A DNA stretch of 46,090 bases, taken from positions 1 through 46,090 of the forward strand of contig JAIDOW010000029.1 in assembly GCA_029063085.1 (NCBI GenBank). Reading direction: 5' to 3'. The stretch comes from Lachnospiraceae bacterium (lineage in GTDB: Bacteria; Bacillota; Clostridia; Lachnospirales; Lachnospiraceae). The notes under the pieces are model-generated. The model was not told the origin of the DNA, searched no databases, and saw nothing but the letters and a program-made list of their open reading frames with translations. A program made the position numbers and the translations under genes. The first letter of the stretch is position 1, and each line of letters opens with the position of its first letter. Shown here piece by piece: positions 1 to 46,090 of the stretch.

Positions 1-314
1 AGGATCTGTGGAATAAAGTTAAAAATCCACATGATCAATGTATTCTTGATGGACATGATGGTCATGGTGTCCAAAAACTTGGCACCTTCAACTACTTTGT
101 ATGAGCTGTCCGTGTTGATCAATACCGACAGATAGTTGTTCAGTCCCACAAACTTCGGTCCCACCTGGGTAAGACCCCTGTAATAGTTTTCCACGAAACT
201 GAGCCATACTGTATAGATCAGCGGATACAGCTGAAAAACTGCATATACCAAGAAAAATGGCGCAATGAATAAGTATCCATACTTGCCATATTCAACTGTC
301 TTATTTTTTTTCAT
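1..314 (-). CDS. Sugar ABC transporter permease, MalF/UgpA type (partial)
   Basis: This is the N-terminal 104 codons of an inner-membrane permease that continues beyond the left edge of the window. The start is the ATG at 314, and the protein opens with a basic stretch (MKKNKTVEYGKYGYLF) followed by a first membrane helix (IAPFFLVYAVFQLYPLIYTV). The phrase FxxYPLIYTVWLSF followed by a F-VGLNNY segment is typical of MalF/UgpA permeases of carbohydrate ABC importers. It lies downstream of the binding-protein gene on the same strand, as usual for such operons. The substrate cannot be told from this fragment. The identification as a sugar-type permease is firm; the specific sugar is unknown. Confidence 0.88.
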   Translation of the reverse strand, partial: MKKNKTVEYGKYGYLFIAPFFLVYAVFQLYPLIYTVWLSFVENYYRGLTQVGPKFVGLNNYLSVLINTDSSYKVVEGAKFLDTMTIMSIKNTLIMWIFNFIPQI

Positions 315-505
315 GCTCTTCACTTCCCCAAATATTATTTTGCAGCATATCTTATCACGAACCCCCAATTAGACATTTTATAAAATTAAAATGCTTTCTC
401 AAGCATAATAAATATTGTCAACACATTGCATTTGCCCTTTATAAAATGTCCAATAGCGGTTTGATGATGCTGATTACGGCAGATTACACCGTATTTTTTG
501 TTTAA

Positions 506-536
506 TTATGCACCGACAAAAACTGCCGGTGCATAA
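506..536 (-). other. Intercistronic stem-loop between binding protein and permease genes
   Basis: A perfect 10-bp inverted repeat (TTATGCACCG at 506-515, CGGTGCATAA at 527-536) lies 40 nt after the binding-protein stop. Read on the minus strand it is followed by A-rich, not T-rich, sequence, so it is not a good intrinsic terminator. Such loops often shield the 3' end of a highly expressed binding-protein message; that role is inferred. Confidence 0.5.
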
Positions 537-577
537 CATAAACCTAATTGATTTCAGTTTGCTTGGTAAGCTCTCAA

Positions 578-1948
578 TTATTCTACAGTAATGTAGTTAT
601 AACCGTCTGATACAGAATCCTTAACCATCTGGATTGCTGCATCAACATCCTTAGCTTCACCTGAGTTGTAAGCAGCAGATGCTGTATCAACGAAACCATT
701 GAAGATTGCATCATAAGATGTAGCATTGCTTAAATCAATTCCCTCAGCAGCTTCCATGAAGGTAGGAATCGGATCATTACCACCACACTTATCAGAATTA
801 CCATTACCAGCATCACTTACAGCCTTAACAGCAGCCTTGTTGTTAACAAAGTCTTTTGTCTCTTCACAAAGCTTGGTCAGTACTTCTGTATCACAGCAAA
901 GTGTTCTAAGTACTAATGCAGCCAAAGCAGTATCCGGACAATCCTTACCTACTGATAAGTAAGTTCCACCCCAGTGATATGATACAGGACCCTGACAGAT
1001 GTTGTAATCATTTGCATGCTCTTCCGGATTCAATGACCAGTATAAGAACCATGTACATCCGAAGTAACCAAATACATCCTTGTCCATGTTAGCTGTCCAA
1101 GCATCTGACCACATCTGTGTCTTGTTAGTATAGTCTCCATCATAAAGCTTCTTAGCTGTCTCAAGATACTCTGTTACCCATCCGTCGATATTCAACTTGT
1201 CGTTCTCTACCCAAGGTGACTTTCTAGAGTCAGCGATTGGATACTTAACATCATCCGGACCAGAAACAATCTTGTAACCAGCTTCTTTTAACTTGTCAGC
1301 AGTCTCAAAGAACTTATCCCAGTCAGCAAGTGCAGCCTGAACGGTATCAGGATCAGAAGCACCTAATACTTCCTCAGCGATATCAGTTCTGTAGCAGAAT
1401 ACACCAGGAGTTGCCTGCCATGAAACAGCCTTAACAGCTCCGTTGTATGTAGCATAGTCTAAAGTATACTGATACATTTCAGAAAAGTCATCTCCACCAA
1501 TACCAATGTCAGCCATAGGAATTGTGTACTCTGACTCTGTCCAGTGAAGTGCTACGTCGTTATCTGCTGCAATGATAGAAGGATACTTCTCAGCACCAGC
1601 ACCAGCCTGAAGTAATGTGTCAATCTGTGTCTGATACTCGATATCGGTACCACCTAAACCAAGGTTAACATACTCTACTCTGTCAGAGTACTGTGGATAA
1701 GCATCTCTGAAATACTGTAATCTGTCACCTAACTCAGTGTTCCAAGAGTAAACATAGATTGGATCTCCATCCTCTGATGGCATCTCAACTTCCTGAACTT
1801 CTTCTGTTGCCGGAGTCTGTGCGTCATCTCCACCAGCTGTTGTTCCTTCTGCTGTTGTTGCATCATCATCACCGCCGCCACAAGCAACAAGTGATAATCC
1901 CATTGCCAAAGCTAATGATAATGCCATTACTTTTTTGAATTTTTTCAC
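578..1948 (-). CDS. Extracellular solute-binding lipoprotein of a carbohydrate ABC transporter
   Basis: The product captures a solute outside the membrane and delivers it to the permease encoded next. It has 456 residues, a lipoprotein signal (basic VKKFKK, hydrophobic core, lipobox LVAC) and an acidic, Thr-rich linker after the lipidated Cys, all standard for Firmicute sugar-binding proteins (family 1/COG1653-like). I chose the GTG at 1948 because AAAGGAGGG sits 7 nt upstream of it; an in-frame ATG at 2038 is longer but lies in the leader and would bury the signal peptide. A promoter is visible at 2053-2081. Tyr- and Trp-rich segments fit sugar binding, but the ligand is not evident. Confident in the class, not in the substrate. 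Confidence 0.9.
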   Translation of the reverse strand: MKKFKKVMALSLALAMGLSLVACGGGDDDATTAEGTTAGGDDAQTPATEEVQEVEMPSEDGDPIYVYSWNTELGDRLQYFRDAYPQYSDRVEYVNLGLGGTDIEYQTQIDTLLQAGAGAEKYPSIIAADNDVALHWTESEYTIPMADIGIGGDDFSEMYQYTLDYATYNGAVKAVSWQATPGVFCYRTDIAEEVLGASDPDTVQAALADWDKFFETADKLKEAGYKIVSGPDDVKYPIADSRKSPWVENDKLNIDGWVTEYLETAKKLYDGDYTNKTQMWSDAWTANMDKDVFGYFGCTWFLYWSLNPEEHANDYNICQGPVSYHWGGTYLSVGKDCPDTALAALVLRTLCCDTEVLTKLCEETKDFVNNKAAVKAVSDAGNGNSDKCGGNDPIPTFMEAAEGIDLSNATSYDAIFNGFVDTASAAYNSGEAKDVDAAIQMVKDSVSDGYNYITVE

Positions 1949-2052
1949 GAAAAAACCCTCCTTTAAAAATGTGTGTGTGTTATCCCGTCCCGACATAACA
2001 TTATATATATTTAGACGGAATATGTTTGAATTTCTCAATTCAACATAGGTAC

Positions 2053-2081
2053 ATTATAGGACACAATAGACAATTTGGCAA
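2053..2081 (-). promoter_or_regulatory. Sigma-A type promoter of the sugar-binding lipoprotein gene
   Basis: On the minus strand there is TTGCCA (-35, 2076-2081), a 17-nt spacer and TATAAT (-10, 2053-2058). Transcription would start near 2046, leaving a leader of about 100 nt before the GTG start. This is a near-consensus housekeeping promoter. Confidence 0.75.
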
Positions 2082-2170
2082 GTCTTTTTTTCTAAATCCT
2101 TTTTCTTTTTTGTACACATTGTCTTAATATGATGTTTTTTCAGCATACTTTATTATATAATTTTAAAAAA

Positions 2171-2203
2171 ATTGTGCAAAATCCAAAAGAGATTTTGCAC
2201 AAT
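2171..2203 (-). terminator. Intrinsic terminator after the alpha/beta-hydrolase-like gene
   Basis: A perfect 13-bp stem (ATTGTGCAAAATC / GATTTTGCACAAT) with a 7-nt loop is followed, on the minus strand, by TTTTTT. It lies 20 nt after the stop codon at 2224. Confidence 0.85.
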
Positions 2204-2223
2204 TCCCGTTTAATATCCGTTTA

Positions 2224-3267
2224 TCACCTTTTTTTCATGAGAAAATCCATTATTTTTTCTGACATTTCCTCCGGTATATAAGTATATAACGCAGACGGAC
2301 CGGACAGTTCTACACATTCCACATTATCATACTGTCCAAAATATTCCATCCGTGCTTTATTATAAGCTGCTTCAAAATCATATCCCGGATGTTCTTCCTC
2401 TGCCGCCTTTAAATCAGCCATTGCACTTGCATCCGTTGACAGATAAGGTTCTATGATTGGATTTGACAACATAACGAACATCGGTATGTCTTCTAAAAAT
2501 CCGCCTTCGTTTGCCACTCTTGCATTATCGCCAAGCGCTTTATCTTCTTCATACATATCCTTTGTATAACTTCCCCTTGATATCAATGCCCTACGTACGA
2601 GAATCTGCTTGTCCGAATAAAGATTATACTGATTATCCGGATATGCCGAATCAATATGTCTGGTCACTCCTATCCGGGAAAACAGATACATCATATATCG
2701 GAATCCACTCTCTTCGCTCTGATAAGACGCATATTCTTCTGGTGTAGACATATCCAAACCAATAATAGCACTGATCTCCTCCGGGTATTTCCCCGCCCAG
2801 TAGAACGCTTCTATTCCGCTTGTTGTCTGTGCAAACAAAGTTAGTTTACCTTCTATCCCGGCCCCGGCAAGTGCCTTTCTGGTTTCTTCCGTGACATTAT
2901 CAACGCTTTTGTCCCCACAGCCAGCCTCACTGTATCCATTTCCCGGCCGGTCAACATAAACGATCCTAAAGCCGTCTGCAAGCTTCTCAAATAGTGGCTG
3001 CATTGCAATGGAAGCATCCACCATTCCTGTTCCGTGAAGAAATACGATAGTATCTTCCGCATTTTCATCACCTGTTACATATACATGCATTTTATGCCCG
3101 TCTACTTCTACCATCTGCCCCGGAGGGTCAGCTATCAGCCCTGCCTCATCCTTTAATTTGCTCTGGTTTGAAAAATATACCCAGCCTATAACCGCTACTG
3201 TAATCATCACTGTAATTAACAGTAATATTAAAAATATCTTTGTAACTCTATGCAGAAAATCTCTCAT
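2224..3267 (-). CDS. Membrane-anchored alpha/beta-hydrolase-fold protein with degenerate catalytic triad
   Basis: The 347-residue product has one N-terminal membrane helix (about residues 9-32) and an outside-facing alpha/beta-hydrolase domain. The oxyanion motif HGTG is at 78-81 and the DRPGNGYS strand-loop at 106-113, as in the family. The nucleophile elbow, normally Sm-x-Ser-x-Sm, reads A-Q-T-T-S-G (146-151), so Thr148 stands where the Ser should be. The C-terminal loop that usually carries the catalytic His reads GPSALYTY (from about 323), with no His. I therefore infer a fold that may have lost hydrolase chemistry, or uses different residues. The gene ends at a strong terminator and begins 17 nt after the ABC-F gene, so the two are probably co-transcribed. 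Confidence 0.8.
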   Translation of the reverse strand: MRDFLHRVTKIFLILLLITVMITVAVIGWVYFSNQSKLKDEAGLIADPPGQMVEVDGHKMHVYVTGDENAEDTIVFLHGTGMVDASIAMQPLFEKLADGFRIVYVDRPGNGYSEAGCGDKSVDNVTEETRKALAGAGIEGKLTLFAQTTSGIEAFYWAGKYPEEISAIIGLDMSTPEEYASYQSEESGFRYMMYLFSRIGVTRHIDSAYPDNQYNLYSDKQILVRRALISRGSYTKDMYEEDKALGDNARVANEGGFLEDIPMFVMLSNPIIEPYLSTDASAMADLKAAEEEHPGYDFEAAYNKARMEYFGQYDNVECVELSGPSALYTYIPEEMSEKIMDFLMKKR

Positions 3268-3284
3268 TTATCTATCATTCCTTC

Positions 3285-4916
3285 TCAATCCTTATCCGAA
3301 CTGCTCACATTCATAACCTGACGTTTTCTAGCATATTCATCATTCTCTAAATATTCATCATAAGTAGTCATTTTATCAATCAGCCCCGTTGCAGTCAGCT
3401 CCATAATACGGTTCGCAGTGGTCTGAATAAACTGATGATCCTGAGAAGAAAATAAAATCACGCCTGGAAACTTGATCAATCCGTTATTTAATGCTGTAAT
3501 GGATTCCATGTCCAAATGATTGGTCGGTTCATCTAATAACAATACATTAGAACCCATAATCATCATTTTGGAAAGAAGACATCTCACCTTCTCGCCTCCC
3601 GATAATACCTTCACTTTTTTTATTCCATCATCACCGGCAAAGAGCATTCTTCCGAGAAATCCTCTTACATAAGTGGGATCTTTTTCCTCCGAAAACTGAG
3701 TCAGCCAGTCAACAATCGTCAAGTCATTATCAAACTCACTGGTATTGTCCTTCGGAAAGTACCCTTGAGATGTTGTTACACCCCATTTATAAATTCCTTC
3801 ATCTGGTTCCTCTTCCCCTGCAAGAATCTTAAACAGCATAGTAGTCGCAATGGTATTCGGTCCGACAAACGCTACTTTGTCTTCTCTTCCGATCGTAAAA
3901 GAAAGATTGTCTAATATCTTTTCTCCGTCTACTGTCTTAGAGAGATTCTCAACTGTCAGCACTTCATTTCCAATCTCACGGTTGGGTCTGAAATCTATAT
4001 ACGGATATTTACGGCTGGACGGTCTCATTTCATCCAGTTCAATCTTTTCCAATGCACGTTTTCTTGATGTCGCCTGCTTAGATTTGGAAGCGTTTGCAGA
4101 AAACCGCTGAATAAATTCCTGAAGTTCTTTTATTTTTTCTTCTTTTTTCTTATTTGCTTCCTTCATCTGTTTGATCATCAGCTGACTGGATTCATACCAG
4201 AAATCATAATTACCTGCATAAAGCTGAATCTTTCCATAATCAATATCCGCTATATGGGTACATACTTTATTCAAAAAATAACGGTCATGGGACACCACAA
4301 TTACCGTATTATCAAAATTAATCAGAAATTCCTCCAGCCACGCAATGGCATCCAGATCTAAATGGTTGGTAGGCTCATCTAATAACAATACATCCGGATT
4401 ACCAAATAATGCTTGTGCCAGCAGAACCTTAACCTTAAGTGTATCTTCCAGCTCCGACATCAATTTATAATGATATTCCGTATCTACACCAAGACCATTC
4501 AGCATAGTTGCCGCATCGGATTCTGCTTCCCAGCCGTTCATTTCAGCAAATTCCGCTTCCAGATCAGCAACTTTCGCACCGTCTTCGTCAGAAAAATCAG
4601 GCTTTGCATAAATCTCTTCTTTTTCTTTCATGACATCATAAAGTCTTTTATTTCCCATAATAACAGTATCTAAAACTGTATACTCATTATACTTAAAATG
4701 ATCCTGCTGTAATACGGAAAGCCGTTCTCCTGCATTCATGACAACATCACCTTTTGTCGTCTCGATTTCTCCTGAAAGAATCTTTAAAAATGTGGATTTC
4801 CCGGCCCCGTTTGCACCAATCAGACCATAACAGTTTCCCTCTGTAAACTTGATGTTTACATCTTCAAACAATGCCTTCTTTCCAAATCTCAATGTCACGT
4901 TATTTGCACTAATCAT
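3285..4916 (-). CDS. ABC-F family ATPase, YbiT-like, second Walker A degenerate
   Basis: This 543-residue soluble protein has two ABC nucleotide-binding domains joined by a charged helical linker (about 240-310, rich in KKKEEKIKEL), the ABC-F layout. ABC-F proteins bind the ribosome and act on translation or antibiotic resistance; they are not transporters. Domain 1 has an intact Walker A (GANGAGKST, 34-42) and Walker B followed by DEPTNHLD, but its signature reads MSELEDTLKVKV instead of LSGGQ, as in YbiT relatives. Domain 2 has LSGGEKVR and DEPTNHLD, but its Walker A reads GPNTIATT (352-359), with Thr358 in the place of the invariant Lys. That loss is unusual. The rest of the frame is intact. 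Confidence 0.9.
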   Translation of the reverse strand: MISANNVTLRFGKKALFEDVNIKFTEGNCYGLIGANGAGKSTFLKILSGEIETTKGDVVMNAGERLSVLQQDHFKYNEYTVLDTVIMGNKRLYDVMKEKEEIYAKPDFSDEDGAKVADLEAEFAEMNGWEAESDAATMLNGLGVDTEYHYKLMSELEDTLKVKVLLAQALFGNPDVLLLDEPTNHLDLDAIAWLEEFLINFDNTVIVVSHDRYFLNKVCTHIADIDYGKIQLYAGNYDFWYESSQLMIKQMKEANKKKEEKIKELQEFIQRFSANASKSKQATSRKRALEKIELDEMRPSSRKYPYIDFRPNREIGNEVLTVENLSKTVDGEKILDNLSFTIGREDKVAFVGPNTIATTMLFKILAGEEEPDEGIYKWGVTTSQGYFPKDNTSEFDNDLTIVDWLTQFSEEKDPTYVRGFLGRMLFAGDDGIKKVKVLSGGEKVRCLLSKMMIMGSNVLLLDEPTNHLDMESITALNNGLIKFPGVILFSSQDHQFIQTTANRIMELTATGLIDKMTTYDEYLENDEYARKRQVMNVSSSDKD

Positions 4917-4971
4917 GTCTTTTCTTTTTCTCCTTGCTTAGATTTATGTATATAAAGTTACTGCATATTTC

Positions 4972-6249
4972 TTATTCCTGCAATTCCTCATCAATCATGA
5001 TCGCTACCCTTGCAATACGATTCTTATCCATAGAAACCACTTTAAGCGTAATGCCATCCTTCATGACCGTCTCACCCACACAGGGAAGATGATCCAATAA
5101 TTCAATGACATAACCGCCCAGCGAATCATAATCTTCTGATTCCAGATTAACCCCGATACTGTCTTCCAGATCACTCAGCTTCATAGATGCATCAATCTCA
5201 TAACGATTCTCACCTAATTTTGTTATTGTTTTCAGTTCGTCCATATCAAACTCATCACGAATTTCTCCGACAATCTCTTCTATTAAATCCTCGATGGTAA
5301 TCAGACCAACTGCCGTTGCATATTCATCCAATACGATTGCGAGAGAAACAAAGCGATTCCTCATTTCTGCCATTATGGAAGACGTTTTTTGGTATTCATA
5401 AACAAAAAACGGTTCCCTCATGATACTTCTGACCGAAAATGTCCCGTTCTTCTGTTCTCCTGCATTCTGGTAAAAAAACAAGTCTTTTAAATAAACGATA
5501 CCAATAACCGTATCCTTATTATCATCATATACCGGCAGTCTGGAATAATGATCTTCCCTAAAAGCTTCAAACAATTCTTCAAAGGTCGCATCCACGGAAA
5601 CAAGTGCCATATCCGCTCTTGGAATCATAACATCTTTTGCCTTGGAATCCCCGAAATCCACCACATTATTAATCATGGATTTCTCCTCTTTTTCCAAAAC
5701 ACCGTCCTCCACACTGACATCTACGATTGTACGTAGTTCTCCTTCCGTCATCTGGTTTGTGGCATTTTCCCGATCTACCCGGAGAATAAAGAAAATACCG
5801 TTACTCAGTTTGTCTACAAACCATATTGCTGGCGTTAATAATACAATAAGAGGGGCAATTACATGAATATAGAGCAGAGAAATCTTTTCGCTGTATAAGG
5901 TCGCCAATGATTTTGGCGTAATCTCACCAAACAGTAAAACAACCAGTGTCAATACTCCGGTAGATACTCCAACCAATTTACTTCCAAACAAATCTGTTGT
6001 TACAGTTGTAGTCAATGCAGACGCTGAAATATTAACAATATTGTTACCAATCAGAATGGCACTTAACATTTTTGACGGATTCTCCACCAGTCTCAAAACT
6101 CTTTGGGCATTTTTATTTCCTTCCTCCGCCAAAGAACGCAAACGGTGCTTATTCACCGTTGTCAATGCAGTTTCTGCCGAAGAAAAGAAAGCAGAAAGCA
6201 AAATCAAAATTACAATTGCAATAATTTGCAAAGTCGAATCGGGCTCCAA
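4972..6249 (-). CDS. CNNM/CorC-HlyC family membrane protein with CBS domains
   Basis: The 425-residue product has the DUF21/CNNM transmembrane module (hydrophobic segments in residues 1-165), two CBS domains (about 200-325, with the phrases MIPRADM and RLPVYDD) and the CorC/HlyC transporter-associated domain at the C terminus. Proteins of this family are linked to magnesium or cobalt efflux and were once called haemolysins. The start is TTG at 6249 (TTGGAGCCC), preceded by AGGAGG with about 9 nt spacing. It lies upstream of the ABC-F gene on the same strand. No sign of damage is seen. The ion handled cannot be told from sequence. Confidence 0.9.
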   Translation of the reverse strand: MEPDSTLQIIAIVILILLSAFFSSAETALTTVNKHRLRSLAEEGNKNAQRVLRLVENPSKMLSAILIGNNIVNISASALTTTVTTDLFGSKLVGVSTGVLTLVVLLFGEITPKSLATLYSEKISLLYIHVIAPLIVLLTPAIWFVDKLSNGIFFILRVDRENATNQMTEGELRTIVDVSVEDGVLEKEEKSMINNVVDFGDSKAKDVMIPRADMALVSVDATFEELFEAFREDHYSRLPVYDDNKDTVIGIVYLKDLFFYQNAGEQKNGTFSVRSIMREPFFVYEYQKTSSIMAEMRNRFVSLAIVLDEYATAVGLITIEDLIEEIVGEIRDEFDMDELKTITKLGENRYEIDASMKLSDLEDSIGVNLESEDYDSLGGYVIELLDHLPCVGETVMKDGITLKVVSMDKNRIARVAIMIDEELQE

Positions 6250-6370
6250 AAAATTATCCTCCTAAAATAAATTTTGTGATTAATTTTACTGAATGAAATA
6301 TCTCTTGTCAAGTCATACTAACTAATGTAGCTGTTTTGTGTTGTATTTATACCAAAAAGGAGTAAGTAAA

Positions 6371-6556
6371 ATGAGAAGTTCAAAGAAACAATATGAAAAT
6401 GTAGCCAAAAGATGCAGTTCTTATGCAAAGACAACTACCAGTGAATTATCAAACTGCGTAGACTGCAACTGTACAAGCTGCTTAAACTGTGATCACTTTG
6501 CTCCGGATGAGCACTGTGTTCTGGATCTTTACGATTCTATCGCAAAAAATCTGTAG
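6371..6556 (+). CDS. Small cysteine-rich protein, putative metal-binding
   Basis: This is a 61-residue protein with seven Cys (positions 15, 29, 32, 34, 37, 40, 49), five of them in the cluster CVDCNCTSCLNC, followed by DHFAPDEHC. The spacing (C-x2-C-x-C-x2-C-x2-C) suggests a bound metal or Fe-S cluster; this is inference. A longer frame opens at 6338, but the ATG at 6371 has an AAAAAGGAG binding site 8 nt upstream and is preferred. There is no signal peptide, so it should be cytoplasmic. It stands alone on the plus strand between two minus-strand genes and ends at a shared hairpin. I do not recognise a named family. Confidence 0.75.
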   Translation: MRSSKKQYENVAKRCSSYAKTTTSELSNCVDCNCTSCLNCDHFAPDEHCVLDLYDSIAKNL

Positions 6557-6569
6557 CAGCAAAACAGTC

Positions 6570-6610
6570 ATTTTGCCAATGCTTTAATATCAAAGAAGCA
6601 TTGGCAAAAT
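6570..6610. terminator. Bidirectional hairpin between convergent genes
   Basis: A perfect 15-bp stem (6570-6584 with 6596-6610), extendable by AACAG/CTGTT, lies between the Cys-rich gene (plus) and the PpiC-like gene (minus). The U-tract is only modest on either strand, TTTT leftward being the better one. Confidence 0.65.
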
Positions 6611-6615
6611 ACTGT

Positions 6616-7614
6616 TTACTGTAAAAATGACAGCATTGATATACGCTTCCAGCGTTTATTATTCTTGTAATCCTTGTCATCCCTGACATGAACTTCATAA
6701 AGCTTTTCCAGAATTTCATCCTTTTTTTCCTGTATCTCTGTCTCTTCTTCATATAAAGCAACCGATCCTGCATGTTCCTTAGCATCTGCCTCTATTAATT
6801 CTATAACATAGAATCCGTAATCCCCTTCTATCAAACCACTTACCTCACCTTCAGAAACAGAATCAACCGCTCTTTTATATTCTTTTTCAAGATCATCATA
6901 TTTCATATACTTTTCTATGCCTGTTACAGAATTTCCATAGGACTTCGAAAGAATTTCGAGGTCTCCGCCTTCATGAACTTTATTAACCAAATCCAAAGCA
7001 TCCGTCTTCCTTTGTGCTATCTGTTCATCTGATAATCGAACGATTTTTCCTTCTTCATCAGACTGCACCATGCCCTCTTTATCCAGTGCCACCGTCGAAA
7101 AGGTTACCTGATAAACCTTAATATACCGTTCCGCTTTTGTATCTTCTTCCTGTGACAAACTGTTCACATAAGCATCTCCCAAAAGTTTCATCTGAAAAAC
7201 CCTCTCAACATCAGAAACAGAAATGTCCAGATCTGACATCCACTCTTCACCACAAAAAGCCGCTATTTCTTCCGCATTTTTTTGTGCCTCCTGTTTTATT
7301 TCATCCGAGAGTTCAAACTGTGCCTCATTTGCTTCATTATATAGAAGTGCTGTAGAAATAATCACATTTTCCAGTTCTTCCTTATAATAATCCCCATATG
7401 TTTTACTGTTGTCATATGTTTTTTTCATTTGCTCTTTATCTGAAAGATTATGTTCCCTGATATAAATAAGACCAAATGCCTTAACATCCGTATCATAGAT
7501 TTTCTCCCCATTTAAAGAAAAAATCCATCTGCCTCCTCTGCCACAGGCAAAAATACCTGCTGCCAGCAGCATACATAATATTACTGCCATAACCTGTTTT
7601 TTACTGTCAATCAT
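6616..7614 (-). CDS. Exported PpiC/SurA-like protein (putative peptidyl-prolyl isomerase or foldase)
   Basis: The 332-residue product begins with a short basic region and a hydrophobic segment ending AAGIFACG, a possible but imperfect lipobox. The mature part starts with FSLNGEKIYDTDVKAFG, as in SurA N-domains, where a NGxxI-xxxE/D phrase opens the chaperone domain. The region around 165-275 contains elements of the parvulin fold (YIKVYQVTFSTV, SYGNSVTG, GEVSGLIEGDYGFYVIELIE). It is charged and mainly helical elsewhere. It would act outside the membrane in folding exported proteins, as PrsA does. The rotamase residues are not well conserved to my eye, so it may be a chaperone only. Confidence 0.7.
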   Translation of the reverse strand: MIDSKKQVMAVILCMLLAAGIFACGRGGRWIFSLNGEKIYDTDVKAFGLIYIREHNLSDKEQMKKTYDNSKTYGDYYKEELENVIISTALLYNEANEAQFELSDEIKQEAQKNAEEIAAFCGEEWMSDLDISVSDVERVFQMKLLGDAYVNSLSQEEDTKAERYIKVYQVTFSTVALDKEGMVQSDEEGKIVRLSDEQIAQRKTDALDLVNKVHEGGDLEILSKSYGNSVTGIEKYMKYDDLEKEYKRAVDSVSEGEVSGLIEGDYGFYVIELIEADAKEHAGSVALYEEETEIQEKKDEILEKLYEVHVRDDKDYKNNKRWKRISMLSFLQ

Positions 7615-7798
7615 CTAATCAATCCCTATCATTCTTTTTTCTGCCAGATATATGTTTCCCTATAGGTAAAAACTGCCGGATATCCATCCAGCCCTCTTCA
7701 CATTCCCGGTAAATATTACATAGAAAAGTCCAGACAGGCACATGAACTGATATCCGACAGTTATATTAGTATCTTATCTCATTGATAAGCATCAGCAA

Positions 7799-8845
<1,047 letters not shown>

Positions 8846-8852
8846 TCACCAG

Positions 8853-9344
8853 TTAATTCAAACCGGCACTACCTCTTGTTAAACCTGTAAGACCTGTTCT
8901 TACAATGGATTCAATCTCAAATCCGTCCAGTAAACCAATAAATGCTTCAATCTTATTGGCATTACCCGTTAATTCGATCATCAATGAATCAATCGACACA
9001 TCTACAATCTTTGCGCGGAATACATCCGTAATCGCAATAATCTGCTGTTTCTCTTCCCTGTTAGACTTAACCTTTACAAGAACCAGTTCCCTGCAAACGG
9101 ACTCTCCATCCTTCAGTTCTGTAATATTGACCACATCCTCCAGCTTATTCAGCTGTTTGGCAATCTGCGAAAGAGTCAGATCATCACCACTTACTGCAAC
9201 AGTCATTCGGGAATATTGGGGATTCTCAGTAACACCCACCGATAAACTGTCAATGTTATATCCTCTTCTACTAAACAACCCCGATACGCGGCTTAATACA
9301 CCTGAAGTGTTATCAACCAACAGGGACAATACCATTTTTTTCAC
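8853..9344 (-). CDS. ilvN: Acetolactate synthase small (regulatory) subunit
   Basis: This ACT-domain subunit binds branched-chain amino acids and controls acetohydroxyacid synthase. The hallmark LLVDNTSGVLSRVSGLFSRR opens the ACT domain, followed by GYNIDSLSVG; the C-terminal half is the conserved small-subunit domain. I prefer the GTG at 9344 (VKKMVLSLL) because AAGGTGG lies 7 nt upstream; the ATG at 9350 is only about 1 nt from that site, and an ATG at 9368 has no site. With the GTG the protein has 163 residues, normal for the family. The large subunit is not adjacent, so it must be encoded elsewhere. Confidence 0.95.
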   Translation of the reverse strand: MKKMVLSLLVDNTSGVLSRVSGLFSRRGYNIDSLSVGVTENPQYSRMTVAVSGDDLTLSQIAKQLNKLEDVVNITELKDGESVCRELVLVKVKSNREEKQQIIAITDVFRAKIVDVSIDSLMIELTGNANKIEAFIGLLDGFEIESIVRTGLTGLTRGSAGLN

Positions 9345-9441
9345 TTTCATTCCACCTTTCAAAATCAAATTGCGCTTTCACATATCAAACAATGCTTTTT
9401 TCACACAACCAATGACATTTTAGCAACTATTGTTCCTACTG

Positions 9442-11910
9442 TCAAATACTTTTCGCAGTGGCCAGCAGCCGTTCCACAAGCCGGCAGGCTTCCGCTGCAT
9501 CCTTGGAATATCCATCAGCACCTATCTCATCTGCAAAGCTCTGGGTGATAACCGCACCTCCGATTATAATTTTGGATGCCACATTTTTTTCTTTTGCATA
9601 TTCCACTACATCTTTCATCCTCATCATGGTAGTTGTCATCAAAGCTGACAGACCGATAATATCAGCCTTCTCCTTAATCGCACTCTCAACGATTACCTCC
9701 TTGGGAACATCTTTCCCAAGGTCCACCACACGGTATCCATAATTCTTCAGCATCAAAACCACAAGATTTTTCCCTATATCATGTATATCCCCTTCTACTG
9801 TCGCCATGACGATAACCGGCATTTCTTTTCCGCCCTCTGCTTTCGGCAGCAGCGGCTCTACATGAGAGATTGCCAATTCCATCGCTTCCGCAGATGATAT
9901 CAGCTGGGGCAAGAAATATTTCTTCTGGTCAAACAAAACTCCAACTTCATTGATAGCTGGAATCAGATGTTCCTCTATCACGGACTGCGGGCTGTTCCCC
10001 TCTGCAAGAAATGCTTTCACATCATCAATCATGGTTCTTTTATTACCCTTTAACACATTTTCATAAAGTCTTGACCGGACTCCCCCATCCGTCTGGTTTC
10101 CCCCACCGGCATTTCCCGGCAAATCATCATTCTTTCTTTTTGCATCCGTTCCCGCTTCCATCAAAAGAGGCTTTACATTTCCGATATAACGGATATCTGC
10201 TTCTTCTTTATTTAACAGCAGATCAGAAGCATATGCCGCATTCATCAGCAGCTCCTGGGAAGGATTTGCGATTGCCATTGTCAGTCCTTTTGCAATTGCC
10301 ATTGTCAAAAATGCCGTATTGACAAAACTGCGTTCCGGCAGTCCGAAGGAAATGTTGGAAAGACCGCAAATCGTGGCAAGTCCCATTTCCTTTTTACAGT
10401 ATTCTATCGTCTCCAAAGTTTCCAAAGCGGCATTTTTATTGGCACCCACAGTAGCGACCAGACCATCTACCACAATATCTTCTTTTGTAAATCCAAGGCT
10501 TACCGCTCTCTCATATATTGTATGGATAATCTGCTTTTTCTCATCCATATCCTTTGGAAGACCTTCATCCGAAAGCGGCAGCAATATAAACATAGCTCCG
10601 TATTTTGCAGCTATCGGCAACAGTTTTTCAAATTTCTCTTTTTCCAGAGAAATAGAATTGATCAGAGCACGTCCCGGATAAATCCGCAGGGCATGTTCAA
10701 TGATATCCACATGGGAAGAATCGATGCATAACGGCAGATTCACCGTGCCCGTAACCTCATACAGAACCTTCTGCATCATAGCGTCTTCATCAATTCCATT
10801 CATTCCCACATTAATATCTAATACAGCCGCACCCTTTTCTTCCTGTTCCTCTGCCATCTGTACCACCAGATCCAGATTGCCTTCCCGGAGCTGCTCCTGT
10901 AATTTCTTCTTGCCTGTAGGATTAATACGCTCTCCTACCACCATAAACCGACCGTCAATATCCAGCTCCAACATCTGTCGCTCTGAAGCAAGCAGACGCT
11001 TCTTCTTTAGGGATACTTCCGGAACCTCCATCAGCCGTACTGTCTGTGCCAAAGCGGTAATATGCTCCTTTGTCGTCCCGCAGCATCCTCCAATCAGACC
11101 TGCTCCTGCTTCCACAAGCTTTCTGCCATATTCCGCAAACTCCTCCGGCTTCATTGCATAAAGCGTTTCCCCATCTATCAGTTCGGGCATTCCCGCATTC
11201 GGCTTTGCCAGAATCGGTACATTGGCATACCTCTTCATTCTCTCCACCATCGGAATCATTTCCTCCGGTCCCGTAGAACAGTTAATTCCAATCGCATCCG
11301 CACCGAGACTCTGTAGTACAACCACCGCCGTTTCCGGGTCTGTTCCAAACAAAGTCCGTCCGTCTTCACTATACGTCATGCTCACGATAACCGGAAGTTC
11401 GCAGGTCTCCTTTGCCGCAATCAATGCTGCTCTCGCCTCTGCCAGGCTCATCATCGTCTCTACTACCAGAAGATCTGCTTCTGCCTCCACCAGACAACGG
11501 ATCTGCTCTTTATATACATCAATCAGCTCTTCCAATGACAGCTTTCCTATAGGATACAGTTGTCTGCCTGTCATCGTCAGATTCCCTGCCACATATGCAC
11601 GATATCCCGTCTTAGCCACTGCTGTTTTAGATAATTTCACCAGCTTTTTATTGATGGAAACCAATTCCCCTTCCAATCCATATTCCTCCAATTTGATCCG
11701 GTTTCCTGAAAAAGTAGGTGCATATATGATATTACTTCCCGCATTGATATAATCTGTCTGTAGCTTTACCAATATTTCAGGATGCTCTAAAATCCACTTT
11801 TCCGGACATACCCCGGTAGGCATTCCCGCTTTTTGCAGATTTGTTCCAGTTGCACCGTCAAGCACAAGAATTTTCTGTTTTAATAAGGTTTGAAACTGTT
11901 CTTTTGTCAT
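9442..11910 (-). CDS. metH: Cobalamin-dependent methionine synthase lacking the reactivation domain
   Basis: The enzyme moves a methyl group from methyltetrahydrofolate to homocysteine through bound cobalamin. The 822 residues show in order the homocysteine-binding barrel (about 1-300, with zinc ligands in INCSTG and GGCCGTT), the pterin-binding barrel (about 315-580, GERINPTGKKK), the helical cap (about 600-690) and the B12 domain with the base-off motif DIHDIGKN (about 705 onward). The protein ends there; the AdoMet-binding reactivation domain of the roughly 1,200-residue E. coli MetH is absent. That short form is common in Clostridia, where a separate protein is thought to supply reactivation. 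It follows dtd with a 58-nt gap. Confidence 0.95.
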   Translation of the reverse strand: MTKEQFQTLLKQKILVLDGATGTNLQKAGMPTGVCPEKWILEHPEILVKLQTDYINAGSNIIYAPTFSGNRIKLEEYGLEGELVSINKKLVKLSKTAVAKTGYRAYVAGNLTMTGRQLYPIGKLSLEELIDVYKEQIRCLVEAEADLLVVETMMSLAEARAALIAAKETCELPVIVSMTYSEDGRTLFGTDPETAVVVLQSLGADAIGINCSTGPEEMIPMVERMKRYANVPILAKPNAGMPELIDGETLYAMKPEEFAEYGRKLVEAGAGLIGGCCGTTKEHITALAQTVRLMEVPEVSLKKKRLLASERQMLELDIDGRFMVVGERINPTGKKKLQEQLREGNLDLVVQMAEEQEEKGAAVLDINVGMNGIDEDAMMQKVLYEVTGTVNLPLCIDSSHVDIIEHALRIYPGRALINSISLEKEKFEKLLPIAAKYGAMFILLPLSDEGLPKDMDEKKQIIHTIYERAVSLGFTKEDIVVDGLVATVGANKNAALETLETIEYCKKEMGLATICGLSNISFGLPERSFVNTAFLTMAIAKGLTMAIANPSQELLMNAAYASDLLLNKEEADIRYIGNVKPLLMEAGTDAKRKNDDLPGNAGGGNQTDGGVRSRLYENVLKGNKRTMIDDVKAFLAEGNSPQSVIEEHLIPAINEVGVLFDQKKYFLPQLISSAEAMELAISHVEPLLPKAEGGKEMPVIVMATVEGDIHDIGKNLVVLMLKNYGYRVVDLGKDVPKEVIVESAIKEKADIIGLSALMTTTMMRMKDVVEYAKEKNVASKIIIGGAVITQSFADEIGADGYSKDAAEACRLVERLLATAKSI

Positions 11911-11968
11911 ACACTCTCCATTCCGCTGCCATTGCCGCTTTATACTACTCTTTTTTCAATACCTGCCA

Positions 11969-12418
11969 CTAACAAAGTTCGTCGCTGTCAAGCAGTATTG
12001 TAAAGGGACCGTCATTCAACAGTTCCACTTTCATATCCGCACCAAAACTGCCGGTCTGTACTATTGCTACTATATTTTTACACTTTGAAACAATATATTC
12101 GTACATTGCATTTGCCATCTCAGGACCACCCGCTTTTATAAAAGAAGGACGGTTTCCTTTTTTACAGTCTGCATAAAGTGTAAACTGGGATACCAGTAAA
12201 AGTGCCCCGTCTACATCTGCGAGGCTTAAATTGGTCTTGCCATTGCCGTCTTCAAAAATCCGGAGTCCTGTCATTTTCTTTATCATTCTATCTGCTACTT
12301 CTTCCGTATCCGCATCTGCGATTCCGATCAGCACCAAAAATCCCTGACCTATTTTCCCGGTTATCTCCCCATCTATGGTCACACTGGCATGTTTCACTCT
12401 CTGTATTACAAATCTCAT
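11969..12418 (-). CDS. dtd: D-aminoacyl-tRNA deacylase (D-Tyr-tRNA deacylase)
   Basis: Dtd removes D-amino acids wrongly loaded onto tRNA. The product begins [17 protein letters not shown] and contains [20 protein letters not shown], the SQFTLY active-site segment; the C-terminal part carries the GPFTI phrase close to the usual GPVTI. With the ATG at 12418 it has 149 residues, the family norm. An in-frame ATG at 12436 has a better Shine-Dalgarno (AAGGGAG, 7 nt) and would add six residues; homology favours 12418. An extended -10 promoter lies just upstream and probably serves dtd and metH. Confidence 0.96.
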
Positions 12419-12456
12419 ATACCTGCTCCATTCCATTTCTCCCTTAATTCCTGCTT

Positions 12457-12465
12457 AGTATAGCA
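12457..12465 (-). promoter_or_regulatory. Extended -10 promoter for dtd (and metH)
   Basis: On the minus strand TGCTATACT gives a TGn-TATACT extended -10 box. The -35 region is weak. It lies about 20 nt upstream of the first possible dtd start. Confidence 0.5.
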
Positions 12466-12526
12466 CAAACCGAAAAGGGAATAAAGATTTTACAAGAAAT
12501 TTTCTATATTATTTCTCCTAAAAACT

Positions 12527-12555
12527 TTGACTTTTTCTTTCAGTCCCGATATCAT
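12527..12555 (+). promoter_or_regulatory. Promoter for the S4-domain gene
   Basis: TTGACT (12527-12532), 17 nt, TATCAT (12550-12555). It lies 55 nt before the ATG and is divergent from the dtd promoter. Confidence 0.65.
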
Positions 12556-12609
12556 AAAGTCAATCTGTATACAGATAAAAATCATATCAATAATATGAGG
12601 TATATATTT

Positions 12610-13365
12610 ATGAATGAAGACCAGATTTTAAAAGGACGGCTGCTTGATCTGGCAAAACGGGCCTATCAGCAGAACATCTATACATACAGCTGTTTTTTAT
12701 CCATGGCTGAGCTTGCACTTTTAGAAGATATCAGAAGCGACATCTCTTATATCCACTGCGAATGCTTTGGAGGAAACGAACTCTGTGAACGCCAGATTGC
12801 AGGATTTGGTTCAGAGGAAGAATTTGGATATCCAGGACATTTTCCCATTGCAGTGGTCAAAGCTTCCCCTCTGATAGAGAAATTCAGCGATCCTCTGAAT
12901 CACAGAGATTTTCTGGGTGCATTAATGCATCTTGGCATTGAGCGGGACAGAATCGGAGACATTCTCATCAAAGACAAAACAGCATATATTTTCTGTCTGG
13001 AATCCATTGCCGATTACATATGCAAAGAGCTTACGAAAGTAAAACACACCAATGTAAAATGTGAGATAACAGACATTGACATTCCTGCTCTTGCTCCGTC
13101 TTTAAGGGATGAAGAATTTCCTGTCTCCTCCCTGAGGCTGGACAATGTCATTGCCGTACTGCTAAAGTGCTCCAGAAGTGAAGCCTTAACATTTTTTACA
13201 GATAAAAAAGTCACACTAAACGGTCATATCACAGGCAGAAACAGCATTCTGCTAAAAGACGGGGATATTTTCTCCGTAAGAGGATATGGTAAATTTATTT
13301 TTGCAGGCTCTGCCGGCAATACCCGTAAGGGAAAAATTTACATACGCATACAAAGATATCTGTAA
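12610..13365 (+). CDS. ylmH: YlmH-like S4-domain RNA-binding protein
   Basis: YlmH-type proteins carry a C-terminal S4 RNA-binding domain. In Firmicutes ylmH usually sits in the division cluster, and the protein is tied to ribosome rescue or division. Here the S4 domain is at about 175-235 (SSLRLDNVIAVLLKCSRSEA, then GDIFSVRGYGKF), after an N-terminal domain with GGNELCERQIAGFG and YPGHFPIAVVKASP. The ATG at 12610 is chosen because GAGG lies 9 nt upstream; a frame from 12595 is five codons longer without a site. It has 251 residues. It is not in a division cluster here but ahead of trkA, with 83 nt between them. Confidence 0.9.
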   Translation: MNEDQILKGRLLDLAKRAYQQNIYTYSCFLSMAELALLEDIRSDISYIHCECFGGNELCERQIAGFGSEEEFGYPGHFPIAVVKASPLIEKFSDPLNHRDFLGALMHLGIERDRIGDILIKDKTAYIFCLESIADYICKELTKVKHTNVKCEITDIDIPALAPSLRDEEFPVSSLRLDNVIAVLLKCSRSEALTFFTDKKVTLNGHITGRNSILLKDGDIFSVRGYGKFIFAGSAGNTRKGKIYIRIQRYL

Positions 13366-13448
13366 CTATGAGTAGTATATTCCTTTAATATGTGCTATAC
13401 TATATGATTATCAAAATGAAACTTGGTTACAAATATCAGGAGGAAAAG

Positions 13449-14804
13449 ATGAAGATTATTATTGTAGGCTGCGGCAAGGTCGGTTATGCTCTTGCAGAAC
13501 AGCTAAACGAAGAAGGTCACGATATTACAGTCATTGATACTAACAGTGATAAATTAGAACATGCACTATCCGTTCTGGATGTCCAGGGAGTTGAAGGCAA
13601 CGGAACCTCCTTCCATATACAGCAGGAAGCAGGTATCAAAGAAAGCGATCTGTTAATTGCGGTAACCGGACTGGACGAAATCAATCTTCTTTGCTGTCTG
13701 ATAGCAAAGAAAGCCGGTAATTGCAATACCATTGCCAGAGTGCGTAATCCGGAATATTTTTCTGAAATCAAATATTTACGGGACGAACTTGGACTGGCAC
13801 TTGCCATCAATCCGGAACTTGCCTGTGCACAAGGTATTGCCCGGCTGATCGAGGTTCCAAGTGCATTAGATATCATGTCGTTTGCCAAAGGGCGTGCAAA
13901 TATGATTAAATTGTCTATTCCTGACAATTCTGTCATTCATGATATGTCAGTCTACGAATTTGCAACAAAAGTCCACACAAACACATTGATTTGTGCCATA
14001 GAACGGGATCACGAGGTTATTATTCCTGACGGTAATACCATTTTACAGCAGGGCGACAATATGTATGTCATAATCCCTCCGGCAGAAATCCATTCCCTTT
14101 TGTCCAAAATCGGCATCAAGGCAAAACCAATCAAATCCGTTATGATCATCGGAGGAAGCACCACTGCCTACTATCTTGCAAGACATTTGGAAGGCTCACG
14201 TTTACGGGTAAAAATCGTTGAACAGAATCCAGAACAATGTGAACACTTAAGTGAATTACTGCCTCACACCCTGATCATTCACGGAGATGCCACCGACCGC
14301 CAGTTATTATTAGAAGAAGGCATTGATGAAATGGATGCTTTCGTCTCCCTTACCAATATGGATGAGGAAAACCTGGTTCTTTCCTTATTTGCAAATAAAG
14401 TAAGCAATGCCAAGATCATTACCAAAGTGGACAAGGTATCCTTTGAAGAGGTTGTGGAAGAACTGCCCATAGGCACGATTGCCTGTCCCAAAAATATAAC
14501 CGCAAAGTCCATTATCCAGTATGTACGCGCATTACAGAATTCTTTTGGCAGTAATATCGAAACACTTTACCGTATGCTGGATGACAAAGTGGAGGCACTG
14601 GAATTTGTCATCAAACAGGAATCCAAAGTGACAGGAAAACCACTTATGGAGCTGAACTTAAAGAAAAATTTATTAATCTGTGCTATTTTCCGTAACGGTA
14701 AGATCATCACCCCAAGCGGTAAAGACACGATCATAAACGGAGATACTGTTATTGTTGTAACTACAAATAAAGGATTAACTGATATAAAGGATATTCTCGA
14801 TTAA
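13449..14804 (+). CDS. trkA: Trk potassium uptake regulator, NAD-binding
   Basis: TrkA is the cytoplasmic gating ring of the TrkH potassium channel. The 451 residues hold two RCK units: the first Rossmann fold starts MKIIIVGCGKVGYALAEQL, the second SVMIIGGSTTAYYLARHL (about 230), each followed by a TrkA-C domain. The first has the intact GxGxxG dinucleotide motif; the second (GGSTTA) does not. The ATG at 13449 has a perfect AGGAGG 5 nt upstream; a frame opening at 13392 lacks one. trkH follows after 37 nt, so both are one transcript. Confidence 0.97.
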   Translation: MKIIIVGCGKVGYALAEQLNEEGHDITVIDTNSDKLEHALSVLDVQGVEGNGTSFHIQQEAGIKESDLLIAVTGLDEINLLCCLIAKKAGNCNTIARVRNPEYFSEIKYLRDELGLALAINPELACAQGIARLIEVPSALDIMSFAKGRANMIKLSIPDNSVIHDMSVYEFATKVHTNTLICAIERDHEVIIPDGNTILQQGDNMYVIIPPAEIHSLLSKIGIKAKPIKSVMIIGGSTTAYYLARHLEGSRLRVKIVEQNPEQCEHLSELLPHTLIIHGDATDRQLLLEEGIDEMDAFVSLTNMDEENLVLSLFANKVSNAKIITKVDKVSFEEVVEELPIGTIACPKNITAKSIIQYVRALQNSFGSNIETLYRMLDDKVEALEFVIKQESKVTGKPLMELNLKKNLLICAIFRNGKIITPSGKDTIINGDTVIVVTTNKGLTDIKDILD

Positions 14805-14841
14805 TATTCCTTATGAAATTATAATCAGGCAGGAAAAGAAA

Positions 14842-16281
14842 ATGAATATTACTATAATTTTTTATTTACTGGGATGGCTTCTTAATACAGTTGCCGCCCT
14901 GATGCTTTTACCCTTTGCCGTATCTATTTATTATGGTGAAAGCAGTGGAAAATATTTTTTAATTTGTTCCCTTGTTATTTTAACGATTGGTGTATTACTT
15001 ACAAAAAAGCGTCCAAAAAACGCCAAATTTTATGCAAAGGAAGGCTTTGTAATCACAGCCCTCAGCTGGCTGCTGCTTTCCCTTATCGGCTGTCTGCCAT
15101 TTTATTTAAGCGGTGAGATTCCTTCCTTTACAAATGCATTATTTGAATGTATTTCCGGTTTTACCACCACCGGTGCTTCTATTCTGCATGACGTGGAAAA
15201 AATGTCACGCTGCATGATGTTCTGGCGCTGTTTCACACAATGGATTGGCGGTATGGGCGTATTAGTATTCATGCTGGCAGTCCTTCCTCTGACCGGCGGA
15301 CAGGATTTATATCTTATGCGGGCAGAAAGTCCGGGACCGAATGTGGGCAAGCTGGTACCCAAAGTACAGAAAACAGCATATTACTTATATGCGATTTATT
15401 TTGCTCTTACGGTATTGGAAATCATCTGTCTCCTGATTGCAAAAATGCCGTTATATGATGCCGTATGTACCTCTTTCACCACTACAAGTACCGGCGGATT
15501 CGGAGTAAAAAATTCCTCTTTAGGGGGATACTCCCCTGCAATACAGTATATCGTTACAATCTTTTTGTATTTATCCGGATTAAATTACAACTTTTTCTTC
15601 TTTATCTGGATCAAACGATTTAAAGATGCCTTTTCCATGCAGGAAATCCGATTGTATTCGGTTATCTTCTTTGGTGCTGTTGCAGTGATCACAGCTGATG
15701 TTATAAAGACCGGCTATTGCCTGGAAGAGAGTTTCCGCCATGCAGCATTTCAGGTAGGCTCCATTATGACAACTGCCGGTTTTTCCTCTGCTGACTTTGA
15801 TGTCTGGCCTGGTCTGTCCAGAAGCATTCTGGTACTGTTGATGTTCATTGGCGGATGTGCAGGAAGCACATGCGGAGGCATTAAGGTTTCAAGGATCCTT
15901 ATTTACTTAAAAACAGTTAAAAAAGAAATCGCACAGCTATGCCACCCCAGAAATGTAAAGGTTATCAAAATTGACGATAAGCCTCTGCCTCACAATGTGC
16001 TGCGTTCCGCTAATATATTTTTTATTGTGTACATCCTAATCTTTTCAGCATCTACCCTGCTTGTGAGTATCGATGAATTTGATCTGGTCACTAACTTTAC
16101 AGCTGTCGCATCGGCACTGGGTAATATCGGTCCGGGACTTTCTCTGGTCGGACCCACCTGTAACTTTGATATTTATTCCACATTTTCAAAATATATCCTT
16201 ATGTTTGATATGCTCGCCGGGCGTTTGGAATTATTCCCTATGCTGGTGTTACTATCACCTCTCACCTGGAAAAAGCAATAA
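14842..16281 (+). CDS. trkH: Trk potassium uptake membrane subunit
   Basis: TrkH forms the potassium-conducting pore. The 479-residue protein is hydrophobic throughout, with about ten membrane helices and four half-helix filter loops, recognisable as ECISGFTTTGAS, TSFTTTSTGGFG, IMTTAGFSSADF and a weaker TAVASALGNIGPG. The phrase QWIGGMGVLVF and the late GGCAGSTCGGIK are TrkH/KtrB hallmarks. The gene ends directly at a bidirectional terminator shared with the convergent pncC gene. Confidence 0.97.
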   Translation: MNITIIFYLLGWLLNTVAALMLLPFAVSIYYGESSGKYFLICSLVILTIGVLLTKKRPKNAKFYAKEGFVITALSWLLLSLIGCLPFYLSGEIPSFTNALFECISGFTTTGASILHDVEKMSRCMMFWRCFTQWIGGMGVLVFMLAVLPLTGGQDLYLMRAESPGPNVGKLVPKVQKTAYYLYAIYFALTVLEIICLLIAKMPLYDAVCTSFTTTSTGGFGVKNSSLGGYSPAIQYIVTIFLYLSGLNYNFFFFIWIKRFKDAFSMQEIRLYSVIFFGAVAVITADVIKTGYCLEESFRHAAFQVGSIMTTAGFSSADFDVWPGLSRSILVLLMFIGGCAGSTCGGIKVSRILIYLKTVKKEIAQLCHPRNVKVIKIDDKPLPHNVLRSANIFFIVYILIFSASTLLVSIDEFDLVTNFTAVASALGNIGPGLSLVGPTCNFDIYSTFSKYILMFDMLAGRLELFPMLVLLSPLTWKKQ

Positions 16282-16285
16282 ACAC

Positions 16286-16311
16286 AAAGAGGCGGGAATC
16301 TCCGCCTCTTT
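16286..16311. terminator. Bidirectional terminator between trkH and pncC
   Basis: A perfect 10-bp GC-rich stem (AAAGAGGCGG / CCGCCTCTTT) with a 6-nt loop lies 5 nt after the trkH stop. The last codons of the opposite gene overlap its right arm. Confidence 0.85.
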
Positions 16312-16774
16312 ATAATAGCAATTCATGTAATTTCCTATAAACATATTCTACGCTCTTTCTGCGTACTTCGTTCCTGCCAACATCTCCAAACTGCATAGTT
16401 TCCGTATAAACGACTCCCTCGACAAAAAAACCAAAGCATACCATTCCAACAGGTTTTTCTTTCGTTCCGCCTCCCGGTCCTGCCACACCGGTAATCCCTA
16501 TCCCGACTTCAGCTCCTGTCTCTTTCGCCACGCCTTCTGACATCTGACAGGCAACCTCCTCACTTACTACACCATATGTTTCTATCGTATCTTCTTTTAC
16601 ACCAAGATACTTTATCTTAGCATCATTTGCATAAGTAATAAAGCTTGCATCCAATACCTTTGAAGCATCTGCCACACTTACAAGTGCCGCGGCTGCAAGC
16701 CCTCCTGTACAAGACTCTGCAAACGAAATGTGATATCCCTTTTCCATTAATTGATGGACAACCTGCTCATACAT
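16310..16774 (-). CDS. pncC: Nicotinamide-nucleotide amidase, CinA C-terminal family
   Basis: The enzyme deamidates NMN in pyridine nucleotide recycling; the domain is also the C-terminal half of CinA. The product contains the nucleophile segment AESCTGGLAAAALVSV and the later GITGVAGPGGGTKEKPVG, both diagnostic. It has 154 residues, the size of stand-alone PncC rather than full CinA. The ATG at 16774 (MYEQVVHQL) has AGGAAAGGA upstream; a longer frame from 16837 has no support. It overlaps the terminator of trkH at its 3' end. Confidence 0.92.
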   Translation of the reverse strand: MYEQVVHQLMEKGYHISFAESCTGGLAAAALVSVADASKVLDASFITYANDAKIKYLGVKEDTIETYGVVSEEVACQMSEGVAKETGAEVGIGITGVAGPGGGTKEKPVGMVCFGFFVEGVVYTETMQFGDVGRNEVRRKSVEYVYRKLHELLL

Positions 16775-16843
16775 CTTTGTTCTTCCTTTCCTGCCATGAC
16801 TCTGCCTTATCCTATTCCAGAGCTGCAAAAAAGTCAATACCCT

Positions 16844-17035
16844 CTATAATAAATCTATCTTTTGCCAGAGTTTATCCAATTCCTCACGTTCCATTCTTTC
16901 GATTTCCTGTTCCGAATATAAATAATAATACCAAGCCGGAAACATCTCCCAGCTGCATACACTTATATCTCTCCAGCGGAGATGTTCCCTGTATCTCTTA
17001 TATCTGCCGCGTAATTTTTTAAAAAATACACCCAT
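16844..17035 (-). CDS. Small basic hypothetical protein
   Basis: A 63-residue protein rich in Arg, Lys, Tyr and Trp (MGVFFKKLRGRYKRYREHLR at the start, YYYLYSEQEIERMEREEL later). AGAAGG lies 7 nt before the ATG, which supports translation. It has no signal peptide or membrane helix. It lies upstream of pncC on the same strand, about 70 nt away, and may share its transcript. I do not recognise a family, and function is unknown. Confidence 0.6.
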   Translation of the reverse strand: MGVFFKKLRGRYKRYREHLRWRDISVCSWEMFPAWYYYLYSEQEIERMEREELDKLWQKIDLL

Positions 17036-17269
17036 TTAAAAACCTTCTTTCTAACATAGAAAATCATGATTTATATATCAATTTAGATCTTCTATCTCCA
17101 AAAATAATTACGTTTTACAGATATAATAAATAAAAAAAATGAATAAGTCAAGTCATTTTACAAACTATTTTCTACCAATTTCTTCCAAAACCGCCTTTTT
17201 TTCTATTTTTAATAGAAAATTAAACATAGGTTATGAATCTATATTAACTTAAATACCTTTATAACTGTG

Positions 17270-17938
17270 TCATCGGATTTTTGACAATACCCCCATTTCC
17301 ATCTCATACACATGATCACACAAAACATCTATATCTTCTTTATTATGGCTCGCCAATATAATCGTTTTCCCCTGTTCCCTTAATTCCAGAAACAGCTTAC
17401 GCATATCTGCCACCCCGATTTTATCCAATCCGTTCATTGGTTCATCCAAAATTAAAATATCCTGATCTTCCATAATCGCCTGGGCAATGGCAAGCCTTTG
17501 CCGCATACCCATAGAGTAATTATGTACCTTTTTTCTCGATTTTGGATCCAGCCCTACCTTCTCCATAACAGCATACAAATGTTCCTTATTTTTTGTATTA
17601 CGGATACGGTATAAATAGTCAAGATTTTTATACCCACTGGTATTTCCAAGGATTGACGGTTCTTCAATAATAACGCCTGCATCATTCAGCATGTCAATAT
17701 CCTCATGCATCTGTCTTCCATGAATATAAATGCTTCCTTCATCCAGATAAAGAAGACCGCAGATACATTTAAACAATACTGTCTTGCCGGAACCATTATG
17801 CCCTACAATGCCGCATATTTCACCCTGCACAAAGGAGACAGAGATATCCTTCAACACCTGTTGTTTCCGAAAACGCTTACTCGCATGTTTTACCTGTATT
17901 ACTGGCAGTCCTTCTGGTTCCTGTGTCTGCTTTTTCAT
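17270..17938 (-). CDS. ABC transporter ATPase, lantibiotic-immunity (LanF/BcrA) type
   Basis: The 222-residue protein energises an exporter whose two membrane subunits are encoded just upstream. It shows Walker A (GHNGSGKTVLFK), signature YSMGMRQRLAIAQA and Walker B ILDEPMNGLD, with the switch His in ASHNKED. The short length and YSMGMRQRL signature are typical of BcrA/LanF ATPases that pump peptides out of the membrane. The ATG at 17938 has AGGAGAGGAACA directly before it; a longer frame from 17971 would overlap the permease gene. It closes a unit of secreted protein, two permeases and ATPase behind agrBD. Confidence 0.9.
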   Translation of the reverse strand: MKKQTQEPEGLPVIQVKHASKRFRKQQVLKDISVSFVQGEICGIVGHNGSGKTVLFKCICGLLYLDEGSIYIHGRQMHEDIDMLNDAGVIIEEPSILGNTSGYKNLDYLYRIRNTKNKEHLYAVMEKVGLDPKSRKKVHNYSMGMRQRLAIAQAIMEDQDILILDEPMNGLDKIGVADMRKLFLELREQGKTIILASHNKEDIDVLCDHVYEMEMGVLSKIR

Positions 17939-17948
17939 TGTTCCTCTC

Positions 17949-18818
17949 CTATTCTTCTTTATTCCAAACAAATTCCATGTGCCGTGATCTCAGCATAATA
18001 CCAAGAGCAGTAAATATTATCATGATACCGCACAGTCCTAAGCAAAACCACAGAGACGGATAATAATGAGTGTCTAAAAAAACCGGTTCATTATGCAGCC
18101 CCAACCTGCACCAGTTAAACGGAGTCACATAGGGCAGCCACGAAGAAGTGATGAATTTTGCCTCTGACAGATTCATTCCTGTCAATATAGCCGCAACAGA
18201 TACTGCCGCCATCCTGCTTGTGTACAAGCTGAGGACAAACATTAGCAGTCCTATTACAGAAGATATGATCCAGACCAGTAAAAAACACAGGAGCATCGCC
18301 AGCAAAGGTGTATATTTTTCCATAATTACAGAGGACGGATTACTGATAAGATTATATTCCCATATATTTTCGGAATATGCCATGGTATCGATAATGCTTC
18401 CCCAATCCAACTCAAAGTGAAGTCTTGGTACAAAAACAAGAACCGTCGCAGCAAAGGTCAGAACAGTCAGGGAAAATGCCTGCATGATAACTGCAAATAT
18501 CTTTTCCATACACCATATGCCCCTGCCTTTTCTCAGGGCAAAGCATAGCTCTGAGCGATTCATAAAAGGTACATCCGAAAACATATAACAAACTATAAAA
18601 CCATAAAAAGTGGCAAAATACTTATTGTCAAAAAAATGAGGTGCCATCCAGGGTGTAATCCATTCCTGCTGGTCAATCATAACCCGGTCAATTCCGCTTG
18701 CTATGGCACATACCAATGCTGTCATTAAGACAACCGCCCCTGCAAAACGAATCGAACATATTTTTTTTACACATTCCTGCCACCCATTCCAGTGAACCCT
18801 GCCCGTTTTTTCAGACAT
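17949..18818 (-). CDS. ABC-2 type permease of the peptide exporter (subunit 2)
   Basis: The 289-residue membrane protein has about six hydrophobic segments and no recognisable catalytic residue. It sits 1 nt after the first permease gene and 10 nt before the ATPase gene, so the three form one complex as in LanFEG or MutFEG immunity exporters. Sequence between helices 1 and 2 (DRVMIDQQEWITPWMAPHFF) is likely outside. Its assignment rests on topology and context rather than on a motif, so the substrate is unknown. Confidence 0.75.
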   Translation of the reverse strand: MSEKTGRVHWNGWQECVKKICSIRFAGAVVLMTALVCAIASGIDRVMIDQQEWITPWMAPHFFDNKYFATFYGFIVCYMFSDVPFMNRSELCFALRKGRGIWCMEKIFAVIMQAFSLTVLTFAATVLVFVPRLHFELDWGSIIDTMAYSENIWEYNLISNPSSVIMEKYTPLLAMLLCFLLVWIISSVIGLLMFVLSLYTSRMAAVSVAAILTGMNLSEAKFITSSWLPYVTPFNWCRLGLHNEPVFLDTHYYPSLWFCLGLCGIMIIFTALGIMLRSRHMEFVWNKEE

Positions 18819-18819
18819 C

Positions 18820-19596
18820 TTATGCCACCTTCCTTCTATATATAATGCAGATGACTGCCCCTATAAATAATAACAACAGAAAAATCTCAAGATAATATAA
18901 CTGCCACGTATGTATTTTCAGACTGCTTCCCAATACAGTGACTCCCATGCAGTTCAGGGAAAACAAGCTACCCAATTCCCATCCCATCATACGCTGTACC
19001 AGAATATCTTCTATATAAAGAAACGCCACCGGCAAGATATACACAAGCATACGGTTTTTAACAAAGAGGGAGCACATCAGCCCGATCACAGCCAGCGTCC
19101 CCGCCAGCACCGCCAGATGTATGCCTATGCAAAATGCAAACAAAAGAAAATACCTGCTTACCAGCAGCGGTTTATACAGGGAAACACAATTGTCCAAAAC
19201 CTGCTGTACGAATTCCGCATCCGGCAGTCCATATCTGACCAGAAGGAATAATACTGCAAGCACAAAACCGGAAAACATGGTAAATGCTGCGGAAAGGAAT
19301 ACAGCTGTCATTTTAGAAAGAGAATAAGAAGCTGCACTGCCCCTTAACACCATCTGTCTGTCATAGCAATATTCCATATCGTCACAAAACGCTGCCGCAT
19401 AAGGATAAACAGAAAAAATCAATGCTGCCATGATCAGGACAGCATTTCCCGCTATATTACTCAGCCATCCAAGCACACTGACAGCACCGGAGCTATTATA
19501 TAATAATGTAAGGCAGACACCTAAGCTTCCGACAGCTATTTTCCATGATCCAAATGCCCTACTCATATCTATATTCAGATACCGAATCCGTTTCAC
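18820..19596 (-). CDS. ABC-2 type permease of the peptide exporter (subunit 1)
   Basis: A 258-residue membrane protein with about six hydrophobic segments, the last in YYLEIFLLLLFIGAVICIIY. The ATG at 19596 starts after the hairpin at 19634-19661 and the gene runs to within 1 nt of the next permease. With the ATPase it makes a heteromeric exporter. It resembles MutE/MutG or LanE/LanG proteins in size and layout only. It may export, or give immunity to, a peptide under agr control, but nothing in the sequence names the substrate. Confidence 0.72.
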   Translation of the reverse strand: MKRIRYLNIDMSRAFGSWKIAVGSLGVCLTLLYNSSGAVSVLGWLSNIAGNAVLIMAALIFSVYPYAAAFCDDMEYCYDRQMVLRGSAASYSLSKMTAVFLSAAFTMFSGFVLAVLFLLVRYGLPDAEFVQQVLDNCVSLYKPLLVSRYFLLFAFCIGIHLAVLAGTLAVIGLMCSLFVKNRMLVYILPVAFLYIEDILVQRMMGWELGSLFSLNCMGVTVLGSSLKIHTWQLYYLEIFLLLLFIGAVICIIYRRKVA

Positions 19597-19633
19597 TTTC
19601 CATCAGCCTCCTTTTTCAAAGCCATCACAGGAT

Positions 19634-19661
19634 ATCACCCCTATGATACCATAGGGGTGAT
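19634..19661 (-). other. Intercistronic hairpin between secreted protein and exporter genes
   Basis: A perfect 12-bp stem (ATCACCCCTATG / CATAGGGGTGAT) with loop ATAC. There is no U-tract leftward, so it is better seen as an attenuating or mRNA-stabilising loop that would favour the upstream secreted-protein message. Confidence 0.55.
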
Positions 19662-19674
19662 TGTAAATGGTTTC

Positions 19675-20103
19675 TCAAGGACAATAAGTTCCTGTTGCAT
19701 GAGCCCCACCATAATACAATGGCACGGTTGCATAAACATAATAATATCGACCTGCATATGCCGTTACAGTATATGGTGCTGATTTCGTTTTTGGCAATGT
19801 GTCACTATCTCTATAAAATGTAATAGCGGGATTTGCCGATACCCGTGTTCCATCAGAAGCAAAAGCCGTAAAACTCATAGAAGGCGTATTTGTCAAAGTA
19901 TTTAATTTAATATAAAATCTCTGTTCATTATCATCTTTAATTGTTCTTGTAGAATATGGATCCGGAGATGTCGTCCCCGGTACATTATATACTGTCACAT
20001 CTAAATAACTATTGACAGCATGAGCCACCGTCGCAAACCCTCCAACGCTGACCAGAATTGCTAATGCACATAAGATATTTTTAAACTTTCTTTTCATCTT
20101 CAT
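19675..20103 (-). CDS. Small secreted protein downstream of agrD, unknown function
   Basis: The 142-residue product has a clear Sec signal peptide (basic MKMKRKFK, hydrophobic core, cleavage after AHA at about residue 29). The mature part of about 113 residues looks beta-rich, with many Thr, Tyr and Ser, one Cys near the C terminus (GTYCP) and a NEQRFYIKL segment. In size and pattern it recalls small Firmicute exported proteins such as DUF2712, but I cannot confirm that. It lies 57 nt after agrD and ahead of the exporter genes, so it is a candidate quorum-controlled secreted product or the exporter's partner. Confidence 0.75.
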   Translation of the reverse strand: MKMKRKFKNILCALAILVSVGGFATVAHAVNSYLDVTVYNVPGTTSPDPYSTRTIKDDNEQRFYIKLNTLTNTPSMSFTAFASDGTRVSANPAITFYRDSDTLPKTKSAPYTVTAYAGRYYYVYATVPLYYGGAHATGTYCP

Positions 20104-20160
20104 ATGTATCCTCGCTTTCCTGCATTTCTTTATAACCTGCTCTCTCCCCTTACAAGCATG

Positions 20161-20307
20161 TTATAATGTTTCTTTTTTCTCCGACTTCATCGGACGTTTT
20201 GGCTGATGAAAGATTCCTGCACAATACGGCCAATCGCCATAACCATGACTCTTACCGATCTTTACAGCTTTTTCCATCATTTTCAGAACCGTTTTCTTCT
20301 TATTCAT
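20161..20307 (-). CDS. agrD: AgrD-like autoinducing peptide precursor
   Basis: This 48-residue frame has the three parts of AgrD: an amphipathic basic leader (MNKKKTVLKMMEKAVKIGK), a short core with one Cys, and a charged tail starting QPKRP. The core region reads GYGDWPYCAGIFHQPKRP with Cys29; in known AgrD the Cys lies four residues before the C-terminal cleavage point, which predicts a five-residue thiolactone C-A-G-I-F with a short N-terminal extension. The start ATG at 20307 overlaps the agrB stop by 8 nt, and AGGAGGTG lies about 8 nt upstream inside agrB. The family match rests on layout, the QPK-P tail and the position beside agrB. Confidence 0.85.
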   Translation of the reverse strand: MNKKKTVLKMMEKAVKIGKSHGYGDWPYCAGIFHQPKRPMKSEKKETL

Positions 20308-20887
20308 CCGTTTTCACCTCCTGTCTAATCAATTTTGCAAAAAAAAGGAGGATACCGCATAACGTTATGGCTGTTGACAGATACGTGATCATTACAGGGC
20401 TTGCATTCATGCATTTCAAAAAGAACAAAACCCCAAGTTCCAGCATCAGCATCCAACGTGCCGCTTCTTTCGCATTTTTCAACTCAGACTGAGTCATGTG
20501 TACATCCGGATGATTAACCGTTCCTATTACTAAGATTACCATTGACGAAACAAGAACTCCCAGCCAATGATATTTTTGCCAAAACCTTATATTCTGGCAT
20601 AAGTAAACCACAAAACCATACGTTACCAGCGTCATCAAATAGCAGTGTCCAAACGTTGAAGCGTGATAACCGCCAGTACGTTTTCTAAGTGCCAGAAAAA
20701 AAAGCAGAAAACCGGCTGTAGCGATGATATTTTTCAGAATACAGCTTATAATCAGGACAGAACCAACAGTAATGAAACTTTCTGTCATGCAATGTATGTA
20801 ATACTGATAGTCTTCCTTATCCGATTCATCTATAACCTGCTCCTCCATCATCATTTTAACGATCCGGTTTACAATTCCCTCTATCAT
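20300..20887 (-). CDS. agrB: AgrB-type membrane peptidase processing the AgrD peptide
   Basis: AgrB cuts the tail from AgrD and forms the thiolactone with its own active-site Cys. The 195-residue protein has the family motif RKRTGGYHASTFGHC; His75 and Cys82 are seven apart, the same spacing as His77 and Cys84 of the Staphylococcus aureus enzyme. Several membrane helices follow (residues 40-65, 85-130, 145-185). The gene overlaps agrD by 8 nt. It starts its own transcript after the agrC terminator, with a direct-repeat site at 20943-20972 upstream. Confidence 0.93.
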   Translation of the reverse strand: MIEGIVNRIVKMMMEEQVIDESDKEDYQYYIHCMTESFITVGSVLIISCILKNIIATAGFLLFFLALRKRTGGYHASTFGHCYLMTLVTYGFVVYLCQNIRFWQKYHWLGVLVSSMVILVIGTVNHPDVHMTQSELKNAKEAARWMLMLELGVLFFLKCMNASPVMITYLSTAITLCGILLFFAKLIRQEVKTDE

Positions 20888-20942
20888 GCAGCACCTCCAT
20901 ACCGTAGAATATATAGTTCTACTTTAAAAATCAATATGATAT

Positions 20943-20972
20943 GCAGAATCAGACAAAAAACAGCAGAATCAG
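20943..20972 (-). repeat. Direct-repeat site upstream of agrB (candidate LytTR operator)
   Basis: GCAGAATCAG occurs at 20943-20952 and again at 20963-20972, a period of 20 nt (two helical turns). The same element with the same period lies upstream of the agrA gene at 23201-23227. LytTR regulators bind pairs of direct repeats about two turns apart, so this is a natural site for the locus regulator. Binding is inferred. Confidence 0.6.
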
Positions 20973-21034
20973 TCGTTTTCCAACGAAATAAGTTTAAAAA
21001 TGCATATTGGATTAAATGAGAAATATAGGAACTA

Positions 21035-21063
21035 AAAAACAGCAGAATTAATCCGCTGTTTTT
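21035..21063 (-). terminator. Terminator between agrC and agrB
   Basis: A 9-bp stem (AAAAACAGC / GCTGTTTTT) overlaps the agrC stop and is followed leftward by TTTTTT. It separates the agrAC transcript from agrBD. Confidence 0.7.
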
Positions 21064-22361
21064 CCTTTTTGTGGAATCATGATAGAGAACAGAAATTCTG
21101 TATCCTGAGGTTCTATGACATAATGCCCGCCATATTTTTCTACTATTTTTATAATGTTCTTAACACCGATCCCATGCTCATAACCGGCATGTTCTTTTGT
21201 GGACAGCAAAATCCCTTCTTTCCTTTTCACTGTTCCATTATAGGTATTACATACAGACAATACCAGAAAACTTTTTTCAATAACCATCTTCACTTTGATG
21301 ACACGCCTGTATTCTATTTTCGTACAAGCTTCTATTGCATTATCCAGCAAATTGGCAAGAAGCACAACTATATCATGCTCGCTAAGCCATAATCCTGATA
21401 AATCATCCAGTTTAAAAACCACGACAATCCCATAACTAAGCGCCCTCTGATACTTTGTATTGATCACGGCATTTACTATTGCATGATGCGTATCTACAGC
21501 ATCCAGTTCGTGAAAAATTTCATCCCCTATCTGACTTAAATACTGTTCCAGCTCATCATATTTCCCACCTCTGCAAAGCGTACGCATACACTCAATCTGA
21601 TTTTTATACTCATGAAGCTTTTCATTCTGTTCATTAAAATTATCAGCAATGGACTGATAAAGCATTAACTGATTATTTGCCTGCACCTCCGCAATCTTAT
21701 TTTCCCTGAATTGCCGTTCCCTCTTTGAAATGTCCTGTATCAGAAAGAACAAAAAGATATTCATTCCTAATAAACCGAATGCCACCATCCATAACAAATC
21801 TTCCATTCCCTCAGCCTGAACTGTATACGTATTAGACAATATGATTCCCAAAATGCAGACGGAAAAGACAGGAAAAAAGAGAAATCTGACCCATTGAATA
21901 TCCGTCAAAGCTGCAATCTCCGACTTTTCTGTTATACGCTGAATCACCAAAACTATTAAAAATAACGTAATTTTACTAAAAACCATAGCCGCAATCCTGA
22001 AAATCGTCCCATCTCCAGGTATTATTATAAACATATTAGAATACGTAACCAGAACAAGATAATCAACCGCCAGAAGCAGTGCCAGATAGAAAATTGTAAG
22101 TGTTATCATTTTAAACGGTCTGGATTTGAAAAAAAGGCTTGCTATCAGAAAAAGACACAAAGCTATGACTATCTCCTTTAACAAAAAATAAGAATTCAGC
22201 AAAACCGAAATAGCAAACGTTCCGATACACATAGCTATAAGCATTATGTAACTTTTTCTCCGGCATCCACTGCTCCGGTAATCGCAGAAAGCTTCCATAA
22301 ACAATTTATAAAAAATCATTTCCGTAAACACAATACAAATACTTTGAATAAATATAATCAT
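21048..22361 (-). CDS. agrC: AgrC-like sensor histidine kinase
   Basis: The 437-residue protein should sense the processed peptide at the cell surface and phosphorylate the response regulator. Residues 1-210 hold six or seven membrane helices, as in AgrC-type receptors. The cytoplasmic part starts with a coiled region (about 211-248) and His250 in LHEYKNQIECMR, the phosphoacceptor context of the AgrC/HPK10 family. The GHKL ATPase has the N box LLANLLDNAIEA and the G box GYEHGIGVKNI. It overlaps the regulator gene by 4 nt and ends in a terminator. Confidence 0.92.
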   Translation of the reverse strand: MIIFIQSICIVFTEMIFYKLFMEAFCDYRSSGCRRKSYIMLIAMCIGTFAISVLLNSYFLLKEIVIALCLFLIASLFFKSRPFKMITLTIFYLALLLAVDYLVLVTYSNMFIIIPGDGTIFRIAAMVFSKITLFLIVLVIQRITEKSEIAALTDIQWVRFLFFPVFSVCILGIILSNTYTVQAEGMEDLLWMVAFGLLGMNIFLFFLIQDISKRERQFRENKIAEVQANNQLMLYQSIADNFNEQNEKLHEYKNQIECMRTLCRGGKYDELEQYLSQIGDEIFHELDAVDTHHAIVNAVINTKYQRALSYGIVVVFKLDDLSGLWLSEHDIVVLLANLLDNAIEACTKIEYRRVIKVKMVIEKSFLVLSVCNTYNGTVKRKEGILLSTKEHAGYEHGIGVKNIIKIVEKYGGHYVIEPQDTEFLFSIMIPQKGKTAD

Positions 22362-23086
22362 TGTATAACCCCTTTAAATCTTATGACCGCATCCCGTACC
22401 ATTTTATATCTCGATTTTGCGATAGGAAGAGAGGTTCCATCCACAAGAAACACTGTCTTGTCCTCTATGTATTCCACAAATGATATATTAACTAAAAAAC
22501 TCTGATGTATCCTCAAAAACATCTTATCATCAATATCTTCTTCAATAAAATTCAGCGTTTTCTGCATTTTATATTCAGCCATATCATCCTCTAATATATG
22601 AAATACCAGCGTGTGCAGATTACTTTCTACATATACCAGCCTTTTTAGAAAAAACTGCTTTTCCCCTTCTGCAAAACGGTATCTTTTTGCTACCGGTACG
22701 ATCTTCATTTTTTGAAAAATGGCATCCAGACACTCTTCCAGAGATTCCTTAAAATTATCAGCATTTTTTAGAAGATACCGAAACGCATTTACCTTATATC
22801 CTTCTAATGTATAATTTATAAAGGCTGTCACAAAAATCACATACGCCTCATCAGACAATTCCCGTAGTTTCCTTGCGGTCTCTATACCATTTAATTCCAT
22901 CATATTAATATCAAGAAATACAATCTTATAAGCTGCCATTTTAGCACCTAGACTTGTAAATTCAATCCCAGATAAAAATCTCCTGATAGAATAGATTTCC
23001 CCTTTATCATCCAGATATCTGGTAATCAGCTTTTCAAGATACCTCCCAAATATCTCTTCATCGTCACATATAGCTATTTGCAGCAT
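22358..23086 (-). CDS. agrA: AgrA-like LytTR response regulator
   Basis: The product has a receiver domain (acidic pair in ICDDEE, phosphoacceptor Asp59 in VFLDIN, Thr in VTAF, Lys in YLLK) and a LytTR DNA-binding domain (about 135-242, including FLRIHQSFLVNI). This pairing defines AgrA-type regulators. The ATG at 23086 is preferred; the ATG at 23098 touches its Shine-Dalgarno with no spacer. With agrC it forms one transcript from the promoter at 23240-23268. It is the likely ligand of the repeats at 20943 and 23201. Confidence 0.92.
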   Translation of the reverse strand: MLQIAICDDEEIFGRYLEKLITRYLDDKGEIYSIRRFLSGIEFTSLGAKMAAYKIVFLDINMMELNGIETARKLRELSDEAYVIFVTAFINYTLEGYKVNAFRYLLKNADNFKESLEECLDAIFQKMKIVPVAKRYRFAEGEKQFFLKRLVYVESNLHTLVFHILEDDMAEYKMQKTLNFIEEDIDDKMFLRIHQSFLVNISFVEYIEDKTVFLVDGTSLPIAKSRYKMVRDAVIRFKGVIQ

Positions 23087-23200
23087 AATTTCTGTCATCT
23101 CCCTTCCTTATTTGAATTCATACCAATTTGCGAGTTACAACTGCTAATAAGAAAGAAAGTCCTTTTTATTTTTCACAAAAATTATGGAATCAAGCTGTCT

Positions 23201-23227
23201 TGCAGAATCAGTCAATCACTTGCAGAA
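23201..23227 (-). repeat. Direct-repeat site upstream of agrA (candidate LytTR operator)
   Basis: TTGCAGA occurs at 23201-23207 (extended to TTGCAGAATCAGTC) and at 23221-23227, a period of 20 nt. The first copy shares GCAGAATCAG with both copies upstream of agrB. The site lies downstream of the TTGTCA/TATAAT promoter but just upstream of a CATAAT box, which could be a second, activated promoter. Confidence 0.6.
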
Positions 23228-23239
23228 AAAGTTTTATTT

Positions 23240-23268
23240 ATTATATCAATTATTATGAGATATGACAA
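23240..23268 (-). promoter_or_regulatory. Promoter of the agrAC transcript
   Basis: On the minus strand TTGTCA (23263-23268), 17 nt, TATAAT (23240-23245). The leader to the agrA start is about 150 nt and contains the direct-repeat site. Confidence 0.72.
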
Positions 23269-23368
23269 TTATATTTAAAATTGTTTTCTATCTGTTATAC
23301 AACTGGCTATTGGGTACGGGTAAAATAAAATTTTAAACTTTCCCCCACTCCTTACCAAAAGCCACAAA

Positions 23369-23399
23369 AAAAAGTGGAGGACTTATTCCTCCACTTTTT
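23369..23399 (-). terminator. Terminator after the membrane protein gene
   Basis: A 12-bp stem (AAAAAGTGGAGG / CCTCCACTTTTT), loop of 7, followed leftward by an uninterrupted T tract. It insulates the agr locus from the genes to its right. Confidence 0.85.
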
Positions 23400-23415
23400 C
23401 AGATAATCCTATATA

Positions 23416-23997
23416 TTACTTGTCAAAATCATATTCAAATGGCTGCTCAATATCAAAAACCGAATATATTGCATTTTGCACTATTACCACATATGACATC
23501 TCCAACAAACTGTTATTATTGCTACTATAATTATAAATATATTTATTTACCAACAATTCGTGAACGGGATTATCCTTTAACTCTTTTATATACTTTCCCA
23601 AATCTGTTAATTCAGAATCCTCTAAATCAGCAAATGCTTCATACGGTTCCCTTAAATCCTGCAAAACATCTGACAAAGAAACTCCGATTCCCTGATTCAA
23701 TTTATGATTTGCATCATTCAACGCCTGTAAATAATTAATCAAAGTATCTGCAACTTCCAAATCATATTCATTCGCTTTCTTAATATCATCAACATTATAG
23801 CCTAATTTATCAAGCTTGTCACAAACTTCTTTTACTTTGTCAAACTGCAATTCCTTTTGATATTGTTCTATTTGAGGTACTAAGGCTCTAATCTTATTGT
23901 TTTTATAGATATTAAATGATACTATCCCTATAACAATCAACACGATAGAAAGCACAATGATGAATACTGATTTTTTATTAATAGACTTTTTCTCCAT
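23416..23997 (-). CDS. Membrane-anchored hypothetical protein
   Basis: The 193-residue product has a basic N terminus (MEKKSINKK), one membrane helix (SVFIIVLSIVLIVIGIVSF) and a helical, acidic extracellular part of about 165 residues (YQKELQFDKVKEVCDKLDKL resembles a TPR-like hairpin). The ATG at 23997 has GGAGGG 9 nt upstream; the ATG at 24006 is too close to it. It follows the split lipoprotein gene by 18 nt and ends at a good terminator, so the three frames probably form one transcript. No family is recognised. Confidence 0.75.
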   Translation of the reverse strand: MEKKSINKKSVFIIVLSIVLIVIGIVSFNIYKNNKIRALVPQIEQYQKELQFDKVKEVCDKLDKLGYNVDDIKKANEYDLEVADTLINYLQALNDANHKLNQGIGVSLSDVLQDLREPYEAFADLEDSELTDLGKYIKELKDNPVHELLVNKYIYNYSSNNNSLLEMSYVVIVQNAIYSVFDIEQPFEYDFDK

Positions 23998-24015
23998 AAT
24001 CTCCATCCCTCCACA

Positions 24016-24522
24016 TTATAAATCATCTGCTGTAGATCCTGCCACCGTTTTTGATGTGAATCTAAGAAAAACTGCTGGATTAAAATTTGGAGCATTCAGC
24101 CATAATTCAATTATGGCATCATCAGTTTCCCACGTTGACCAAAATTCAACATACCCAAGCTGCAATGCCTGTGCATTATCGGAACAATAAGCCGCCAAGT
24201 GATTCACAACTTGCATATCATCATCACCTTCCATACATTCCCCATATTTCTTTATCACTTTTTGCTTTAATGAAGCATAATCCGAAATATAGCTAGCAGC
24301 ATTTGAATACTGTGCAGTAAATCCATAAACTCCCATGTAAAATTTATAACTATCATTTAAATAGTACATCTTGTCACATGCCATACCTGCTACTTTGCCT
24401 TCAAACATTATGAAATCAGATGATTCATGAGTTTTAATTCCTTTTTCATATTTTTTAATAACATCGGCAGTATCTCCAAAAAATGCATTTTCAAAATCAG
24501 CATTTCTCCTGTCACTTACCAC
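24016..24522 (-). pseudogene. C-terminal part of the split lipoprotein (-1 frame)
   Basis: This open frame of about 168 codons overlaps the end of the lipoprotein frame and lies in its -1 frame. Its only early start is a GTG with no ribosome binding site, so it is unlikely to be translated alone. The A7 run at 24532-24538 upstream, read as A AAA AAT in the lipoprotein frame, is a proper -1 slippery heptamer; a shift there would join the two parts without a stop. The sequence itself (ADFENAFFGDTADVIKKYEK and a Trp- and Tyr-rich end) looks like coding, not noise. It is either a decayed 3' end, a phase-variable gene in the off state, or a frameshift product. Confidence 0.6.
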
Positions 24523-25022
24523 ACTGTAAGATTTTTTTCTTCCGATATATTACCTGAAGAATCCTGAGCTGTAATAGTGATTAAATACTCACCCTCTTTT
24601 TCCATATCTAAATCACCAGTATAATCGATAGTACATTCTGATAAATCTTTTGCAGATGCATAATCATTAATATCAAATTCAGCCTCTACACAAAGATCAA
24701 CCGTTTCCTTATTAACTGTTAATTCCGGAGCAACCGTATCCTTTACATTATAAGTAAATACAAATTCAGCCGTCTTTCCCTTAACACTTGTGGCCGTATA
24801 TTTTACATCATAACTCCCTGTCTTATCCGTATTAAAATTACCAGTATTTTTCACTTCCACATTAGATACTTTTACTACATCGTACACCACAGCTTTTTCC
24901 AGCTCAACAGTTTCACCTAATTCAAATGTATCTTTTTCTTGCGTAATCTCCGGTTCCCCACACCCCGTAAGGAAAATTGTCAATATCATCATTATCCCAT
25001 TAAATAATATTATTTTTTTCAT
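24516..25022 (-). CDS. Ig-like-domain lipoprotein (N-terminal part of a split gene)
   Basis: The 168-residue product is a lipoprotein (lipobox LTGC at about 20) with two bacterial Ig-like repeats of the DUF5011/HYR kind: FELGETVELEKAVV with TDKTGSYDVKYTATS, then VTAPELTVNK-type start (DTVAPELTVNKETVDL) and EGEYLITITAQDSSGN. The ATG at 25022 has AGAGGGAG 9 nt upstream. The frame stops one codon after NLTVW, where the family usually goes on, and the following frame is open in -1. I therefore read it as the first half of a longer surface lipoprotein. Confidence 0.75.
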   Translation of the reverse strand: MKKIILFNGIMMILTIFLTGCGEPEITQEKDTFELGETVELEKAVVYDVVKVSNVEVKNTGNFNTDKTGSYDVKYTATSVKGKTAEFVFTYNVKDTVAPELTVNKETVDLCVEAEFDINDYASAKDLSECTIDYTGDLDMEKEGEYLITITAQDSSGNISEEKNLTVW

Positions 25023-25061
25023 TTGTTTAATCTCCCTCTCAACATAAAATAATAGCACAAA

Positions 25062-25100
25062 AAGGGTTTGGCAAATTATCTACTAACTTGTCAAACCCTT
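25062..25100 (-). terminator. Terminator after the GGGtGRT gene
   Basis: A 13-bp stem with one mismatch (AAGGGTTTGGCAA / TTGTCAAACCCTT), loop 13 nt, followed leftward by TTT. Confidence 0.75.
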
Positions 25101-25124
25101 GGAATTCCTTGGAATAGTATATTT

Positions 25125-26135
25125 TTAGAACTTTCCAGCCTTAGCAGCTTCCTCGATGGAAACGGCAACTGCAACTGTCATTCCAACCATCGGGTTATTA
25201 CCGGCACCGATAAGACCCATCATCTCAACGTGTGCAGGAACGGATGAAGAACCTGCAAACTGTGCATCTGAATGCATACGTCCTAATGTATCCGTCATAC
25301 CATAAGAAGCCGGACCAGCAGCCATATTATCTGGGTGAAGAGTACGTCCTGTACCACCACCGGAAGCAACTGAAAAATATTTCTTACCCTGCTCGATACA
25401 TTCTTTCTTATATGTACCTGCTACCGGATGCTGGAAACGAGTCGGATTGGTTGAGTTACCGGTAATGGATACATCAACACCTTCCTTATGCATGATTGCA
25501 ACACCTTCCGGTACAGAATTTGCACCATAACAGTTAACCTTTGCACGAAGTCCCTCTGAATAAGACTTGCGGAATACTTCCTTAACCTCATTGGTATATG
25601 GATCATACTCTGTCTCAACAAATGTAAATCCGTTGATACGAGAAATAATCTGTGCAGCATCCTTTCCTAAACCATTCAGAATAACTCTTAACGGTTTCTG
25701 GCGAACCTTGTTTGCCTTCTCTGCAATACCGATTGCACCTTCTGCCGCAGCAAATGATTCATGACCTGCTAAGAATGCGAAACACTCTGTCTCTTCTTCC
25801 AGCAGCATCTTGCCTAAATTACCATGTCCTAAACCTACCTTACGAGTATCTGCTACGGAACCCGGAATACAGAAAGCCTGAAGTCCTTCGCCGATTGCAG
25901 CAGCTGCATCAGCAGCTCTCTTACAGCCCTTCTTGATTGCGATTGCAGCACCTACAGTATAAGCCCAGCAAGCATTCTCAAAACAAATCGGCTGAATTCC
26001 TTTAACCTGATTATATACATCTAAACCAGCATCTTTTGTAATCTTCTCTGCCTCTTCGATAGAGGAGATACCGTAGCTGTTTAACACTTCATTAATCTTA
26101 TCAATTCTTCTTTCATATGATTCAAATAATGCCAT
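25125..26135 (-). CDS. GGGtGRT family protein
   Basis: The 336-residue protein contains the motif that names the family, SVASGGGTGRTLHPDN, together with GHGNLGKMLLEEETECFAFLAGHE. No signal or membrane helix is seen, so it is cytoplasmic. Its biochemical role is not known to me; family members are found in anaerobic Firmicutes next to an iron-sulfur scaffold-like protein, exactly the arrangement here (20 nt between the genes). This linkage suggests joint action, perhaps on a metal cofactor or cluster, but that is inference. Codon use is strongly biased like that of highly expressed genes. Confidence 0.9.
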   Translation of the reverse strand: MALFESYERRIDKINEVLNSYGISSIEEAEKITKDAGLDVYNQVKGIQPICFENACWAYTVGAAIAIKKGCKRAADAAAAIGEGLQAFCIPGSVADTRKVGLGHGNLGKMLLEEETECFAFLAGHESFAAAEGAIGIAEKANKVRQKPLRVILNGLGKDAAQIISRINGFTFVETEYDPYTNEVKEVFRKSYSEGLRAKVNCYGANSVPEGVAIMHKEGVDVSITGNSTNPTRFQHPVAGTYKKECIEQGKKYFSVASGGGTGRTLHPDNMAAGPASYGMTDTLGRMHSDAQFAGSSSVPAHVEMMGLIGAGNNPMVGMTVAVAVSIEEAAKAGKF

Positions 26136-26155
26136 TATATCGTTACCTCCTTCTA

Positions 26156-26863
26156 TTATTTAGCAATCTCTTTGTCTGTACGTGGATCGATTAACTTAAC
26201 AGCATCATCTACTCTACCATACTGACCACAAGACTTTTCATATGCAGTGTTTGGATCGTCACCCTTTTTAATAAAATCTGTCATCTTACCAAGGTTAACG
26301 AATTTGTATCCGATAATTAAATCCTCAGCATCCAACGCGATTGCTGTAACATATCCCTCAGCCATCTCTAAGTAACGAGGACCTTTCTTAAGTGTACCGT
26401 ACATTGTACCAACCTGTGAACGAAGACCCTTACCTAAATCCTCAAGACCTGCTCCTACCGGCAGACCATCTTCAGAAAATGCACTCTGTGTACGTCCATA
26501 AACAATCTGTAAAAACAGCTCTCTCATCGCTGTATTGATCGCATCACATACTAAGTCAGTATTTAATGCTTCCATAACTGTTAAGCCCGGTAAAATCTCT
26601 GATGCCATAGCAGCAGAATGTGTCATACCGGAACATCCGATTGTCTCAACCAATGCTTCCTGGATAATACCCTCTTTAACATTCAGTGTTAACTTGCAGG
26701 CACCCTGCTGTGGTGCACACCATCCAATACCGTGTGTCAAACCGGAAATATCCTTTACTTCTTTTGCCTGAACCCATTTTGCTTCTTCAGGGATTGGTGC
26801 ACAACCATGATGTACACCCTGAGCTACTGGGCACATGTTCTCTACTTCCTGTGAATAAATCAT
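26156..26863 (-). CDS. NifU/IscU-like iron-sulfur scaffold-type protein
   Basis: The 235-residue product has a U-type scaffold core with well-placed Cys residues: GWCAPQQGACKL (about 49-57), ETIGCSGMTHSAA (about 77) and a later CGQYGRVDD (about 213). In IscU three Cys hold the nascent cluster; here the Cys number is similar but the surroundings differ. A strong GAAAGGAG lies before the ATG. It is the first gene of a pair with the GGGtGRT protein. The Fe-S scaffold role is a family-based assignment and has not, to my knowledge, been shown for this branch. Confidence 0.85.
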   Translation of the reverse strand: MIYSQEVENMCPVAQGVHHGCAPIPEEAKWVQAKEVKDISGLTHGIGWCAPQQGACKLTLNVKEGIIQEALVETIGCSGMTHSAAMASEILPGLTVMEALNTDLVCDAINTAMRELFLQIVYGRTQSAFSEDGLPVGAGLEDLGKGLRSQVGTMYGTLKKGPRYLEMAEGYVTAIALDAEDLIIGYKFVNLGKMTDFIKKGDDPNTAYEKSCGQYGRVDDAVKLIDPRTDKEIAK

Positions 26864-27070
26864 GTTGAAACTCCTTTCAATATGTAAAATATTATCGGCA
26901 TTTCAACATAAAGCTGACTGCCGCATTTAGATATATTTTCGCATATATCGTCAAAAAAATCTAGTCCTAATTTGGTTAAAAATAACATTATAATCTTTAT
27001 ACAGAACAATAACCCAATAACTTTTTTCGTTACCATTCCTGCTTAGCTATTATATGGATATAATGATCAC

Positions 27071-27988
27071 CTATCTTGGTCCTAAAAACTTATCCCCGTT
27101 CAAATGTATCATATGCTCTGGTATCTCTGCAATCCAGACTTCTGTTTCCCATGCCAATGATTCTGAAAACCTCTTGTATGTCTTAAAATCAAGAAATGCT
27201 GTCACGAAAATTTTTCCTGCTGTTACATGCTTCGTCATCTCTGCTATTTCCAGTATTCTTTTAGGTTCCATTGGTCCAACTGAAGTTACAGATTCAATGA
27301 AATAAATCCAATCCTTATCCTCTCTGTACAAAATCACATCAGGCATCTTATCATGCAAAGTTATTTCAAATCCCAATTCTGCCAGTTTATCAACATTTTT
27401 AATCAAATCCTTTTCTACTGTATCGCCAACATATAAACATACTGAATTTGGTGCAAATCTGGGTGCAAATTCCTCAATAATCGCTTTTTGCAATTCATTA
27501 TGTTTCCCTGTCGAAAACTGAAAATCTCCTCCATTAATACACACCGGCATCATCGTCATTTTCTTCTTGGAAGTGTAAATATTTATAAGCATCTCATGAC
27601 ATTCCAAAAAGCTGCTTAAAGTTTTTTCCCAATCTGATGATTGAAATGTTCTTACCATCTGTAAAGTTTCTTCAGTTAATCTATATCTATAATTAGGACT
27701 ATTTGTTGCTGTACCGTTATCTTCTACAAGTGCAGCTGTGCGAAAATGATGTAATGCCTGTTTACGAAATGATTCCCTGCTGTTCTCCGCATAGTCTACT
27801 CCATAATATGTATTCACAAACCCGATAATATCATGAATACGAATCCACCCATTTTCTGCATCAGACCATTTACTAAATGGTTTCATTCCTGCCATTGCTA
27901 ATAACACATAACAACAAATATCTGCTTGCTGCGCTCTGGGCATTCCAAGTGCCTCTAAAAATTCTCTAGCTTCTTCAACTTTACCCAC
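27071..27988 (-). CDS. Type II restriction endonuclease, BsuBI/PstI family
   Basis: The 305-residue enzyme should cut double-stranded DNA at the sequence its partner methylates. The C-terminal half carries the family core: MPDVILYREDKDWIYFIES followed by VTSVGPMEPKR, corresponding to the PD-(D/E)xK site of R.BsuBI and R.PstI. The N-terminal third looks like a helical DNA-binding region. The start is a GTG at 27988 inside the 3' end of the methyltransferase gene (8-nt overlap), behind GGAGGGG, so translation is coupled and methyltransferase comes first. Known members recognise CTGCAG; specificity here is an inference. Confidence 0.9.
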   Translation of the reverse strand: MGKVEEAREFLEALGMPRAQQADICCYVLLAMAGMKPFSKWSDAENGWIRIHDIIGFVNTYYGVDYAENSRESFRKQALHHFRTAALVEDNGTATNSPNYRYRLTEETLQMVRTFQSSDWEKTLSSFLECHEMLINIYTSKKKMTMMPVCINGGDFQFSTGKHNELQKAIIEEFAPRFAPNSVCLYVGDTVEKDLIKNVDKLAELGFEITLHDKMPDVILYREDKDWIYFIESVTSVGPMEPKRILEIAEMTKHVTAGKIFVTAFLDFKTYKRFSESLAWETEVWIAEIPEHMIHLNGDKFLGPR

Positions 27989-29468
27989 AATACCCCTCCA
28001 ATATCATATTACAATTATTTTCTGACATATCCTCACTTTTCATCAGCTTTCTTCCCATTTCCTGAATAATTTCCAAATCAGGTATAGGCATAGCATTAAT
28101 TTCCGTAGAATTTACCTGCGTTGATCCATTCAATATCCTATAATATTCATCATAAAGAGTAGAATTAAAAATCACGTATAATCCATATACAAGGCATTCT
28201 GACATTTCAGTTAATAAACCATCCACAAAATTAATCTTATTTTGTGTACTGATTTTTTGATATTGCGGATAATTTTTTGATAAATAAACCCCACACTGCA
28301 GCCTGCGATGCTCTTCCTTTGCTGTAAAACGCTTAACGAATAAATAATTTCGATTATCTTGAGTTAATCCGCTTTGATCAGTCACAACATACTCATATTT
28401 TCTTTGTATAGGAAACTGTACCTCCCCTTGCCGGATATGCTGCGAATAAAAAAGTGGAATCGCACCTTCCTCCGCCTTATCCCGAAGTATCTCTCGATTA
28501 CGGAAATCAACTGTAAGCCCTGTTTTCATCCTTAACCCAATTTCAGGCAACGTTTTATCAAACCTATGTAACCGCTTTAATACAGAAATCTCATTTTCAT
28601 CCGTTACCAAATACACATAATAATCATTCCCTGACACCACAAGACTATATGGCACTGTCAAAGAAGTCAGATTATCAAAATCATCATTTGACACTGAAGA
28701 AGTAATCGTAATTTCATCTGGTGTGTTATCAGTCTTTTTCACTTTTATAATAATTGTTTCCTGTAACACATTTTCCTTGTCAAACACTTTGTTCCTACTC
28801 ACAAACAAATGAATATGTTCCAATTTCCCTTCTATCAGAAAATATTGTCTAAAACGCTTAAAATAAGCTCCTGAAGTCCATGAACGCGGAATAATATACA
28901 CCATCTCCCCATCAGCATTAAGGTTAAACAATCCCATTGCTGCAAAAATAAAATACAAATTAGGTGCACCATAACAAATCTCCGGCATTGCAACTGCCTC
29001 TGGTGCATCTTTGGGTATTTTCATATAGGGAGGATTACCAATTACAAAATCATATTTCTGAGGACTCGGATTACCTTTTGGCATATGATTAAAGTCCAAA
29101 TATTGGCTAGTGATATAATTATCGGAAATTATGTGTATCTGAATATCTTTTCGAGAATTTTTCTGAAATGTTTTCAAATTATTCTTTAACAAATCCAATA
29201 TATTACTGTCATTCTCATAACAGGTCAATTCTATTTCCTGTACAGAATCCATATGTTCCAGTCTTTCTAAAAATGCACAGGACAAAATCCCTGATCCGGC
29301 TCCCGCATCTAAAATACTTACTTTAGTTTTATTCACAGGAACAGAATACAATCCTGCCATAAAACGTGCCGTTTCCTTACTTGTAAAGAACTGACCATAT
29401 TTTTTCCGTTCTGTTTTAGGCATATTATCGATATATTTATTTGTACTTTCAATTACACAGTCTAACAT
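27981..29468 (-). CDS. Adenine-specific DNA methyltransferase partner of the BsuBI/PstI-type enzyme
   Basis: The 495-residue enzyme methylates adenine and protects host DNA. AdoMet-binding motif I reads ILDAGAGSGILS (about 53-64) and catalytic motif IV NPPY lies in FVIGNPPYMKIP; the long C-terminal part would hold target recognition. KKYGQFFTSKETARFM near the N terminus is the common N6-adenine MTase opening. The ATG at 29468 has GGGAG 6 nt upstream; a longer frame from 29495 lacks a site. A -35/-10 pair (TTGAAC, 17 nt, TTAATA) around 29497-29525 may drive the operon. There is no C-protein gene in the operon. Confidence 0.92.
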   Translation of the reverse strand: MLDCVIESTNKYIDNMPKTERKKYGQFFTSKETARFMAGLYSVPVNKTKVSILDAGAGSGILSCAFLERLEHMDSVQEIELTCYENDSNILDLLKNNLKTFQKNSRKDIQIHIISDNYITSQYLDFNHMPKGNPSPQKYDFVIGNPPYMKIPKDAPEAVAMPEICYGAPNLYFIFAAMGLFNLNADGEMVYIIPRSWTSGAYFKRFRQYFLIEGKLEHIHLFVSRNKVFDKENVLQETIIIKVKKTDNTPDEITITSSVSNDDFDNLTSLTVPYSLVVSGNDYYVYLVTDENEISVLKRLHRFDKTLPEIGLRMKTGLTVDFRNREILRDKAEEGAIPLFYSQHIRQGEVQFPIQRKYEYVVTDQSGLTQDNRNYLFVKRFTAKEEHRRLQCGVYLSKNYPQYQKISTQNKINFVDGLLTEMSECLVYGLYVIFNSTLYDEYYRILNGSTQVNSTEINAMPIPDLEIIQEMGRKLMKSEDMSENNCNMILEGYCG

Positions 29469-29661
29469 TCTCTTCTCCCTGTTTACATAACACATTTATT
29501 AAAATGGTACAAATAATTAGTTCAAGCGATTACTTTATATTATCTATCAGCGCCTATATATTACCATATAAACACTCATTTTTCCATAAAAATGTACCAC
29601 TTTTACTTTCTATAGTAAAATCTCAAAAATGCTATTTAAAAAATTCAGCCAACCCAAAAAA

Positions 29662-29695
29662 GACAGTTTATCTCCTCTTATAAAGATTAACTGTC
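29662..29695 (-). terminator. Terminator after the unknown helical protein gene
   Basis: GACAGTT and AACTGTC pair around an inner ATCT/AGAT, and TTTTTT follows leftward. The stretch 29469-29749 otherwise holds the promoter of the restriction-modification operon and no gene. Confidence 0.65.
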
Positions 29696-29749
29696 CATTC
29701 ATAAACCACCAAATATAGTATATACTCATATGGTAATATGTAAAAAATC

Positions 29750-30124
29750 CTATTTTTCCATTTTTTGCATCATTTCCTTAACCGCTGCGCAATCTCTAAT
29801 AATCTTATCTGCACCGTAATCCCTCATTTTATCATACTCTTGTTCAAACATTTTGTACAACTGAAACCCCATAACCATACCAGCCTGAAAATATAACTCC
29901 CCCTGCTCCGAGGCAAATCCTAACAATATATTGCCCAGTTCTTCATCGTCTTTATCTATGTCTGGGAATAATTCTTGCAGAAGATCAAACATTTTATCAC
30001 AAGAATCATCTATTCTTTTCGAATATTTTTCAGTATGTTTTGTAAGTGGCTCTACACCAAACAACAGGTACGATGCTACACTTTCCCCATGAATTCTATC
30101 TATTACTCTTTCAAATTCGTTCAT
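29750..30124 (-). CDS. Helical hypothetical protein
   Basis: A 124-residue, acidic, probably all-helical cytoplasmic protein (SYLLFGVEPLTKHTEKYSKR, then FDLLQELFPDIDKDDEEL, then YFQAGMVMGFQLYKMFEQE). Size and layout resemble short helical proteins of unknown function that are frequent in Lachnospiraceae, often near phage or regulatory genes, but I cannot name a family. The ATG at 30124 has AGAAGG 9 nt upstream; the longer frame to 30163 is not supported. It lies between the restriction-modification operon and the ribbon-helix-helix pair. Confidence 0.65.
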   Translation of the reverse strand: MNEFERVIDRIHGESVASYLLFGVEPLTKHTEKYSKRIDDSCDKMFDLLQELFPDIDKDDEELGNILLGFASEQGELYFQAGMVMGFQLYKMFEQEYDKMRDYGADKIIRDCAAVKEMMQKMEK

Positions 30125-30236
30125 ATTTTTATTCCTTCTTTCTACTAAATATTTTAGAATCAATATAGTTGAAAGATGCTATCTGTTTCATTGTTCTATA
30201 CGAATAATTTACAAACATCTTTTCAATTCAAATATA

Positions 30237-30425
30237 CTAAATACTATTCCAAGGAGTTAAATCACTTTCCATTTCTTGTCTTTTTTCAAATTCTGCGACA
30301 TGCTTTTTCATTAATATCTCTATTTCATGATTAGCGGAACGTCCATTATATTCTGCCACAAAGCGGAACTTTTTTAATAAAACAGAATCAATTCGTATTG
30401 TAAATTTTGATAGCTTTAATAACAT
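30237..30425 (-). CDS. Arc-like ribbon-helix-helix DNA-binding protein (minus-strand paralogue)
   Basis: A 62-residue protein with the Arc/MetJ layout: a short beta strand (SKFTIRID), helix 1 (VLLKKFRFVAEYNG) and helix 2 (SANHEIEILMKKHVAEFEKR). Such proteins bind DNA as dimers and often control their own promoter. AGGGGGAT precedes the ATG. It is divergent from a close paralogue at 30625-30795, sharing SANxEIExLMxKHVAEFEK. No toxin gene is adjacent to it in a clear operon, so a toxin-antitoxin role is not supported. Confidence 0.82.
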   Translation of the reverse strand: MLLKLSKFTIRIDSVLLKKFRFVAEYNGRSANHEIEILMKKHVAEFEKRQEMESDLTPWNSI

Positions 30426-30494
30426 ATTAATCCCCCTATAGATTATATAAGTCCCATTATAATGCTAATAGACAGGTAAAATATGGATTGACGG

Positions 30495-30563
30495 CATTAT
30501 GGCGGCATTAAAATACAAACCACATATAAATTTAACATTAAATTTCAAGCCGTCATTATGGCG
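30495..30563. repeat. Operator-like repeats between the two ribbon-helix-helix genes
   Basis: CATTATGGCG occurs at 30495-30504 and 30554-30563, each within a wider match (ACGGCATTATGGCGGC and CCGTCATTATGGCGTC), and a partial CCATTAT follows at 30576. They lie in the divergent promoter region. TATAAT boxes face both ways (plus strand 30594-30599; minus strand near 30460), both with poor -35 boxes. Autoregulatory sites are a reasonable inference. Confidence 0.5.
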
Positions 30564-30624
30564 TCAAATCAAACCACCATTATTTTTATGTATTATAATA
30601 AACCTATTATATCGGAGGTTTAAA

Positions 30625-30795
30625 ATGTTGCCTAACATATCAAAATTTACACTTCGAACAGACTTAGAATTACTAAAAAAGTTTCACCTTACTGCGAAAG
30701 ATAATGCACGTTCCGCAAATCGTGAAATAGAAGTGCTTATGAGAAAACATGTCGCAGAATTTGAAAAAGAACATGGCAAAATAGAATTTGACTAA
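30625..30795 (+). CDS. Arc-like ribbon-helix-helix DNA-binding protein (plus-strand paralogue)
   Basis: A 56-residue protein with strand ISKFTLRTD, helix 1 LELLKKFHLTAKDN and helix 2 SANREIEVLMRKHVAEFEKE, clearly paralogous to the divergent gene at 30237-30425. The ATG at 30625 has GGAGG 7 nt upstream; a longer upstream frame opening at 30499 includes the operator repeats and is not credible. A terminator lies 127 nt downstream at 30922-30951. The pair probably arose by duplication and may bind the same or similar operators. Confidence 0.82.
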   Translation: MLPNISKFTLRTDLELLKKFHLTAKDNARSANREIEVLMRKHVAEFEKEHGKIEFD

Positions 30796-30921
30796 CCTGA
30801 TTACCTTACATGCAGCATTTATCTGTCAATCTTTTATTGCAGTGATTTATTCCATATTACAGAACATATTCCAGACTATTTCTCAATCATTCATAATATT
30901 TTTCAGATATTCTGAATATAT

Positions 30922-30951
30922 AAAATACCTGCCTTTGCCGACAGGTATTTT
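30922..30951 (+). terminator. Terminator downstream of the plus-strand ribbon-helix-helix gene
   Basis: A 10-bp stem (AAAATACCTG / CAGGTATTTT) is followed by TTTTTT. The rest of 30796-31119 is AT-rich and must hold the promoter of the XRE gene; no gene is seen there. Confidence 0.8.
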
Positions 30952-31119
30952 TTTATGCTCTTCTCTCCTTGTACATATTTGTAAGGATTTGTCAAGTTTT
31001 GTTAACTCTCTGTTAATATTTAATTTTTTTCCAAAAAATCTATATACTTTTATCCTCATTGGGTATATTGTTCAAATGTAGTTGTTGACCACGTTTTATT
31101 CACAAAGGAGGAAAAAAAT

Positions 31120-31395
31120 ATGAGTATGAGTAAAACAAAAATGTATCCGTCTTTTGAAAACCGCGACTTTTTTCTGGATGCCGGTGAGCACATCGCCTTT
31201 TACCGGAAACGTGCCGGCATGACACAGGCACAATTAGCCGCCGCTGTCGGCGTCAACAGAAGTTACATAAGTCGTATCGAAAGCGTAAACAGAGTACAAC
31301 CCTTTTCTATGGAACTGCTCTTTGATATCAGCAGGGCTCTGAATACTCCGGTACATCTATTCTTTATGCCGCTCCCTAAGACCGACAAAAAGTAA
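31120..31395 (+). CDS. XRE-family HTH transcriptional regulator
   Basis: A 91-residue protein whose central part is a helix-turn-helix of the Cro/CI type: AFYRKRAGMTQAQLAAAVGV followed by NRSYISRIES. The C-terminal end (ALNTPVHLFFMPLPK) is a short tail with no ligand domain. AAAGGAGG lies 7 nt before the ATG. Its target is unknown; it stands alone between the ribbon-helix-helix pair and an Rpn gene. The higher GC of the coding part compared with its surroundings is mild. Confidence 0.88.
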   Translation: MSMSKTKMYPSFENRDFFLDAGEHIAFYRKRAGMTQAQLAAAVGVNRSYISRIESVNRVQPFSMELLFDISRALNTPVHLFFMPLPKTDKK

Positions 31396-31450
31396 AGCTA
31401 CTGTAAAGATATCCAGAAAATTTTTCTATTGTTCTAAGTCTTTCTGACAT

Positions 31451-31486
31451 AAGAATCCCCGCCTGCATTCGCTGGCGGGGATTCTT
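31451..31486. terminator. Hairpin between the XRE gene and the Rpn gene
   Basis: A perfect 13-bp GC-rich stem (AAGAATCCCCGCC / GGCGGGGATTCTT) lies between two convergent genes, with a weak pyrimidine tail (TCCCTTCTTT) on the plus side. Confidence 0.7.
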
Positions 31487-31501
31487 CCCTTCTTTATACT
31501 G

Positions 31502-32434
31502 CTATTCTTTCAATATTCCTTCTTCCCTCAAAACAGTTTTTATCTCTTCTTCAGAAAGTCCCATTTTTTCTGCAATTTCTGCAACTGTCAGACCTACGTC
31601 TGCATATGCTACTATCTTGCCTTCAGCTCTTCCTTCAGCTTTTCCTTCAGCTCTTCCTTCAGCTTTTCCTTCAGCTTTTCCTTCAGCCCTTCCTTCAGCC
31701 CTTCCTTCAGCCCTTCCTTCAGCTTTTCCTCTCTCTTCTGCTCTGTCTAATACTTCACACATATTTTTCACGCCTCCTTCCGACTGATTCTGTGCCTCTA
31801 TAAACCGTTCATCTTCTGTCAGTACAGTCATCAGCTTTAACAGCTCATCCACATGCCGTATCGTTTCTTTCGATGGCTTATAATCCCTGTTCTTCCTTAT
31901 CTGAACAAAGTAATCAGCCACAAACCTGAAATCACTTTTGAATCTCTTTACCTGTTCTTCTTCCAGATACGCTATCTCAAATACATTTATCCTATAATCA
32001 CTTACATATGGCTTTATCTCCTCCGGTATTTCCAGACATTCATACAGTGAGCGTTTCCCTTCCCATGGCTTCAGACCAAAGTATAGTACCATTGTTACCA
32101 CCGGATATCTCCTCTTTTTCTTTTCTGTCAACTGGGAGCGGTATGCTGCCCCATCATACCCTATCACACGGAACGGCATATCTTTGTCTATCAGAGTCTG
32201 GTTCTCCAGTCCACACAGGGCTATCCTTACCTCTCCCCTGCTCCAAAACTTGGATACATCCCTTTCCTGCTCATGCAGGCGGTTCTCTGCTTTATACTGG
32301 CTCTTGTCCTTCGCATTAGAGAGTTCTTCTTCCTTCATCAGCTCTTTTCCTTCAAACAACAGCACATTCACTATATCGGCAAATACATCATTGTAATCCT
32401 CAAGAACCTTCTCTGCCGTATCCTTTTCTCCCAT
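31502..32434 (-). CDS. Rpn-family recombination-promoting nuclease / PD-(D/E)XK transposase-like protein
   Basis: The 310-residue protein matches a widespread Lachnospiraceae type: MGEKDTAEKVLEDYNDVFAD at the start, then DKSQYKAENRLHEQERDVSK and LCGLENQTLIDKDMPFRVIG, where the ExQ of GLENQ is part of the nuclease core. Rpn proteins cut DNA and raise recombination; some act in phage defence. Before the C-terminal helix-turn-helix-like tail (LTVAEIAEKMGLSEEEI) are nine tandem AEGR/AEGK tetrapeptides encoded by a 12-bp repeat. A decayed second copy of its 3' end lies just upstream at 32490-32735. The frame is intact. Confidence 0.85.
   Translation of the reverse strand: MGEKDTAEKVLEDYNDVFADIVNVLLFEGKELMKEEELSNAKDKSQYKAENRLHEQERDVSKFWSRGEVRIALCGLENQTLIDKDMPFRVIGYDGAAYRSQLTEKKKRRYPVVTMVLYFGLKPWEGKRSLYECLEIPEEIKPYVSDYRINVFEIAYLEEEQVKRFKSDFRFVADYFVQIRKNRDYKPSKETIRHVDELLKLMTVLTEDERFIEAQNQSEGGVKNMCEVLDRAEERGKAEGRAEGRAEGRAEGKAEGKAEGRAEGKAEGRAEGKIVAYADVGLTVAEIAEKMGLSEEEIKTVLREEGILKE
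31617..31730 (-). repeat. 12-bp tandem repeat inside the Rpn gene
   Basis: About nine copies of a 12-bp unit (CTTCAGCTCTTC-like on the plus strand) encode AEGR/AEGK tetrapeptides. The decayed copy upstream has only five units, so the array changes length by slippage. The unit has no spacer, so this is not a CRISPR. Confidence 0.85.
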
Positions 32435-32489
32435 TCATCTTCCTCCTGTATCTTCCTGATTTCTTCTATAATGTGAATTCTTATAATAA

Positions 32490-32735
32490 CTATTCTCTCA
32501 ATATCCCTTCTTCCCTCAAAACAGTTTTTATCTCTTCTTCAGAAAGTCCCATTTTTTCTGCAATCTCCGCAACTGTCAGACCTACGTCTGCATATGCTAC
32601 TATCTTGCCTTCAGCTTTTCCTTCAACCCTTCCTTCGGCTTTTCCCTCGGCTCTTCCTTCAGCCCTTCCTCTCTCTTCTGCTCTGTCTAATACTTCACAC
32701 ATATTTCTCACGCTCCTTCCGACTGGTTCTGCCAT
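32490..32735 (-). pseudogene. Remnant 3' end of a second Rpn-family gene
   Basis: An 81-codon frame whose last 70 residues nearly match the end of the intact Rpn protein (NMCEVLDRAEERG, AEGx repeats, then KIVAYADVGLTVAEIAEKMG). Similarity at DNA level reaches about position 32732 and then stops. A one-base difference near 32708 puts the upstream match out of frame (GGVKN becomes RSVRN), and there is no ribosome binding site at the frame's start. It is therefore the tail of an older copy whose 5' part was lost. The GC-rich tandem repeat is shorter here (five units). Confidence 0.8.
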
Positions 32736-33010
32736 ACAGAAGTACTCCTATGTATTGTCAGTATAACATACCAATTATCGCAAAATCAATAACTCCTTTT
32801 ATGCTAAATACTATAAAATAATATCTGCAAATTCTGCTTTCAAAATGCCTTTCATTACATCCTAATTAATCACAAATTTAGAAATTTCCATCGCATCAAA
32901 AAACGGCAAAGTTTTTCTTCTATTATTCCTTTGCTTTTTCATCATTTTGTGTATAATTATAATATTATGGTATAAATACATTACTTCAAAATTTTACCAA
33001 GGAGGTTTTT

Positions 33011-33853
33011 ATGAATTATATAGACTTACATGTGCATTCTTCTGCTTCTGACGGATCCCTGACACCGGAAGAAGTAGTAGATTTGGCCAAACATGCGGGG
33101 CTTACATCCTTTGCCCTTACCGACCACGACACTGTAAAAGGAGTGGAACGTGCCCTTAATCATGCAGCAAAAATAAAAGATATCGAAGTCATTCCCGGCA
33201 CTGAACTTTCCTGCTACTACAATAACCGTGAAATCCATATTGTCGGGCTTTTTATTAACCATAAGGATGAAACATTTTTGAATGAATTGCAAAAACTCGA
33301 ACAAGCCAGAGAAAACCGCAACAAAAAAATGGTACAAAACTTTGTGGATGCCGGCATTTCCATCACATTAGCAGAATTGAAGCACGGCAATCCAAACAGT
33401 GTCATTACCAGGGCCCATTTTGCCAGAGTACTGATAGAAAAGGGCATCTGCAAGGATAAGACCGAGGCCTTTGATAAATATCTTGGAATAGGCTGTCCTT
33501 TCTATCTTCCTAAACCAAAAGTTACACCGGAGCACGTTATCAGTCTGATTAATGAGGCTGGTGGCATAGCCATTCTCGCCCATCCATATTCTTACAAATT
33601 ATCAAAAACAGAGGTCGAACATATGCTGGATGATTTAATCCCTGCAGGATTATCCGGAATGGAGTGTTATTATTCAACTTATGATGACGGACAGATGCAG
33701 GAGCTGAGAAATATTGCCCATGCAAAAAAACTGCTCGTTTCTGGAGGATCGGATTTTCATGGCACAATAAAACCAGACATTTCTATTGGAACTGGTCATG
33801 GAAATCTCCGTATTCCCGATAAGCTTTTAACTGCCATCCGTGAGCACTGTTGA
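33011..33853 (+). CDS. PHP-domain phosphoesterase (TrpH/YciV-like)
   Basis: The 280-residue metal-dependent enzyme belongs to the PHP family; relatives hydrolyse nucleoside 3',5'-bisphosphates or trim RNA 5' ends. The metal ligands are in YIDLHVHSSASDG (DxHxH), TDHDTVKG, PGTELSCYY, an internal AHPYSY and the late GGSDFHGT. AAGGAGG lies 5 nt before the ATG. It is cytoplasmic and stands alone on the plus strand. A strong bidirectional hairpin follows. The 275 nt before it (32736-33010) are AT-rich with several TATAAT-like boxes, but no pair is clear enough to call. Confidence 0.93.
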   Translation: MNYIDLHVHSSASDGSLTPEEVVDLAKHAGLTSFALTDHDTVKGVERALNHAAKIKDIEVIPGTELSCYYNNREIHIVGLFINHKDETFLNELQKLEQARENRNKKMVQNFVDAGISITLAELKHGNPNSVITRAHFARVLIEKGICKDKTEAFDKYLGIGCPFYLPKPKVTPEHVISLINEAGGIAILAHPYSYKLSKTEVEHMLDDLIPAGLSGMECYYSTYDDGQMQELRNIAHAKKLLVSGGSDFHGTIKPDISIGTGHGNLRIPDKLLTAIREHC

Positions 33854-33857
33854 TGTA

Positions 33858-33912
33858 AAAATGCACAATTATACAACGGCATTCCATTCAGCCGGGTATA
33901 ATTGTGCATTTT
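33858..33912. terminator. Bidirectional terminator between the PHP gene and yajC
   Basis: A perfect 17-bp stem (33858-33874 with 33896-33912), with a smaller CGGC/GCCG stem inside the loop, and T-rich flanks on both sides. It serves both convergent genes. Confidence 0.85.
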
Positions 33913-33956
33913 ATTATCTTTCCCAATATTCAGTGAAATCGGTTCTTGTACCTTTC

Positions 33957-34301
33957 TTACTTCTTTTTGGAATCGGTTTCCTCTTCGCTATCCTTCTCCA
34001 CCTCTGCAATCGCATTCTTGTGCATTGGAATACGGCAGTTCTTATTATTGCCAAATTCCACAATAACGGTATCATCTACCACGTCCAGTACAACACCATA
34101 AAACCCTCCAGTGGTCATGATATTATCGCCTGGCAGAACAGAATTACGGACAGAATCCATTTGCTTCTGCTGCTTTTTCTGCGGACGAATCAACAGAAAA
34201 TACATGATCACACCAAAAAATAAAATATACACAATCCAAAAAATTGCAGATTGTCCTCCTGTCGGTTGTTGTGCACTTTGTCCTAATAACATTGATAACA
34301 T
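33957..34301 (-). CDS. yajC: Preprotein translocase auxiliary subunit YajC
   Basis: A 114-residue protein with one N-terminal membrane helix (IFWIVYILFFGVIMYFLLIRP) followed by the diagnostic RPQKKQQKQ and a small beta domain (LPGDNIMTTGGFYGVVLDV). It works with SecDF at the translocon. GGAG lies 9 nt before the ATG at 34301. It follows tgt by 46 nt, the tgt-yajC order being the usual one in bacteria. The C terminus is strongly charged. Confidence 0.96.
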   Translation of the reverse strand: MLSMLLGQSAQQPTGGQSAIFWIVYILFFGVIMYFLLIRPQKKQQKQMDSVRNSVLPGDNIMTTGGFYGVVLDVVDDTVIVEFGNNKNCRIPMHKNAIAEVEKDSEEETDSKKK

Positions 34302-34347
34302 AATAAATAACTCCTTTTTATTCTTTCTAAAATAATTTTTCTCTTAA

Positions 34348-35484
34348 TTACACCGATTCTCCCTGGGCAAATCCATCAAGACGCATCTTTTTATATTCCC
34401 GATACTGTCCTTCTTCTATCGCCTGACGTATCTCACTCATCATATTATTATAAAAATACAAATTATGCAAGACGCAAAGCCGCATTCCTAACATTTCTTT
34501 TGCTTTTAATAAATGTCTGATATATGCTCTGGAATAATTCCTGCATGCAGGACATCCGCATTCCTCAGAAATCGGACGGCTGTCCTTTTCATATTTTGCA
34601 TTAAATAAATTCAATTTCCCACGATTCGTATACACATGACCATGCCTTCCGTTTCGACTCGGATACACACAGTCAAAGAAATCAACTCCCCGGTCCACCG
34701 CCTCTAATATATTCGCAGGTGTTCCCACACCCATTAAATAAGTAGGTTTGCCTTCCGGCAGGAACGGTACTGTCTCCTCTATAATATGATACATTTCCTC
34801 ATGGGATTCTCCCACGGCAAGACCTCCAATTGCATAGCCATCCAATTCCATTGCCGATATCGCCTTCGCATGTTCTATGCGGATGTCCGCATGAATTCCT
34901 CCCTGATTAATCCCAAATAGCAACTGGTTTCTGTTAATAGTATCCTCTAGTGTATTCAGCCTGTTCATTTCCGCCTTACAGCGTCCCAGCCATCTGGTGG
35001 TACGCTCTACAGACGCTTTGACATAGCTCCTGTCAGCAAGACTCGGTACACATTCGTCAAACGCCATCGCAATCGTAGAAGCAAGGTTTGACTGAATCTG
35101 CATACTCTCTTCCGGTCCCATAAAAATCTTGCGACCATCTACATGTGAGTTAAAATATACACCCTCTTCTTTAATTTTCCTAAGACCTGCCAGGGAAAAC
35201 ACCTGAAAACCACCTGAATCGGTCAAAATCGGTTTGTCCCAGTTCATAAATTTGTGAAGACCTCCCAGCTCTTTTACAATCAGGTCTCCTGGTCTTACAT
35301 GCAGATGGTACGTATTAGAAAGCTCCACCTGCGTGCCAATTTCGCGCAAATCTGTTGTGGCAACCGCTCCTTTAATAGCCGCAGCCGTACCCACATTCAT
35401 AAACACCGGTGTCTGTATGGTACCATGCACAGTCTGCATAACGGCACGTTTTGCATTTCCGTCCTTTTTTATTATCTGATACAT
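34348..35484 (-). CDS. tgt: tRNA-guanine transglycosylase
   Basis: Tgt exchanges guanine 34 of certain tRNAs for the queuosine precursor. The 378-residue protein has the barrel signatures DSGGFQVFSL (substrate Asp), GINQGGIHADIR and DFFDCVYPSRNGRHGHVYTN, and the zinc site CGCPACRNYSRAYIRH with a later His. Length is normal. The promoter is visible at 35584-35612 and leaves a leader of about 95 nt in which CGCATTA and TAATGCG could pair. It is the first gene of the tgt-yajC transcript. Confidence 0.97.
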   Translation of the reverse strand: MYQIIKKDGNAKRAVMQTVHGTIQTPVFMNVGTAAAIKGAVATTDLREIGTQVELSNTYHLHVRPGDLIVKELGGLHKFMNWDKPILTDSGGFQVFSLAGLRKIKEEGVYFNSHVDGRKIFMGPEESMQIQSNLASTIAMAFDECVPSLADRSYVKASVERTTRWLGRCKAEMNRLNTLEDTINRNQLLFGINQGGIHADIRIEHAKAISAMELDGYAIGGLAVGESHEEMYHIIEETVPFLPEGKPTYLMGVGTPANILEAVDRGVDFFDCVYPSRNGRHGHVYTNRGKLNLFNAKYEKDSRPISEECGCPACRNYSRAYIRHLLKAKEMLGMRLCVLHNLYFYNNMMSEIRQAIEEGQYREYKKMRLDGFAQGESV

Positions 35485-35583
35485 TCTTTTTCCTGAGACT
35501 GCCGCATTAAGAAAAGTGTTCTCTTGTGCTATAAAGCGCTAATGCGAAAGCTCCCTTGTTCCTTTCTTTACACACTAACGAAT

Positions 35584-35612
35584 ATTATACTTTGCTTTGT
35601 TCAAAATGTAAA
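35584..35612 (-). promoter_or_regulatory. Promoter of tgt-yajC
   Basis: On the minus strand TTTACA (35607-35612), 17 nt, TATAAT (35584-35589). The stretch 35485-35861 contains this promoter, the upstream region of the EF-hand gene and no gene. Confidence 0.72.
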
Positions 35613-35771
35613 CCGGGACTTTTTCTTTTTTCTTCTCCACCATTTCGTTTGCTCTTTTACTCCCAATCCCGGACCGCCATGTTTATATAATTGTCTCTGA
35701 CTGCATAAAATGACTATGTATATAAAAAACAGACTCTATATCTTTTACCATTTTTATCCGAAATATATATT

Positions 35772-35848
35772 GGTTAGATTGGTATCTTGGAGCAAGCACG
35801 TTCTATCATTTTATACCCGATGACAATACAAAATGGTTAGACTGGAAT
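35772..35848 (+). repeat. Near-identical 14-bp repeats upstream of the calcium-binding protein gene
   Basis: GGTTAGATTGGTAT (35772-35785) and GGTTAGACTGGAAT (35835-35848) differ at two positions and lie 63 nt apart, the second ending 22 nt before the ATG. They could be regulator sites; chance is not excluded. Confidence 0.3.
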
Positions 35849-35870
35849 ACATTTTGAAAGGGTGAAGAAC

Positions 35871-36980
35871 ATGAAAATTGATTCAAGTGCAATCAGCATG
35901 AATTCTAAGAGGATTTATGCAAACAGTACAGAAACAAAACAATCAGTAGCAACGAAACAATCCGGCACAAGTTTTACAACGTATTCAGGTACATCATTTC
36001 TATTTTCCTACACAGAATACCGCGGTTTTGCCGGCAGCAGACAGTCAGGACAGTATGATGAATATTTAAGTAGTAATACCTCCCCTGACAATCAGGAGGC
36101 TCTTACATCCGATTTGTATACTAATCCATTCAATCGAAATGTAAGTCTCAAAGGTCCACTTTCCCCTATAGAAAAATTTCAAGAGGAACTTGTTGAACGT
36201 TTAGAACGGCTGATGGAGCGAATCAAGAATCAGTTACTGGGAATCACCAGTCGTCAATCCGGTTCCGTTCTGGACATCACAACACAAAACCAACCGGGAA
36301 CTCTTTGGACCAGACAGAATTACCAAAGCACCTCTGTAACAGAAATGGAGACAACAACCTTTAACAGCACCGGCTCTGTTATAACAGCAGACGGTCGTTC
36401 CATTCAATTTGACATCTCCATGGAAATGAGTCGTTCTTTTACAGAGACCGTGGAAAGCATCACCACGGACACACAATACGTTTTAACCGATCCGCTTGTT
36501 ATTCAGTTAGACAATGCACCGGAAACCATCAGCAGCCAGAAATGGTTCTTTGATATAGATGGCGACGGCAAAAAAGAAGAAATCTCCCAATTGGCAAAAG
36601 GCAACGCATTTCTCGCTCTGGACAAAAACGGAAACGGTAAAATCGATGACGGCAATGAACTGTTCGGAACAAAATCAGGTAACGGTTTTAAAGACCTTGC
36701 CGCATATGACGAAGACGGTAACGGATGGATTGATGAAAATGACGCCGTCTATTCCAAATTAAAGATATGGGTAAAAGATGCCTCCGGCAATGACAAACTT
36801 ATGGATTTGAAACAGGCAGATATCGGTGCCATTTATCTGGGTGCCGCAAATACCTCATTTACCCATAAAACCTTAGACAGCAATGAAACACAGGCAGTTG
36901 TGCGACAAACAGGGTTCTATCTTCATGAATCCAGTGGTGCTGCCGGAACTGTCCAGCAAATTGATTTTGCCAGCAGATAA
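35871..36980 (+). CDS. EF-hand-type calcium-binding protein
   Basis: The 369-residue product has no signal peptide and a Ser/Thr-rich N-terminal half. From about residue 220 it contains repeated EF-hand loops: DIDGDGKKEE, DKNGNGKIDDGNE and DEDGNGWIDENDA, each with acidic residues at the metal positions, ending YSKLKIWVKDASG. This segment is like the calcium-binding module near the end of many large secreted or flagellum-linked proteins. The ATG at 35871 has AAAGGGTG 6 nt before it; a GTG at 35862 would overlap that site. Localisation is unclear. It ends at a shared terminator. Confidence 0.8.
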   Translation: MKIDSSAISMNSKRIYANSTETKQSVATKQSGTSFTTYSGTSFLFSYTEYRGFAGSRQSGQYDEYLSSNTSPDNQEALTSDLYTNPFNRNVSLKGPLSPIEKFQEELVERLERLMERIKNQLLGITSRQSGSVLDITTQNQPGTLWTRQNYQSTSVTEMETTTFNSTGSVITADGRSIQFDISMEMSRSFTETVESITTDTQYVLTDPLVIQLDNAPETISSQKWFFDIDGDGKKEEISQLAKGNAFLALDKNGNGKIDDGNELFGTKSGNGFKDLAAYDEDGNGWIDENDAVYSKLKIWVKDASGNDKLMDLKQADIGAIYLGAANTSFTHKTLDSNETQAVVRQTGFYLHESSGAAGTVQQIDFASR

Positions 36981-37012
36981 GAACTTCACTTCATAATTAA
37001 AATCAAATGTAA

Positions 37013-37063
37013 AAAACGCAGATGAATGTTATGCCCGCTAATGCATACCCTCATCTGCGTTTT
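37013..37063. terminator. Bidirectional terminator between the EF-hand gene and the FtsX-type permease gene
   Basis: A 13-bp stem (AAAACGCAGATGA / TCATCTGCGTTTT) with a 25-nt loop, followed by T-rich sequence rightward and an A-rich left flank that reads TTT on the minus strand. Confidence 0.8.
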
Positions 37064-37079
37064 GTTTATATACCTAAAA

Positions 37080-38618
37080 CTATTCATTCCTGATTGCCGC
37101 TAACGGACTCAGCCTTGTTGCCCTCTGTGCAGGGAAAAATCCTGCAACCATTCCGATAAAAGTAGAAAATACAATCGCTGCAAGTACCAGCCATAAAGGA
37201 ATCACTGATATTTTCGTACCGCTGCCATAATCACTCATCACCATAGGCGCCACCAGCTTATTTACCGCAACAGACAAAATATAGCTTAGCATGATTCCGG
37301 TAATCCCTCCCAAAAGCCCGATAAAAGCTGCTTCCGAAAGGAACATGGAGCGGATATTACCAAGACTGCATCCAAGTACCTTCATAATACCGATTTCCTT
37401 GGTTCTTTCATAGGTAGACATGGTCATAGTATTGGCAATTCCAATCGCTGCTACCAATAAAGAAATAGCTCCGATTCCACCTAAAACCGCTTCGATTATC
37501 ATAAATTCCTTCTCAATCTCTTCCAGCCATTCCTTATTCGCTTCTCCACGGTATCCCATATCCTGAATGGTCTGCAAAACATCTTCTACATAGGATGATT
37601 CATCTACATTTACGATAAGCTGGGTATATTTTAAATCGCGGTAAGGTTTACCCTTTCTATCTGTCGGCTGTCCGGGAATTATATCATTAGCGGAATAATT
37701 TTTCTTTAAAAAAGACTTCAGACTATCTAAATCCGCATAACAATTGTAAGAATATTCCGAATAATCTTCCTGGGCTCCCGCAGTAATACCTGCCGCTTTT
37801 AACTGCACCCGCTTTGTACTGGAGGTAAAAGAACTCATATCAGCTACATCATTTTCAAAATCATCTTCAAATTCATCCAGCGGAAGATCATCCTCTGTTG
37901 ATTCACTGGATTCGTCATCAGATTCATCACCAAAATCGTCGTTCTCGTCTGTAAATTCATCTGTATCATCAGAAAATTCATCATTGCTTTCACTAAAAGA
38001 AGAATCCTTACTATCTATAGAAGAATCCCCCATATCACTTTCGGAATCCTCATAGCTTTCTTCTTTTTCAATACCGCCAATCAGTGGTACCGTCATCAGA
38101 TTTACATTTGGAAATTCATCATTTTCCCAATAGGGATAGACACCGGTGGTTATATCAAAAAATTCACCTAATACCTGATTACCAAAAATCAATTCCAAGG
38201 TTTCGCTGTTGGCATCCGGCAAAGAACCTTCTTCTAACTCCATCTCCGCCAACCGCTCCTGAGTAACACCTACTATCGTAATGTTCCCTTCATACTTGCC
38301 TGCCTGAATCGGCATATTATAATCAATCTGCGGCTCTACCTTATCGACATGCTCTATCTCCATAAAAGATTCAATCGTCTTATCGCTTAGCAGCCGTTCA
38401 TCCATACCCATATCACTATCAGAATATACCAATATCTCCGTCAGCCCGCCTGCTGTACTCACCTGATCCATCATCGCCTGTTTTAATCCAAGACCAAGAG
38501 ACAGCATAACAACAATAGACGCCGTTCCGATAATAACACCCAAAATAGTCAATATGGTCCGCATTTTCCGTCGCCACAGATTTGTCAGACTCATTCCAAG
38601 GATATCAGAAATCTTCAT
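37080..38618 (-). CDS. MacB/FtsX-type ABC transporter permease with an acidic insert
   Basis: The 512-residue membrane protein has the MacB layout: one N-terminal helix (TILTILGVIIGTASIVVMLSL), a large outside domain, then three C-terminal helices (from IEAVLGGIGAISLLVAAIG). MKVLGC-type and SLSPLAAIRNE-type phrases are standard. A roughly 70-residue Asp/Glu/Ser insert (DNA 37861-38060) lies in the outside domain and is unusual. It overlaps the Ig-rich protein gene by 14 nt and forms an operon with it and the ATPase. In Firmicutes such systems often handle peptides or envelope stress; the role here is unknown. Confidence 0.9.
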   Translation of the reverse strand: MKISDILGMSLTNLWRRKMRTILTILGVIIGTASIVVMLSLGLGLKQAMMDQVSTAGGLTEILVYSDSDMGMDERLLSDKTIESFMEIEHVDKVEPQIDYNMPIQAGKYEGNITIVGVTQERLAEMELEEGSLPDANSETLELIFGNQVLGEFFDITTGVYPYWENDEFPNVNLMTVPLIGGIEKEESYEDSESDMGDSSIDSKDSSFSESNDEFSDDTDEFTDENDDFGDESDDESSESTEDDLPLDEFEDDFENDVADMSSFTSSTKRVQLKAAGITAGAQEDYSEYSYNCYADLDSLKSFLKKNYSANDIIPGQPTDRKGKPYRDLKYTQLIVNVDESSYVEDVLQTIQDMGYRGEANKEWLEEIEKEFMIIEAVLGGIGAISLLVAAIGIANTMTMSTYERTKEIGIMKVLGCSLGNIRSMFLSEAAFIGLLGGITGIMLSYILSVAVNKLVAPMVMSDYGSGTKISVIPLWLVLAAIVFSTFIGMVAGFFPAQRATRLSPLAAIRNE

Positions 38619-40215
38619 TCTCTAAATCATCCTCTCCCAATTCATCATCATTCAACAATGCTTCCATACGCTTTTTCCTACGTTTCAATACAAAGACAAT
38701 AATACCTGCAATTACCGCAATTGCTACAACCGCAATAATCACATATACCCACCATGGGATGCCTTCCGACTCCTCTTCAAATTCTTCTTCAAGACCTTCA
38801 AATTCATCCATGATAGCATCCTCACCTACCATACATGCTACATCCTGTTCCATTTCACCGACATTTCCTTCAGAATCTTCATAAGAAATATGCACTTTTA
38901 TAGTTCCCTTTTCTGAATTCTCTTTTGCTCCCACAACATTCAGCGTTGCATAAGCAGAAGAATTAGGTGCTATATTCCCTACATAGTTTTCTTCTCCAGT
39001 TACCGCATCATCCTGAGCTGATACTTTTACATTATAAACTCCGGCACTCCCCTGATTATTTATAGTAAACATCAGGCTGCCCTCAGAACCAATACCAATG
39101 GATTCCGGTGTCATGGAAACATCCGTAATGCCTAATTTTACTTCCTGATATACTGGAAGATATAAGTTTTCACTGGTGGAAAAGGTATTGCCTTTACCGT
39201 CATCAAAATCACCTTTTACAATTAATTTATAATTTTTCTGTGCCAAATCCGTAGAAGTTTTTAATTCAATCTCAACGTCTCCTGTTTTCCCCGCTTCAAT
39301 GCTCTCTACAAACACAGCATTAGAGCCTGATGTCGGAAGGAAATTTCCAGCCTCATTCCCAATTAAAAATTTACCGTTACGAACCGGTGTTGACTTGGAA
39401 GCATTCTGAATATGGATGGTAATCTTAAAAGTCTCACCCGCCATAACCTTTTCTGGTTTTGTCTCATACCCTGTAATAATCAATTTAGGAGCTGTTGCTT
39501 CGCTATCCGAACCTCCTCCTCCACTAGGAGTATAATCATTTCCATCGTCATCATCATCCGAAGGATCGTCATCCGGTTCAGTAGAACCACCTCCTGGAGA
39601 ATTATTTCCTCCCTGGATCGTCGAATTGCCACCTGATGCCGTTCCCGAAAAATATATGTTAATCGTCTTTATAACATAATAATCTGCCACGGTTCCGTCA
39701 CTGGCAGTTTTTGTATATTCTCCAATAAACTTTACACTGTGATATCCTGTTTCCAAATCAGAACGTGCAGTCATAGAATATGATGCTTCTAATTCTGCCT
39801 GCTTTGCAGCCTCTGTACCGGCTGACACAACCTTATATGCATCTCCACTCGTTTCAAACGGAAAAGCAGTATCAATAACCGGGTATACACTCTTTAATTT
39901 AATCGCCGCCACATCATTTGACTTTAGCTTAAATTCTATCTTAAGCTTTTTGCCAGCTGTTCCTGTAATGGATTTGGTAACTTCGACTCCGATATCTGAG
40001 TTCTTTCCCAATACTCCATTCGCATCCACATTAACAGAATCCGAAGAAGTCGCGGTAGTAGTATCCTTATATTGGGTAACTTCACTGTTTTCCGGCATCT
40101 GCACCGCACTAACCGACTGTAATTCTCCCGGCATAAGAGTAATCATTAATGCACATATCATAAGAACCGCCAACTTCTGAAAATATCCGGTTTTTTTATA
40201 GCTTAATCGTTTCAT
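38605..40215 (-). CDS. Exported membrane-anchored protein with Ig-like (CARDB-type) repeats
   Basis: The 536-residue product has a signal sequence, a Gly/Pro/Asp-rich linker (about 200-235), beta-rich Ig-like repeats of the CARDB kind (LIITGYETKPEKVMAGETFK and GITDVSMTPESIGIGSEG are typical openings), then one C-terminal membrane helix (WWVYVIIAVVAIAVIAGIIV) and a short acidic tail inside. Its position between the ATPase and permease suggests it is the adaptor-like third part of the transporter, comparable in place to MacA but not in fold. I prefer the ATG at 40215 (GGAGG 9 nt before) to the ATG at 40221. It overlaps both neighbours. Confidence 0.85.
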   Translation of the reverse strand: MKRLSYKKTGYFQKLAVLMICALMITLMPGELQSVSAVQMPENSEVTQYKDTTTATSSDSVNVDANGVLGKNSDIGVEVTKSITGTAGKKLKIEFKLKSNDVAAIKLKSVYPVIDTAFPFETSGDAYKVVSAGTEAAKQAELEASYSMTARSDLETGYHSVKFIGEYTKTASDGTVADYYVIKTINIYFSGTASGGNSTIQGGNNSPGGGSTEPDDDPSDDDDDGNDYTPSGGGGSDSEATAPKLIITGYETKPEKVMAGETFKITIHIQNASKSTPVRNGKFLIGNEAGNFLPTSGSNAVFVESIEAGKTGDVEIELKTSTDLAQKNYKLIVKGDFDDGKGNTFSTSENLYLPVYQEVKLGITDVSMTPESIGIGSEGSLMFTINNQGSAGVYNVKVSAQDDAVTGEENYVGNIAPNSSAYATLNVVGAKENSEKGTIKVHISYEDSEGNVGEMEQDVACMVGEDAIMDEFEGLEEEFEEESEGIPWWVYVIIAVVAIAVIAGIIVFVLKRRKKRMEALLNDDELGEDDLENEDF

Positions 40216-41149
40216 GTTCATTATCCTCCATTACTTTCGTACTTCTATCCTCTATTTTAACTATTTTGCCATCAACAATTCGAATTACTTTATCAGCAAT
40301 TGCTGCCAGACTATCATCATGGGTAACCATTACCAATGTTTTTTTCTGTTCATTTACCACTTTTCGCATCAGATCCATCATTTCTTTCGAAGTTCTAGAA
40401 TCCAGATTACCGGTAGGCTCATCCGCAAACATAATCTTGGGATTTACTACCAATGCCCTTGCCATACCAACACGCTGCTGCTGTCCTCCCGACATCTGAT
40501 TAGGTTTATGGAATGCATGTTCCTTAAGCCCCACCAGCCTTAACATCTTCATTGCCTTTTTCAATCTTAAATCTTTTGGCATTCCCCTAAAAGACAGGGG
40601 CAATGCAACATTTTCCATTGCATTCATTGTTCCAATCAGGTTAAAGGACTGAAAAATAAATCCAACATTTTTACGTCGGAACCGTACCAGCTTATTCTCG
40701 TTCATTTTCTCGATATGGTGTCCTGCAATCACAATCTCACCCTTCGTCGGTTTTTCCAGACCCGCCAGCATATTAAGCAATGTGGATTTACCTGAACCCG
40801 AAGTACCTACGATTGCACAAAACTCGCCTTCATATACTTTAAAATCCACACCGTTTAACGCCCGTACTTTTGAGGTGCCTACTTTGTATATCTTATATAA
40901 ATCTTTCACCTCGATTACAACCCTGCGGCTATCCGCCTCTTCCTTGGTATAATCATCACTGTGTTTCTTTCCATCATCAGCCTGTTCTTCCCCGGCAAAT
41001 TCCAAAGGGGCATCTTCCTCTAAAATATCCTGTAGAACATCCGTCAGATTAGATGCAGAATCTTCTAGCTTATCTTCATTCTTTTCTCTATTCTGACCAC
41101 CAGAAAGTGTCTCTTCTAACCGGTCATTCGCTACGTCTGTAAACTTCAA
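40196..41149 (-). CDS. MacB/LolD-type ABC transporter ATPase with N-terminal acidic extension
   Basis: The 317-residue ATPase has Walker A GTSGSGKST, the signature MSGGQQQRVGMARAL and Walker B FADEPTGNLD, as in LolD/MacB ATPases. An extension of about 75 residues (rich in Glu/Asp, for example EEDAPLEFAGEEQADDGK) precedes the domain, an uncommon addition. The start is TTG at 41149 with GGAGG 7 nt upstream. An extended -10 (TGATATAAT) at 41174-41182 gives a short leader. It is the first gene of the three-gene operon; its end overlaps the next gene by 20 nt. Confidence 0.93.
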   Translation of the reverse strand: MKFTDVANDRLEETLSGGQNREKNEDKLEDSASNLTDVLQDILEEDAPLEFAGEEQADDGKKHSDDYTKEEADSRRVVIEVKDLYKIYKVGTSKVRALNGVDFKVYEGEFCAIVGTSGSGKSTLLNMLAGLEKPTKGEIVIAGHHIEKMNENKLVRFRRKNVGFIFQSFNLIGTMNAMENVALPLSFRGMPKDLRLKKAMKMLRLVGLKEHAFHKPNQMSGGQQQRVGMARALVVNPKIMFADEPTGNLDSRTSKEMMDLMRKVVNEQKKTLVMVTHDDSLAAIADKVIRIVDGKIVKIEDRSTKVMEDNEHETIKL

Positions 41150-41173
41150 TGCTCTACCTCCTAATCTTAAGTG

Positions 41174-41182
41174 ATTATATCA
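41174..41182 (-). promoter_or_regulatory. Extended -10 promoter of the MacB-type operon
   Basis: On the minus strand TGATATAAT forms a TGn-TATAAT box; the -35 (CTTTTC at 17 nt) is poor. It lies 67 nt from the end of palindromic element A. Confidence 0.55.
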
Positions 41183-41248
41183 TATTTTATAATAAAGAAA
41201 AGTTTTTTTAATATTATTCACAAATTTTTAATAAAGTTAATATATGGT

Positions 41249-41516
41249 AAATTCTTGTTTATCTTAAGAGGGACCCTTCCATACGGTGATGATGGCGGAC
41301 GCAGAAAAAGGGGGGCTTATGGTTTCCACGAGAGACACACTTGCGTTCTAACTTCAACGTAGCGGTACATAAGAGGCTATCCTGCAAGCAGGCTACCCTC
41401 TAAGTACCGACGTTTTCAGACGGGTCTCTCTTAGGATAACCATAAGCCCCCCTTTTCCTACTGTGTACCGATACCGTCGTATGGAAGCTGTTTCTTGATA
41501 CAATATACAAGAATTT
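41249..41516. repeat. Palindromic element A (about 268 bp) with 10-bp terminal inverted repeats
   Basis: The ends are AAATTCTTGT (41249-41258) and its complement ACAAGAATTT (41507-41516). Inside, successive arms pair: CTTCCATACG (41276-41285) with 41478-41487; a perfect 19-bp arm (41306-41324 with 41438-41456); GAGAGAC with GTCTCTC; then the apical core CGTAGCGGTACATAAG (41358-41373) with CTAAGTACCGACG (41400-41412) around CCTGC/GCAGG. The whole folds into one long hairpin. No coding frame is credible. It is a MITE-like or structured-RNA element; which one is open. Confidence 0.75.
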
Positions 41517-41668
41517 CTGCCCTGCGGGCGGCACGGCCGGTACTATTGTGACCAGTTAGTTATTGGACTTTAAAATATTATTTATTACCATCTGGTAAGA
41601 AAAGCAATATTTGATAAGAGACTACCTTCGGCCCAGAACAAATATCCCCTGCCCCACCGGAGGCGTAT
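41517..41668. other. GC-rich non-coding spacer between elements A and B
   Basis: About 150 bp with GC-rich blocks at both ends (CCTGCGGGCGGCACGGCCGG near 41522, and CCCCTGCCCCACCGGAGGCG near 41647) around an AT-rich middle. Short hairpins are possible (ACCATCTGGT). No gene or known motif is recognised. Confidence 0.4.
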
Positions 41669-41943
41669 AAATTCTTGTCTTGATTCTACCAGAAAACAGC
41701 TTTCAACATGAGCTTTTGAAAAGTCTAAGCTGTGGGGATATCATAGGATTCTAAGTGTAGGACTGTCTCATCCGTCGGTACTTAGCTGTCAGTCTGCATA
41801 AAATGCAGGCTGATGGCTTATGTACCGCTACGCATGCGACGGAGCGCGAGCGGGGACGGAACGTGAATCCTGTGATATCTCCACAGCGACCCCCACCACC
41901 CCCTCATGTTGAAAGCGTCCTCTAGTACGATAAACAAGAATTT
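41669..41943. repeat. Palindromic element B (275 bp), reverse orientation relative to A and C
   Basis: The ends are AAATTCTTGT (41669-41678) and ACAAGAATTT (41934-41943). Pairing arms are GCTTTCAACATGAG (41699-41712) with 41903-41916; a 22-nt arm (41730-41751) with 41865-41886; and the apical core, here on the minus strand, at 41773-41785 and 41817-41832. It is nearly identical to element C, while it shares only the ends and the core with A. Its right end runs into nadE and supplies the last codons of that gene. Confidence 0.8.
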
Positions 41944-43862
41944 TCAATCTCTTTCATCCAGAGGGCCACACAGGCATCACTTGGCATCCGTAAATCTCCT
42001 CTTGGAGACAGGGAAACTGTACCGACTTTTGGTCCGTCAGGAACACAGGAGCGTTTAAACTGCTGGGAGAAAAAGCGGCTGTAAAAAACCCTCATCCATT
42101 TTAATATAGTCTCATTATCATATATCCCTTCGAATGCCAGCTTCGCTAAACGATAAATTTTTGACGGAGCATAACCAAACCTCAATATATAGTATAAAAA
42201 GAAATCGTGTAATTCATATGGACCGACAATATCTTCCGTTTTCTGTGCAATCTCTCCATTTTCTGGCGGTAATAATTCTGGGCTTACCGGAGTTGCCAGA
42301 ATATCCTGCAATACAGAAGATGTTTTTTCATCCGTTTCATCAGCATACCAGCTCACAAGATAACGAACTAATGTCTTTGGTATGGAAACATTTACTGCAT
42401 ACATAGACATATGATCTCCATTATAAGTTGCCCAGCCAAGTGCCATCTCTGACATATCTCCTGTCCCGATTACCATTCCATTGTACTGGTTTGCAATATC
42501 CATAAGTATCTGGGTGCGCTCCCTAGCCTGTCCGTTTTCATATGTGATATCGCGCACATTCTCATCCTGTCCAATATCCTTAAAATGCTGTCTCACCGCA
42601 TCTACAATGGATATCTCCTTCAGCGTTGTTCCAAGGGACTTTGCAAGGTCCAATGCATTCTGATAAGTCCTGTCAGTGGTTCCGAAGCCCGGCATCGTAA
42701 CTGTAATAATATTTTTATGGTCTCTGCCCAGCAAATCATATGCCTTTACCGTGGCCAGTAATGCCAATGTGGAATCCAATCCTCCGGAAAGACCAATCAC
42801 CGCAGACTGACACCCTGTATGAGCCAGTCTTTTGCGAAGCCCCATTGCCTGCAATGTCAGTATTTCCTCGCAACGCTGTTTTTTCATGAAATCATCCGAT
42901 GGAACGAAAGGTGTCCGCGATATTTTTTTGGTAATCTTCGTCTCTGTCAAATCAAAACTGAAATATGTTTCATCATACCACTGTAAACCATCCTGCTTTT
43001 TCCATTCATTGTGATAGGTTGTTGTCCTACGCCGTTCTGCCGCCAGGCGTTTTATATCAATCTCTGCTATCGTAAGTCTGTGTTCAAATAATTTGGATTG
43101 TGCCAAAATACTGCCGTTTTCTGCAATAATATCATGCCCACTGTAAACCAGATCCTGCGTAGATTCATCATTTCCTGCATCCGCATAAATATATCCTGCA
43201 ATCAGTTTTGCAGACTGCATCGCTACCAGACTTCTACGATATTCCGGTTTCGTTGCAATCTCATCACTGGCAGAGGGATTACAAATAATGACAGCTCCCG
43301 CCAGAGCATGACGGATAGATGGGGAATCCGGCACCCACAAATCTTCGCAAACCTCGCCTGCTATCACAAGTCCCGGTACATTCTCACACACTAACAGATT
43401 ATCTGTTCCGAAGGATATATTCTCACATCCCGCAAGCTCCATAATCGTTTCTGTATCCTGAAAACCTGTTTCAAAATGTCTTGCCTCATAAAATTCCTGA
43501 TAATTGGGAATGTTTGTCTTTGGCACAATCATTAAGATTTCTCTTCCCTTGCAAAATACTGCCGCATTATAAAGCTTATTACGGTATACTAACGGCATTC
43601 CTACTACATACAAAATATCCATATCTACCGTCGCTTGTAATAAAGTTTTCAATGTACTAATACATCCGTTCAACAGAGCATCCTGCAAAAATAAATCTCC
43701 ACAGGTATAACCTGAAATACATAACTCTGGAAATACCAGAATCTTTACACCTTCCTGCTCTGCTTCCCTGATACATTCCAGAATCCGCTCCCCATTATAA
43801 TCACAATCCGCCACTTTAAGTTCAGGGGACGCTGCCGCCACCTTGACAAATCCATCCTTCAT
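41922..43862 (-). CDS. nadE: Glutamine-dependent NAD synthetase
   Basis: NadE amidates deamido-NAD with ammonia taken from glutamine. The 646-residue protein has an N-terminal nitrilase-type glutaminase (Glu in VFPELCISGYTCGD, Lys in PKTNIPNYQEF, Cys in AGEVCEDLW) and a C-terminal synthetase with the ATP loop VIGLSGGLDSTLALL (about 355-370). Length is normal for the long clostridial form. The last six residues (NSCLSY) and the stop codon lie within palindromic element B, so its natural C terminus may have been replaced by insertion. It follows no close gene upstream. Confidence 0.97.
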   Translation of the reverse strand: MKDGFVKVAAASPELKVADCDYNGERILECIREAEQEGVKILVFPELCISGYTCGDLFLQDALLNGCISTLKTLLQATVDMDILYVVGMPLVYRNKLYNAAVFCKGREILMIVPKTNIPNYQEFYEARHFETGFQDTETIMELAGCENISFGTDNLLVCENVPGLVIAGEVCEDLWVPDSPSIRHALAGAVIICNPSASDEIATKPEYRRSLVAMQSAKLIAGYIYADAGNDESTQDLVYSGHDIIAENGSILAQSKLFEHRLTIAEIDIKRLAAERRRTTTYHNEWKKQDGLQWYDETYFSFDLTETKITKKISRTPFVPSDDFMKKQRCEEILTLQAMGLRKRLAHTGCQSAVIGLSGGLDSTLALLATVKAYDLLGRDHKNIITVTMPGFGTTDRTYQNALDLAKSLGTTLKEISIVDAVRQHFKDIGQDENVRDITYENGQARERTQILMDIANQYNGMVIGTGDMSEMALGWATYNGDHMSMYAVNVSIPKTLVRYLVSWYADETDEKTSSVLQDILATPVSPELLPPENGEIAQKTEDIVGPYELHDFFLYYILRFGYAPSKIYRLAKLAFEGIYDNETILKWMRVFYSRFFSQQFKRSCVPDGPKVGTVSLSPRGDLRMPSDACVALWMKEIENSCLSY

Positions 43863-43955
43863 AATTGTTATCCTTTCCGGTACTCAATTTTAAATTTGTA
43901 CAGTTTTATATTTTATTATTACCCAAATAGTAAAACTATATATATGACACATACA

Positions 43956-43981
43956 AAACCCCGACATCACAGTCAGGGTTT
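43956..43981 (-). terminator. Terminator after the second Rpn gene
   Basis: AAACCC-GAC pairs with GTC-GGGTTT around a 6-nt loop with one mismatch; TTTTG follows leftward. It lies 8 nt after the stop at 43989. Confidence 0.55.
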
Positions 43982-43988
43982 ATAAACA

Positions 43989-44771
43989 TTATTCTTTCAT
44001 TTCTTTGCGAATTGACAAAATTTCATCAAGAGTTAATTTTGTTGCTTTTTGTATTGATGCATCATCTAAATTCAATACAATCATTTCTCTTACTACGTCT
44101 TTTGCATATTCTTTTGTGTATTCCTTTGCATATTCCTTTGCATATTCTTCAACAACATCACTCATATCACTATCACCTTTTCCTTCCTTAAAATAACGAA
44201 TTCTGCTGCATACCTTTGGAAACCTCTTATCATTTTCTAACTGATGGTTCTTCAATACTTTCATTAAAGCCGCAATATCCGTTCCGTCATCTATTTCCGT
44301 ATTCACATAAATCTCATGAAAACCATTATCCACAATGTCTCCGGTCTCCCTTAAAACGCGATCCACATGATATATAGTCTTTTGTCCCCCAAAATAATCA
44401 AAACTTGATATAAATACTGCATATACGTCTGGAATTTCTTTAAACTTTATTCCCTTCTCACTTATATAAGTATCCACACTAGAACCATTGTATCGAACTC
44501 TTCTTTGATGGTCATCGTCATTTTTCTTTTGTATTTCAATATTATAATAATTCCCATTAGAATCTTTACATAGCACATCTACGATTACCGATCTGCCATT
44601 AATATTACGGAGACTTTTTTGCGGAACTGCCCTGATTACTTGTAAATCCGGCATCTTTAAAATCACTTGCAAAATTTCCTCACAAAAGCCAGCATCCTCC
44701 GCCAACTTATGAAAAAATTCATCATCAATCGGTTTTAACGCATCTACTGTTTTCTGTATATTATTTTTCAT
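43989..44771 (-). CDS. Rpn-family PD-(D/E)XK nuclease
   Basis: The 260-residue protein has the nuclease core VDVLCKDSNGNYYNIEIQKK, with Asp, Glu and Gln in the D-ExQ arrangement, followed by RVRYNGSSVDTYIS and YHVDRVLRETGD, all typical of the Rpn/PDDEXK transposase-like group. A short EYAK tetrapeptide repeat (four units, about 210-230) precedes the C terminus. I chose the ATG at 44771 (AGGAGG just before it) rather than a longer TTG-led frame from 44819. It is only distantly related to the Rpn protein at 31502, so the two are not recent duplicates. Confidence 0.85.
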   Translation of the reverse strand: MKNNIQKTVDALKPIDDEFFHKLAEDAGFCEEILQVILKMPDLQVIRAVPQKSLRNINGRSVIVDVLCKDSNGNYYNIEIQKKNDDDHQRRVRYNGSSVDTYISEKGIKFKEIPDVYAVFISSFDYFGGQKTIYHVDRVLRETGDIVDNGFHEIYVNTEIDDGTDIAALMKVLKNHQLENDKRFPKVCSRIRYFKEGKGDSDMSDVVEEYAKEYAKEYTKEYAKDVVREMIVLNLDDASIQKATKLTLDEILSIRKEMKE

Positions 44772-44986
44772 ATTCCTCCTGTCCGGCAGGAAAGACTGCA
44801 ATATAGCCTGATTTTTCAATCTCCTGCCTACTGTAGTTGAAGTAAAATGAGATATATAAGCAAGAGTTTATTAGATCAGAAGAATGAAAATTCACTATGA
44901 ATCCTCACAAGAAAATCAGAAACTATTTGCTTGAAACAAGAATAGCATAGCAACAGGGAAAATGCAATAGATTTGGAAAAACAGAA

Positions 44987-45031
44987 ATAGAGAGCTGCCA
45001 CTTATTCACTGAACCTGTGACAGCTCTCTAT
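44987..45031 (-). terminator. Terminator after dapB
   Basis: An 11-bp stem (ATAGAGAGCTG / CAGCTCTCTAT) extended by CAC/GTG after a mismatch. Leftward the sequence is T-rich (TTTCTGTTTTT). The rest of 44772-44986 holds the upstream region of the Rpn gene and no gene. Confidence 0.75.
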
Positions 45032-45051
45032 CAGCTCCTTAAAAAGCACTA

Positions 45052-45813
45052 TTATTTTGCTTCTATCACATCTGACATATCATACATTCCTGCCGGCTTA
45101 CCCGCTAGAAACTTGCCGGCCTCAATAGCACCCTTTGCAAACACAGATTTAGAATATGCTGTATGATTAAAAGTAATCACCTCATCTGTTCCTGCAAAAA
45201 TCACATCATGGATTCCTACAATCGTGCCACCGCGAACCGCAGAAATACCTATTTCCTTATCCGGTCTCTTCTCTCTTCTTTCACTTCTGTCATACACATA
45301 CTGATATTCATTTCCAAGTGCTTCATTCACAGAATCTGCCAGTGCCAGTGCTGTTCCACTTGGCGCATCCACTTTCAATCTATGATGCTGTTCCACTACC
45401 TCAATATCATAACCTGCTGTACCAAATACTTTTGCTGCATCTTTTAAAAGTTTCATCAATGTATTAATACCAAGTGACATATTCGCAGACTTTAAAATTG
45501 CAATCTCCTTGCCAGCCTCTTTCATATCCAAAAGCTGTTCCTCACTAAGTCCTGTTGTACAAAGGACCACTGGCATCTTCTTTTCCCTGCTGAACTTCAG
45601 CAAATTATCGACCGCTGCTGCCACTGCAAAATCAATGATAACATCTGCTTCTATATTACAGTCAAAAATATTAGTAAATACTGGATAACCATTTTCTCTA
45701 TTATCTGCCACATCAATTCCTGCAACGATTTCAACAGCAGGATCTTGTGCTGCCAATTCTGTAATAACCTGTCCCATATGACCATTACAGCCATGCATAA
45801 TCATCTTAACCAT
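45052..45813 (-). CDS. dapB: 4-hydroxy-tetrahydrodipicolinate reductase
   Basis: DapB makes tetrahydrodipicolinate for lysine and diaminopimelate synthesis with NAD(P)H. The 253-residue protein opens with the dinucleotide motif MHGCNGHMGQVI and has the signature VEQHHRLKVDAPSGTALAL (about 139-157) with its catalytic His and Lys. AAGGAG lies 9 nt before the ATG. Upstream, only 23 nt separate the start from element C, so any promoter must lie inside or beyond that element. dapA is not next to it in the window. Confidence 0.97.
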   Translation of the reverse strand: MVKMIMHGCNGHMGQVITELAAQDPAVEIVAGIDVADNRENGYPVFTNIFDCNIEADVIIDFAVAAAVDNLLKFSREKKMPVVLCTTGLSEEQLLDMKEAGKEIAILKSANMSLGINTLMKLLKDAAKVFGTAGYDIEVVEQHHRLKVDAPSGTALALADSVNEALGNEYQYVYDRSERREKRPDKEIGISAVRGGTIVGIHDVIFAGTDEVITFNHTAYSKSVFAKGAIEAGKFLAGKPAGMYDMSDVIEAK

Positions 45814-45835
45814 CTTTTGTTCTCCTTATCTTTCT

Positions 45836-46090
45836 AAATTCTTGTTTAGCTTACTAGGGACGCTTTCAACATGAGGGGTTGGTGGAGTCCGCTGTGAAGA
45901 TATCATAGGATTCACGTTTCGTCCCCGCTTTCGCTCCGTCTCATGCGTAGCGGTACATAAGCCATCAGCCTGCATTTTATGCAGCCTGGCGGCTAAGTAC
46001 CGACGGATGAGACAGTCCTACACTTAGAATCCTATGATATCTCCACAGCTTAGACTTTTCAAAAGCTCATGTTGAAAGCTGTTTTTTGGT
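45836..46090. repeat. Palindromic element C (cut by the right window edge), inverted copy of B
   Basis: It begins with AAATTCTTGTTTAGC at 45836 and reaches the window end, about 20 nt short of its other terminus judged from B. Pairing arms GCTTTCAACATGAG (45862-45875) and CTCATGTTGAAAGC (46066-46079) and the core CGTAGCGGTACATAAG (45946-45961) with CTAAGTACCGACG (45993-46005) match B in reverse orientation. Where B has a G-T pair in the ATATCATAGGATTC arm, C has a Watson-Crick pair. Confidence 0.8.

Follow-up and report, generated by a model that had tools for sequence, protein, structure and literature searches.

MITEs are gene-less elements with terminal inverted repeats that occur in many copies near genes, and the ends of IS200/IS605 elements and integron attC sites work as folded single-stranded DNA in which unpaired bases matter. 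The REPINs, or REP dimers, of the GTAG and CGTC superfamilies are high-copy extragenic palindromes that are found singly or as inverted pairs with a spacer, as set out in the excerpts of two papers used here (PMC3116915, PMC3733652). In an excerpted third paper the DNA mini-hairpins, d(GCGAAAGC) among them, have GNA or GNNA loops and are isolated oligonucleotides (PMC4686876). Here we compare these systems with a hairpin element found in a 46,090-nt window (the whole stretch of DNA analysed, from a Lachnospiraceae bacterium), of which we found no account in the open-access literature, a scope that gives no proof of absence.

A sequence-only reading of this window had proposed three hairpins of about 270 bp, A, B and C, with common ends and a common core, and all of the features it named are found where it placed them (Table 1). 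Hairpins A and B start AAATTCTTGT and finish ACAAGAATTT, while B and C, described as almost identical, are inverted copies with a 94% match over 233 nt. A and B had been taken for separate copies and the single hairpin for the unit, but we found that they are the two halves of one element, in which a hairpin is followed by a 152-bp spacer and an inverted hairpin between 13-bp terminal inverted repeats, with the two hairpins pointing apart. Hairpin C belongs to another such element, of which it forms one end; the rest is lost at the contig end. Because the other eight complete copies in the window genome (G000) have an identical layout, the 695-bp divergent pair is the unit in this genome; its hairpins are 268 to 275 bp long, its ends are AAATTC, and some copies have a few mismatches in the terminal repeats. 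There is no open reading frame (ORF) of at least 80 amino acids within the 695 bp. Elsewhere in the bacterial family, hairpins commonly occur singly.

Table 1. Features of the double-hairpin elements in the window
Feature	Position	Strand	Remark
Complete double-hairpin element, arm types A1 and B1	41249..41943	.	695 bp; orthologous site empty in 9/9 relatives fetched
Left terminal inverted repeat AAATTCTTGTTTA	41249..41261	+	
Right terminal inverted repeat AAATTCTTGTTTA	41931..41943	-	
Hairpin A	41249..41516	-	core motif on - strand
Conserved apical core R1 of A	41336..41421	-	
Inter-hairpin spacer	41517..41668	.	common to other copies
Hairpin B	41669..41943	+	core motif on + strand
Conserved apical core R1 of B	41764..41854	+	
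Element end coding NAD synthetase last residues and stop codon	41922..41943	-	
Hairpin C, B type, end of second element	45836..46090	-	core motif on - strand; leaves contig at 46090
Conserved apical core R1 of C	45924..46014	-	

We delimited nine complete copies at different places in the window genome (70 to 95% alike), where the core CGTAGCGGTACATAAG has 16 exact sites and 15 sites with one mismatch, and element ends lie at 36 contig ends. The window copy is absent from each of the nine relatives fetched and is therefore an insertion; the final codons and the stop codon of NAD synthetase come from its terminal repeat. The check for empty sites that the sequence-only reading had outlined found them in these relatives, and that for target duplications came out both ways: none is present at any of the nine complete G000 copies (score 4.00 for own and 4.04 for other), and direct repeats of 10 to 12 bp are present at four of nine copies in G119, a genome of another genus (6 of 5,000 permutations as high). 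The element is like a MITE in its terminal inverted repeats, its shortness and lack of a transposase gene, its many copies near genes and the direct repeats at some G119 copies. Unlike a MITE, it is paired over nearly its full length and has a folded core common to subfamilies with different ends, there is no duplication at the complete copies in the window genome, and no parent transposon was found at the places examined.

A covariance model of the apical core found matches in all 26 genomes searched in the genus, in 110 of the 299 family genomes (the family is probably Lachnospiraceae) and in 11 of 391 genomes across the class, each of these 11 within that same family. The folded core often recurs in tens of copies per genome in many genomes of this one family of gut bacteria, and the copy number within one genus ranges from 1 to 100. 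The proposal of a family with common ends and core but swapped arms holds, with many more copies in the window genome and relatives in other genomes, a result that excludes the opposite outcome of no further copies. Across the 110 family genomes the core persists while arms, which have been exchanged, and ends change; the terminal repeats differ among the subfamilies in G000, G131 and G119, and the G119 hairpins are 209 bp long. Divergent pairing is recurrent, since 17 of 20 pairs of close neighbours are divergent, 3 point in the same direction and none converge; further neighbours include one divergent pair in G010 and six same-direction cases in G135, which form tandem arrays. At one G018 locus, similar ends and a similar spacer start surround a short hairpin that by eye has no core motif. 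A viral origin was rejected, as the exact core pattern was found in no viral contig.

As single-stranded DNA, A and B fold with -59.6 kcal/mol (z -8.5) and -60.4 kcal/mol (z -8.3), respectively, and none of 200 shuffles of either was as stable, in agreement with the folds first proposed. In the apex, the stem contains an unpaired CT, TTA/TTAT forms an internal loop and, beside the main stem, there is a small hairpin whose loop is GNRA in 49 of 50 rows, a loop that is compatible with RNA too. The commonest mini-hairpin of the core, in 12 of 50 rows, is GCGAAAGC, and the core mini-hairpins differ from the isolated oligonucleotides of the excerpted account (PMC4686876) in standing beside a longer stem and in having a GNRA loop in nearly every case. 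Family-wide, 22 of the 23 core pairs have changes on both sides, and core covariation is 0.609, compared to 0.168 after shuffling (0 of 500). The result for compensatory change in place is mixed: in four orthologous pairs, scored on the fold of one partner, 32 paired differences break pairs and 5 are double changes.

Covariation of this kind, together with the GNRA loops and conserved internal loops, would also be seen if selection acted on the hairpin in a transcript, whether the element encodes a structured non-coding RNA or is itself copied through RNA. The kinds of noncanonical pair speak against this reading, with 14 G-T and 18 A-C cells in the core compared to 1,046 Watson-Crick cells, and 158 G-T and 152 A-C in the outer stems of 66 hairpins. 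G-U makes up 1.3% of standard pairs in the core versus 6.5% in 58 tRNAs, a control that is valid for the G-U share alone since ARAGORN brackets only pairs. The equal rarity of G-T and A-C points to DNA folding over RNA, and selection on one RNA strand is unsupported by these counts in core and outer stems alike. Because there is Watson-Crick covariation without a preference for G-T over A-C, the apex probably works as folded DNA. We also found no significant bias in the orientation of 61 hairpins relative to neighbouring genes (upstream, P = 0.44; downstream, P = 0.25). In the window, none of the Rfam families scored above its gathering cutoff, matches on the element itself were at chance level only, and the earlier remark of knowing no named element with this structure is upheld to that extent. 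Clostridiales-1 RNA (RF01699) has no match on the window element; among 20 related loci, two have a subthreshold match close to the core, one of 40.9 bits (cutoff, 48) about 240 bp from it in L098 and one of 24 bits in L104, where the match end overlaps the core. On this evidence an RNA is improbable. Slightly more improbable is a palindrome that serves the host by terminating transcription, stabilising mRNA or binding a protein: a mostly intergenic location would suit it (the core overlaps an ORF of at least 100 amino acids at 9 of 61 hairpins, by a crude caller), but the site is empty in relatives, orientation is unbiased, no terminator-like site was found in 41100-42000, and a genus can have anything from 1 to 100 copies among its genomes.

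Both remaining alternatives concern what moves the elements. A REPIN system, in which paired hairpins are moved as single-stranded DNA by a REP-associated tyrosine transposase (RAYT) or another Y1 transposase, draws on a similar architecture of inverted pairs and single units, gene-less extragenic palindromes in high copy and compensatory changes, as far as the excerpts describe them (PMC3116915, PMC3733652), and one Y1 transposase is present in the window genome. Against the same excerpts, however, the units are several times larger (209 bp in G119 to 275 bp in the window genome, versus 20 to 40 bp), they have a conserved branched core, and the G000 ends carry neither a GTAG nor a CGTC tag. 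The RAYT model NF047646 had no match in the window genome, and among the 299 family genomes RAYTs were found in 37 of 110 carriers and 86 of 189 noncarriers (odds ratio, 0.61; P = 0.051). At an E value of 1e-10, Y1 transposases were found in 52 of 110 carriers, leaving 58 with none, and in 101 of 189 noncarriers (P = 0.34), and they are missing from 13 of the 28 genomes for which at least 11 hits were listed. RAYT and Y1 transposases were accordingly rejected as movers for want of an association with carriage, a point in which the elements also differ from IS200/IS605, whose folded single-stranded ends they otherwise recall, as they do attC sites. A REPIN origin, already weakened, is highly improbable. 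An unlikely though serious candidate is a set of ordinary miniature transposons that depend on several different cut-and-paste transposases, with terminal repeats that act and a core that is a passenger or only stabilises the palindrome. Different terminal repeats in different subfamilies, the G119 direct repeats and the core-less G018 element would all be expected, but a strictly covarying core is kept in 110 family genomes despite changing arms and ends, and there is no transposase gene between such ends at the places examined. That search by terminal repeat, in parts of the draft genomes G000 and G131, found no autonomous copy or parent transposon, and no gene-bearing element between such ends of the kind that ends of one known insertion sequence would call for. 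Locus L186 has a degenerate end beside unrelated genes, judging from its ORF list. A protein with the transposase-named domain PF12784 sits between the two window copies and is no constant companion, because tblastn placed it at 1 of 499 other loci counted. An all-against-all comparison of ORFs from fetched loci gave small clusters only, with no recurrent neighbour gene, and nine neighbour proteins in Pfam were ordinary cellular ones, such as MnmE, SecY, HydF and a chaperonin.

With respect to known systems, the elements are a variant of non-autonomous palindromic mobile DNA distinct from those compared here. The reading we prefer, with a probability of about two in three, is that they are gene-less mobile DNA with terminal inverted repeats, moved in trans by an enzyme. 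The repeat unit would be a hairpin with a conserved apex, two divergent hairpins making up one 695-bp element here, and at one stage of the movement or copying of the element the apex would probably serve as folded DNA, in single-stranded or cruciform shape. Recognition of folded DNA by the enzyme, ongoing movement and a lack of host function in resident copies may all be part of this picture. Several observations run counter to mobile DNA: no mobilising enzyme or autonomous relative was found, duplications are missing at all nine copies here, and there are the GNRA loops, the G018 locus, the pair-breaking differences, the G135 arrays and the Y1 transposase of the window genome itself. It is a doubtful, more speculative proposal that the elements form a new class of mobile DNA, a family-wide lineage defined by its branched, GNRA-capped fold, which a Lachnospiraceae enzyme would read as single-stranded DNA or cruciform, with arms and ends replaceable so long as they pair and the two arms of a copy made alike in place, one serving as template for the other.

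Covariation is usually taken as evidence of RNA structure, and here, with the G-U signature missing, it looks like selected DNA structure; other candidate RNAs can be tested simply, by a count of G-T versus A-C. The 110 carrier and 189 noncarrier genomes provide a bounded set in which to seek the mobilising enzyme. For the bacteria that carry them, these elements probably break genome assemblies, as at the 36 contig ends of the window genome, and they can alter the ends of genes such as that of NAD synthetase.

The sequence-only reading had taken A, B and C for three copies of one family of roughly 270-bp hairpins. When folded as single-stranded DNA, A and B were far more stable than shuffled sequence (z of -8.5 and -8.3, respectively, with 0 of 200 shuffles as stable in each case), so the hairpins are real, but A and B are not separate copies. 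They are oriented apart across a 152-bp spacer, and sufficiently long copies elsewhere in the draft genome (3.34 Mb in 111 contigs, with the window as contig C34) run from one hairpin through the same spacer to the other hairpin, the exception being locus L018, which has an internal deletion. Given this layout in other copies, A and B form the two halves of a single 695-bp element that is bounded by 13-bp terminal inverted repeats. Hairpin C belongs to a second element, of which one end is present before the contig stops. From 10 loci tried in this genome, 9 complete copies were delimited. Thirty-six contig termini (18 starts and 18 ends) have an element end no more than 700 bp away, so these repeats probably break the genome assembly.

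Coordinates of features in the window
Feature	Position	Strand	Remark
Hairpin A	41249-41516
Hairpin B	41669-41943
276-aa protein, PD-(D/E)XK nuclease family transposase domain (PF12784)	43989-44819	-	between both window copies

Some loci of the window genome depart from this plan. At L015 (2403-3174), a complete copy is 772 bp long owing to an insert resembling a separate hairpin (GGCGGCAAGTTTGTTGCCACC ... GGTGGCAAC), and a similar insert lies inside another element end at L064, near position 840; the element itself thus seems to receive insertions of another small palindrome. In L018 (G000:C97:1-250), the terminal repeat is doubled in tandem (AAATTCTTGTTTGTCTAAATTCTTGTTTATCG) and the core is joined to the spacer through the internal deletion.

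The window element is an insertion. Flanks were joined for four complete copies and part of a fifth and used as queries; every one of the 26 genomes of the genus gave matches. At the window site we compared nine relatives in which the match extended over the junction or close to it. In all nine the flanking sequence is there and the element is absent, which supplied the empty sites that had been proposed as a check. By eye, genome G010 has its flanks spaced as the window would after removal of the entire element, so no target duplication was seen at this site in that comparison, in which the flanks have diverged. The insertion lies at the 3' end of an NAD synthetase gene, whose protein now ends EIENSCLSY with its stop codon inside the element; the nine relatives have stops of their own. 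Hairpin C sits 22 bp upstream of the dapB start codon. A 22-bp inverted repeat directly downstream of dapB (44987-45031) is possibly the terminator of that gene.

A covariance model of the conserved apical core (R1) was built from 19 sequences and has 23 pairs. Across 50 distinct rows from the whole family, 93.8% of cells pair, 22 of the 23 core pairs show changes in both partners, and covariation scores 0.609, compared with 0.168 in shuffles (0 of 500 as high). This alignment was fitted to the model and so is biased in its favor; the initial alignment, for which the structure was not used, scored 0.383 against 0.162. On the strand where its small hairpin reads GNRA, the core has a stem (CGTCGGTAC/GTACCGCTACG) in which a CT stays unpaired, a TTA/TTAT internal loop, an apical stem that varies, and a hairpin of two pairs whose loop is GNRA in 49 of 50 rows; those two pairs also covary.

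Around this core the arms vary, as had been proposed for copies that fold alike. There are two left-arm types (A1 and A2) and two right-arm types (B1 and B2); A1 and A2 differ in both arms around a nearly identical apical core. The nine complete copies include all four combinations (three A1B1, two A2B1, three A1B2 and one A2B2); arms are exchanged. For G024 and G025, which represent two species, outer stems vary between loci, yet at 17 of 18 loci they match across both arms of the locus, with a match score of 26.2 versus 12.0 and the own partner ranked first in 12 cases and second in 5 (0 of 20,000 permutations as high). Some loci are orthologous between these species, and by eye one such site has its interior inverted relative to the flanks, a second appears to have swapped arms, and a third has two substitutions present in both arms. 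Paired differences over four orthologous pairs, counted on the fold of one partner and with one truncated partner, comprise 32 that break pairs, 3 that make pairs and only 5 double changes. We infer that arms are copied from each other at times and that resident copies otherwise decay.

The predicted further copies were found with the R1 model. In the genus, all 26 genomes have matches, from 1 to 100 per genome and 31 in the window genome; in the family, 110 of the 299 genomes sampled do. A class-wide sample gave matches in 11 of 391 genomes, all from the same family; the family and class-wide samples were both searched with stricter filters, at which weak matches are lost. The exact core pattern occurs in at least 112 stretches in named genomes and in no viral contigs. 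Among the 80 matches listed, 52 have Lachnospiraceae titles, 9 are named Acetatifactor, Kineothrix (a member of Lachnospiraceae), Herbinix or Lachnospira, 5 belong to a single assembly labeled Gastranaerophilales, another phylum, and the remainder have broad clostridial or no labels. The Gastranaerophilales label may be wrong, and the carrier family is probably Lachnospiraceae. In three species of the genus (L080, L081 and L083, from G006, G011 and G015), a secY-like gene is closely followed downstream by a core hairpin, suggesting that these copies are old and have been kept by vertical descent. Locus L098 has a sub-threshold Clostridiales-1 RNA match (1121-1263), which scores 40.9 bits against a cut-off of 48; its core match is about 240 bp away.

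The paired layout of the window element recurs in several genera. Neighboring hits within 400 bp were divergent in 17 cases, in the same direction in 3 and convergent in none; outside that tally are one further divergent pair (G010) and six same-direction neighbors, all in G135, with tandem arrays. Most matches outside the window genome are single hairpins. Repeats with the palindrome GGGGACTGTCCC or its variants surround a divergent pair of hairpins at L117 (G314:C22, about 1230-1680). For 61 hairpins with flanks, taken in element orientation, there was no significant orientation bias to neighboring genes on either side: the gene before the core has the same direction in 27 and the opposite in 34 (P = 0.44), and the corresponding counts for the following gene are 25 and 35 (P = 0.25). 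The core overlaps an open reading frame of at least 100 aa in 9 of the 61, by a crude caller.

A fold this conserved could be that of a structured RNA, with one transcribed strand selected. Such a transcript should have common G-U and rare A-C, whereas G-T and A-C are about equally rare in the core (14 and 18 cells against 1,046 Watson-Crick), in a further set of 99 rows (24 and 22, with 2,005 Watson-Crick), and in the outer stems of 66 hairpins (158 versus 152; P = 0.78), which argues against selection on one strand. The model search favors G-U over A-C, so the observed equality is conservative. As a share of standard pairs, G-U makes up 1.3% in the core, compared with 6.5% in 58 tRNAs from nine genomes, of which three lie outside the family (P = 7e-11). 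The near-strict GNRA preference is the sole feature that fits an RNA as well, and loops such as GCGAAAGC are described in PMC4686876 as exceptionally stable DNA mini-hairpins. On these pairing patterns, the evidence points to a fold that acts as DNA rather than RNA.

The terminal repeats differ by subfamily, with AAATTCTTGTTTA in the window genome, the related TAAATTATGGTTTA in G131, and AGGCGATTGCGAAACTCTTC in G119. By eye, L038 (G018:C7) has similar ends and spacer start with a short hairpin but without the core motif; element ends seem to outlive the core. When the flanks were examined for target duplications, also proposed as a check, 4 of 9 G119 copies had direct repeats of 10 to 12 bp (by eye), and copies in the window genome had none. 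Together with a G119 flank score equaled in 6 of 5,000 permutations, these repeats suggest that a classical transposase acts on the G119 elements. Among candidate mobilizers, neither REP-associated tyrosine transposases (RAYTs) nor Y1 transposases were associated with carrier genomes, though the window genome has one Y1 gene. No recurrent neighbor gene was found beside the elements, and the PF12784 protein is not a constant companion, with a relative near only one other fetched locus, L217 (tblastn).

The element works like a REPIN or a MITE, matching part of the definition of each, and we would place it among the non-autonomous palindromic mobile DNAs as a variant of its own. What is surprising is a folded core that is family-wide, with Watson-Crick covariation and hardly any G-U, on elements whose ends and arms change.
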